DNA of 44,481 nucleotides from Nitrospirota bacterium (GTDB taxonomy: Bacteria > Nitrospirota > Thermodesulfovibrionia > Thermodesulfovibrionales > Dissulfurispiraceae), in contig JBFMHE010000001.1 of assembly GCA_040752355.1 (NCBI GenBank), positions 416,150 through 460,630 of the forward strand. Direction: 5' to 3'. Numbering within the stretch: the stretch's first letter is position 1; every line of letters starts with the position of its first letter. The translations under genes and the position numbers were made by a program. This document shows, piece after piece, positions 1 to 44,481 of the stretch. The notes beneath the pieces were generated by a model. The model was not told where the DNA came from. It worked only from the letters and a program-made list of their open reading frames with translations, and made no database searches.

Positions 1-3000
1 GGATCACTCGATGTGAGGGTTACCGTCACCCCGCCGGCCGGAGCAGGAGCTCCCAGTTGCACGTAGAAACCGTCGTCCTGCGTGTCCTTCGCCATCTGAT
101 AGTTCGGATAGACATAGGTGATGCCCGGCGCTGGCGCGACGTTCACCGTCGCCGTGGTAGTGCTGGTCAGCGCGCCGCTGGCGGTGACGATGATGCCATT
201 GCCCGCTGCCAGGCCGCTAACCGAGAACTGGATCGATGTGTTCCCTTGGGGGATCGTCACCTGGGCCGGAACCGAAACTTTGGTCGGGTCGCTGGCAGCC
301 AGATTGATCGTCACCCCCCCTGCCAGCGCCGGCTGGCTGATGCTGACTGTCATCAGCTCCGACCGCCCGGTCACCAGGTTCAGCGTAGCCGGCGTGAGCG
401 TTGCCGTGAGCGAAACCTTGCCGGTGCCAGCGCCGGTCACATAACCGGGACCACTGGCAGTGAGCGCCACCGTGCCCAGCGTCGTCCCCGCATTCACCAC
501 GGGATTGGGGGAGGCGACGAGGGCGCCCGCCGGTATCGTGACGGTCGGCGAGGCGAAGGAGAGGATGGACGGGTTGCTGCTCGTGAGCGTGACTACGAGG
601 CCGCCGGGAGGCGCGGCCTGGGAGAGGGTCACGGGCACGCTCCCCGCAGCGCCCGGCCCGATCTCGACGTTGCCGATGGATATGACGTTGTTGGAGACCG
701 TGACGCTGAGCGTCGCCTCGCTAAACCCGGTGGCGTTGCCCCGGACTGTGACGGTGCCCAGAGCTGCGCCGTTCACCGTCAGATTTCCTGTGGTACTGCC
801 TTCAGCGATTGTTACCATGCCTGGTGGTGTTACGGTCAGCAGACCCGTATTATCGCTGGTAACGGTCACCGTCACCCCGCCTGCGGGTGCAGGTTGTGCA
901 AGCGTTACCCGCAGCGTCGCCGATTGGTTCAGGCCGACAAGCGGCGTACCGACCAGCGATAAGGTCATGGTTGATAGGACGTCGTTGTCCGCTATGGTTA
1001 CGGTGGCGGAAGACAGCGCGCCGATGACATATGCCGCATCGGCGGCGAGCGTGAGAATGACCGTCTCGGCACCCTCGATCTGCGTATCGTCAACAGGAGC
1101 GATCGTGATCGCCGCCGAGCTCTGCCCCGCCGGTATCGTTATGCTCCCGGAGAGCGCAGCGTAGTCGTCGGTGTTCGTTGCGGTCCCGGAGACCGTGTAG
1201 CTGACCGTGAGCGGATTCGTCGTCGCGCCGGTCCTGGTCACGGTGAAGGTCCCGGGGTCGGAAGAGGCTTCGGCAGCATTCTGGTCAGAGGCGGTGATCG
1301 CCACCGTGGGAATCGCCGGCGGATTGACCGTCACCGTAAAGGTGCGTATGAAGGTATCGACACCGCCGTTCAGCGTGCCGCCGTTGTCCTGAACCGTCAC
1401 CGTGACCGTTGCCGTGCCCGACTGGCCCGAGGCCGGCGTAAAGCCGAGGCTGCCGGTGGTATTCGGGCTGGTGTAGGTGATCGTGGGGTTCGGGATCAGC
1501 GCCGTATTGTTCGACGTTGCCGTAATAGTAAGTGTCTGCAGCTCGTTTGCCGCGCCCGTCCCGATGCCGGTGAGATTGACCGTCTGGAGCCCTGCGTTCT
1601 GATTGATTGTCAGATCGGAGATCGGGTCGAGGGTCGGCGCATCGTTCACCGGCTGGACAGTGATCGCAACCGTCGCGGTGTTGCTGTCCGTTGTCCCGTC
1701 GTTGTTTTTGTAAATGAAGCTGTCGCTGCCGTTGAAGTTGGCAGGAGGCGTATAGGAGAATGAGCCGTTGGCATTCAGAGCGAGCGGCCCCGAGGAAGCG
1801 CTCACCAGCGATGCCGTCAAGGTGTTGCCGTCAGCGTCCGTGTCGTTGCCGAGAACGCCGGGCGAACCGATATTCAGCGTCGAATCTTCCAGCACATCGT
1901 ACGAGTCATTGACAGCGACCGGCGCGGAGTTCTGGGTGCTTATGGTTACCGTATCGGGCGCGCTATTGACCGTGCCGTCGTTCACGATGAGCTGGACTAT
2001 ATAGACGCCGGACCTGTCGACGGTGAGGGTCGGGCTCACAGCGGTCGTATCGGAGAGCGTCGCCGTGCTCCCTGCTGGCAGCGAAAGGAATGACCAGAAG
2101 AACGCCAGCGGGTCGCTGTCCGCGTCAGTAGAGCCGCCGCCGTTCAGGGTGACGGTATCTCCTACGAGCACTGTCGTCTGGTCAGGGCCCGCATTCGCTA
2201 CCGGCGCAGAGTTCTGAGTATCTATGGTCACGGTATCGGCTGCGCTGTCAACCATGCCGTCGTTCACGATGAGCTGCGCCACGTAGGTGCCTACTTTGTC
2301 AGCAATAAACGTGGGGCTCACTGTGGTCGGATTGGCGAGCGCGGCCGCGCTGCCTGCCGGCTTTGTCGTGAGCGACCAGTTATACATGAGCGGATCGCCG
2401 TCTGCGTCCGCAGAGCCGCTGCCGTCCAACGTGACCATCCCCGCAAATACGGTCTGATCAGGGCCTGCGTTTGCCACCGGCGCGGAGTTCTGGGTGCTAA
2501 TGGTCACGGTATCGGCTGCGCTATTGACCGTGCCGTCGTTCACGATGAGCTGAATTGTGTAGGAGCCGGACCTGTCGACGGTGAAGGTCGGGCTCACAGC
2601 GGTCGTATCGGAGAGCGTCGCCGTGCTCCCTGCTGGATGCGACGTAAGAGACCAGCTATAGGTGAGCAGGTCGCCGTCGACATCTGTAGAGCCGCCGCCG
2701 TTCAGGGTGACGGTATCTCCTGCAAACGCCGTCTGATCAGGGCCCGCGTTTGCCACCGGCGCGGAGTTCAGGGTGCTTACTGTTACCGTATCGGACGCGC
2801 TATTGACCGTGCCGTCGTTCACGATGAGCTGGACTATATAGTCACCGAACTTGTCTGCGACAAAGGTCGGATTTACGGCAGCCGGGTCGGAAAGAGCGGC
2901 GGCGCTTCCCGTCGGCGCCGAGAGTATGAGCCAGCTGTAGGTCAGAGGATTGCCGTCGGCATCACTGGATCCGCTTCCATTCAAGGTGATCGTACTGCCC

Positions 3001-3464
3001 ACAAAAACGGTCTGATCAGGACCTGCATTCGCTACCGGCGCAGAGTTCGCCACCACCCGTAAAACGGTTACGGGAGAAAGCACCCTCTTGAGTATCTTGG
3101 TGAAGGGAGCGCTCACCCGCAATAGCATGTCCACGGGTGCAGACTCATTGATACTGAGCTGCCGGGTGAAGATGCCGTCACCCGCAGTGGCATCGCCTCC
3201 CAGCCCGTCGTCCCTCATGGTCATGCTCCAGAGGATTCTCCCTGTTGCATCAACGCGCTGGAGATAGACGCCGGTAGCGATGACCGGGTAGCCCGGGTCG
3301 CTCGTAATAGCGCTGGTGACCGTAACAGTCGTTTCCTGGCCGGCGATAACGGTAGACGGTGAAGCGGCGGGAGCGGCCGCCGAAGGCGCTGCCCCGGCAT
3401 GCAGGGGGGCTAGTGCGAAAAATATGCAGAACAGCAGCAGAAAAGCCGTCTTGGTAAAACGCAT
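1..3464 (-). CDS. Giant secreted multi-domain surface protein (PKD, cadherin-like, Calx-beta), C-terminus outside window
   Basis: The minus-strand frame is open from an ATG at 3464 to the window edge, giving 1,154 residues without a stop. A GGGAGGG ribosome site lies 6 bases before the ATG. Residues 1-25 are a signal peptide. Residues about 40-135 resemble a choice-of-anchor X domain (motif DDGLGGDATAGDGIFT). Four PKD-type repeats begin at residues 140, 233, 326 and 418, each starting NSAPVANAGPDQT. A cadherin-like tandem domain follows near 512-605 (VLGNDTDADGN), then a Calx-beta domain near 717-825, then several Ig-like repeats. Such proteins are extracellular and adhesive or matrix-forming. 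It starts 28 bases after the PEP-CTERM gene at 3493-4098, so both probably share one sigma-54 transcript. Whether it also ends in a sorting tail cannot be seen. No catalytic domain is visible. Confidence 0.85.
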   Translation of the reverse strand, partial: MRFTKTAFLLLFCIFFALAPLHAGAAPSAAAPAASPSTVIAGQETTVTVTSAITSDPGYPVIATGVYLQRVDATGRILWSMTMRDDGLGGDATAGDGIFTRQLSINESAPVDMLLRVSAPFTKILKRVLSPVTVLRVVANSAPVANAGPDQTVFVGSTITLNGSGSSDADGNPLTYSWLILSAPTGSAAALSDPAAVNPTFVADKFGDYIVQLIVNDGTVNSASDTVTVSTLNSAPVANAGPDQTAFAGDTVTLNGGGSTDVDGDLLTYSWSLTSHPAGSTATLSDTTAVSPTFTVDRSGSYTIQLIVNDGTVNSAADTVTISTQNSAPVANAGPDQTVFAGMVTLDGSGSADADGDPLMYNWSLTTKPAGSAAALANPTTVSPTFIADKVGTYVAQLIVNDGMVDSAADTVTIDTQNSAPVANAGPDQTTVLVGDTVTLNGGGSTDADSDPLAFFWSFLSLPAGSTATLSDTTAVSPTLTVDRSGVYIVQLIVNDGTVNSAPDTVTISTQNSAPVAVNDSYDVLEDSTLNIGSPGVLGNDTDADGNTLTASLVSASSGPLALNANGSFSYTPPANFNGSDSFIYKNNDGTTDSNTATVAITVQPVNDAPTLDPISDLTINQNAGLQTVNLTGIGTGAANELQTLTITATSNNTALIPNPTITYTSPNTTGSLGFTPASGQSGTATVTVTVQDNGGTLNGGVDTFIRTFTVTVNPPAIPTVAITASDQNAAEASSDPGTFTVTRTGATTNPLTVSYTVSGTATNTDDYAALSGSITIPAGQSSAAITIAPVDDTQIEGAETVILTLAADAAYVIGALSSATVTIADNDVLSTMTLSLVGTPLVGLNQSATLRVTLAQPAPAGGVTVTVTSDNTGLLTVTPPGMVTIAEGSTTGNLTVNGAALGTVTVRGNATGFSEATLSVTVSNNVISIGNVEIGPGAAGSVPVTLSQAAPPGGLVVTLTSSNPSILSFASPTVTIPAGALVASPNPVVNAGTTLGTVALTASGPGYVTGAGTGKVSLTATLTPATLNLVTGRSELMTVSISQPALAGGVTINLAASDPTKVSVPAQVTIPQGNTSIQFSVSGLAAGNGIIVTASGALTSTTTATVNVAPAPGITYVYPNYQMAKDTQDDGFYVQLGAPAPAGGVTVTLTSSD
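1931..3047 (-). repeat. Four tandem PKD-domain coding repeats, period about 279 bp
   Basis: The Asn codon that opens each NSAPVANAGPDQT unit lies at 3047, 2768, 2489 and 2213, and a fifth, diverged NSAPVA start lies at 1931. Steps are 279, 279, 276 and 282 bases. Stretches such as the one reading accgtgccgtcgttcacgat on the plus strand recur almost unchanged in each unit, which indicates recent duplication or gene conversion within the gene. Confidence 0.85.
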
Positions 3465-3492
3465 GGTATTCCCTCCCTTCATGGTTGCAGTC

Positions 3493-4098
3493 CTAACAGC
3501 GCCGCCTGATTCCGTAGGCCGCTATCCCTGCCACGCCCGCTGCTACGAGAAGCAGGGTGCCCGGCTCGGGCACTGCCGTCACCGGGGTAGTAGCCGTCAG
3601 GTCATCCAGGGTGAAGGACGTTCCTGAAGGATCTCCGGCGATCACCAGCCGGGAGATACCCCCTGCAAAGGAAACGGTGAGCAGCTCGTTGGGAAAACTG
3701 CCGGTTTCTCCTGACTGGGCCATATTGCTGGAAAAGAGTGACAAGACAGTGGTTATGTCGTTGTTCATACTGTCATAGGCCGTCAGGGTCAGGGGCACAA
3801 GATAGGTGAAGTACCCGCTGACGCTCAATACCGGTGCGCTGAAAAGAAGGGTCATAGAACCGCCCTCATCAACGACGACATTGTCCCCTGAATGGGGGGG
3901 GAACTCTAATTCATTCAGTAAGCTGCCGGCGGTAAGTACCGAGGCATTGGAAAAGGTGACGCCCAGACCGCTGTACTGGGTGGTGACGAAATCCCCCTCG
4001 GTCAGGGTTTCAAAGGTAATGGTGTAGGCCCCGGAAGGAAGGGGAAAGGCAAAGCAAACAGCAAGAAATAAAATGAGGAATGTGGTTATGCGTGCCAT
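3493..4098 (-). CDS. PEP-CTERM sorting domain protein, 201 aa
   Basis: The protein has a signal peptide (residues 1-24, ending PLPSGA) and a C-terminal sorting tail. The tail has VPEPGT, a hydrophobic helix of about 17 residues and a basic end RRRC. This is the PEP-CTERM architecture recognised by exosortases at the inner membrane, followed by export or surface display. The middle (about 25-170) is beta-rich and resembles generic PEP-CTERM ectodomains; no enzyme motif is seen. An AAGGAGGTG ribosome site lies 7 bases before the ATG. Upstream lie a sigma-54 promoter and a 37-bp palindrome, so control by PrsR is likely. It is the first gene of a unit that continues into the giant PKD protein. 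The terminal cysteine is unusual for such tails. Confidence 0.9.
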   Translation of the reverse strand: MARITTFLILFLAVCFAFPLPSGAYTITFETLTEGDFVTTQYSGLGVTFSNASVLTAGSLLNELEFPPHSGDNVVVDEGGSMTLLFSAPVLSVSGYFTYLVPLTLTAYDSMNNDITTVLSLFSSNMAQSGETGSFPNELLTVSFAGGISRLVIAGDPSGTSFTLDDLTATTPVTAVPEPGTLLLVAAGVAGIAAYGIRRRC

Positions 4099-4170
4099 GT
4101 GAGCGCACCTCCTTATATTTCAGAACATTACGGTTGTAGCATTTCCGACACAATGCTAACGCTTAATGGT

Positions 4171-4187
4171 TTGCAAATCCTGTACCG
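4171..4187 (-). promoter_or_regulatory. Sigma-54 (-24/-12) promoter for the PEP-CTERM gene 3493-4098
   Basis: On the minus strand the sequence reads CGGTACAGGATTTGCAA. The GG (-24) and GC (-12) are exactly 10 bases apart and the -12 box is a full TTGCA. The consensus is TGGCACG-N4-TTGCW. It lies about 75 bases before the ATG and downstream of the palindrome at 4251-4287. Confidence 0.75.
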
Positions 4188-4250
4188 TAAGATTTTCGAT
4201 ACTGAATTCAAAGGAAAGTGTAAAGATTTCCTGCCGGGAGGAGAGGAGAG

Positions 4251-4287
4251 TGTTAAGTTTTTCGACAATTTGTCGAAAAACTTAACA
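4251..4287. promoter_or_regulatory. 37-bp perfect palindrome, predicted PrsR enhancer site (copy 1)
   Basis: Two 17-base arms, TGTTAAGTTTTTCGACA and its exact reverse complement, flank a 3-base spacer; the palindrome extends through the spacer to a single central base. The centre (4269) is 96 bases from the -12 GC at 4173, a typical place for a bacterial enhancer-binding-protein site. It shares its half-site with the elements at 35076-35113 and 41205-41241. The prsR gene is immediately adjacent. Assignment to PrsR is inference. Confidence 0.75.
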
Positions 4288-4300
4288 GTTTTGAACACAT

Positions 4301-4331
4301 AAAAAAGGGCGCCGCTCGATGGACGGCGCCC
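4301..4331 (-). terminator. Rho-independent terminator after prsR
   Basis: Read on the minus strand, the stem GGGCGCCG pairs with CGGCGCCC around a 9-base loop and is followed by TTTTTT. It lies about 60 bases past the prsR stop and closes the prsK-prsR transcript before the PEP-CTERM promoter region. Confidence 0.85.
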
Positions 4332-4393
4332 TTTTCCACTTCACTGCCCGCTGCATGCCTTCTCGGCAGCAGGCAAAGGCAAAGGAGCTTGCG

Positions 4394-5749
4394 TTATGTT
4401 ATCCCGTGCTTCTTCATTATGTCGTACAGCGTCGTCCTGCTCACTCCCAGCTCATCCGATATCTTGGTGACATTGCCGTTATGCTTTTCGATAGCGGACA
4501 CGGTCATGTCCCTTTCCACCTTGTCCTTGGCCTCTTTCAGCGTCATCCGCTCCTTTGTCTGGATTTGCGGAAGGTCGCTGAACCCGAAATCGTATAGCTC
4601 GATCTTCGAAGATTCCGCGAAGAGCACGGCGCGCTGCACTCTGTTCTCGAGCTCTCTCACATTCCCGGGCCAGGTGTACGATTTCAGGAGCTCCAGTGAA
4701 GCGGCGCTGAAGCCGGTGATCTTCTTATGCGCGGCCTCGCTGAACTTGTTCAGGAACATGGTGGCCAGGGCGACCACATCATCTCCCCTCTCCCGCAGAG
4801 GCGGGAGATTGAGCATCACCACGCCGAGACGGTAGTAGAGGTCCTCCCTGAACTTTTCCTCTCTGATTGCCCTGGCGATATCGATATTGGTCGCCGCCAC
4901 GATCCTCGCGTTAACCGGGATATCCTCTCTTCCGCCGACCCTCTGGATGGTCTTGTCCTGCAGGAACCGCAGCAGCTTCACCTGGAGATTGAGCGGCATC
5001 TCGCCGACCTCGTCGAGGAAGAGCGTGCCGTCGTGGGCGTACTCCACTTTCCCGCTCGTCCTCGCGTGGGCGCCGGTGAACGCGCCCTTCTCGAAGCCGA
5101 AGAGCTCCGATTCGAGGAGGTTCTCCGGGATGGCGCCGCAATTGATCGCTACGAATTTCCCTTCTTTCCTGGCGCCGAGCGAGTGTATCGCCCGTGCAAC
5201 CAGCTCTTTCCCCGTGCCGCTTTCGCCGATGATCAGGACCGGGACGTCGGATGAGGCGATCTTCCTGATCGTTGCGAAGATCTTCTCCATGGCAGGGCAG
5301 AGCCCTATCATGCCGCTGAAGCCGCTGGCGCCCTGGCCGGATGATCGCTGCAGCTCTTTCACTTCCCGTTCGAGGTTGCGCAGATACATGGCCCTCGAGA
5401 CGATAATCTTCAGCTCCTTGAGATCGATAGGCTTCTGGTAGAAATCATACGCGCCGAGCTGAATGGCGCGGAGCGCGTGTTCACGCTCGTTTCGCCCCGT
5501 AACCACGATAACCTTTGTGGCAGGTTCGTGCCGGAGTATGCCTTCGAGGCAGGCGAACCCCTCTTCGGCCCCCTCCTCGTGCGGAGGCAGGCCGAGGTCG
5601 AGCAGGACCACCTGCGTCCTCAGCTTTTCGAAGAGGCTGAGCGCTTCCTGCCGGTCCTGGGCGAGATGGATCGTGTATTCCTTCTCGAGCCCCCACCGGA
5701 GCTGCTTGCGGACATCTTCGTTGTCATCGATGATCAGAAGGTCTTCCAT
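4394..5749 (-). CDS. prsR: PrsR, sigma-54-dependent PEP-CTERM response regulator, 451 aa
   Basis: Three domains follow the NtrC plan. The receiver (1-120) has acidic pocket D8/D9, phospho-acceptor D51, T84 and K106. The AAA+ sigma-54 activator domain has Walker A GESGTGKE (175-182), the sigma-54 contact loop GAFTGA (222-227) and Walker B ending LFLDE (243-247). The Fis-type helix-turn-helix is at the C-terminus (about 415-451, ELGVSRTTLYDIM). Family knowledge: this is the regulator paired with PrsK in exosortase systems and it opens sigma-54 promoters of PEP-CTERM genes. It starts 9 bases after the prsK stop, so the pair is co-transcribed. A terminator follows. The presence of a complete GAFTGA loop means it should be competent for sigma-54, which fits the promoters found nearby. 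Confidence 0.95.
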   Translation of the reverse strand: MEDLLIIDDNEDVRKQLRWGLEKEYTIHLAQDRQEALSLFEKLRTQVVLLDLGLPPHEEGAEEGFACLEGILRHEPATKVIVVTGRNEREHALRAIQLGAYDFYQKPIDLKELKIIVSRAMYLRNLEREVKELQRSSGQGASGFSGMIGLCPAMEKIFATIRKIASSDVPVLIIGESGTGKELVARAIHSLGARKEGKFVAINCGAIPENLLESELFGFEKGAFTGAHARTSGKVEYAHDGTLFLDEVGEMPLNLQVKLLRFLQDKTIQRVGGREDIPVNARIVAATNIDIARAIREEKFREDLYYRLGVVMLNLPPLRERGDDVVALATMFLNKFSEAAHKKITGFSAASLELLKSYTWPGNVRELENRVQRAVLFAESSKIELYDFGFSDLPQIQTKERMTLKEAKDKVERDMTVSAIEKHNGNVTKISDELGVSRTTLYDIMKKHGIT

Positions 5750-5758
5750 GATTCACTC

Positions 5759-7852
5759 TCATGCAATGCTGCGTTCGGCGGCCACCCCGGCCGAGCCCCT
5801 GGCGAGCGGCAGATAGACGGTAAAGACCGACCCCGCCTCCACCCTGCTCTGCACCTCCATACGGCCCTCATGGGCCTCGATGATCTTCCTGCACTGGTAC
5901 AGCCCTATGCCGAGGCCCTTCGCCTTGGTGCTTCTGAACGGCTTGAACAGGCTGGTGCTGATAAACTCTTCGGTCATGCCGCATCCGGTGTCGGCAACCC
6001 TGATATACGTCATCCCGTCGAGACAGCCGGTCTCGACCCGGATCTCCTCATCGGCAGCGATCGCGTCGGCTGCATTGAGCAGAAGATTCAGCGCCACCTT
6101 CCTGATCTCCTCCCGGTCGACCACCGTGAGCGCCGCGGCACCATGGTAGCTTATTTTCATGCCTCTTTTCAATCTCCTCACCTCTTCGACCGTCTCGGCC
6201 ACGAGGGAGGCGAGATCGACCATCTCGCTGTTGAGCATCTGCTTTTCGGGCACTCCTTTGAGCTTCTGCATCAGGTTCTTCACCCGGTTGACCGTATTGC
6301 CGACCGCTCCCAGCATATCTTTCTGGAACTCGGGATTGTCCATGTGCTCCGCAGCGTTCTCGAGCAGCAGCGAGAGGCTGTAGGAGAGGTTCTTGAGATC
6401 GTGCACGATGAAGGACGAGATCCTCGCCACCGCAGCCATCTCCCGCGTCTCGACCAGCTCCTCCGAGAGCTGGAAGTTGGCGAGGGAGAGCGCCGCCTGG
6501 CGCGCGATGGTCTTCATAAGATCGTAGTCCTCGAAGATGAGCTCCTCGGGAGAGAGCTGGCCGCCCAGGAGGACCACGCCGACGATATGGTCGGTGGCTA
6601 TGAGCGGGACGACGAATATCGCATGCACTGCTTCGAGGGGGACACGGTCATGACCGGTCAATGCATACTCTGCGCCCTTCAGATCGAGCACCCGGTGGCG
6701 CTCGAGAAAGTAGGATTCGAGCCCCGGTGAAAAGCGGAGCTCTTTCTCGCCGTCTCTCATCTCCTGGTTTGCGGCAAGGCGGTAGCAGTTCTTTTCCCGT
6801 TCAAAAAGATAGAGTGACGCCCCTTTCAGGCCGAAGGTCTCGCGGTACATCGTCAGCGTCATCTGCCCCACATCGGCGAGCGACCGGCACGAGGCGAGCC
6901 TGCCCGTGAACCTGAGCCACACCTCCCGGTAGTCATGCTTCTGCGCATAGAAGTTCTTGTTGACGAAGACCTTGACCCTCCTCCGGAACTGCTCGGAGAC
7001 CAGAAGCGTCACTATGAACATTCCCGCTATGAAGGCTATGAAGAGGAGCGCATTCTTCTCGAAGGAGTCGCCGAAATATTTCATTCCCTCGCCGATCAAC
7101 CCGAGAGAAAGGAGATAGACTCCCACGAATACGAGCACGAGAGAGCGATAAAGGATATAGCGCGATACGACCACCTGGGAGTCGCCCGAGCTCCGCACCT
7201 TCGAATAGCCGATAAGTACCGCCGCGACAATGAAAATGCCCGATCGTACGGGAACCAGGTTCATGTTGACCGTCCGGTAGAGCAGGCCCTGGCTGAAGTA
7301 GAAGATGAGCACCGCCATGATGCCCGCCAGCCCGATGAACTCGAACTTCATGCGCCACCGGGCAGCGCCGCGGGTAGCGGAGAAGATGCTCTCGAGCCGC
7401 ACCAGGGCTGCAATACAGCAGACCATGAGGCCGAGGTAAAACCAGTAACCGACCGGACCGAGAAAGAGCATCCGCTCCGTGGCGAAATCAGGGGCATAGA
7501 AGAAGTCGGCCGCCGGGAAAAGGGCAACGGTTGCGGGAAACAGGAAGGCACTGGAAAAAAGGACCGGCTGCCAGATGCGTCTCGTCGGGGCGTATCCATC
7601 AAGGACGTAGCCGCGCGTGAGGAGCAGAAAGGCGAGAGGCAGCAGTGATTCCAGGAAGAGGCCGGCGCCCCTGCCGCTGAGGGGGTCGATCACGTGCTCC
7701 AGGGAAAGGCGGTCTACCGCCTCTACTGCTCCCAGGAGAAGGAGTGCTATGGGCAGGGAAACACCTGCCGGAGCTCGCCGTCTCGCCAGGATCAGCACGG
7801 CTGCAGCGATAAGCAGCAGCGAGGCCGCGATGGATATGATCATTCCTGCCAT
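5759..7852 (-). CDS. prsK: PrsK, membrane histidine kinase of the PEP-CTERM system, 697 aa
   Basis: The first ~290 residues hold about eight to ten hydrophobic membrane segments. A GAF-like domain follows (about 315-470), then the kinase core. The phospho-acceptor His lies in FIVHDLKNLSYSL. The ATP-binding domain shows the N box (LNLLLNAADAI), G1 (VADTGCGMTEEF) and G2 (KGLGIGLY). This is the PrsK architecture: a multi-pass sensor without an obvious periplasmic domain, plus a GAF domain, ending in HATPase_c. It would phosphorylate D51 of PrsR, encoded 9 bases downstream. The signal sensed is unknown. It lies 52 bases after epsI, so it is likely part of the exosortase transcript. Confidence 0.95.
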   Translation of the reverse strand: MAGMIISIAASLLLIAAAVLILARRRAPAGVSLPIALLLLGAVEAVDRLSLEHVIDPLSGRGAGLFLESLLPLAFLLLTRGYVLDGYAPTRRIWQPVLFSSAFLFPATVALFPAADFFYAPDFATERMLFLGPVGYWFYLGLMVCCIAALVRLESIFSATRGAARWRMKFEFIGLAGIMAVLIFYFSQGLLYRTVNMNLVPVRSGIFIVAAVLIGYSKVRSSGDSQVVVSRYILYRSLVLVFVGVYLLSLGLIGEGMKYFGDSFEKNALLFIAFIAGMFIVTLLVSEQFRRRVKVFVNKNFYAQKHDYREVWLRFTGRLASCRSLADVGQMTLTMYRETFGLKGASLYLFEREKNCYRLAANQEMRDGEKELRFSPGLESYFLERHRVLDLKGAEYALTGHDRVPLEAVHAIFVVPLIATDHIVGVVLLGGQLSPEELIFEDYDLMKTIARQAALSLANFQLSEELVETREMAAVARISSFIVHDLKNLSYSLSLLLENAAEHMDNPEFQKDMLGAVGNTVNRVKNLMQKLKGVPEKQMLNSEMVDLASLVAETVEEVRRLKRGMKISYHGAAALTVVDREEIRKVALNLLLNAADAIAADEEIRVETGCLDGMTYIRVADTGCGMTEEFISTSLFKPFRSTKAKGLGIGLYQCRKIIEAHEGRMEVQSRVEAGSVFTVYLPLARGSAGVAAERSIA

Positions 7853-7904
7853 AATAACGCTACTCTGCGCACCCGTTCGACCGGGACCTCACCGCACGCT
7901 GCCA

Positions 7905-8537
7905 TCAGTGAGGCAGGTACTCGGTGATGACCGGATAGAAATCCTTGATGAACTTGACGCCGGCCTCGAACGACCGCTGCTCATCACCCGTGATCGGCAC
8001 CGATATCCTGATGAACGCAGAGTCCCGCCGCCGGTAGAGCATCGAGTTAATGATTTCGTACGCTTTCAAGGAATACTCATCCGAAAGCGCCCTGCCCTTC
8101 ACCTGGTACCAGTAAAGGAAGAGCTCCTTCTCATCCCCTTTCTGGTAGACCGTCTTGACCAGCTGCATCCGTCTCCCACCGACATCCACGGAAATCTTTT
8201 CTTCGAGGGCCTCGTACCATCCGGCGCCGGGCATGCAGTGCTTCGGCGAATGGATCCCGCCGCTGTTCTTGCCCCCGCCGTGATAACCGATATAGAGATA
8301 CACGGGCGTATCGCTGCCGTCGGCATATCTCCGGAACAGGTAGTCGGTCGGCTTGAGCACTCTCAGGACAGCCTCGCTGAACGATGTCTGCGAGAGCATA
8401 CGCCACTCCCGGTGGCTGACGGGGAACTCGCCGAAGGATTTATTCATCGGGACCGAAATGTCCGCGTGAAGGTTGACAAACAGCACCGTGAGGATCAGCA
8501 GTGCGAAAACCGCCATGAATCGTGTCTTCTTGATCAT
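7905..8537 (-). CDS. epsI: EpsI, exosortase-associated protein (DUF3485), 210 aa
   Basis: A single N-terminal hydrophobic segment (about 4-24) anchors or exports the protein, and the rest is predicted periplasmic. Segments such as YIGYHGGGKNSGGIHSPKHC and the following PGAGW match the EpsI/DUF3485 family that accompanies exosortases. In many XrtA systems this domain is fused to the C-terminus of the exosortase. Here it is a separate gene whose ATG overlaps the exosortase stop by four bases (ATGA at 8534-8537), so the two are translationally coupled. Its molecular role is not established; a part in exosortase function or EPS processing is inferred from the constant pairing. Confidence 0.9.
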   Translation of the reverse strand: MIKKTRFMAVFALLILTVLFVNLHADISVPMNKSFGEFPVSHREWRMLSQTSFSEAVLRVLKPTDYLFRRYADGSDTPVYLYIGYHGGGKNSGGIHSPKHCMPGAGWYEALEEKISVDVGGRRMQLVKTVYQKGDEKELFLYWYQVKGRALSDEYSLKAYEIINSMLYRRRDSAFIRISVPITGDEQRSFEAGVKFIKDFYPVITEYLPH

Positions 8538-9394
8538 TTCGTCCGCCTCCCGAGCAGTGCACTGAGCCCGATGAGCATGGCCATGGCGAGCCCGAATACC
8601 GCCAGGCCTGCAAACTCATGGAAGAAGCCCTCGGCTGCCTGCGCCCCCCAGTACTGGGCGAGAAACCCGGTTACGATCACCCTGAGGGCATTGGTTACGA
8701 TGGCGATCGGTATCGCCGAAAGCACGATCACCCAGCGCTTCCAGGCAGCGTACCGGGTAAAAAAGGCGAGAGCGACGCTCAGCGCCAGAAGGGACATGAT
8801 GGACCTGATGCCGCTGCAGGCATCCGCGACCTCGAGCACGGTCTGGGGGAACATGATCACATTGCCCTCCCGCCAGACAATGACCCCCGAGACCTTCAGG
8901 AAGAGCACCGAATATTTCGCCACAAAAAGCTTGAGCGGGAAGGCGACAGCGTCGTAGATGATATAGGGCAGCGGCACCATGAAGAAGAGATACCCGAGCG
9001 GCAGCGCCGTTATCTTCAGGACGTCTTTTCCGAAAAGATAGAGCACCAGCCCGATGAGCATCACCACCAGCGACGCCCTCATCGTGAAGTATTCCGTACC
9101 CACAAACCCCAGCACCACCATGAGCAGGCCGAAGAGAATGATCAGCAGGCCGCCGTTATGCGGCCTCACCGGGGCGTTCTTCAGCTCGTCGAGCCGCTGA
9201 TAGAGGAAATAGCCCGCGATCAGCGGGACCAGGAACCCGTGGGAATAGTTGGGATCATTGTACCACTGCTTTACCATCAAGGGTACAATCGAGTAATAGA
9301 TGCCGATCATCAGCAGGAGGGTAACGGCAAGCTCCAGCCGATGAGCCTTGAGTGATTCGGGAAAGGTCTTCGTATCCGCGTGTTCCATCGTCAC
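8534..9394 (-). CDS. Exosortase (XrtA-like), 286 aa
   Basis: An integral membrane protein with about eight membrane helices. The exosortase catalytic triad is visible: C193 in DACSGIRS, R238 in NALRVIVTG and H259 in FFHEFAG. Exosortases are membrane transpeptidases that cleave PEP-CTERM tails after export by Sec. SHGFLVPLIA near residue 51 is another family signature. The context (PrsK, PrsR, EpsI, TIGR03013-type transferase, PrsT) points to the XrtA branch, but the C-terminal EpsI domain found in fused XrtA proteins is split off here. The exact subfamily (XrtA versus a relative such as XrtD) is therefore open. Likely substrates in this window are the three PEP-CTERM proteins at 3493-4098, 40172-41020 and 41527-42387. 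Confidence 0.92.
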   Translation of the reverse strand: MTMEHADTKTFPESLKAHRLELAVTLLLMIGIYYSIVPLMVKQWYNDPNYSHGFLVPLIAGYFLYQRLDELKNAPVRPHNGGLLIILFGLLMVVLGFVGTEYFTMRASLVVMLIGLVLYLFGKDVLKITALPLGYLFFMVPLPYIIYDAVAFPLKLFVAKYSVLFLKVSGVIVWREGNVIMFPQTVLEVADACSGIRSIMSLLALSVALAFFTRYAAWKRWVIVLSAIPIAIVTNALRVIVTGFLAQYWGAQAAEGFFHEFAGLAVFGLAMAMLIGLSALLGRRTK

Positions 9395-9410
9395 CTCGAA
9401 AAGTAAGTTG

Positions 9411-9452
9411 TCAGCAAACAGTACTCAGTTATCAGCCATCAGCATTCAGAGC
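9411..9452. repeat. Heptamer-phase TCAGC array (copy A), upstream of the exosortase gene
   Basis: TCAGC or one-base variants recur in 7-base phase at 9411, 9425, 9432, 9439 and 9446, with a degenerate unit at 9418. The stretch 9395-9521 holds no gene and no convincing sigma-54 promoter was seen there. Confidence 0.65.
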
Positions 9453-9521
9453 CTTCAACAAAATGAAACAACTCGAAGCCGGGGGGGATGGTATGAGAAG
9501 GGTTGGTCTCTCGACAGTCGA

Positions 9522-9884
9522 TCAGGAATCCGGCAGACCTGCCTTAAACGCCTCGATATCCGCAACAAAGGCATCGCATACCACCGGTCCTTTTCCGGCA
9601 AGCTCCTTCAACCGCTGCGGCAAAAGATTGTAGTGATAGATATGAGTATACAAATGACTGAATCCCTTCATCTCCTGCAGCAGCTCATAGGTCTGCTCGC
9701 TTATTATAGGCGGCCGTCTGCCGGGTATTGAGGTTGCAGCACGGTCAAGCAAGGCCTGATGGTACTGTTTGGATTCAGGCATGAAGCCGTCTATGGTTTT
9801 CACAATCAGCTCGAGAACCTTTTCGATCGCCTTTCTTTCAGTGCCGTTCTTACCAGAATTTCCACTGCCCGCTCTGCAGGACAT
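9522..9884 (-). pseudogene. HepT-like toxin remnant, N-terminally truncated, 120 aa frame
   Basis: Residues about 20-120 resemble the C-terminal two thirds of HepT-like (HEPN) proteins: a helix ending TIDGFMPESKQYH, the family block IPGRRPPIISEQTYELL, then FSHLYTHIYHYNL. In relatives known to me the last block usually reads F-R-H, so the Arg of the R-x(4-6)-H type centre appears replaced by Ser here. About 45 N-terminal residues are missing because the frame begins inside the 3' end of the CPBP protease gene (35-base overlap). No MNT nucleotidyltransferase partner lies nearby. Either a decayed toxin or a shortened protein that is still expressed through coupling. Family assignment is by eye. 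Confidence 0.5.
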
Positions 9885-10545
9885 ATATCCCGAGGGCCAG
9901 GTTCGTCACCGCATGAGCAATAATACACTGTGCGATACTCTTTGTATAGTACAGCAGAATATTGTAAGCAGCTCCTGCCATCATGCCCGCGAGCCAGAGA
10001 TTGTGTTCAAGGCCGAAGAGGACGGTGATGACGAGAAACGATAGCCAGGTGAACCGGCCTATGGGCACCTCCGAAAACTCCGGCCTTATAACGTAGCGGA
10101 TCAGGAAGGACCTCCAGAAAAGCTCCTCCATTATGGGGACCACAATAACCGCGCCAAGCAGACGAGAACCGATCAACACATTCCTGAGCGTATCATCTCC
10201 TATGGTCAGCGGATTATATCCCTGCAGCGTACCGAACGTGGCAAAGGCCCAGTCCATGTTGATCCAGAGGACGAAGACGACGATCCCAATGAGTACGCTG
10301 GCAGCTGTGTGTGGAATCCTTGAGAGGTCGAGCGCCTTGAGCTCATCGTAGCGCGGCCACAGGACGATCAGCGAGAGTCCGACAACAGCGATTTTGATCG
10401 GGTAAAGATACAGGAGGTCATCGGTGGAGACGTTTACCATGCCTTTCGAGGTCAAATACCGCAGCAGCTCCTCGATGCCGATGAAGGCCATGTAGAGGGC
10501 GAAGGGAAGGATGCGGGGAAAAGTAATATTTTTAGTAACGACCAT
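9850..10545 (-). CDS. CPBP (CAAX-like) intramembrane metalloprotease, PEP-CTERM locus type, 231 aa
   Basis: A multi-pass membrane protein with the motifs of the CPBP/Abi family in order: E140-E141-x3-R145 (IMEELFWR), F177-x3-H181 (FGLEH) and H211-x3-N215 (AHAVTN). These glutamates and histidines form the metal and catalytic site of CAAX-type proteases. A subgroup of such proteases (TIGR03008-like) is encoded inside PEP-CTERM loci, and the position two genes upstream of the exosortase fits that group. A role in trimming sorting tails or membrane proteins of the same pathway is plausible but not shown. All active-site residues are present, so it should be active. Confidence 0.88.
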   Translation of the reverse strand: MVVTKNITFPRILPFALYMAFIGIEELLRYLTSKGMVNVSTDDLLYLYPIKIAVVGLSLIVLWPRYDELKALDLSRIPHTAASVLIGIVVFVLWINMDWAFATFGTLQGYNPLTIGDDTLRNVLIGSRLLGAVIVVPIMEELFWRSFLIRYVIRPEFSEVPIGRFTWLSFLVITVLFGLEHNLWLAGMMAGAAYNILLYYTKSIAQCIIAHAVTNLALGIYVLQSGQWKFW

Positions 10546-10588
10546 AATACCTCATTTCAAAACATAATGCATTCACGGGTTATAACCC

Positions 10589-11644
10589 CTACATTCCAAA
10601 GACAGCTTTCAGTTCAGGAGATTTTCTTTGAACCAACCTGGCAACAAAGACAGGAATATACAGCCCGCCGAAGAGCATTAGGAATACTGTTGGCCAATAG
10701 TCCAGCATTCCAACTCTATAGAAGGCTCTTATGAACACCTGTACGAACCAAGACATCAAGAAAATTTGGTAATAATAACCGTCGATATAATCAGCAGCCC
10801 TTACACTGGAATTGCCGAGAAAATGAGAAAGGGAATAAGAGAATGCAATTCCCACAAGCGGAGCTAGTACGCCCAGTCGAAAGTCAATCAGATTCGTTAC
10901 ACCGAGCAGCATGAGGGAGACCGCGAGGAAGGCATAATGCTTACACATTATTAATTTCTCATGGTAGCGGCCAGCAATTCCTCCCAAGTAGAAAAATATA
11001 AGAAAATATACAGCTCCGGAAATATTAAGGAGCTCTATTTGAATTATTTTCAAGCTATTTAACAAAAGGATTAAGAGCAATATGAGCGATAGAACAGCTT
11101 TCCTACCGTTTTCAATGACTCTTTTCAAAAAAGGCGCTATGAGAAAAATAATAAAAAGAGTCGGCAGAAACCACAAGTTTATCATCGGATTATCTTCAGG
11201 ATAAAATATACCTGCTAGATAACTGTCAAGGGTAAATGATATTTTTCGAATGGCATATTGCGAAAATGCATTTTTCAACAAGAACGCCAATGTGCTGAAA
11301 ACCAGATAGGGAAGCAAAAGCCTTTTGATTTTTTTATAAATAAAGTCAACGTAGTCAATACTACGCCCTCTCCAAGAATACATGAACAGAAATCCGGAGA
11401 TAAACATAAATAAAGGGAGATGAAAGCTGTATATAACCTTTATGAGCCACATCATAAAGGGGGGGACCAGCCGCCAGTTATTAGTCGGTGTGCAGTGACC
11501 TAACACCACCAGAAAGATTGCAAAGTTCTGCAGGTTCGTTATATGCGGCAACCTCTGTCTTACGCGGTCAATAGTATTTTCCCTGATGCTCTCTACAGCT
11601 CTTGGATGGGCCTGTTCCATAATGGTTGAGTCAGATCTTATCAC
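10589..11644 (-). CDS. Acyltransferase family 3 (O-acetyltransferase of surface glycan), 351 aa
   Basis: About ten membrane helices with acyltransferase-3 signatures: an N-terminal NFAIFLVVLGHCTP block and the FHLPLFMFISGFLF helix typical of NolL/OafA/fucose-4-O-acetylase relatives. These enzymes carry acyl groups across the inner membrane to O-acetylate exported sugars. The open frame begins with GTG at 11644, and an ATG at 11620 is an alternative; neither has a clear ribosome site. Base composition is much more AT-rich than prsK/prsR, as for the following genes. The acceptor is presumably the EPS made by this cluster. Confidence 0.82.
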   Translation of the reverse strand: MIRSDSTIMEQAHPRAVESIRENTIDRVRQRLPHITNLQNFAIFLVVLGHCTPTNNWRLVPPFMMWLIKVIYSFHLPLFMFISGFLFMYSWRGRSIDYVDFIYKKIKRLLLPYLVFSTLAFLLKNAFSQYAIRKISFTLDSYLAGIFYPEDNPMINLWFLPTLFIIFLIAPFLKRVIENGRKAVLSLILLLILLLNSLKIIQIELLNISGAVYFLIFFYLGGIAGRYHEKLIMCKHYAFLAVSLMLLGVTNLIDFRLGVLAPLVGIAFSYSLSHFLGNSSVRAADYIDGYYYQIFLMSWFVQVFIRAFYRVGMLDYWPTVFLMLFGGLYIPVFVARLVQRKSPELKAVFGM

Positions 11645-11695
11645 TATATGCTTATAGCATTGGAAAATGGGACGGCATAGGTAGCGGCAGTGTAT

Positions 11696-12532
11696 TCAGC
11701 CGCGAAACAAGACAACTTCCAAGTCTCTCAATTTCTGCAAGTCAATAGGCTTATTTTGCAGTAGGACGTTATAAGACTGATAAGAAAACTTCCTCATGTA
11801 ACTATCGAATATCTCAAGTGTGCATCCGACTTTTGATACAACCCAGGGCTTAACCTCACAAACAATTAACGGGCGATAATTTTTCTCAGTAAAAAATCGT
11901 TCAAGCCCTTTCAATACAGGGAATTCAAAGCCTTCAACATCAATTTTGATGACCTTAATACGTTCAGGATTAGAAATATTTTCCTTAATGTAGTCATCAA
12001 GCCGCACTACGGGTACGCTGTATGTCTTGATGCAACGCTCACTCGGCACCAGCGTGGCGTTTCTGGAATCACCCTGCGGATTATAAGCTATAGGCAGAGT
12101 TCCACTTTCCGCACCAAGTGCTACGTTGTTGAACTTGAAGGTAATAGCTGGATTGAGATCACCCAGTGTCTGCAAGCGTAAGAAACACTCCTTAAGCGGC
12201 TCGAAACTATGTATCTCTCCAGACGTGCCGACATATGATGCCGCAACTGCAGAGATATAGCCCACGTTCGCACCTACATCGATAAATATGTCACCCTCAA
12301 CGAGGTGCTTCTTCAGGAAATCGCAGAGAATAATATCATACGAGGAAGTAAGCATGGCACGAAAATCATCTTCATTCAAAAAAGGCTCTAGTTTAAACTC
12401 ATAGAGAACTTTCCTGTTTATCTTCTTGGTTATGGCACCTTCGGGAAGTCGAATCATTCTTCGCTGTATTTTTCCGAATCCTTTCTTAATATAAATTGAG
12501 GGCTTCTGTAAAATCTCCCCGGCAGTCATCAC
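11696..12532 (-). CDS. FkbM family SAM-dependent methyltransferase, 278 aa
   Basis: The SAM-binding loop FIDVGANVGYISA (about 83-95) and the later IKIDVEGFEFPVLKGLE block are the two hallmarks of FkbM-type methyltransferases. They often methylate sugars in exopolysaccharide, O-antigen or glycolipid clusters. The setting between an acyltransferase and a glycosyltransferase supports O-methylation of a glycan residue. No signal peptide or membrane helix is seen, so it is cytoplasmic. AT-rich relative to the conserved core. Confidence 0.85.
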   Translation of the reverse strand: MMTAGEILQKPSIYIKKGFGKIQRRMIRLPEGAITKKINRKVLYEFKLEPFLNEDDFRAMLTSSYDIILCDFLKKHLVEGDIFIDVGANVGYISAVAASYVGTSGEIHSFEPLKECFLRLQTLGDLNPAITFKFNNVALGAESGTLPIAYNPQGDSRNATLVPSERCIKTYSVPVVRLDDYIKENISNPERIKVIKIDVEGFEFPVLKGLERFFTEKNYRPLIVCEVKPWVVSKVGCTLEIFDSYMRKFSYQSYNVLLQNKPIDLQKLRDLEVVLFRG

Positions 12533-12579
12533 AAGCCTCCTATAATTGGTTCCTCTTTGAGTTAGCCACTTCCAGCACC

Positions 12580-13587
12580 CTACTCTTTCGTGCGTAAAGA
12601 CACTATAACTGTACGTATTTCCTCGACGTGCCTTCGTAGGGCGAACTTGCTCCAGACATCCTTGTGAGCATTCAAACCAATGCTCCGCCGCAATTCGGGT
12701 TCAGTTATAAGTCTCTCAAGAACCCTCTCGAAATCACCTGCCGTATACGTCATAAAGCCGTTAACGCCATCTTTGATAATACGCCTTTCTGATTCTGTCG
12801 GATAAACGACTACCGGGAGTCCGGCTGCCATGTAGGACATCACTTTATTAGCATCTTTGCATCGCTGCAAGTTCGAGGTGTCTCTCCACCGAAAGGCGAT
12901 ATCAGCTTCGAGAAGCTCCTGTTCCCACGTGTCCGGCGACCACAACCTATATTCGACACCCTGCTCACTGCCGAGAGTATCAGTCGAATACACAATCCTG
13001 CAGCCATACTTTCGGCAAAGCCCTCTCAACACCGGCAGTACCGGTTCATTCTGCTTCTGATTTAAACCGACACCGGTCCAGTACAAAACCAGATTGTCTC
13101 GTCTGTCCGACGGAGCTTTAAACGAATACTCATTTTTATCATTGTAAATCTGCCGCTGTAAAAAGTAGGGTTTTATGCCAGCCTCTCTGACGATATCCAT
13201 CAATATAGGAGAGGCGACAAAGCAGAGGTCGAACATCTTAAGCCGTCTTCTGATGGCCCGCTCCTCCGTATAGTAGTAAATTCTCTTAAGGATCTTCTTA
13301 AAGTGATTGAGCTCATAAACACTTGGATAGAGAAACATGTCCTGATAGTCAAGAATAAGCACTTTATTACTGCGTTTAAGACCTCTCAGTATTTCATAAT
13401 CGGGGTAATACTTTATGAATACGAGGACATCGAACTGCATGAGCTCATCAAGTGAAAATGGTTCCCATCGGAACGAACCGCAAGTAAATTCCTCATACTG
13501 CTCCAAGGCGGATGCCACCTTCAATCCGGACTGATAATACGAATTACTCGTTGTTATCGGACCGAAGCCTATTTTGATTTTATCCAC
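12580..13587 (-). CDS. Glycosyltransferase, GT4/GT-B-like, 335 aa
   Basis: The C-terminal half has the nucleotide-sugar binding layout of GT-B enzymes: a strand-helix block LVLYWTGVGLNQKQNEPVLP (about 167-187) and the donor-site segment NKVMSYMAAGLPVVVYPT followed by E-rich helix residues. The N-terminal half is diverged and I cannot name an acceptor. The stop lies 2 bases from the neighbouring GT frame, indicating one operon. Sugar specificity cannot be read from the sequence. Confidence 0.78.
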   Translation of the reverse strand: MDKIKIGFGPITTSNSYYQSGLKVASALEQYEEFTCGSFRWEPFSLDELMQFDVLVFIKYYPDYEILRGLKRSNKVLILDYQDMFLYPSVYELNHFKKILKRIYYYTEERAIRRRLKMFDLCFVASPILMDIVREAGIKPYFLQRQIYNDKNEYSFKAPSDRRDNLVLYWTGVGLNQKQNEPVLPVLRGLCRKYGCRIVYSTDTLGSEQGVEYRLWSPDTWEQELLEADIAFRWRDTSNLQRCKDANKVMSYMAAGLPVVVYPTESERRIIKDGVNGFMTYTAGDFERVLERLITEPELRRSIGLNAHKDVWSKFALRRHVEEIRTVIVSLRTKE

Positions 13588-13589
13588 CG

Positions 13590-14792
13590 TTACGTCCTGT
13601 CATTGCCGGTGCTGAAATGATAGTACTGCAACAATTTATTCTCGATAACATGCCAACTGTAGCGCTCTTCAGCCAGTTTCCGAGCCGCTCGTCTCATCTG
13701 CTCATTTCTCTTTTCATTTTTGAGAAGCGTGATGACGCATTCGGCAAATGCTTTCGGATCATCAGCAATCAGCAGATGCTCACCCGCCTTAAAGTCAATC
13801 CCCTCGCTGCCCAGGCTTGTCGATACCACTGTTTTACCCATCGCAAATGCTTCGAGCACCTTCAGTCTCGTTCCGCCGCCGAACCTGAGCGGGACGACAT
13901 AGACCGAAGCCGCATCGATATAAGGCCTCACATCATCCACGGCGCCGGTCACGATGACACCTTCCTTCTTTTTAGCGAGCTCGGTAATGTCGCGCGGAGG
14001 ATTCTTGCCGACCACGTAAAATGGAATCGCTCCGACTTCCCTTTGGATGAGCGGGAGAATATCATCCACAAAATACTTGATTCCATCCACATTCGGCAGC
14101 CAATCCATCGAGCCGACAAAGACGAGCGAACCGTTTTTCGGCCCCCCGTTCGAGACAAAATGATCGACATCGACCCCATTCTCGACTGTGCTGACATTGT
14201 TTCTGCCGCTCATTTTTTTCAGGGCAGCTCTATCCCTGTCTGAAACGGCCAGGACAAGATCAAAATATCTCACCACCGACTGCTCAAAGCGCTTCACTTT
14301 CGCTGCATGCCACGCCAGAAACGCTCTCTTCAGGGCATTTGTTTCAACAGCGCACATGCGTTCGACTATCTCCGCTTCGACGTTGTGGGCATCGAGCACT
14401 TTCTTGCAATTTTTTTGACTATCGGCATAATGGGCTACGTGCAGATGCTCGCAGTGAACGATATCGTACCGGTCGTTCAGCAACCGGGACAGTTCTATTC
14501 TAAACGTTTCTGACTGATACTTCTGTACGGTAACGGGCAATCGTGAGAAAAGGTTCCTTATGAGAAGCCATGGTGAAACCCCTTTATTTATTGCTTGATT
14601 GAGAACGGGAACAACGTTTATACCGAGTTTTGAGAGCGGCCCTACATGCTCAAGCTCTGTTGTACTGCCGTGGAAGGCAAGCAGTGTTACCTCATGCTCA
14701 TGCGCCAGGCCTTTCAGAATATGATACGCCCTTATCTTTGCTCCGGTGTCGAGAGGATATGGAAGCCGAGCCGCTAAAAAAAGTATTTTCAT
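13590..14792 (-). CDS. XrtA/PEP-CTERM system glycosyltransferase, TIGR03087-like, about 400 aa
   Basis: The N-terminus MKILFLAARLPYPLDTGAK and the block that follows (IRAYHILKGLAHEHEV) match the PEP-CTERM-associated sugar transferase family TIGR03087. The C-terminal GT1 domain has LEAFAMGKTVVSTSLGSEGI with the donor-binding Glu. I chose the ATG at 14792 because family members start MKIL; the frame is open to an ATG at 14852, which would add 20 atypical residues and overlap the next gene by 17 bases. Cytoplasmic; adds a sugar to the lipid-linked EPS unit. It is one of the few conserved XrtA-type genes inside the otherwise variable cassette. Confidence 0.85.
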   Translation of the reverse strand: MKILFLAARLPYPLDTGAKIRAYHILKGLAHEHEVTLLAFHGSTTELEHVGPLSKLGINVVPVLNQAINKGVSPWLLIRNLFSRLPVTVQKYQSETFRIELSRLLNDRYDIVHCEHLHVAHYADSQKNCKKVLDAHNVEAEIVERMCAVETNALKRAFLAWHAAKVKRFEQSVVRYFDLVLAVSDRDRAALKKMSGRNNVSTVENGVDVDHFVSNGGPKNGSLVFVGSMDWLPNVDGIKYFVDDILPLIQREVGAIPFYVVGKNPPRDITELAKKKEGVIVTGAVDDVRPYIDAASVYVVPLRFGGGTRLKVLEAFAMGKTVVSTSLGSEGIDFKAGEHLLIADDPKAFAECVITLLKNEKRNEQMRRAARKLAEERYSWHVIENKLLQYYHFSTGNDRT

Positions 14793-14835
14793 TTTCGCTT
14801 TTTGTGAATCGTCCTGATGCCGTGCGGATAATCTC

Positions 14836-15966
14836 TTATCCCAGGTACTCATTGAAGAGCTTCACAAACATCCCTCCGACGGTATCAATACTGTATTTTT
14901 CCCTCAACGTCAGGCAATGCTCCTGTATCTGCCGGTAGCGCATCTCATTGCTGAGAAGCCCGATGACCGCATCGCCCAACCCCGCAGGGCTTATATTGCG
15001 CATCAGCACGCCGGCTCTCTCTCCATCGAGCATTTCGGGAATCCCGCAGACCCCCGACGCCACCACCGGCAAGCCGCAGGCAATCGCCTCTTTGATAACA
15101 TTAGGAAAGGCGTCATATCGTGCAGGATGGACCAGAATCTCGGATTCGAGATAGTAACGCATCAGATCCTGCTGCGACAGTGCGCCCACATAGGTGACGG
15201 CAGGACCACTGATTCTTATTGATGGGGGTATGCTTCCTCCTGCTATGACGACCGTGATATCAGGGAATTTCGACTTTATTAATGGAACGGCATTTAAAAG
15301 AATATCGCCGCCCTTCCTCATGAAGTCGGTCGTGACGAAGAGCAGCTGCCGCTTCCGCGGTTTGAGTATCTCCTCGCGCGAAGGGAACGGAAGCTTGCAG
15401 GCAGTCGGAATGACCGTTACCCTCTCCGCATCAACTAGGTAATCGTTGATAAGGGAGTCCCTGGTGACCGCGCTATAGGTCACCACCTTTGTCATGCTCT
15501 GATAAAAATTCTTTTCGAGCCGATACCACTCATCTCTATGCTCAAGGAAATTATCGGGAAGCCAACCCTTGTAGCCCCTTTCCACCATGCTCACGGTCTG
15601 GTCGTGATACGAAATATAAGGAATGCCGTGACTCTCTATAGGCCCGAATAGCGCCCCTGTCTGAAAAAACAGGTCCGGACGACCATCGAGCCTGTGGACT
15701 GCTTTGTTAAACCGTGCAGACCTCCTTCTGAACATGGCAGGTGTTTTGCCGATATGCTCCTTGAGACGGTAGAACTCTGTCCCCCACTTTTTCTTACTGA
15801 AGTTAAATGTACGTACAAGAAGGGGGATATCATCCCCTATACCTGGTGAGGGATTTACGATCTCAATCTCATAATCGTGAGCAAGTTTGTTGTAGAGCCA
15901 ATGTTTACTGGGCCCGCGACTGGCGGAATCAGAGGCCCACATATCTAAGACTATAATTTTTTTCAT
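14836..15966 (-). CDS. Glycosyltransferase family 4, about 376 aa
   Basis: GT-B fold with the GT4 donor-site motif KEAIACGLPVVASGVCGIPE near the C-terminus and a strand LLFVTTDFMRKGGDILLNAV in the middle. Start placed at ATG 15966 (MKKIIVLDMW); a TTG at 15984 would add six residues, and neither has a good ribosome site. It lies directly downstream of the DUF4091 gene. Donor and acceptor are unknown. Confidence 0.85.
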   Translation of the reverse strand: MKKIIVLDMWASDSASRGPSKHWLYNKLAHDYEIEIVNPSPGIGDDIPLLVRTFNFSKKKWGTEFYRLKEHIGKTPAMFRRRSARFNKAVHRLDGRPDLFFQTGALFGPIESHGIPYISYHDQTVSMVERGYKGWLPDNFLEHRDEWYRLEKNFYQSMTKVVTYSAVTRDSLINDYLVDAERVTVIPTACKLPFPSREEILKPRKRQLLFVTTDFMRKGGDILLNAVPLIKSKFPDITVVIAGGSIPPSIRISGPAVTYVGALSQQDLMRYYLESEILVHPARYDAFPNVIKEAIACGLPVVASGVCGIPEMLDGERAGVLMRNISPAGLGDAVIGLLSNEMRYRQIQEHCLTLREKYSIDTVGGMFVKLFNEYLG

Positions 15967-16001
15967 AGAATCATTAGCCAGCAAGGCTGTTCTAAATGCT
16001 G

Positions 16002-18131
16002 CTACTCACGGACTGAATTTTGGGACATGATAATCTTAGCCAGCTGCCGACGGGCGCTCTCCCAATCATCGGCGTTTACAGACCAGCTGATGTCGGTATG
16101 CACATACGTTGGATCATTATGGTCGGTAACGCCCACTTCCCATAGTGTTTTGGGAATCATTTTCTGCACGAGTGCAGCCACTGCCTGGGGGTCTTTCCGG
16201 GCTGCCATTGTCAAATAGTCTACGTCCTGCAAGCCCCTTCGCCAAAGCTTGAGTCGAAGACTCGCAATGGGTCCCGGCAAACCATAACTATAAGCCGGGA
16301 AATGAGTGTCTGTGCCGGGGTAAAAGAGGACGCCGTCTCCATTTGCATATTCAGGGCCGGTTTCACCGTATTTCGGATGAACGGCATCGTTCTTTCTGCC
16401 GAACGTCTGCGCCTGTTCAAACACATTGGTTTCATAATTGACCCGACTGCCGCTTTTGTATTGAGTCGATGCCCAGTAAAACCAACGCTCGACCTTATGC
16501 TTATACTGGGTCCAGCCGAGCACTCTGAGCGAAACGCCTTCATCCTCGATCATGAACGATCCGCCCGCAATACGCCAGCCATTATATGCCCAATATTTCG
16601 TACCGCTACTGTTGTACTGCTGCATAAACGATTTCCAGACTGCGGTATCGCCCCACATTACAAAGCCGATATCGACGGAAGGCATAAATTTATTTTTTCT
16701 GACGAGGTCGGTGGTGACAAGCGTTTTCATCCGTTTCCCCGGACCGGGATTATTCTTGACCCAGGAGGCCCATTTTTCGACAAGGGAGAAATCCGGCGCC
16801 CGCGGTTCGTCCCGCAGGTAGAGAAAATACTCAATGCCGGGAAAGTACTGCTCAAAAAAGAGAACCCATTGATCCGTATTGGTGTGCATCGCGGCTTCAC
16901 TTTCCGGCGACCAGCGGTTCCTCCATGCCCCATAAGTGCCTATCGAATAAATGCCACTTGATACGCCAAAACCCGGCCCGTCATAGCCACTTTTTTCCGT
17001 GAAAAGCTTTCCGTTCAGGACAGGTACCCACCGCTGCATCTTCCAATGCTTGATATTGAGCGGATCAAGTCCATCGTTCACCAGAGATATTCTATGTCGG
17101 TGGGCTACCAGTTGATGATTGTTCCAGACATGCTGCATGACGGCTCTCTTCTCAGGAGTCGCCCCACCTGAATCATCCCATCTTACTCCGGTATAGCGGT
17201 AATTAATGTCCGGCTCACTCAAGTACACCATAGTTTTTGCAGACGGCACATCCAGCAAATCAAAGGGAAGCACCTCGATCTCGACCGGAATCTCAACCGT
17301 TTTCTTCTTTGACTCCAGGACTGTCAGTTTGCCCCGATATATCCCCGCAGGCGCTTTCTTAGGAATATAAATGTCGACCCATATGCTCTGATTTTCTCCT
17401 GCATTGATATCGAACGTTTCCACAACCTCGATGGGAACCGCGATATCTGGATAAAACTTGAATGCTCCCGGACGGTCGGCAAAGGACCCGCTTGATTTTC
17501 CCTTAGGCAGAGTATAGGGCAGCTGCAAATTTATAGGCACATGGCGCTCGTCATAGGACGGCTCATAGCCCAACCGGGAGAGTCCCCTTATCTGAAGGTA
17601 CTTCACGAGGAATACTTCTATATTCCTGTCTACATAGTTAAAGATATCTTCCTTGCCGGCTTTTTTTGATGATATTTTCGAATTGTTCGGACCGATCAGT
17701 TCATTAAAAGAAATGCCCATATTTCGAGCAGGGCTTAGTGCAGCTTCTAAAACAACATTGATGGACACTACTTCATTCCTGGCGCCGAACTGTCTTATTT
17801 CAGAGCCGTTCCACGCACTGTTCTTGACGTTAAGACCCCGCGCAGCACGCAACTCCTCCCGGGTCACTTTATCGCCTCCATCATTAGCCCATACCGCAGT
17901 CAATTGAGAACCGGGTAACGCTTTGATGTCTTTCTGCAGGGGGAGATTGTATGCGGCACCGCGCTGCACACCGGCGGGCGCTTGTGCAATTGCTTTCTTC
18001 AAAGATAAGAAGTTACCGGCAAAATACAGGGCAAACCCGATGGACACAACAGCCACTAAAATGCTGGCCATCATTGCCTCCGGGGTAAGCTGCCACCCCT
18101 TTACTGTTATCTCCCTTCTATTGTTACTCAT
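16002..18131 (-). CDS. Membrane-anchored DUF4091 (glycoside-hydrolase-like) protein, 709 aa
   Basis: One hydrophobic segment (about 20-45) follows a short basic, polar N-terminus, giving a type II anchor with about 660 residues outside the inner membrane. The body is beta-sandwich then barrel-like (YLRDEPRAPDF near the middle), and the C-terminus carries the DUF4091 signature LRLKLWRRGLQDVDYL. DUF4091 proteins resemble glycoside hydrolases, but substrates are mostly unknown. Lying among glycosyltransferases, it could trim or edit the polymer in the periplasm; that is inference. The conserved D-E pair in RDEP is a candidate catalytic site. Confidence 0.8.
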   Translation of the reverse strand: MSNNRREITVKGWQLTPEAMMASILVAVVSIGFALYFAGNFLSLKKAIAQAPAGVQRGAAYNLPLQKDIKALPGSQLTAVWANDGGDKVTREELRAARGLNVKNSAWNGSEIRQFGARNEVVSINVVLEAALSPARNMGISFNELIGPNNSKISSKKAGKEDIFNYVDRNIEVFLVKYLQIRGLSRLGYEPSYDERHVPINLQLPYTLPKGKSSGSFADRPGAFKFYPDIAVPIEVVETFDINAGENQSIWVDIYIPKKAPAGIYRGKLTVLESKKKTVEIPVEIEVLPFDLLDVPSAKTMVYLSEPDINYRYTGVRWDDSGGATPEKRAVMQHVWNNHQLVAHRHRISLVNDGLDPLNIKHWKMQRWVPVLNGKLFTEKSGYDGPGFGVSSGIYSIGTYGAWRNRWSPESEAAMHTNTDQWVLFFEQYFPGIEYFLYLRDEPRAPDFSLVEKWASWVKNNPGPGKRMKTLVTTDLVRKNKFMPSVDIGFVMWGDTAVWKSFMQQYNSSGTKYWAYNGWRIAGGSFMIEDEGVSLRVLGWTQYKHKVERWFYWASTQYKSGSRVNYETNVFEQAQTFGRKNDAVHPKYGETGPEYANGDGVLFYPGTDTHFPAYSYGLPGPIASLRLKLWRRGLQDVDYLTMAARKDPQAVAALVQKMIPKTLWEVGVTDHNDPTYVHTDISWSVNADDWESARRQLAKIIMSQNSVRE

Positions 18132-18219
18132 ACGCTGTTATCCAAACATCCGGACCATACGCCATTTCACTCCCGTTTACTTGTACTCATTATCCCGAAA
18201 ACAGCAGGTACGGGTTGCT

Positions 18220-19335
18220 TTATGATACACTCTCGACCATCTCAACAAATCTTTTTATATACAACTTACTCGAGAATTTTTCGTGCATCGAAGCATACCC
18301 ATTTTCGCCTAGTTGGGAGCGCAGCTTCTCGTCTGACAGCAATAAGTCAATTTTCGCAGCGAGCTCGAAAACATTCTCAGAGTGAAACAAGAGCCCGTTT
18401 TCACCGTCTCTGACCAGAAGAGGAATTCCACCAACATTCGATGCAATAACAGCCTTTCCGCATGCCATGGCTTCAATAAGCACACGCCCCATTGCCTCCG
18501 AACGAGACGGCAAGACGAAAAAAGTGCAGTTTTCAAAATAGGAAATTATCTTGTCATAATCGACAGGTTTCAGTATCTCTATTGCCTCGCAATCCTGTAT
18601 CATCTTCTGGAACTGTTCTCTGTCCGACCGGGTATGTCCCATGATAACCAGCTTCATATCGGGATATTTCGCCGCTACCTGCTTGAAAGCATTGATAAGC
18701 ACATCCACTCCTTTAAGGTAAAACGGGAAGCCTGCAAAAAAGATATACCCATGATTACTTTTACTCATTCTAAAGAGGTGCGTCGGCACAAAGTCATGGA
18801 ACATGAACACCTTTTTGTTCACCAACGCCCTTTTCCACTCATCGAGCTGTTTATCGTTCAGCAGTTTCACTGCATCGGCAGCTTTCAGACACCATCTGAT
18901 TGTTGCTCCATAAAAAACCCTTTTTATTTTTTCTGAAATCGTTATCTGAAACAAGAAGCCGGCATCTATCAGATGCCCGTTCACTTCGATGATAGCCTTC
19001 GCCCCTGTCAGCTTCTTGAGTATAATAGCGCAAATGCCGAGCTTTAAAGGGTCATAACACTGTATGAGATCAACAGGTGTCTTCCTGTGCACCTCAAGCC
19101 CGCGTCTGACTATGCTCACCATTTGCTTGAGGGTTTCGAGCACGCCGTACTTTTCGGGAAAAGGCACCACCCGTAGCAGGAACGCCCCTAACCGATAGCC
19201 GTCGAAATCAGGCGATGACCTGGCGATGATCGCTCCCGAGATGCCCGCGGGCAGCATTTCGAACTTGCTTTTAAAATTGGGGAGGTCGGGCCGGTAAACA
19301 TCAGGAGCAATAAAGAGTATGGTTTTATTTCTCAT
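18220..19335 (-). CDS. Glycosyltransferase family 4, 371 aa
   Basis: A complete GT4 enzyme: strand YIFFAGFPFYLKGVDVLINA opens the C-terminal domain and the EX7E-type donor site lies in EAMGRVLIEAMACGKAVIAS. The N-terminal half has HRKTPVDLIQCYDP, typical of the acceptor domain. Cytoplasmic. It sits 33 bases after the flippase gene. Sugar specificity unknown. Confidence 0.87.
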   Translation of the reverse strand: MRNKTILFIAPDVYRPDLPNFKSKFEMLPAGISGAIIARSSPDFDGYRLGAFLLRVVPFPEKYGVLETLKQMVSIVRRGLEVHRKTPVDLIQCYDPLKLGICAIILKKLTGAKAIIEVNGHLIDAGFLFQITISEKIKRVFYGATIRWCLKAADAVKLLNDKQLDEWKRALVNKKVFMFHDFVPTHLFRMSKSNHGYIFFAGFPFYLKGVDVLINAFKQVAAKYPDMKLVIMGHTRSDREQFQKMIQDCEAIEILKPVDYDKIISYFENCTFFVLPSRSEAMGRVLIEAMACGKAVIASNVGGIPLLVRDGENGLLFHSENVFELAAKIDLLLSDEKLRSQLGENGYASMHEKFSSKLYIKRFVEMVESVS

Positions 19336-19368
19336 CCAGCGGTTTTTGACCAGATTACTCGATATCTC

Positions 19369-20847
19369 TCAGATATCCGCTTTCCTTATCTGAAGCATCC
19401 TGACCATGCTAAATGTTTTCTCTTTATCAAGCAAGACCATTACGAGCAGGTAGGTACCAATGCCCATGATTATTTTGATCGTAAGCATGTTGAGATTTCC
19501 TGTCTGTACAGCTCCACTGACGAGAAGCACCATTATCACCATTACACTTGCAGCACCAAAAGGAAGTTTAAATATAGAAGCCATCTCCTTGAATGAAATA
19601 TCGATTAACTTTACGATTCGAGCGAAGTACATACAAGACAATAAGGGAAAGATCGCACACCATGCGATCAGCACGCCGTTTAAGTGATATCTTTGGGCAA
19701 GAAAGTAGATGCCTGCCGCCATTGCAGGAAATAATAATGATACGTAAACGACCTGGGCTCTCGCCCTTCCTGTCGCAGTCAAGACCATGCCGGCAACATT
19801 TTCAAAATACTTGAAAAAACCTATGAATGAAAAGACTTGCAACGGGAGAATCGCCGATTCCCATTTATTTCCAAGCATCACCAGAACAAGGTTGTCCGAG
19901 GTGAGCGCAATCAGCAGAAATATTGGAGAAAGAATGAGCAGTTCGATTTCCATAATACGGAGAAGGTATGTTTTCAGTCGCTCAGGGTCGTTTTGCATCT
20001 TGGCGAACATGGGGAAAAAGACCTGGTGGAGCAATGATACTATTTTCTCGAACGGCTTATCGGCAAGCATCAGCGCAAATGTGTAATACCCGAGCAGCGT
20101 TTTTCCGAGCAAGGTACCAACCAGAAAGCTGTCAGCACTCCTGTTGCAGTAGAACAGAATTTTGGAATTCATAATACCGAATCCAAAGGAAAGCATTTTT
20201 TTAAACTCTGGAGTAATCCTGATGGCTCCTGGCAGTCTCCTTTCATACCAGGCAGAACCCACAAATCCCAGTAAATTCTGCAGTAGGTACTGCACAACAA
20301 GGGTCCAGGCACCCATACCATATAGTGCACAAGCTAACGCAACCACGGATGTCACTATTCTCGTAACCATCTCGATCCGGGATATTAAAGAGAACTTCAT
20401 CTCCCTAATCATCAAATTCCGCTGCACCGATCGGGCCGAGCTGATAAGAAAAGTAATGCTCAGCACCCGTATAATAAGGATCAGTTTTTCTTCGTTAAAA
20501 TAAGCGGCAACAAAAGGGGCAATAAACAGTGTTACAGCAGTCATTATTGCCCCGATTATCAGAGATATGGAATACATTGATCTGATATCCGTTTCATCCA
20601 GTCTCTCTGCCTGAATTATAGCGGTTCCGATACCGAACTCATTAACGTATTCCGTAAAGCCTATGTATATGCCGGCCAGTGCTACCAGACCGTAATCAGC
20701 CGGCATAAGAATCCGAGCAACAAAAATGGTGACTATCCATGTCACCGCCTGGCTCACGAGACTCGATGTTCCCATCCATAAAATACTCTCTACGACGTTA
20801 CGCTTGAGATTCGTCGGTTTATTCAAGCGAGCGCCTCTCCTGCTCAA
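19369..20847 (-). CDS. Wzx-type oligosaccharide flippase (MOP superfamily), 492 aa
   Basis: Twelve to fourteen hydrophobic segments, with the N-terminal signature LVSQAVTWIVTIFVARILMP followed by ADYGLVALAG that marks WzxC-like polysaccharide exporters. It would flip the undecaprenyl-linked repeat unit to the periplasmic side for the Wzy-like protein encoded at 23303-24550. The frame overlaps the upstream GT by 29 bases, so translation is coupled. It is the only flippase in the window, as expected for a Wzx/Wzy-dependent polymer. Confidence 0.88.
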   Translation of the reverse strand: MSRRGARLNKPTNLKRNVVESILWMGTSSLVSQAVTWIVTIFVARILMPADYGLVALAGIYIGFTEYVNEFGIGTAIIQAERLDETDIRSMYSISLIIGAIMTAVTLFIAPFVAAYFNEEKLILIIRVLSITFLISSARSVQRNLMIREMKFSLISRIEMVTRIVTSVVALACALYGMGAWTLVVQYLLQNLLGFVGSAWYERRLPGAIRITPEFKKMLSFGFGIMNSKILFYCNRSADSFLVGTLLGKTLLGYYTFALMLADKPFEKIVSLLHQVFFPMFAKMQNDPERLKTYLLRIMEIELLILSPIFLLIALTSDNLVLVMLGNKWESAILPLQVFSFIGFFKYFENVAGMVLTATGRARAQVVYVSLLFPAMAAGIYFLAQRYHLNGVLIAWCAIFPLLSCMYFARIVKLIDISFKEMASIFKLPFGAASVMVIMVLLVSGAVQTGNLNMLTIKIIMGIGTYLLVMVLLDKEKTFSMVRMLQIRKADI

Positions 20848-22021
20848 CAGTTGTTCTTCGTGCTGCCAGCAGTGGTTTTAATACGCCTTTATCGTTGGCA
20901 CCTGAAAGATAAAGCTCCTCGTATTTCCGTGTCATCACTTCCGCACTGAACATATCCAGAAAACGTCTACGGCCTTTCTCCGACAATACTTTTCTCTTAT
21001 CCTCATCGGATAAAAGACTGACTATCTCTCGAGAGAGCGCTGCCGGATTTTCAGCCTCGACCAGAACGCCGCTCTCTCCGTTCTTTATTGCGGTTGACAC
21101 CCCTCCCACATCAGTAGCGACAGTCGGACAGCCAGCTGCCATCGCTTCGAGTAAGATCATGGGCAGGCCTTCCCAAACCGAGGGAAGCACCAAAATGTCG
21201 AACAGCTTCAGCAGCTCCGGGATGTCGAGCCGAGGCCCCAGGAATACAACATGATCTTTGATGTTCAGGTTTGCCGCCTCCTGTTGCAGTGGCGACTCTT
21301 CCGGCCCCTCACCTGCGATGACCAAAACACATTCGGGAAACACCTGAATAATCTCCGGCATAGCTTTCAACAAATACGTCAGGCCCTTCTGCCGGGCTAC
21401 ACGGGATGCGAAGCCGATAACCGGCCCCCTTCCTCCGAAGCCCAACTCCTTCTTTTTCTCGTCTTTATCAACAGTGATGCAAAAAGGATTTCCGTCAATT
21501 CCGTTCGGAACAGTAATTACCTTTCGGGCAGGGATTTTAACGCGCTGTATGAGATCCTGTGCAGTACTATCGGACACGGCTACAACATTTCTCACAAGGT
21601 GAGAGACCACACGCTCTGCAAACATATACCGCCATTTATCAGGATAGCTTCGTGCATGGTCGGTGTGGACCACTGTTTTTACGCCAGCAATGAACGCAGC
21701 CACTCCACCCTGAACAAAGGGTTGCGTATTATGCGTATGAACCACATCCGTCTGCTGTTCTTTCAATATCCTTTTAATCTTCCATACAGAAAGATAATCG
21801 AGACCGCTCTCCTTGGCGTCTGGGAGAAGAAAGGTTTTCACTCCCATTTCTTCCAACTCCGGCTGGAACTCCCCGTAACGTCTCAAACAGAGCACCGACA
21901 CATCAAAGATATCCCTGTTGATGCCCTTGCATATATTTACAATCACCCGTTGAAGCCCGCCAATGGCAAGATCATGGGTGACCTGCATTACTTTTATCTT
22001 TCGTGCTTTCACCGTCCGCAT
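20819..22021 (-). CDS. Glycosyltransferase family 4 (possibly TIGR03088-like), 400 aa
   Basis: The acceptor-domain opening VMQVTHDLAIGGLQRVIVNI and the donor-site block LLEAMAAGCPTVATDVGGVS identify a GT4 enzyme. The GGLQ/GGLE opening is similar to the second PEP-CTERM-associated sugar transferase family (TIGR03088), but I cannot confirm that subfamily by eye. Its 3' end overlaps the flippase start. Predicted to be cytoplasmic or membrane-associated, adding a sugar to the EPS repeat. Confidence 0.85.
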   Translation of the reverse strand: MRTVKARKIKVMQVTHDLAIGGLQRVIVNICKGINRDIFDVSVLCLRRYGEFQPELEEMGVKTFLLPDAKESGLDYLSVWKIKRILKEQQTDVVHTHNTQPFVQGGVAAFIAGVKTVVHTDHARSYPDKWRYMFAERVVSHLVRNVVAVSDSTAQDLIQRVKIPARKVITVPNGIDGNPFCITVDKDEKKKELGFGGRGPVIGFASRVARQKGLTYLLKAMPEIIQVFPECVLVIAGEGPEESPLQQEAANLNIKDHVVFLGPRLDIPELLKLFDILVLPSVWEGLPMILLEAMAAGCPTVATDVGGVSTAIKNGESGVLVEAENPAALSREIVSLLSDEDKRKVLSEKGRRRFLDMFSAEVMTRKYEELYLSGANDKGVLKPLLAARRTTVEQERRSLE

Positions 22022-22069
22022 CGAGATGAACCTACAACAACGGCCGCTATGCTGCAGAAACGCGGCATA

Positions 22070-23296
22070 TCAGTCAGCCGCACAGGCAGCACCTCTCTTC
22101 CTTGACAGGAGCTTCACATAATGGCCGATATGTCTATCGGCCCATACGCCGGCAGTGAAGGCTTGGAACAGGTGCTCCTGCGCTTTTTCACCAAGGCTTC
22201 GTCGTTTTCGCTCATTTGTTATGAGATCGATCATGCACCGCCGTAACTGCTCTTTATTTCTCTTTTTGAATAGCAAGCCGGTCTCTTCGTGCTCTATAAG
22301 ATCAGGGGTCCCACCCACAGCAGACGCGATAATAGGGAGACCGAAAGACATACCTTCCAGTATACACATGGGAGTACCTTCCCAATCAGAAGAAAGCACC
22401 TGAATGTCCAAGGCAGCATAAATCTCGTTCATATCCGAAACATGACCGGTAAAAAACACGACATCATCAATGGAAACCTCTCGGGTCATCCGCGTTAACT
22501 TATCCTTTAACTCACCATCACCGATGATGAGAAAATTGACATTGAGCATTCTCCTGAAGTCTTCTTTCATACTTAAGATAGCATCGATAAATAAGGCATG
22601 ATTTTTTTGGTTTGTAAGTCTCCCCACATTACCAATCCACAGGGCGTTCTTATCTAATCCGAAGCGGCCGGCAAGTTTCTCACGGATATAATGTTTCATC
22701 TCCGTATATTTCTTGATGTTAGCGGTATCGGTAACAAGACCGTTCTGGATGATTGCAACTCTTCGATTAAGAAAGGGAATTCGTGCATATCGTGAGACGA
22801 TCTCTCCGGAACAGCCTATTATGCTGTCGACAGTAGCAATGGCGAGGAAGTTCAGAAGATGCAGCACCAGTGCGTTAAGCGAAAATGGTACTTGAAGACC
22901 GTGGAGAGTAAATGCAACAATCATTCCCTTCAGTCCTTTAAGGTGTTTAATCAAGACAGCGTATACGCCAGATTTGTAGCAGTGGCAGTGGACGATCTGA
23001 GCGCCGTCCTCCTGCAGCGCAGCTGCGATCTCGTTGGCTATATTCCATGAGAATCGTCGGTCAAGATAGAATATTCGATGCCTAATTTTGCTCTGTTCTA
23101 ACCTTGACAACAAATCGTTTCTGTGCCCCTGATCCGCTCGCGTTTCCAGAATAAGATAGAGCACGGAGCTTTGCATGCTACTGCTCATAAGTTTTGCGAG
23201 TGAAAAGGCGACGTTTTCCCTCCCGCCAAATGAGCCCGAAAAGGTCATCTGGACTACCGCACTGACCTCTTTTTTGTTAGCAATTATGCTCTTCAA
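22070..23296 (-). CDS. Glycosyltransferase family 4, 408 aa
   Basis: N-terminal GT4 fold with SGSFGGRENVAFSLAKLM, followed by a C-terminal donor domain with IGNVGRLTNQKNHALFIDAI and LEGMSFGLPIIASAVGGTP. Six bases separate it from the ligase/polymerase gene, so both are on one transcript. Substrate not deducible. Confidence 0.86.
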   Translation of the reverse strand: MKSIIANKKEVSAVVQMTFSGSFGGRENVAFSLAKLMSSSMQSSVLYLILETRADQGHRNDLLSRLEQSKIRHRIFYLDRRFSWNIANEIAAALQEDGAQIVHCHCYKSGVYAVLIKHLKGLKGMIVAFTLHGLQVPFSLNALVLHLLNFLAIATVDSIIGCSGEIVSRYARIPFLNRRVAIIQNGLVTDTANIKKYTEMKHYIREKLAGRFGLDKNALWIGNVGRLTNQKNHALFIDAILSMKEDFRRMLNVNFLIIGDGELKDKLTRMTREVSIDDVVFFTGHVSDMNEIYAALDIQVLSSDWEGTPMCILEGMSFGLPIIASAVGGTPDLIEHEETGLLFKKRNKEQLRRCMIDLITNERKRRSLGEKAQEHLFQAFTAGVWADRHIGHYVKLLSRKRGAACAAD

Positions 23297-23302
23297 TCTA
23301 AG

Positions 23303-24550
23303 TTATTGATTGAATTGAGACTCTAAATGAAGGGATTCGGATTGATCGGAAACAGCTTGATTGAGATGAGCATAAATAATGGCAAGTGCTATAAAGAAAT
23401 ACAAAACATACGAATATGCCCATGACAGGAAGAATCCTCCGGCGCAAAAGGCATAGAAGCCAACTTCCAAGCCTTTTCTAAACCATTCCAGCTCATCTAT
23501 CTTTCCTGGTCTCCACACGGTGGTAATAGATTTGACAAGGATCATTGCAAAGAGCGCAAGACCCGCGACCCCGATCTCGGCACCGATCTGAATAAACGAA
23601 TTATGCGCTGTCTTCCACATTCCACCTTCGTTCTTGCTCCCCTCTGCCACCGCAAATGCGCCAATTCCCCACCCGATTACAGGGCTTTTGAGCATGAGAT
23701 TTACACCCCTCTTCCAAATTTCGACACGCCCGCCCCGAGCATCCATGTTGTAATCATCTTCAAGCTCGAGGATCGTAGAGAAGCGTTCCCATGAGCTGCT
23801 GCCTGTAGTGATATTCAAAATCAATAAAATCGACAGAAAAATCGGAATACTTTTCAGTACATATTTGAACCCTTTACGATAGAACATTATCGACAAGGCG
23901 ACACATAAACTGATAAACCCTCCTCTTGATCCTGTTTTAACAATGGCAATGAGCATCAGCACAAGCGTGGCTATCAGAACCATTTTCTTGATGCCCTGTT
24001 CCTCTTCCATCAGGTAAAACAGCATGGGAAAACACATAATGAGAAAGAGTGCGAAATCATTTGGGTCATAAGATACGGTAACCGATACTCTGTTCCCCTC
24101 GACAATTCGGGGATTGATATAACTATAAAGCACAAGGAAGGCTACAGTAGCAAACAGCGTCCAGACAATTTTTTTAATGTCCTCAGGAAACTGGACACTT
24201 TTAACGAGTAGCAGCATAAATACAATTAGCTTCCAATAGAAATCGAACATAAAGCTGAAGCTCTGCCCTGGCCACACGCTGAACGGTACAGAAAATAGCC
24301 CAAGAATTATAATACCGAGAATATATTTCATTTGCGGATAAGAAAATATTGCTCGTATGCTTGTATCACCATCTCTTGGAGCATATGCTACAAGCAACAG
24401 CGCCGCTGCAATCGCAACTTTTGCTGTATGCAGGCTGATGAGAAACTGAGATAGCTCCTGCACCCGCCCTACATAGATCGGGATAAGCGCCATTGCGCCG
24501 TAAATAGCAAAATTGGGCCTGCGATATGTGTATGTTTCCGAGTATTCCAC
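23303..24550 (-). CDS. O-antigen ligase/Wzy-like polymerase (exosortase-associated ligase type), 415 aa
   Basis: About ten to twelve membrane helices and the Wzy_C signature in the loop near residue 300: WKTAHNSFIQIGAEIGVAGL, where H in AHNSF is the usual key residue. The N-terminal region (YGAMALIPIYVGRVQELSQF) resembles putative O-glycosylation ligases of exosortase A loci (TIGR03097), but I cannot separate that from a general Wzy. It would polymerise or transfer the lipid-linked glycan in the periplasm. AT-rich, like most of the cassette. Confidence 0.83.
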   Translation of the reverse strand: MEYSETYTYRRPNFAIYGAMALIPIYVGRVQELSQFLISLHTAKVAIAAALLLVAYAPRDGDTSIRAIFSYPQMKYILGIIILGLFSVPFSVWPGQSFSFMFDFYWKLIVFMLLLVKSVQFPEDIKKIVWTLFATVAFLVLYSYINPRIVEGNRVSVTVSYDPNDFALFLIMCFPMLFYLMEEEQGIKKMVLIATLVLMLIAIVKTGSRGGFISLCVALSIMFYRKGFKYVLKSIPIFLSILLILNITTGSSSWERFSTILELEDDYNMDARGGRVEIWKRGVNLMLKSPVIGWGIGAFAVAEGSKNEGGMWKTAHNSFIQIGAEIGVAGLALFAMILVKSITTVWRPGKIDELEWFRKGLEVGFYAFCAGGFFLSWAYSYVLYFFIALAIIYAHLNQAVSDQSESLHLESQFNQ

Positions 24551-24557
24551 TCTTGAA

Positions 24558-25724
24558 CTATTTGAGAGCTTTCTTTACGTGACCAGCCTTGTCGGAGCGA
24601 ATCCACACCGTCTGCGACTGCCCTGTAATCCACCGCCAGAAGCCGACTACAGCAGCCAGGTTCAGCAGTATAAAGAAGTAAGGAATATTGATGAGTCTAA
24701 ATCTCCTCAAGGGCGGCACGGCAAATCCTATCAGAACCAGGGCGTACACTGTCATCTGGATTGACGTGCTTACCCGGTAAATGGGGCCAGACAGCAGCGC
24801 CCCTGACATCAGTACGGCCGGAAGCAGGAAGGGAACAGCCAGGCGCATGAGCTTGTGAGAGATAAAGCGCCACCAGCAGGGGTTCTTCCACGGGCTCAGC
24901 AATGCAGGAGCGAGGCTCGTGATCTGCCAGTTTCCGGCAAGTGTCCTCACTTTTCGCGTCCACTCCTGCGATGCATCCTTGGACGGGACATCATAAGCGA
25001 CCGCACTACCGTCAAATGCCACTCTATATCCCTGCATCACGATGTTCATCGGCGTCAAGACATCATCCAGGAGCGTTCCCGAAGGCAGCGGTTTATAAAG
25101 TTGTTTCCGAATAGCGTAAATGGCGCCTGTTGCGCCGATCGTCGATCCTGTCCGGCTTTCCGCTTTCCTGATCCATTTCTCGTAGAGCCAGTATGCCCCC
25201 ATTTCGGACTGAATCAGGCTCTTGAGATTCTTAATGAAAATAAGCTCCCCGCTGACGCATCCCACCTCGGGGTCGCTGAAATTCGCAACGAGGTGTCTCA
25301 CGGCTTCAGGCCTGAACGTCTGGCGTGCATCGGTAAAAACAATAATATCGCCTTTTGCCTGAGCAACGCCGAGGTTGAGCGCTTCTACCTTGCCTTTTCT
25401 TTCTCTCATCGAAAAAAATCGGACCTGCCTCTGCCAAGAACTGAACTCCTTTATTATCTGTTCGGTCCTATCAGTAGACCCGTCCGATACAACAACAATT
25501 TCGATCTTCTCTCTCGGGTAATCCTGTTCAATCAGATTCTGTAATCGCCACTCAATGGTCCTCTCTTCATTAAAAGCCGCGATAACTACTGAGACATGAG
25601 GCTCAAAGGCACTCTTCTGGACGGGTCTTCTTTTTACGGCGGATAAAAGGGAAAGGATAAAAGGGTAGCCGAGGTAGGTATACGCGATGAGTCCTATTGA
25701 AATCCAGAAAATATACTCAAACAT
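24558..25724 (-). CDS. Family 2 glycosyltransferase with C-terminal membrane helices, 388 aa
   Basis: A GT-A enzyme: HVSVVIAAFNEERTIEWRL and VVVSDGSTDRTEQ bind the nucleotide, VFTDARQTF supplies the DXD-type metal site, and DDVLTPM carries the second acidic motif. One N-terminal and three or four C-terminal hydrophobic segments anchor it in the inner membrane, as in processive or polyprenyl-linked GT2 enzymes. It is the first gene of the variable cassette, 121 bases downstream of the secretion ATPase. Confidence 0.88.
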   Translation of the reverse strand: MFEYIFWISIGLIAYTYLGYPFILSLLSAVKRRPVQKSAFEPHVSVVIAAFNEERTIEWRLQNLIEQDYPREKIEIVVVSDGSTDRTEQIIKEFSSWQRQVRFFSMRERKGKVEALNLGVAQAKGDIIVFTDARQTFRPEAVRHLVANFSDPEVGCVSGELIFIKNLKSLIQSEMGAYWLYEKWIRKAESRTGSTIGATGAIYAIRKQLYKPLPSGTLLDDVLTPMNIVMQGYRVAFDGSAVAYDVPSKDASQEWTRKVRTLAGNWQITSLAPALLSPWKNPCWWRFISHKLMRLAVPFLLPAVLMSGALLSGPIYRVSTSIQMTVYALVLIGFAVPPLRRFRLINIPYFFILLNLAAVVGFWRWITGQSQTVWIRSDKAGHVKKALK

Positions 25725-25754
25725 ATTAAACTGCTGCGCTCGGCTATCGCCAGT

Positions 25755-25850
25755 CGGACGTCAGCTTTGAGGCGTCAGGTAAAGATGCTCGAACGCAGAT
25801 AACCGGGGGCGTGCAGCTACTCTTTTCAGTGCTGACCGCTGAAAGCTAAT
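25755..25850. repeat. Heptamer-phase GCTGA/TCAGC array (copy B) between ATPase and GT2 genes
   Basis: A TCAGC lies at 25761 and a phased run TCAGT/GCTGA/GCTGA/GCTAA at 25826-25849 (units at 25831, 25838 and 25845 in 7-base steps). It marks the boundary between the conserved core and the AT-rich glycan cassette. Confidence 0.5.
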
Positions 25851-27015
25851 TGAATATCCTCGTCCAGAGATTCTTCCTCTTCAGCTCCGGACTTTCCTTG
25901 ATCGAGAGCTTCTTCTCGAAGGCGGCCATGCGCTTTCTCAGGACCTCGATCTCCCGGGATAACGCGGGATCGTGCCGGTCTCTCTCTGTTTCACCGTCAT
26001 TCCCTTTTGAGAGCAGAGCGAGCACGCTGTCGAGGCGCTTTTCTACTTCAGCAAGACGCGCCAGCAGGTCCTCGCGCTCGGCCCTGGATATCTCCGCCTT
26101 GTGGCGCGAGGCTTCGAGGAGCTCGAGGCGGCTGAGCAGGCTCTGCAGGGTGTCCCGGTCGATGAGCGGTTCATGATGCTCCTGGACGCTCACATCGTGC
26201 CAGTACCCATGGCTGTTCTCGATCTCTCCTATCACCTCTTTCACGAAGTGCAGTGATATCTCCTTCGTCTCCTCGGCGTAGGCGGAGAGCATGAGGAAGT
26301 CGCAGGCGATATTGATGAGCCGCGGGATGCCCCTGCTGAATTTGTGGATGGCGTCAATGGAGCCCTCCTGGAAACGGACCGCCTGCCGGTTGCCGGCGAT
26401 TTCGAGGCGGTGGAGGATATAGGCCTCGGTCTCTTCACGGGTTATCGGCTGGAGCTGGCAGCTGATGCTGATGCGCTGGCGGAGCTGGCGCAGCTCGGGC
26501 CTGGCGAGCACCTTCAGGAGCTCGGGCTGGCCGACGAGGATTATCTGGAGGAGCTTGGCCTTGTCGGTCTCGAGGTTGGAGAGGAGCCGTATCTCCTCGA
26601 GCAGGTCGGCCGAGAGGTTCTGCGCTTCGTCGATGATGAGCATCGATTTGCCGCCCCGGGCGTACTCGCCGATCAGGAAATCGCTCAGGTCGCTCAGCAT
26701 CTCTGTCTTGCTCTTTCCCTTGACCTGAAGGCCGAAATCCTCGTTGATCATCGAGATGAGCTGCTCGGAGGTGACCCGCGTATTGTTGATCCGGGCGAGC
26801 TTGATGTCGCTGCCGAGGCCCTTCATCATCTTCCTGATGACCGTTGTTTTTCCGGTGCCCACCTCGCCGGTGACCAAAATGAAGCCGGCATGTTCGGCGA
26901 TCCCGTAGTTGAGGTGGATGAGCGCGCGCTTATGCGCCTTGCTCAGCATCAGGAACCCCGGGTCGGGGACGAGCTCGAAGGGCTTGCATCTGAGTCCGAA
27001 AAAAGAGATATACAT
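25846..27015 (-). CDS. XrtA-associated secretion ATPase (ExeA/GspA-like), 389 aa
   Basis: AAA-type ATPase with Walker A GEVGTGKT (residues about 50-57) and Walker B LIIDEAQNL (D129/E130). The opening FGLRCKPFELVPDP is the ExeA-family signature and matches the PEP-CTERM locus subgroup TIGR03015. The C-terminal ~110 residues form a coiled coil rich in Glu, Leu and Arg. No peptidoglycan-binding domain is seen. It probably powers or organises EPS export together with the chain-length protein and kinase; the exact step is not known for the family. Confidence 0.92.
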   Translation of the reverse strand: MYISFFGLRCKPFELVPDPGFLMLSKAHKRALIHLNYGIAEHAGFILVTGEVGTGKTTVIRKMMKGLGSDIKLARINNTRVTSEQLISMINEDFGLQVKGKSKTEMLSDLSDFLIGEYARGGKSMLIIDEAQNLSADLLEEIRLLSNLETDKAKLLQIILVGQPELLKVLARPELRQLRQRISISCQLQPITREETEAYILHRLEIAGNRQAVRFQEGSIDAIHKFSRGIPRLINIACDFLMLSAYAEETKEISLHFVKEVIGEIENSHGYWHDVSVQEHHEPLIDRDTLQSLLSRLELLEASRHKAEISRAEREDLLARLAEVEKRLDSVLALLSKGNDGETERDRHDPALSREIEVLRKRMAAFEKKLSIKESPELKRKNLWTRIFN

Positions 27016-27020
27016 GGCCG

Positions 27021-27121
27021 TCAGCCTTCGGTTGTCAGCATTCAGCTCTCCGGAGAAGAGACCGCCTGCTCATGGCTTCTGCTTTTCCTCCGGCTGCTGA
27101 CCGACGGCAGCTGATCGCTTC
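27021..27121. repeat. Heptamer-phase arrays (copies C and D) around the tyrosine kinase stop codon
   Basis: TCAGC units at 27021, 27035 and 27042 (degenerate at 27028) lie just after the kinase stop. GCTGA units at 27096 and 27110 (degenerate at 27103) lie inside the last codons of the kinase. The two runs are in opposite orientation and could pair as a hairpin. Confidence 0.55.
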
Positions 27122-27945
27122 TGATCGCCATACCGATAGCGATAATAGCTGTCGGCAGTCCTCGCCAGGTATCCCGGTATATCATTCAGTACGACGCCCA
27201 GCACCGGGGTGCCCCTGATCAGCGCAAGCGCCCTGGCGACGTCCTTCTGATGGGTCCGGTCAGCATGCACGACGAACACGACGCCGTCCATATGCCTGCT
27301 CAGGGAGAGGGCGTCGGCCGTGATCAGCACCGGCGAGGTGTCGAAGATGATATAGCGGTCCTTATACCGGTGCTTCATCTCTTTTACAAGCTCCTTCATC
27401 CTTCCGGATGAGAGGAGCTCGGCGGGGTTCTCCGGGGGCTCCCCGGCAGGGAGGAGCACCAGCTTTCCTATGCCTGTCCTGACAAGGACATCCTGGAGCT
27501 CCGCCTTCCCGCTCAGATAGTCGCTGAGCCCGCAGCGGGGATTGAGACCGAGATAGGTGTGGACCGACGGCATTCTGAGGTCCGCATCGACAAGGAGCAC
27601 CGTATGGTCGATCTCCTGGGCGAGGGCCAAGGCGAGATTGATCGCGGTGAGGGACTTTCCCTCGCCGCCGGTAGTGCTCGCCACCATGATGATATTCCGG
27701 AAGTCCTTTGCCGTATCCCTGATGAGACGGGCCCGGAGCCTCTTGTACTGCTCTGCATTCGCCGAAAAGGGGTCGGTAATGCAGACGACATGGGGATCGA
27801 CCAGTGCGGCATCGATCACCTCGGGGCCGGACACGAAGGTGTGCTGCCCTGCGCCATTCCGGCTCTCTGCGGGTTGCGGCGGCGCACCCGGGCCCAGCTC
27901 GCGGGCCTCGACCGCCTTCTCCAATGCCTTCTCTATCTTGCTCAT
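27070..27945 (-). CDS. XrtA-associated tyrosine autokinase (BY-kinase), 291 aa
   Basis: Cytoplasmic BY-kinase with Walker A ASTTGGEGKS (about 89-98), Walker A' VLLVDADLR (about 116-124) and a Walker B-like strand IIFDTSPVL. The C-terminal tyrosine cluster TADSYYRYRYGD is the autophosphorylation tail. The partner membrane activator is the chain-length protein encoded 80 bases upstream, so this is the split (Gram-positive CapA/CapB-like) form as in family TIGR03018. Phosphorylation cycles control polymer length and export. The last ~17 residues (KRSAAVGQQPEE and on) are encoded by a heptamer repeat array and look eroded. Confidence 0.93.
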   Translation of the reverse strand: MSKIEKALEKAVEARELGPGAPPQPAESRNGAGQHTFVSGPEVIDAALVDPHVVCITDPFSANAEQYKRLRARLIRDTAKDFRNIIMVASTTGGEGKSLTAINLALALAQEIDHTVLLVDADLRMPSVHTYLGLNPRCGLSDYLSGKAELQDVLVRTGIGKLVLLPAGEPPENPAELLSSGRMKELVKEMKHRYKDRYIIFDTSPVLITADALSLSRHMDGVVFVVHADRTHQKDVARALALIRGTPVLGVVLNDIPGYLARTADSYYRYRYGDQKRSAAVGQQPEEKQKP

Positions 27946-27975
27946 TCGTTGCTCCTTATGGGTTAGTAACCGCTG

Positions 27976-28022
27976 TCAGCTCTCAGCCATCAGCTTTCCC
28001 CGTGCTGACCGCTGACGGCTGA
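27976..28022. repeat. Paired heptamer arrays (copy E), best example
   Basis: Three TCAGC units in 7-base steps (27976, 27983, 27990) are followed by three GCTGA units in 7-base steps (28004, 28011, 28018). The two runs are reverse complements, so the region can fold into a long interrupted hairpin between the chain-length and kinase genes. Confidence 0.75.
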
Positions 28023-28025
28023 CGG

Positions 28026-29600
28026 TTAAAAGCTGATAATAGTGATCCCCATGTAGCGGTAGAGCGCCTCTTTTATCAGCACCAGGAGGATAACACTGAC
28101 GTATGCCCCTGCAGCAGCGAATATCTTTCGCTCCATCCTCTTTGCCGCCATCAGCTTCGCATCAGCGACCTCGATGCGTTGTATCGAAGCGAGGACCGGC
28201 AGCTTGAGCACTGTCTCGATGGAATCGTCATCCTTGAAGGAGGGGCTCAGCGCCTCCAGCGCCAGCGCCGCACCGAAGCCCGCTGCAAGGCCGAGCCCGA
28301 TGCCCATCAGGATCAGCTTCACCCGGTCGGGCTTGACCGGAATGACGGGGAGGACCGCGGGATCCACGACCCTGAAGGCCTCGGACTTGTCGGTGAGCTC
28401 GAGGTCCTTCGAGACCCTCGCCTGCTCGAGCTTCTGGAGCAGGTCGTCATAAATCTTCTGGTAGACATTCCTGTCCCGCATCAGCTTCATCCATTCTTCC
28501 TGGCCCTTCGGCATGCTGCCGAGGATGCCCTGAGCAGTCTGCTGCTGCCGGGCCAGCTCCCCTGCACGCGCACGGAGCGATTCGATTTCAGCGTCGGTCT
28601 TGGCCAGGTCCTCCTTCAGCTGCTGATAGATAGGGTTCAAGGTCGATGTCTCGGAGCCGGTGGTGTCCGGCGGCGCATCCTTTGCCCGGGCGATCTCCCG
28701 TTTCAGCTCCTCGATCTCCCCCTTGATCTTGATGATCTCGGGATGGTTGTCGGTGAACTTAGCGGAGAGGAGGACGATCTGGTTGCTGAGGTAGTTGAGC
28801 CGCGACTGGGGAGATCCCTCACGGGTTACCATGGCGACGGTCAGCTCCTTCTCGCCGGATATCTGCTTCTTGAGATTGTCCCGACGCCTCGTCAGCTCCT
28901 TCAGCCTTATCTCCGTCTCTATCTTCGCGGTCTGGAAGTTCTCCACCCTGCCGAGCAGCGTGGCTTCGCTCTGGGGGATCATGCTCGGGTGCTTCTCCCT
29001 GAACTCCCTCATCTGCTTGTCCGACTCCTCGAGCTTTGCCTTGTACTCCATGAGCTGGCTCTGGATGAACTCGAAGGCGCCGTAGGCGTCGGATCTCCTG
29101 AACCCGAGGTTCTCCTCGATATACTCGCTCACCAGCGTATTGACAATATCGCGGGCCTTCCGCGGATCCGGCCCGGTGTAGGCGATGGTGAAGAGGTCGG
29201 CCGTCTCCTTGCCCCGCGGCGTTTTTATGGTAATCGCGAGGCTGGAACGTACATTCTCGATGAGGCTCTCGTATTTGTCGGGAGTCCTGGCGTAGACATC
29301 CATGTCGAGCTTCTTGATGACCCGCTCTATGATATTACGGCTTATCAGCCGGTCCTTGATCGTCCTCAGCCGCTCCTCCATACTCGTAGCAACGCCGACG
29401 CCCTTTATGAGCGGGTCCATCACCGCGCTCCGCTGGACGAAGACGGTGGAGCTCGCCTCGTAACTCTCGGGCCAGAAGAAGCTCCCCCAGGTAAATCCGG
29501 AGGCGACGACGAGAAAGATCGCGAGTATGAGATACCGGTGCTTGAGGACCACTCCCCAGTACCGGCGCACATCGAATTCCTTGGTCGTCTGCGATGCCAT
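28026..29600 (-). CDS. XrtA-system polysaccharide chain-length protein (Wzz/PCP family), 524 aa
   Basis: Two membrane helices bracket the protein (about 29-48 and 490-512), the standard Wzz/PCP layout. The N-terminal Wzz domain has WPESYEASSTVFVQ, and a long coiled-coil periplasmic region spans about 180-400 with Glu/Lys-rich helices. A second proline-rich helix segment (VDPAVLPVIPVKPDRVK) precedes the last membrane helix, as in GumC-like PCP2 proteins. Matches family TIGR03007. A GGGGGGA ribosome site lies just before the ATG. It sets polymer length and activates the tyrosine kinase encoded next. 9 bases after the export gene. Confidence 0.92.
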   Translation of the reverse strand: MASQTTKEFDVRRYWGVVLKHRYLILAIFLVVASGFTWGSFFWPESYEASSTVFVQRSAVMDPLIKGVGVATSMEERLRTIKDRLISRNIIERVIKKLDMDVYARTPDKYESLIENVRSSLAITIKTPRGKETADLFTIAYTGPDPRKARDIVNTLVSEYIEENLGFRRSDAYGAFEFIQSQLMEYKAKLEESDKQMREFREKHPSMIPQSEATLLGRVENFQTAKIETEIRLKELTRRRDNLKKQISGEKELTVAMVTREGSPQSRLNYLSNQIVLLSAKFTDNHPEIIKIKGEIEELKREIARAKDAPPDTTGSETSTLNPIYQQLKEDLAKTDAEIESLRARAGELARQQQTAQGILGSMPKGQEEWMKLMRDRNVYQKIYDDLLQKLEQARVSKDLELTDKSEAFRVVDPAVLPVIPVKPDRVKLILMGIGLGLAAGFGAALALEALSPSFKDDDSIETVLKLPVLASIQRIEVADAKLMAAKRMERKIFAAAGAYVSVILLVLIKEALYRYMGITIISF

Positions 29601-29609
29601 CGTCCCCCC

Positions 29610-30458
29610 CTAAAAGATGCCCGACTTGACCCTGACGATATCGCCCGGTTTCAGGGGCAGGTTCTTGTCGAGGTCGCCGCCCTTGATGACATCCTTCATT
29701 CTCACCTCGATGTTTTTCACCTCGTCGCCCTCTTTCCTGATGACGACGACGCTGTTCTGGCTGGCGAACTCGGTAAACCCCCCGCTGCTCAGTATGGCGT
29801 CGAGCGTCGTCATCCCGTCGATGAAGGGGAGCATGCCCGGGGTCTTCACCGCACCGATCACCTTGATCCGCCGCTCCACGTTCAAGGGGACGAAGATCAC
29901 GTCGTTCGGCTGCAGGAGCAGGTCCTGGGAGACATCGCCCTGCCGCACCAGTTTATAGAAATCGACAGTGAGCTTTTTGCCCTCCCTCATCAGGTAGGCG
30001 CTCCTGAGATCGGCATCCATCTTGAACCCGAGCAGCGAGAGCAGCTGAATGAGCGTGGTATCCCGCTTGAGCGTTATCGCGCCCGAGGTCGTGCCCGAGA
30101 CGGACCCGCCGTCGCCACCGCTCGAAAGGCCCTCGCCGAGGATATATACCTTGTAGCTGTTCACTTTCGTAATCACGACGCTCACGGTCGGTGTCTTTAT
30201 GAACTTGCCGAACTCCTTCTCGAGGAGCGCTTTCAGCTCCTGGGAGGTGAGGCCCGACGCCTTGACCTCGCCGACGAAGGGGACCGAGATCATGCCTCCG
30301 GGCCGTACCGGCACGGTCACGGTCAGCTCAGGGTGCCCCCACACGGAGAGCATCAGCTCATCCTCCTCGCCGATCGCATTGTATCCGCTGCAGAGCGCAG
30401 CAAAGCCCATTATCGATACCAGGACAACAACCGCTATGACAGGTATCCTTGTTCCCAC
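29610..30458 (-). CDS. XrtA-associated EPS export protein (Wza/OPX-like), 282 aa
   Basis: Starts with GTG at 30458, 7 bases after an AAGGAGG ribosome site. An N-terminal signal peptide (about 1-26) is followed by a Poly_export domain (DELMLSVWGHPELTVTVPV) and one or two SLBB-type domains (about 95-280, RRIKVIGAVKTPGMLPF). This corresponds to the PEP-CTERM locus export family TIGR03027. It would form or contact the outer-membrane exit for the polymer. Short for a full Wza and without an obvious C-terminal amphipathic barrel helix, so another outer-membrane component may be needed. Confidence 0.9.
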   Translation of the reverse strand: MGTRIPVIAVVVLVSIMGFAALCSGYNAIGEEDELMLSVWGHPELTVTVPVRPGGMISVPFVGEVKASGLTSQELKALLEKEFGKFIKTPTVSVVITKVNSYKVYILGEGLSSGGDGGSVSGTTSGAITLKRDTTLIQLLSLLGFKMDADLRSAYLMREGKKLTVDFYKLVRQGDVSQDLLLQPNDVIFVPLNVERRIKVIGAVKTPGMLPFIDGMTTLDAILSSGGFTEFASQNSVVVIRKEGDEVKNIEVRMKDVIKGGDLDKNLPLKPGDIVRVKSGIF

Positions 30459-30499
30459 GCTTCTTCCTCCTTGGTCAAGCAGAGCTCGGCGCCCGGCTG

Positions 30500-30541
30500 T
30501 CAGTCCTCAGCAGCCTGACAGCTGATTGCCGATAGCTGCCT
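30500..30541. repeat. Heptamer-phase arrays (copy F) between EpsB-like and export genes
   Basis: TCAGT at 30500 and TCAGC at 30507 in 7-base phase are followed by CCTGA at 30514, GCTGA at 30521, GCCGA at 30528 and GCTGC at 30535. Opposite orientations allow pairing, as in copy E. No promoter was recognised in this 86-base gap. Confidence 0.6.
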
Positions 30542-30544
30542 TCA

Positions 30545-31888
30545 TCATCGGGCCCCTCTGCCGAAGAGTATCACCTTAATGGTTTCCAGGATAATACCTA
30601 TATCGAAGAGCATCGACATATGTTTAATATAGAAGAGATCGTAGCGGAGCTTCTCGATGGCGTCGTCCACCGACGATCCGTAAGGGTAGCGTATCTGCGC
30701 CCACCCTGTCAAACCCGGCTTGACGGCATGGCGCTGGGAGTAGAAGGGAATGATCTTGCTCAGCCCCTCGATGAACTCGGGACGTTCCGGCCGCGGGCCG
30801 ATGAGGCTCATGTCGCCCCTGAGGATATTGAAGAGCTGCGGAAGCTCGTCGAGACGGCTCGTGCGCAGGAACCTGCCGATCCGCGTCACCCGCGGATCGT
30901 CCTGCTGCGCCCATACAGCGCCGCTGGACTTCTCCGCATCCTGGCGCATGGTCCTGAATTTATAAAGCGTGAAGAGCTTCCCCTGCTCCCCCATCCTCAC
31001 CTGCCTGAACAGCACGGGGCCTTTCGAATCGAGCTTTATGAGCAGCGCGATGAACGGCGCCAGCGGCGCGGCCAGTATGCATCCGACAAGGGCGGCCGCG
31101 ATATCGAAGAGCCGTTTCGCGGCCCGCTTCGGTTGTGTCAGCTTCAATTCGCCGCAGAAGATGAACCAGCTCGGGGTAATGTTCTCGATGAGGAGTTTGC
31201 CGGTAATATCCTCGTAAAACGACGGCGCGTCCAGGACATCGACCCCGTCGAACTTGCAATTGAGAACATCCTGCAGGGGGAAGACCCCCCGCCGTTCTGA
31301 GAGAGAGACGACGAGCCGCTGGATTCTCTCCCGTTTCACGATAGTACAGAGGTTCTTGCTCGTGCCGAGGATCGACCCTGCAGGGACCTGGGGCGGGGTG
31401 TCCTCTAGGGCGACGTATCCCGCAACCGTGTGACGGGAGTTCGCCGAGGAGATCACCTCGCTCATCTTGAGCGCAAGGGGACCGGTGCCGAGGATGAGCA
31501 CCCTCCGGGCGAACCCCGGCGCACTGCTGGTGGACATGTAGCCCTGGTGCCAGAAAAACTGAAGAGCTCCGAAGACAGCGATCGACGCAAGGAGCAGGCG
31601 CCGTTCCAGCATAAGCGTGGGGACGATATAGAACAATGAGGACAGGAGGAGGAGGGTTATGAGCAGCGCCAGAACAATGCGTGCAAAACGCTCCCGCACG
31701 GGCATGAACTTGTTCGTATTATAGAGCTCGGTCATGAACGAGGAGAAGAGAATAACGCTTCCTATGAGCACTACCTGCACGAGGTCCCGTGGGGTCCCGA
31801 TCTTCTGCCCGAGCAGGGCGTGCCCGGACCATACGGCCAGAACCGAAAGAGAGACATCACCGGCGATGAGGTGCGTCCTCCTCCTCAT
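30545..31888 (-). CDS. Initiating undecaprenyl-phosphate sugar phosphotransferase (TIGR03013-like, EpsB), 447 aa
   Basis: About four N-terminal membrane helices, a CoA-binding-like/Rossmann middle ([18 protein letters not shown]) and the bacterial sugar transferase domain at the C-terminus. That domain shows [27 protein letters not shown] and the basic-acidic block [20 protein letters not shown] then GPRPE. This polyisoprenyl-phosphate hexose-1-phosphate transferase (WbaP/PglC fold) loads the first sugar on undecaprenyl phosphate and so starts EPS synthesis. It is one of the marker genes for XrtA loci. Only four bases separate it from prsT upstream. Confidence 0.93.
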
Positions 31889-31892
31889 GGGA

Positions 31893-34673
31893 TCAGGGGC
31901 GTTTCGTGCCCCTCAACTGCGAGAGCGCCTGGGCCGCTTCCTTCGCCTCCGGGAAGTCCCCTGCCCGGAGCGCCCGCTGGAGCGTATCCGCCGCCTTTGC
32001 GGCATCGCCCGTTTCCTTGTAGGCGAGCGCAAGGTGATAGCTCACCGACGGATTGTCCGGAAGCTGCTCCGAGGCCCGCTTGAGCACTTTCAGCGCATCC
32101 TCTTTCCTGCCGTTTTTAAGAAACACGAAGCCCAGGGTGTCCAGGATTTCGGGACGGTCGGGCGCCAGCTTATACGCCGTTACCGCAAGCTCGAGGGCCT
32201 TCTCCTTGCTCCCGTATCCCTGCGTATAAAGGTAGGCGAGGTTGTTCAATGCCGGGAGGTAATTCTCCGCTTTCGCAAGCACCTCCTGGTATTTCTTCAC
32301 CGCCTCGGCCTTCTTGTTCGTCACCTCGAGGACCGCTCCCTGGCCGAAGAGCGCCTGCACATCCCGGGGATGGTGCCGCTCGATCTCCCGGTAGGTGCTC
32401 ATCGCGAGCGTATAGTCTTTTTTCCGGGTATAGAGCGAGCCCAGTTTCAGTGAAGCGGCGAGGTCTTTCGGCTCCGTCTGCAGTCCTCTCTTGAGGCTTT
32501 CTATCGCCTTGTCGATCTTGTTCCGGTTCTCATAAACGGAGGCGAGGACCACATAGCCCGCTGCAGAGCGGGGTCTGTAATCGATTATCTTCTGGGCGGC
32601 CTCGGCAGCGCGCGCCTCGTCTCCCATGAGCGCATAGAGCATCGCCAGCTCGGCCCTCATCCCCACATTGTCGGGCTTCTCCGCAAGCTTCTTATCCAGG
32701 AGTCTTACTGCCGGCGCATAGTCTTTCATGGCAACGTAGGTGGCGACCAGGAGCGGCACCCCTCGTTCCGGACTCGCAGCCTCGATCTGCTGGAATGCCG
32801 ACAGCGCCTCCTTGTATCTCTTTGCGCCGGCATAAACCCTCCCTTTTGCTTCGAGGGCCTCGAGCGCCTTGGGATGCGCCCGATGCATCTCATCGAGTAT
32901 CCCTGCCGCCTTATCGACCTCTTTCTTCTTGGCATGATACTGGGCGAGGGCCAGAAAGGCTGCCGGACTCTGCGCCTCCTTCGCTTTCGTATAGAACGCC
33001 AGGGCATCGCCCTCCTTGCCCTGGAGCTCAAGCGTTGCCGCGGAGCCTAACAGGGCGGCGAGATTCTTCGGATCCCTCTGCAGTACCGCACGGTATTCCT
33101 CCATCGCCTTGGCATACTCACCCCTGGCCGTGTAGTATGTCGCCAGGTTGAAGTAGGGAGGGAAATAGGCGGGGTTGCTCTCCTTTGCCTTGCGCAGGTA
33201 TCCCAGCACATCGGCATACTTCTTCTCTCTCAGGAGGACCGCGGCTATGCTGTTGTAGACGACGGCGTCCGTGTCTTTGCCGGTAAGCCCTTCCTTGAGA
33301 AGCTCGGTTGCTCTGCCGTAGTTCTTCTGCTTGACATAGTAAGAGGCCAGAAGAAAGCGGGTGTTGAGGACATCAGGGGCGACCTTCACGGCTGTCTTGA
33401 GCTCGGACTCGGCCTCCTTCAGGTTGCCCATGCTGAAGTTGAAGATGCCCTTCTTGAGATGGGCGTCAACGAGCTTCGGATCGATGTCGATCGCCGTATT
33501 GAGCTCGCGCATCGCCTCGTCATGCATTCCCTTCATAATATAGGCGCTGCCGAGCATATTGTGAGCCAGCGCGTTCTGGGAGTCCATCTCCAGGACCTTT
33601 TTTATCTCTGCCACCGCGGTGTCGGTCCTGTTCTGCCTCATGAGCAGCATGGCAACCAGCAGGCGCACCTGGTGGAAGGACGGATGGTGGTCGAGTATCC
33701 GTTTGAACTGCGTCAACGCGACCTCATACTCGCCCAGGTTATAATGGCTGAGACCGAGGAAATAGTAGGCGAACAGGTTGGCCTGGAGAGCAATGCCTCT
33801 CTGGAGCTCCGCTATGGCCTCACGATAATTCCGTTTATAGTAATAGACTATTCCCTTGAGCGTGCTCCCTTCCGCTTTTTTAGGGAACCTCTTGAGCAGG
33901 TCGTCGGCTATTGTCCCCGCCTTGTCGAGCTCGCCTCTCTCGACATGGATGATGCCCCTGCGATAAGGAGCGTTACTGTCCTGCGGGTTGATGTCCTCGA
34001 TCTTCTTGTAGAGCTCGATCGCACGATCGCTCCGCTTCGCCTTGAGCTCGACGCCGGCGAGGAGGTAGTACGCTTTGGCGTTCTTCTGGTCTTTGCCGAT
34101 AATCTCCTCTAGAATCTTCTGCGCCTGGTCGGCCCTCCCGTCCGCTATGTACGCCTGCGCCAGCCCGAACCTGGCCGATACCCGTTCGGGATCGGCCTTC
34201 ACCACCCGGAGAAAATGCCTCTCTGCTTCCCCGGCATCACCCTTCACAACGGAGGCATAGCCGAGAAGCTCCGTTGCATCAGGGTTGTCCGGGTGCGCCG
34301 CAAGATAGGCGTTCGCCTCTTTCATCGCTTCGTCGGGCTTGTTTCCATCGAGGTGGACGCGCGCCATCTCGAGCTGGAGCTCGGTGCGCGAAGGGTCCAT
34401 CCTCATCGCCTTCTGCAGCTCCCGCTCGGCCTGTTCGAGCTTGCCGCTCGCCCGGTACGCCTTCGCCAGCTGGTAGCGGGCATCGAAGAAGTTCTGGTCT
34501 TTCTCGAGGGCGCTCTTGAGGGCTACGATAGCCCCCGACGGGTTTCCCTCCTTCATGAGCTTGACCGACTCGCTGAGCAGCTCCTCTTTGGTCTTGCCCT
34601 GGCAAGAGATGAGCAGGGAGACGAGGAACAATGCCGAGAATCCCTTAGCGACAGCACGCAATAGCTTAGCCAT
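31893..34673 (-). CDS. prsT: PrsT, TPR-repeat lipoprotein of the PEP-CTERM system, 926 aa
   Basis: Start placed at ATG 34673, 7 bases after GAGGAG; the longer frame from 34688 would have its first codons overlapping that ribosome site. A lipoprotein signal ends in LLISC with C24 as the lipidated residue. The rest is roughly two dozen tetratricopeptide repeats (typical unit ANPDATELLGYA or AYYLLAGVELKAKRSDRAIE). This is the PrsT family (TIGR02917). Such proteins act as periplasmic or outer-membrane scaffolds for EPS export or PEP-CTERM protein handling. It is first in the EPS operon and its position upstream of the EpsB-like gene is standard for XrtA loci. Confidence 0.93.
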   Translation of the reverse strand: MAKLLRAVAKGFSALFLVSLLISCQGKTKEELLSESVKLMKEGNPSGAIVALKSALEKDQNFFDARYQLAKAYRASGKLEQAERELQKAMRMDPSRTELQLEMARVHLDGNKPDEAMKEANAYLAAHPDNPDATELLGYASVVKGDAGEAERHFLRVVKADPERVSARFGLAQAYIADGRADQAQKILEEIIGKDQKNAKAYYLLAGVELKAKRSDRAIELYKKIEDINPQDSNAPYRRGIIHVERGELDKAGTIADDLLKRFPKKAEGSTLKGIVYYYKRNYREAIAELQRGIALQANLFAYYFLGLSHYNLGEYEVALTQFKRILDHHPSFHQVRLLVAMLLMRQNRTDTAVAEIKKVLEMDSQNALAHNMLGSAYIMKGMHDEAMRELNTAIDIDPKLVDAHLKKGIFNFSMGNLKEAESELKTAVKVAPDVLNTRFLLASYYVKQKNYGRATELLKEGLTGKDTDAVVYNSIAAVLLREKKYADVLGYLRKAKESNPAYFPPYFNLATYYTARGEYAKAMEEYRAVLQRDPKNLAALLGSAATLELQGKEGDALAFYTKAKEAQSPAAFLALAQYHAKKKEVDKAAGILDEMHRAHPKALEALEAKGRVYAGAKRYKEALSAFQQIEAASPERGVPLLVATYVAMKDYAPAVRLLDKKLAEKPDNVGMRAELAMLYALMGDEARAAEAAQKIIDYRPRSAAGYVVLASVYENRNKIDKAIESLKRGLQTEPKDLAASLKLGSLYTRKKDYTLAMSTYREIERHHPRDVQALFGQGAVLEVTNKKAEAVKKYQEVLAKAENYLPALNNLAYLYTQGYGSKEKALELAVTAYKLAPDRPEILDTLGFVFLKNGRKEDALKVLKRASEQLPDNPSVSYHLALAYKETGDAAKAADTLQRALRAGDFPEAKEAAQALSQLRGTKRP

Positions 34674-35075
34674 TCGATAACTCCTCATATTAGGATTTCA
34701 TTTGTTATTGAGAAATAAAGACCACAGCGAGAATTCCGGCAATGCTCCGCCCTCTCAGTTACAGGCTCAATAGCTGAGAAGATTGCCTATACCTGAAATA
34801 ACAGGATTAGAGATTGTTACAGCAAATTAAAGACAAATACTTACCTATTAATGCCTATAAATTTTATAGAATCGTATCCGTTAAAATCAAGGCTTGCAGC
34901 ATACGGGACACCTCTCCAAGAAGGGGCTTATTAACAAACGCTGCTCTTATTTAATCGACCGGATCCGGCTCTACTTTAGCAGCGAGGGGATCGAACGACC
35001 CTATGCGGAGGAGGAGAGAGACCTCATTAAGCTCCGAGCATTGCGCATGCGCTTACAGCGGAGAGCAGTGTGAAG
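34674..35075. other. Intergenic region upstream of prsT
   Basis: AT-rich stretch of about 400 bases with no gene. I see one sigma-70-like promoter candidate (34863-34890) and one weak -24/-12-like match on the minus strand (34739-34754, AGGGCGGAGCATTGCC). No RNA gene was recognised. Confidence 0.6.
34863..34890 (-). promoter_or_regulatory. Possible sigma-70 promoter for the EPS operon
   Basis: Minus strand: TTGATT (-35), 16-base spacer, TATAAA (-10). It lies about 190 bases before the prsT start. The spacer is one base short of optimum and both boxes are imperfect. Confidence 0.3.
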
Positions 35076-35113
35076 TGTCAAGTTTTCTGACAGTGTTGTC
35101 GAAAAACTTTACA
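35076..35113. promoter_or_regulatory. 38-bp imperfect palindrome, predicted PrsR enhancer site (copy 2)
   Basis: Left half TGTCAAGTTTTCTGACA and right half (reverse complement) TGTAAAGTTTTTCGACA, separated by GTGT. The half-site is the same as in copies 1 and 3. It lies between prsT (minus) and the PilZ gene (plus), about 200 bases upstream of the sigma-54 promoter at 35284-35299. Confidence 0.65.
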
Positions 35114-35283
35114 CCACGGAGCCGATCAGCTTACAGAGCCATTGATCAAAAGCATGCAGCGCCTCCTTATCGCCGCCGTAAGCAGATCGTTCCGCCTGAT
35201 TACTAAGGATGAAGCATTGACTTTTCACGATTTTCCCTCTCCTTCGCATAGTACTGCCGAGAGCCCGTGTTTTCCCTGGACAA

Positions 35284-35299
35284 TGGCATAACAATTGCT
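35284..35299 (+). promoter_or_regulatory. Sigma-54 promoter for the PilZ gene
   Basis: TGGCATAACAATTGCT has GG and GC exactly 10 bases apart (35285-35286 and 35297-35298) and a full TTGCT -12 box. The predicted start lies near 35310, about 140 bases before the PilZ start codon. Confidence 0.7.
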
Positions 35300-35449
35300 T
35301 GATATTCCTAATGTTTTGTAGAGCTCTCGGAAATTAGCGCTATGGTGAGCCCTCCCCGGCTGTCATAGATACTTTTCCAAGGGGGCAGCCGGAGCAGAGT
35401 AGAGAGCCATAAGAAACCAATCATAGACGTTGAGAAAAGGGGGCATTCC

Positions 35450-35791
35450 TTGCAGGATGGTCCGCAATATGCCGGGGCGGAGCGGAGAGAGCACCGGAGG
35501 GAGCATACTTCCGGTTCGGTCTCTATCACGGCATATTTCGGCAATAGCGAGCACCGCAGGGAGCAGCCTCGAGATTACAAGGACTACTATAATAATTCGA
35601 AGTACTATCGGGCGATTACCGGTACGGTCGACCTTATCGATATCAGTTACAGCGGCGTGCGCGTAAAAACATCCCTTCCCCTGGAGCGCGACTGCATTGT
35701 CGAGCTGAACAGTGAGGGAAAGCAGATGGCGCTCGTGCGGTGGATAAGAAGAGGCAGCCAGTTCTACCACGCAGGACTGATGTACCTCTAA
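35450..35791 (+). CDS. PilZ-domain protein (predicted cyclic-di-GMP receptor), 113 aa
   Basis: The short protein carries both PilZ ligand motifs: an arginine cluster ERREHRRE near residues 11-18 (RxxxR) and D-x-S-x-x-G in DISYSGVRV. The rest forms the PilZ beta barrel (VRWIRRGSQFYHAGLMYL). The start is TTG at 35450, 6 bases after AAGGGGG; no ATG or GTG is available in frame upstream. Upstream lie a sigma-54 promoter and a PrsR-type palindrome. It is the only gene on this transcript and is convergent with the HDOD gene, 10 bases apart. It may couple cyclic-di-GMP to EPS output. Confidence 0.78.
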   Translation: MQDGPQYAGAERREHRREHTSGSVSITAYFGNSEHRREQPRDYKDYYNNSKYYRAITGTVDLIDISYSGVRVKTSLPLERDCIVELNSEGKQMALVRWIRRGSQFYHAGLMYL

Positions 35792-35801
35792 GCCCGCAGT
35801 A

Positions 35802-36632
35802 TCACTCCATGAGATGCTCCCGCTGTTTGTTGTAGAGCGCTGAGAACTCTCTCTGCATTTCGCGCATTCTTTCTTTTGTGAGCCCCAGCCCGGTCTCCCG
35901 GGAGGAGGGAGTGCTCCGCGGCCCGATACCGAGCTGAAGACAGAGCGCGTCGGCAGCGGCAACCACGGCACAGAGGTCTCTATGCGTCTCCGCGGCAAAT
36001 CCCGGAAAATGATGCGTATGGTGCCGCTCGATGACGACCTCGAGCAGGGGAGGTAAATTCCATAGGCGGGCGACGACACCGCCAACGCTGCAATGGTCAT
36101 AACCGAGCACTGCCGTTTCGGCCTCGCTGAATGAGTAACCGCCGCGTCCCGTCATCTCGACGATATCGGCGTAGGTCCCGGGAATACTGCGGTTCAGCAG
36201 CGCCTTGCCTATATCATGCAGCAATCCCGCTGCCAGGGCGTCTTCGGGCTTCGCCATTCCCGTCTCCCCGGCGAGGAGTGATGCTGCAAGCGAGACGCCG
36301 AGACTATGGTCCCAGAGAGAGGAGTCAAAGGGATCGTTTTTTCGGTAGAGATCGCGCATTGCGGCGCCGGTAACGAGGGAGATCATCGCATCGAACCCGA
36401 TGAGACTGACAGCAGCGGCAATACTGCTGATATGCTGCCCCCGGTAAAAAGGGGAGTTGGCGATCCTCAGAACCCGGGCGGCAAATGCCTGGTCCCCTGA
36501 GATCGTCGCTTCCAGTTCTCCCATAGAGGTATTTTCCTTCCGGGCAAGCTGCAGGACGCGCAGGGCGATGGGGGGCAGGCTCGGTATATCTATGGTATCG
36601 AGAATAAGCCTCTCGAGGTCATCATTGTTCAT
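35802..36632 (-). CDS. HDOD-domain protein, about 276 aa
   Basis: The HDOD fold is recognisable from IPSLPPIALRVLQLARKE and GDQAFAARVLRIANSPFYRG, then LHDIGKALLNR, which keeps the HD pair although HDOD proteins usually lack phosphodiesterase activity. A histidine-rich helix ERHHTHHF follows. Start placed at ATG 36632, 10 bases after the acyltransferase stop; a TTG at 36671 would overlap that gene. HDOD proteins act in signalling, often with cyclic-di-GMP proteins. Here the output partner is unknown. It is probably the second gene of the sigma-54 unit starting with the acyltransferase. Confidence 0.85.
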   Translation of the reverse strand: MNNDDLERLILDTIDIPSLPPIALRVLQLARKENTSMGELEATISGDQAFAARVLRIANSPFYRGQHISSIAAAVSLIGFDAMISLVTGAAMRDLYRKNDPFDSSLWDHSLGVSLAASLLAGETGMAKPEDALAAGLLHDIGKALLNRSIPGTYADIVEMTGRGGYSFSEAETAVLGYDHCSVGGVVARLWNLPPLLEVVIERHHTHHFPGFAAETHRDLCAVVAAADALCLQLGIGPRSTPSSRETGLGLTKERMREMQREFSALYNKQREHLME

Positions 36633-36642
36633 GATGCCTGCT

Positions 36643-37338
36643 TTACACACCGCATCCTGCGGCTTCGACAAATTCTTTGTACAGTTCGGGATTATTCATC
36701 GAGAGCCTCTTCTCGACATCCTCTATGCAGAGAATATAAGGGGCCCTGAGGCCATGATACTCCACATCGGGACCGATAGGAACGAAATCGAACCCGATAC
36801 GCTGCAACAAGACATGAAGGGCCTTTGCCATGACGGCATACCAATGCGTCAACCCGAGCCGCTTGCTCTCGGCATACATGGCCTTGAAGAGGCCTATAAT
36901 GATCTCCTGGCGCTTTCTTCGCGAATTGGGCACGTCCTCCTGCGAGACATCCTGTCCTTCGCCGGGACTTGCGCTATAGAGAAGGCGGTCAACCGCCCTC
37001 TTCCGGTATTCCTTGCTGATCGCCAGCCTCGAGATCTCGGCAATCCTCTCCGGCCCTATCGCGGAGCAGTCGGCGGTGATCGTACAATGCTTCTCGATGG
37101 GAAACCCCTCGGGTGAATGGAGAATCAGACGGATAGTGCCGAGCAGCTGCCCATAGCGGGAGGCCATGAAATGGACCGAATACTTATCAAAGGCATCGGT
37201 CTCTATTCCCTCCGGGTGATCGTCGGGATGTTCGAAACCCCACTCGTCGACATACACCTTGTACCGCAGCGTGTAAATATCCTGCAGCTCAGCTACACTA
37301 GAAACCTTCGCAAACTCAAAGCCCCAGATATTTTCCAT
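36643..37338 (-). CDS. PEP-CTERM/exosortase system-associated acyltransferase (N-acyl amino acid synthase-like), 231 aa
   Basis: GNAT-like fold related to autoinducer synthases. Key segments are LRYKVYVDEWGFEHPDDHPE, FMASRYGQLLGTIRLIL and AEISRLAISKEYRKR, which match the exosortase-associated acyltransferase family TIGR03694. The product is expected to be an N-acyl amino acid or a similar small lipid; the real substrate is unknown. Upstream is a strong sigma-54 promoter at 37420-37435, so it is likely in the same nitrogen-sigma regulon although no palindrome was found. HDOD follows 10 bases later. Confidence 0.87.
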   Translation of the reverse strand: MENIWGFEFAKVSSVAELQDIYTLRYKVYVDEWGFEHPDDHPEGIETDAFDKYSVHFMASRYGQLLGTIRLILHSPEGFPIEKHCTITADCSAIGPERIAEISRLAISKEYRKRAVDRLLYSASPGEGQDVSQEDVPNSRRKRQEIIIGLFKAMYAESKRLGLTHWYAVMAKALHVLLQRIGFDFVPIGPDVEYHGLRAPYILCIEDVEKRLSMNNPELYKEFVEAAGCGV

Positions 37339-37419
37339 AGGGTCCCCTCTTTGACGGCGCTTATCGCCTCGTTATTCCTGCCCGCGACTGCCGAACCTGC
37401 ACCAACGTTCAGAAAGACT

Positions 37420-37435
37420 TGCAACAACCATACCA
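37420..37435 (-). promoter_or_regulatory. Sigma-54 promoter for the acyltransferase-HDOD unit
   Basis: Minus strand TGGTATGGTTGTTGCA has GG and GC 10 bases apart and a full TTGCA -12 box; only two -24 positions deviate from TGGCACG. It lies about 85 bases before the ATG at 37338. Confidence 0.7.
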
Positions 37436-37477
37436 GTCCCTCAAAGGAATCAACCCGTTCCCCGTATATATCGCAAC

Positions 37478-37492
37478 AACGGTATCACCGTT
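37478..37492. promoter_or_regulatory. 15-bp inverted repeat upstream of the sigma-54 promoter
   Basis: AACGGT-ATC-ACCGTT is a perfect inverted repeat with a 3-base spacer, about 55 bases upstream of the promoter. It is a candidate activator site but differs from the PrsR-type palindrome. Confidence 0.35.
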
Positions 37493-37639
37493 TTATCTAT
37501 CGGGAAATTGGTATGCAGCATAAGCGGCGGTCATTCCGTAAGACAGCGGTTCCTCTCGCGCTCAGAGGCCGGGTTCGTCTCTTCCGGTGAGTATTTATCG
37601 GAAACCTTCGATAATAAACAGTAGATGCGGCTGATCCGG

Positions 37640-37668
37640 TTGTCCCTTCTGCAACACCGCGATACAAT
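37640..37668 (+). promoter_or_regulatory. Sigma-70-like promoter for the flavoprotein gene
   Basis: TTGTCC, 17-base spacer, TACAAT. It lies about 95 bases before the ATG at 37762 and immediately before a 10-bp tandem repeat. Confidence 0.5.
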
Positions 37669-37672
37669 GGAG

Positions 37673-37696
37673 CACAGGGGATCACAGGGGATCACA
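37673..37696 (+). repeat. 10-bp tandem repeat CACAGGGGAT, 2.4 copies
   Basis: Two perfect CACAGGGGAT units (37673-37682 and 37683-37692) and a partial CACA third follow the promoter directly. The period is close to one DNA turn, so a cooperative operator is possible. Confidence 0.7.
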
Positions 37697-37761
37697 TATG
37701 CCGTGCGATAGTTTTCGGGCTGTGAGCAGCCCTCTGCCGCTACGAAAGGAGCGCATTTGCC

Positions 37762-39357
37762 ATGATCGCCGAGGCTCTGCAGGAATGCAAGAAAGCAATA
37801 GGGAACGAGCATGTACGGACCGGCCCCGAAGCGCTGGCCCGTTATCACTGGGGCGATATCCCGGCAGAGGTAAGCATCGCTGCGGCAGTGCTCCCGGGCA
37901 GCACGGAAGAGATGCAGAAACTCGTCAACATAGCCCGGGAATATAACATCGCACTCTACCCCGTAAGCACCGGGAACAACTGGGGATATGGTGCAGCGCG
38001 GCCGGTGACGAACGGAAACATCATCCTGGACCTGGTACGGATGGACAGGATTATCGAGGTGAATACCGAGCTCGCCTATGCGGTCATCGAGCCGGGCGTT
38101 ACCCAGGCGAAGCTTCATCGGTACCTGGAGGAGAATAAGATACCGCTCATGATCGATCCCACCGGCGCGGGGCCGAGCTGCAGCATACTCGGCAACACCC
38201 TCGAGCGGGGCTACGGCATTACTCCCTATGGCGACCATTTCATGTGCCAATGCGGGATGGAGGTCGTCCTCGCCAGCGGCAAGGTCCTGAATACGGGGTT
38301 CGGCCACTACGAAAACGCAAAGACGACCTACCTCTTCAAGTGGGGCACCGGACCCTATCTCGATGGCATCTTTACCCAGTCCAACTTCGGGATCGTCACG
38401 AAGATCGGCGTCTGGCTCATGCCGAAGCCCGAGCATGTCGAGGCCTGCTACTTCGCTATCAATGACGATCAAATGCTCGGCGGCCTCATCGACGGGGTAC
38501 GCACCCTGCTCTTACAGGGCATCGTCAGAGGACCCCTCAATCTGCTGCACCGGAACAGGGCACTCACCCTGCTCATGCATTATCCGTGGGAAGAGATGAA
38601 GGGTATGACCCCCCTGTCGGAAGAGGTCGCGAGCCGGCTGGCGAAGAAGAACCGCGTCGGCGTCTGGAACGGCGTCGGGGCTCTGTACGGAACCAGGAAG
38701 CAGGTGCAGTCCGCGAAGAGTGCAGTGAAGGAGGTGCTTGCAGGAAAGGTTTCGGAACTGCACTTTGTTTCGGCAGCCACGATCTCGCTCCTCGAGCGGT
38801 TCCAGCGCCCTATCGGCATGGTGCTCGGGGTCGATATGTCGAAGACGGTGGGTGCTGTCAAGGCATCCTTCGGCATCCTGAACGGCATTCCGAACGAGGT
38901 GGCGCTCTCCACGCCGTACTGGAGAGCGCGCAGGAGCAAACCTGAGCACACCATCAATCCTGCAAGGGACAACTGCGGAGTCATCTGGCTGTCTCCGGTC
39001 ATCCCGATGACGCACCGGCATGTTGCGGAGTTCAGAGAGCTCGTGGAGCCTATCTTTCACAAGTACCGCTTCGACTGCTGCCTGACCCTCACCCCCGTTA
39101 ATCCGCGCTGCTTCGACTGCACGGCTCCCATACTCTATGACAGGAACGATCCCGATGACAGGTCCAGGGCCGATGCATGCTACCATGAGCTGCTCGGCAT
39201 CTGCATGGAAAACGGCTATATTCCCTATCGCTTCGGCATTCAATCGATGGCTGAACTTACGGGAAGAAACGACGTATTCTGGGGCACTGTGGATGCCCTG
39301 AAAAAGGCGCTCGACCCGCAGGGCATCCTGGCGCCGGGCCGCTACTCGAGGGCATAA
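37762..39357 (+). CDS. 4-cresol-dehydrogenase-like FAD oxidoreductase (VAO/PCMH family), 531 aa
   Basis: The FAD-binding PCMH domain (about 40-235) closely follows 4-cresol dehydrogenase flavoprotein subunits: STGNNWGYGAARPVTNG, VIEPGVTQAKLHRYLEENKI, YGITPYGDHFMCQCGMEVVL and FTQSNFGIVTKIGVWLMPKP. The C-terminal cap (about 240-531) has WLSPVIPMTHRHVAEF and YDRNDPDDRSRA. Members hydroxylate or oxidise para-alkylphenols and aromatic alcohols and often hold FAD covalently. No cytochrome subunit gene adjoins it, so electrons may go to oxygen or another carrier. GAAAGGAG precedes the ATG. Transcribed opposite to its neighbours, from its own promoter. Not an obvious EPS function. Confidence 0.88.
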   Translation: MIAEALQECKKAIGNEHVRTGPEALARYHWGDIPAEVSIAAAVLPGSTEEMQKLVNIAREYNIALYPVSTGNNWGYGAARPVTNGNIILDLVRMDRIIEVNTELAYAVIEPGVTQAKLHRYLEENKIPLMIDPTGAGPSCSILGNTLERGYGITPYGDHFMCQCGMEVVLASGKVLNTGFGHYENAKTTYLFKWGTGPYLDGIFTQSNFGIVTKIGVWLMPKPEHVEACYFAINDDQMLGGLIDGVRTLLLQGIVRGPLNLLHRNRALTLLMHYPWEEMKGMTPLSEEVASRLAKKNRVGVWNGVGALYGTRKQVQSAKSAVKEVLAGKVSELHFVSAATISLLERFQRPIGMVLGVDMSKTVGAVKASFGILNGIPNEVALSTPYWRARRSKPEHTINPARDNCGVIWLSPVIPMTHRHVAEFRELVEPIFHKYRFDCCLTLTPVNPRCFDCTAPILYDRNDPDDRSRADACYHELLGICMENGYIPYRFGIQSMAELTGRNDVFWGTVDALKKALDPQGILAPGRYSRA

Positions 39358-39385
39358 GCTGTTATGAGGGCGGGTAAACGATCGT

Positions 39386-40108
39386 CTAAGGTTCTGCCGA
39401 GAGAGGCGTGATCGTCCTTCTAATCCTGCGGGCAGCGAGCTCAGCCAGGGGAATCAGAAAGCGCCGCCCCAGCAGCCCGACCGAAAGCCACATGGTGGCA
39501 AACCAGTAGGGGATGCCGAGGAAGTCGGGATCGGGATATTCCCAGAGCCCTGCCGAGACGCCGAACAGCTCGACAACAAGCCCCAGCACGAGGGCCGAGA
39601 GCGCATAAACGAGATCGTACCGCTCGTGGAACATCAGGAAAAGAACTGCTGTCGAGACGAGCGTCGCTCCCCAAAGCATATCCGAACTGCCGGAAAAAAC
39701 CGAAAAACAGAAGCCTGTCAGAAAAAGGCCGAAGAAGGCATTCCACTGCAGACGCACCGTGACGGCCGGCTCGCCGATAAACCGCTTCAATGCAAGATAG
39801 TAAACCCCCCAGAGGAAGGGTTCATAGTAGGGCATCAGCAGAACATCCTTATGAGTAAAAGCGAATCCCCCTGTTTTGAGCACCGCGTAATTCTGTCCGA
39901 GGAAGAAGAGGGAGGCGATAGAGAAGATGAGCGCGTCATCGAGGCCCCAGGGGCGGAAGAGTACTATCCAGAAAGGGATGAGTACCGCCGCTGCCAAAAG
40001 CGTATTTTCTACGAGATAAACAATACCGAGCGTCGCGAGCATGCCGAAGACGACATTCACCCTTCTGAGCCCCGGTGCCGAATGGACCAACCCCATGGCA
40101 TCTAGCAT
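39386..40108 (-). CDS. Integral membrane protein of unknown function, 240 aa
   Basis: Seven or eight hydrophobic segments. A C-terminal motif GLWEYPDPDFLGIPYWFATM resembles the end of small multi-pass membrane families (DUF2878-like), but the match is too loose to name. Polar loops are short. The start codon lies in the terminator hairpin of the upstream gene (40105-40143) and has no ribosome site; ATG 40096 is an alternative. It is convergent with the flavoprotein gene, 28 bases apart. Function unknown. Confidence 0.6.
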   Translation of the reverse strand: MLDAMGLVHSAPGLRRVNVVFGMLATLGIVYLVENTLLAAAVLIPFWIVLFRPWGLDDALIFSIASLFFLGQNYAVLKTGGFAFTHKDVLLMPYYEPFLWGVYYLALKRFIGEPAVTVRLQWNAFFGLFLTGFCFSVFSGSSDMLWGATLVSTAVLFLMFHERYDLVYALSALVLGLVVELFGVSAGLWEYPDPDFLGIPYWFATMWLSVGLLGRRFLIPLAELAARRIRRTITPLSAEP

Positions 40109-40143
40109 AAAACAAAGAGGGCCGGTTCGTCACCAGCCCTCTT
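40105..40143 (-). terminator. Rho-independent terminator after the PEP-CTERM gene 40172-41020
   Basis: Minus strand: AAGAGGGC, 13-base loop, GCCCTCTT, then TGTTTTA. The stem sits at 40115-40143. Confidence 0.75.
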
Positions 40144-40171
40144 CGCGTTCTGCTGAGAACAAGAAGTGTGG

Positions 40172-41020
40172 TTATCTCTTCCTGTTCCTGTAGCCCAGTC
40201 CTGCGAGACCGAGAAGTCCTGCGCCGAGGAGCACGATCGTGCCGGGCTCGGGAACGGCATACGCCGTCACCGGATCGTCACTGTTCGTGGTCCATCCTTC
40301 GGCAGGGAAGCCGAGGCGCGGGAAGCTGCTGTTGGAGAACAGATCTGCTAATCCGCTCAAGAGCCAATCGCTATCGAACGTAGAGGCGAAATCGCCCGAC
40401 CCCGGGATGATGCTCCAGTACGCTTTCCCGTCACCGGTGAACGGATTCGTTGAAGAAAACGTTCCGCTCAGCGTAGTTGTCGAATCGCCCTGGTTAAACA
40501 GGATGCCGGGTACGGCAAGGGCGCTGAAGAAGGAGCTCCCCACCGTCGTGTTCGTGAACTTCGGCAGGCCGTCGACACCGATGGATAAGTTGTTCATCGG
40601 ATTGTTGTCATTGTCGGGGTCTGCACTGAACGTCTGTGAGGAACTATAGTACATATCGAGCCTGCCCCCGGTCGCGTCAATCTGCAATGCCGGAAGAGCA
40701 CCGACATTTTTCCATACATCGAACCCGTAAAATATGCCGGTTATCTGCCCGCCGTCATTTTCAGACCAGATCTGTCCGTTCAGACCCTGTACAGAAGTGA
40801 CCTTGAGGATACCGTAGTTGTCGCCCATGTACACTGACTGATTTCCGCTGGTGAGGGTAAGGCCGGTCCCACGGTTCGTGTTATTGACTATGTTCTCCCA
40901 GTTTTCATACTTGATCGAAATCGGTCCTGCATAGCCGTCCAGCGAGAAAGCGAAGGCTCCGGATGCCAGGAGCACCACGCACGCGCCCACCGTAAGCACA
41001 AAAGACATTAACTTTTTCAT
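40172..41020 (-). CDS. PEP-CTERM sorting domain protein, 282 aa
   Basis: The start is ATG 41020 (MKKLMSFVLT), 6 bases after AAGGAGGTG; a longer frame from 41074 exists but lacks a ribosome site. Signal peptide about 1-25 (ending GAFAF). The ectodomain is rich in Gly, Ser, Asn and Thr with beta strands. The sorting tail is AVPEPGTIVLLGAGLLGLAG then basic YRNRKR. No enzymatic motif. A perfect sigma-54 promoter and a 37-bp palindrome lie upstream, so it is a strong candidate for PrsR control. Divergent from a second PEP-CTERM gene. Confidence 0.92.
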   Translation of the reverse strand: MKKLMSFVLTVGACVVLLASGAFAFSLDGYAGPISIKYENWENIVNNTNRGTGLTLTSGNQSVYMGDNYGILKVTSVQGLNGQIWSENDGGQITGIFYGFDVWKNVGALPALQIDATGGRLDMYYSSSQTFSADPDNDNNPMNNLSIGVDGLPKFTNTTVGSSFFSALAVPGILFNQGDSTTTLSGTFSSTNPFTGDGKAYWSIIPGSGDFASTFDSDWLLSGLADLFSNSSFPRLGFPAEGWTTNSDDPVTAYAVPEPGTIVLLGAGLLGLAGLGYRNRKR

Positions 41021-41124
41021 TCCTTTCACCTCCTTTTTATTGTGACTAGACCTGCTAACTAGGATATTTTCCATTTCTATTGCCCCCTTTCGGTTTTCGT
41101 GAGCGAACTATGATGTCTCATAGT

Positions 41125-41141
41125 TTGCAATCCGCGTGCCA
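41125..41141 (-). promoter_or_regulatory. Consensus sigma-54 promoter for PEP-CTERM gene 40172-41020
   Basis: Minus strand TGGCACGCGGATTGCAA matches TGGCACG-N4-TTGCA at every conserved position. The -12 GC (41127-41128) is 96 bases from the centre of the palindrome at 41205-41241. Confidence 0.9.
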
Positions 41142-41204
41142 AACTTATAAGGGGTTGAAACTCTGTCCTTTTGTAAAAAAAATCGACTTTCTAACTGCCT
41201 TGAT

Positions 41205-41241
41205 TGTTAAGTTTTCCGACAAAACGTCGGGAAACTTAACA
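41205..41241. promoter_or_regulatory. 37-bp palindrome, predicted PrsR enhancer site (copy 3), shared by two divergent genes
   Basis: Half-sites TGTTAAGTTTTCCGACA and, in reverse complement, TGTTAAGTTTCCCGACG are separated by AAA. It has the same 17+3+17 layout as copy 1. One site lies between divergent PEP-CTERM genes, each with its own sigma-54 promoter. Confidence 0.78.
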
Positions 41242-41445
41242 GTTTCCCGAGCTGCAGCAAAATTATCTCACCATTCTGAACGACTTTAATGAAATCAGCC
41301 CGTCCGCTTTACTTTGCAAACAGGCCCAAACTGACTGGTGGACTGTCAGGAAAAGCGGACATCGGTTCCGGAGTCCCTGTGCTCTGCCATCGCAAACAAT
41401 TAAATTTATTATGATTTCCCCTATTGGTTTTTCACTTTATCTGTT

Positions 41446-41461
41446 TGGTATGAAATGTGCA
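41446..41461 (+). promoter_or_regulatory. Sigma-54 promoter for PEP-CTERM gene 41527-42387
   Basis: TGGTATGAAATGTGCA has GG and GC 10 bases apart and a near-consensus -12 box (GTGCA). It lies about 65 bases before the ATG and about 236 bases from the palindrome centre. Confidence 0.6.
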
Positions 41462-41526
41462 TGATTTAAAGACTATAAAGGAATACACGATCACTTTAAA
41501 AAAGGCGGGATTGAGGAGGCATTTTA

Positions 41527-42387
41527 ATGAAGAAACTATTTACTGCAGCCTGCATACTCGGCCTTTTGCTGTCAGCCCCGCCTGTCGAGGCAATACCCGT
41601 ACTGCAGGTCGGAGCTCCTGCAGGCGCCGGGGATACAGGCACGTATGCCGACTATATACCCTCCCTTTCGAATCCTGTTGAAGAGGATACTGCGGTGACC
41701 TCGGGCAACATCATATACGCTGCCGGCGCATACAAGCAGGATGACGTCATCCGGGTCGGCGGGAGGTATAGCGGCCCTGAGGGAACCGGGAAGAACTGGT
41801 CCGACTTCGGCTTCAATGGCGCTTACTTCAATAGCGCAGGTGCAGTCCTTATGGCGACGGTTCCCGACGGCACCCTTTCGATGGGGACGCTGACCGTGAA
41901 CGGGAGCAGCCCCATCTATACTTCCTCATTATACGAATACGGCTTTATTGTTCCCAGCCCTCCGTCAAATCATGCGCCGATACAGAACCAGGATTATCTC
42001 TTTTTCGATATCGGGAATTTTCTGAACAGTCTGAACGCCGTCCCGAATTTCGCAGAAGAGCCGGGCGATACAGGTTTTGTTAATGGTGAAATAAAGAAGC
42101 TCCTGATCAGCGTAACCGGTTACGAGTGGGTGCATTTCGATGTCTTCGCATTGGTCACGGAGACCGAGGAGGTCAGGGAGGTCACCGGCAGCGGCAGGAA
42201 GAGAGCGGTCAAGTATACGACCCTTGTCAGCAACACGGATATCGAGGGAAACCCCGGCTCCCATGATGCCACCTGGAAAGGCGACGGCGGCGGCAGCAGC
42301 GAGGTGCCCGAGCCCGGCACGATCGTGCTCCTCGGCAGCGGTCTTCTGGGGCTTGCGCTCTTCGGAAGGAGAAAGCTCAGGAAGTGA
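41527..42387 (+). CDS. PEP-CTERM sorting domain protein (choice-of-anchor type), 286 aa
   Basis: Signal peptide about 1-22 (ending PPVEA). The ectodomain has a beta-sandwich look (YLFFDIGNF, SVTGYEWVHFDVFALVTE, NPGSHDATW) like choice-of-anchor proteins. The sorting tail is VPEPGTIVLLGSGLLGLALF followed by GRRKLRK. A basic stretch GSGRKRAVKYTTL near 218-230 could be a protease-sensitive loop. A ribosome site GATTGAGGAGG precedes the ATG. Expressed from a sigma-54 promoter with a palindrome shared with the divergent neighbour. Function otherwise unknown. Confidence 0.92.
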   Translation: MKKLFTAACILGLLLSAPPVEAIPVLQVGAPAGAGDTGTYADYIPSLSNPVEEDTAVTSGNIIYAAGAYKQDDVIRVGGRYSGPEGTGKNWSDFGFNGAYFNSAGAVLMATVPDGTLSMGTLTVNGSSPIYTSSLYEYGFIVPSPPSNHAPIQNQDYLFFDIGNFLNSLNAVPNFAEEPGDTGFVNGEIKKLLISVTGYEWVHFDVFALVTETEEVREVTGSGRKRAVKYTTLVSNTDIEGNPGSHDATWKGDGGGSSEVPEPGTIVLLGSGLLGLALFGRRKLRK

Positions 42388-42414
42388 ACGATAGAACTGC
42401 CCGGGTATGAGCGT

Positions 42415-42450
42415 GAGGGGAGGACGGCAGCCGTCCTCCCCTCTCTTTAT
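42415..42450 (+). terminator. Rho-independent terminator after PEP-CTERM gene 41527-42387
   Basis: GAGGGGAGGACGGC pairs with GCCGTCCTCCCCTC almost without a loop, followed by TCTTTATTTAT. It lies 27 bases after the stop. Confidence 0.85.
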
Positions 42451-44210
42451 TTATATGCTATGACCGATGCTGCTCCCCCGTTGCCTGCGGCATCATAGGC
42501 CTGGACCCTGATGGTGTGGCTGCCCGGCGCTGCCTTCACCGTGTTCCATGAATAGGAGAGGCTGCTCCCTGACGAGGTTGCCATCACTTTACCATCGATA
42601 GCGAGCTCCATCCGGACCACGCCGACATCATCCGACGCTCCTGCGCTTATTGCCGCCTTCCTTTCGAGTATCGAGCCGTTGAGCGGCGAAGCTATGCGCA
42701 CCGAGGGCGGGGTCGTATCCTTCGGATTGCTGACAGAGACCGCTACCGGCGCAGACTCTCCGATATTGCCTGCTGCATCGAAGGCCCGTGCCGAGAGCGT
42801 ATGGAGACCGTCAGGCTGCATACGCGTATCCCATGAGAAGCTATAAGGCCCTGCTGCGTCGTCCGCGTAAAAGGCGCCGTCGACATGGAGCTCGACGCGG
42901 ACGACCCCTTCGTTATCCGCTGCAGAAACATTGACCGTCGCGGCGCCGCCTGCCACCGAGCCTTCTGCCGGCGATACGATCGATACCAGCGGCGCCGTGG
43001 TATCCGGTTGCGGCACATAGTTCATAGCCGCTGCAAGACTGCCGTACGCATTGATCCTGCCATAGCCGAAATAGGGATCGAACCCCGGAGCCCCGAGGTC
43101 ATCGCTGTTCTGCTGCAGGATATCGACGACCTGCGCGTTGGTCAGTCCCGGATTGACCGAGAGCACCAGTGCCGCGAGGCCGGCGGTAATCGGCGAGGCA
43201 AAGGAGGTGCCGCTCGCTGCGGCGTAGCCGCCGCCCTTTGTCGTCGTGTAGATGCCCGAGCCCGGCGCCGAGAGGTCGATCCAGCTGCCGAAGTTGGAAA
43301 AGCTCGCCAGGGTATCGCTCGACGTCGTCGCTGAAACGGCGACCACGTTATCGCATGCCGCAGGATAATAAGGCGTGCTCGTCGAAAAATTGCCGGCTGA
43401 CGCAAAGACGATCGTGCCCTTGTTCCAGGCGTAGTTGACCGCACTCTGCAGTGTCGACGAAGCGCTCGACCCCGCAAAGCTGAGGTTGATAACCCTGATG
43501 TCGTGGTCAGCAGCGTAGGTGATCGCCTGTGCCATGTTGAAGTAGGTGGCGTATCCGGTGGAATCGGAAATGACGATCGGCATGATCGGACTCTCCCAGG
43601 CGACGCCGGCGACGCCGCCTGCATTATTCGAAAGGGCCGCAGCAGCTCCCGCAACTTTAGTCCCATGCCCGAAGATATCCCGGGTATCGGCGTTCCCCGC
43701 ATCAAAGTTATATCCCGGGATCAGTTTCCCGCTGAGGTCGGCATGCAACGGGTCGACGCCGGAGTCGGCTATGGCTACGGGAACGCTGACCGATCCGGTG
43801 CTCAGATCCCAGCCCAGGGGGGCCGAGATATTCGGGAGATGCCATTGCGAGGGATAATAGGTATCGTCAGGAGTGACGGTCGCTTCTGCAATAAAATTAT
43901 CTTCGACAAAAGTGATGTGAGGGTTCTTTGCCAGGGCGGCCTTTACCTTCTCCCGGGCATGGGCCGGAACCCTGATCTTCTTTACTCTCAGAGGAGTGAT
44001 TTCATCTTCGACAGAGGCGCCCTGCCCCTGCAGCACCTCTCTTATCTTCCCTTCTGCTACGCCCGCTTTGTGCTGTACAACCAACTCGTCGTCGATAAAA
44101 GGGCCTTTGCCGCTGTCGGCATATGCTGTCATGATTATAACGGGGGCCAGCATTCCCATGCAGAAGATCACTGCGACGAGACACCATCCGAGAACACTCT
44201 TCTGCTCCAT
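42447..44210 (-). CDS. Secreted subtilisin-family (S8) serine protease with two Ig-like domains, 587 aa
   Basis: The start is ATG 44210, 5 bases after GGAGGTG; an upstream in-frame ATG at 44288 lacks a ribosome site. Signal peptide about 1-31, an inhibitor-like propeptide (about 40-110), then the catalytic domain: D149 (VAIADSGVD), H182 (GHGTKVAG), N274 (FASAGN) and S336 (SGTSFASP). Two Ig-like domains (about 405-495 and 497-587, each with ALDGKVMATSS-like strands and DAAGN) follow. There is no PEP-CTERM tail, so it is free or held by the Ig domains. It could mature secreted matrix proteins. Transcribed toward the PEP-CTERM gene and convergent with it. Confidence 0.9.
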   Translation of the reverse strand: MEQKSVLGWCLVAVIFCMGMLAPVIIMTAYADSGKGPFIDDELVVQHKAGVAEGKIREVLQGQGASVEDEITPLRVKKIRVPAHAREKVKAALAKNPHITFVEDNFIAEATVTPDDTYYPSQWHLPNISAPLGWDLSTGSVSVPVAIADSGVDPLHADLSGKLIPGYNFDAGNADTRDIFGHGTKVAGAAAALSNNAGGVAGVAWESPIMPIVISDSTGYATYFNMAQAITYAADHDIRVINLSFAGSSASSTLQSAVNYAWNKGTIVFASAGNFSTSTPYYPAACDNVVAVSATTSSDTLASFSNFGSWIDLSAPGSGIYTTTKGGGYAAASGTSFASPITAGLAALVLSVNPGLTNAQVVDILQQNSDDLGAPGFDPYFGYGRINAYGSLAAAMNYVPQPDTTAPLVSIVSPAEGSVAGGAATVNVSAADNEGVVRVELHVDGAFYADDAAGPYSFSWDTRMQPDGLHTLSARAFDAAGNIGESAPVAVSVSNPKDTTPPSVRIASPLNGSILERKAAISAGASDDVGVVRMELAIDGKVMATSSGSSLSYSWNTVKAAPGSHTIRVQAYDAAGNGGAASVIAYK

Positions 44211-44273
44211 GAATACACCTCCATCGGAAATGTTATCGTTGATTTGAGAATACGTTTTCCGAAAAGAAAGTTG

Positions 44274-44289
44274 TGTGACCCGGATCACG
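44274..44289. promoter_or_regulatory. CRP/FNR-like palindrome upstream of the subtilisin gene
   Basis: TGTGACCCGGATCACG fits the layout TGTGA-N6-TCACA with one mismatch. It lies about 65 bases before the start at 44210. The binding protein is unknown. Confidence 0.45.
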
Positions 44290-44365
44290 AAACCGTATGC
44301 AGCGCTTAAAGCGGAGAGAGCCGGAACGCAAAGGGACGATGATGGGAAACCATCTGTAACGCCAA

Positions 44366-44471
44366 AATGATAATGTCCTCAGTTGCCAATTTAGAAATGT
44401 CCTATTGAGGAGGTGCTAAACTGCTTCTTTTTAAGTAAGGAGGCAGCGATGGCAGGAAGGGACATTATCAT
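44366..44471. repeat. 12-bp inverted repeat, probable insertion-sequence left end
   Basis: ATGATAATGTCC (44366-44377) and its exact reverse complement GGACATTATCAT (44460-44471) enclose the start of a possible transposase. AATGTCCT is also repeated directly at 44371 and 44394. The second arm lies inside the coding start. Confidence 0.5.
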
Positions 44472-44481
44472 GGCACGGCAG
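44449..44481 (+). CDS. Start of a probable transposase (11 codons in window)
   Basis: ATG at 44449, 6 bases after TAAGGAGG, reads MAGRDIIMARQ to the window end. The opening resembles the first residues of some ISNCY-type transposases, and repeats around it look like an element end. Too short to be sure. Confidence 0.4.
   Translation, partial: MAGRDIIMARQ

Follow-up and report, generated by a model that had tools for sequence, protein, structure and literature searches.

A PilZ-type gene as a predicted target of the PrsK-PrsR/sigma-54 system at a PEP-CTERM exopolysaccharide locus in Nitrospirota

The stretch of DNA that was analysed (the window) comprises 44 kb of the 3.57-Mb home genome (G000, contig C1) and contains a PEP-CTERM/exosortase exopolysaccharide (EPS) locus encoding prsR, prsK, EpsI, an exosortase, a CAAX-type protease, glycosyltransferases, a tyrosine autokinase, a chain-length protein and prsT. 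Divergent to prsT lie, in this order, a 38-bp palindrome, a sigma-54 promoter and a 113-codon PilZ-type gene. The preliminary description had reported a PilZ gene divergent from the EPS operon with a palindrome and the motif TGGCAT-N5-TTGCT before it, and all of these elements were found where it had placed them. The principal features are as follows.

4394 to 5749, minus strand: prsR, sigma-54-dependent response regulator with GAFTGA motif and Fis-type HTH (NCBIfam TIGR02915, 651 bits); its product is the predicted activator of the PilZ gene
5759 to 7852, minus strand: prsK, sensor kinase (NCBIfam TIGR02916, 524 bits)
31893 to 34688, minus strand: prsT, TPR lipoprotein (NCBIfam TIGR02917, 661 bits), first gene of the EPS/PEP-CTERM operon and divergent to the PilZ gene
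34741 to 34763, minus strand: ops-like leader element of prsT (TGTAACTGAGAGGGCGGAGCATT), separate from PilZ control
35076 to 35113, no strand: PrsR-box palindrome of two inverted 17-nt boxes (TGTCAAGTTTTCTGACA and TGTCGAAAAACTTTACA) with a 4-nt spacer, the predicted enhancer of the PilZ gene
35284 to 35299, plus strand: sigma-54 (-24/-12) promoter TGGCATAACAATTGCT, oriented towards the PilZ gene
35437 to 35443, plus strand: ribosome-binding site AAGGGGG, read from the sequence, 6 nt before the TTG start
35450 to 35791, plus strand: PilZ-type protein, 113 aa, TTG start, with R13xxxR17, D64xS66xxG69 and an insert between strands 1 and 2
35802 to 36671, minus strand: HDOD-domain protein (Pfam HDOD, 3.1e-51), convergent with the PilZ gene
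36643 to 37338, minus strand: PEP-CTERM/exosortase-associated acyltransferase (NCBIfam TIGR03694, 196 bits), likewise convergent with the PilZ gene

NCBIfam profiles identified PrsK, PrsR and PrsT in the home genome, which has one more copy each of prsR and prsT outside the window (contigs C5 and C8). Two PEP-CTERM regulatory sets per genome were likewise seen in G015. Across the family, prsR and prsT occur in one and the same set of eight genomes; in the PrsR tree the rows G000_C5 and G019_C44 are wrong-frame ORFs and are to be disregarded. The HDOD-domain protein is a possible functional partner of the PilZ protein. The position of its gene relative to the PilZ gene is kept in G013 and G023, and the window protein is 47% identical to that of G023.

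The protein of 113 aa is called PilZ on the basis of its motifs and fold; against Pfam PilZ (PF07238) it scored 14.4 bits, under the gathering cut-off of 22.5. Its AlphaFold2 model (mean pLDDT 74.5) predicts a PilZ beta-barrel that matches c-di-GMP-bound PilZ domains. The best Foldseek matches of the model were PilZ structures, namely BcsA (4p00, E 1.2e-4), MrkH, Alg44 and YcgR, and VIA gave Z 11.6 with an rmsd of 1.7 over 76 residues to 8u0i (PA0012 with c-di-GMP) and Z 7.0 to PA4608. We infer that the protein is likely to bind c-di-GMP via RxxxR and DxSxxG. The same fold could also belong to a protein-binding partner of the EPS/PEP-CTERM machinery that is not a c-di-GMP receptor, a reading that can coexist with PrsR control and to which the sub-threshold Pfam score, the long insert that separates strands 1 and 2 and the replacement of serine by cysteine in the DxSxxG motif of two relatives (G013 and G023) lend some weight. 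We regard it as unlikely, given that RxxxR is invariant in six relatives, that the window copy has the full DxSxxG motif, that PilZ domains with bound c-di-GMP head the fold matches and that the home genome encodes 28 GGDEF domains, which make the presence of c-di-GMP in the cell very likely.

The box TGTCGAAAAACTTTACA at 35097-35113 has the 17-nt length and the 3' end TTTACA of 'motif 1', the predicted PrsR site of Proteobacteria (Haft 2006, PMC1569441), a likeness that refers to length and 3' end. The window holds three palindromes of this type, the other two of which lie upstream of PEP-CTERM genes.

4251 to 4287, no strand: PrsR-box palindrome preceding PEP-CTERM gene 3493-4098, with a weak sigma-54 site 63 nt off at 4187
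41205 to 41241, no strand: PrsR-box palindrome preceding PEP-CTERM gene 40172-41074
41126 to 41141, minus strand: sigma-54 promoter TGGCACGCGGATTGCA for PEP-CTERM gene 40172-41074, with 63 nt between it and the third palindrome

For the palindrome, taken as 35075-35114, 100 dinucleotide-shuffled versions of the window gave an expectation of 0 matches. The motif TGGCAT-N5-TTGCT occurs only twice in the window, at 35284-35299 and, on the minus strand, at 41141-41126, where 0.04 occurrences were expected. When the prsT-PilZ intergenic region itself was shuffled, palindrome and promoter were each better than all 1000 shuffles, the promoter being matched in 0 of 1000.

Close relatives of the PilZ protein were found in only 5 of the 230 genomes of the class, the home genome counted; with the single PilZ protein as query, no relative was found in the collection genome_contigs. 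In four genomes from three genera, namely the home genome and G015, G023 and G013 (loci L042, L044 and L045), prsT, box pair, sigma-54 site and PilZ gene follow one another in this order; of the four loci compared, two come from one genus. The preliminary description had raised the question whether palindrome, promoter and PilZ gene stay together next to prsT in related genomes, and in these four they do. The box pair was equalled or beaten in 0, 2, 0 and 0 of 1000 shuffles at the four loci, and the PilZ-facing sigma-54 site, present also in the three relatives, in 0, 19, 6 and 7 of 1000; in G015 the box pair is degenerate (24 of 34). No box pair was found near the order's more distant PilZ proteins, which score about 30-60 bits. 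A fifth genome, G026, carries a PilZ relative and lacks both prsR and prsT, which shows that members of the PilZ gene family can occur without the PEP-CTERM regulatory system.

Since the intergenic region is common to both genes, the box pair could serve prsT, or both genes, while PilZ has an ordinary sigma-70 promoter of its own; weak matches (9 of 12) to such a promoter do exist. These matches are near chance, however (three against 1.3 expected), and none in the region makes a convincing sigma-70 promoter. Moreover, the only good sigma-54 site faces PilZ in four of four loci; on the prsT-facing strand no comparable site was found at any of them, the best scores being 0.66-0.74. In Aquincola, where RpoN controls a PEP-CTERM gene, prsT was reportedly unaffected by loss of rpoN1 (PMC9850573). 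We consider this explanation very improbable, and constitutive sigma-70 expression of the PilZ gene, which the preliminary description had named as the contrary outcome, found no support.

Genome-wide scans detected nine box sites in the home genome. Six of them precede PEP-CTERM genes or an operon containing such a gene, one precedes the gene of a 1543-aa secreted protein, and two precede PilZ proteins, for which the odds by chance are roughly 3 in 10,000 (about 10 PilZ genes in a total assumed to be 3400). The second of these PilZ targets is a 249-aa REC-PilZ response regulator on contig C4 (L046, 8004-8943) with a box pair and a sigma-54-like site (TGGACCAAAATTTGCT) upstream, which we predict to be a second PilZ protein in the PrsR regulon; no box site of the REC-PilZ type was seen in the relatives. 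A candidate at C3:140255, with 2 mismatches and inside an ORF, was taken as chance. At C8:81190 (L223, 2691-2728) the boxes upstream of a PEP-CTERM gene form a direct repeat with a 21-nt period, an arrangement that points to the single 17-nt box as the unit rather than the palindrome. Direct-repeat and inverted pairs alike place about two helix turns between the boxes.

Box-pair targets overall were almost always PEP-CTERM genes. In G013 they comprise seven PEP-CTERM genes, PilZ and one site adjoining transposase-like ORFs with no PEP-CTERM gene near; in G023 they are again PEP-CTERM genes and PilZ, and one site lies where a contig ends. In G015 the box pair and a sigma-54 site also stand before a PEP-CTERM gene directly behind which a second PilZ paralogue is encoded (L042, 11842-12165, minus strand). 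The earlier suggestion that the regulon reaches beyond the usual PEP-CTERM targets proved right, with PilZ genes among the predicted targets of the box; a few unspecified motif sites away from PEP-CTERM genes had already been mentioned by Haft 2006 (PMC1569441).

Box pair and promoter might be regulatory and yet answer to another activator, either a different NtrC-family regulator or the second PrsR (C5), so that PilZ would respond to a different signal. There are indeed two prsR copies each in G000 and G015, and 4-nt-spaced sites with 0-1 mismatch occur also in G006 and G019, each with only one prsR found. Yet the 3-nt-spaced box pair is confined to 4 of the 31 family genomes, exactly those with the prsT-PilZ locus (the reversed-pattern control was near zero), where it stands before PEP-CTERM genes, and the box agrees in length and TTTACA end with the published motif 1. 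We therefore hold another activator to be improbable and PrsR of the window to be the better candidate.

The distance between box and promoter is long at the PilZ loci, 170 nt in the window and 95, 106 and 144 nt in the relatives, compared with 44-63 nt at the other measured targets. Spacers at PEP-CTERM genes were reported as 32-92 nt (Haft 2006, PMC1569441). The distances at all four PilZ loci lie outside this range, which is descriptive and sets no defining limit. NtrC-type activators tolerate longer distances, and 95-170 nt are compatible with looping. Spacers were measured in the window and at loci L042, L044-L048, L206-L213 and L223. At targets other than prsT-linked PilZ, they cluster at 53-54 and 60-63 nt. 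These two clusters are about one helix turn apart, which suggests phase-dependent activation.

A second conserved element lies in the leader of prsT. Its sequence, TGTAACTGAGAGGGCGGAGCATT, is nearly invariant in the four prsT-PilZ loci, and its core GGCGGAGC resembles the ops element of RfaH. With up to 3 mismatches, the pattern TGTRACYGAGRGGGCGGAGCATT was found in 115 of the 230 genomes of the class, the reversed-pattern control being near zero, and a stricter pattern matched 56 stretches from the GTDB collection, almost all of which carry the label Nitrospirota. Copies of the element are recorded at loci L060-L089 and L132-L187. The first genes downstream are largely those of NDP-sugar epimerases, mannose-phosphate enzymes, and polysaccharide export, chain-length and flippase proteins. 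The home genome has three NusG paralogues besides the presumed NusG, and a UpxY-family NusG paralogue is encoded in the PEP-CTERM region of G023. The element is probably a recruitment site for RfaH/UpxY-like antiterminators (NusG paralogues) in Nitrospirota, and it is possibly more novel than the PilZ finding. Rfam gave no match to it apart from one snoRNA chance match. When the leader RNA was folded, the window copy did not surpass its shuffles (z -0.5), and the relatives gave z-scores of -1.6 to -2.6; a crude stem test on 69 copies found an 8-bp stem with 8 of 8 pairs in 33%, against 3% in shuffles. Given these folding results and the modest stem enrichment, we claim no proven RNA structure for the leader.

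Taken together, the conservation in four genomes, the restriction of the box pair to those genomes, the PEP-CTERM genes among its targets and the GAFTGA motif of PrsR make it likely, with a probability of about 0.78 judged from sequence, that the PilZ gene at 35450-35791 is part of the PEP-CTERM system's PrsK-PrsR/sigma-54 regulon. Comparison between genomes therefore supports the placement of the gene under PrsR and sigma-54 as first proposed, the site being kept with the gene and no convincing sigma-70 promoter competing with it. We infer that PrsK would activate PrsR, which would bind the inverted 17-nt box pair at 35076-35113 and, by DNA looping, drive sigma-54 polymerase at 35284-35299 to start transcription, such that the PilZ protein would be made together with PEP-CTERM surface proteins. 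The PilZ protein would then probably bind c-di-GMP and adjust EPS or PEP-CTERM output after transcription. Judged from fold and place, an effect on EPS is conceivable, at slightly below even chance. More speculatively, the PrsK-PrsR system might also install dedicated c-di-GMP receptors (the PilZ protein of the window, the REC-PilZ protein of the home genome and the second PilZ of G015) as a coherent gate, in which surface proteins would be made under PrsR, the matrix would be tuned by c-di-GMP, and the prsT-EPS operon would be elongated under separate RfaH/UpxY-like antitermination; we offer this extension with considerable reserve.

The signals and outputs of PEP-CTERM/exosortase systems are poorly understood, and a conserved PrsR-type site before a PilZ gene provides a specific link, which suggests that two control circuits of the biofilm matrix are wired together. 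In the literature searched, no paper tied the PEP-CTERM/exosortase system to PilZ or to a c-di-GMP receptor. For antitermination, the resemblance to RfaH/ops and UpxY (PMC7593976) lies in the GGCGGAGC core, the place before polysaccharide operons and the presence of NusG paralogues, whereas the prsT leader element differs in sequence, the hosts are Nitrospirota and recruitment is putative. The single-domain PilZ receptors PA0012 and PA4608 share the predicted fold and the RxxxR and DxSxxG motifs with the window protein, which differs from them in its insert between strands 1 and 2, its Pfam score under the cut-off and its predicted binding. Control of polysaccharides by BcsA and Alg44 is comparable in that both are among the top fold matches and that the PilZ domain is encoded beside the EPS locus; here, however, PilZ is a separate protein, unfused to a synthase or membrane protein. 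Also among the closest known systems is the PEP-CTERM/PrsK-PrsR/sigma-54 regulon (PMC1569441, PMC9850573), with which our locus shares prsK, prsR, prsT and exosortase, the 17-nt TTTACA box, the -24/-12 promoter and PEP-CTERM targets with spacers of 51-63 nt. In contrast to the published regulon of Proteobacteria, the boxes in Nitrospirota are usually inverted pairs and a PilZ gene is a conserved target with a spacer of 95-170 nt. Our analysis carries the PrsR box, described for Proteobacteria (Haft 2006), over to Nitrospirota.
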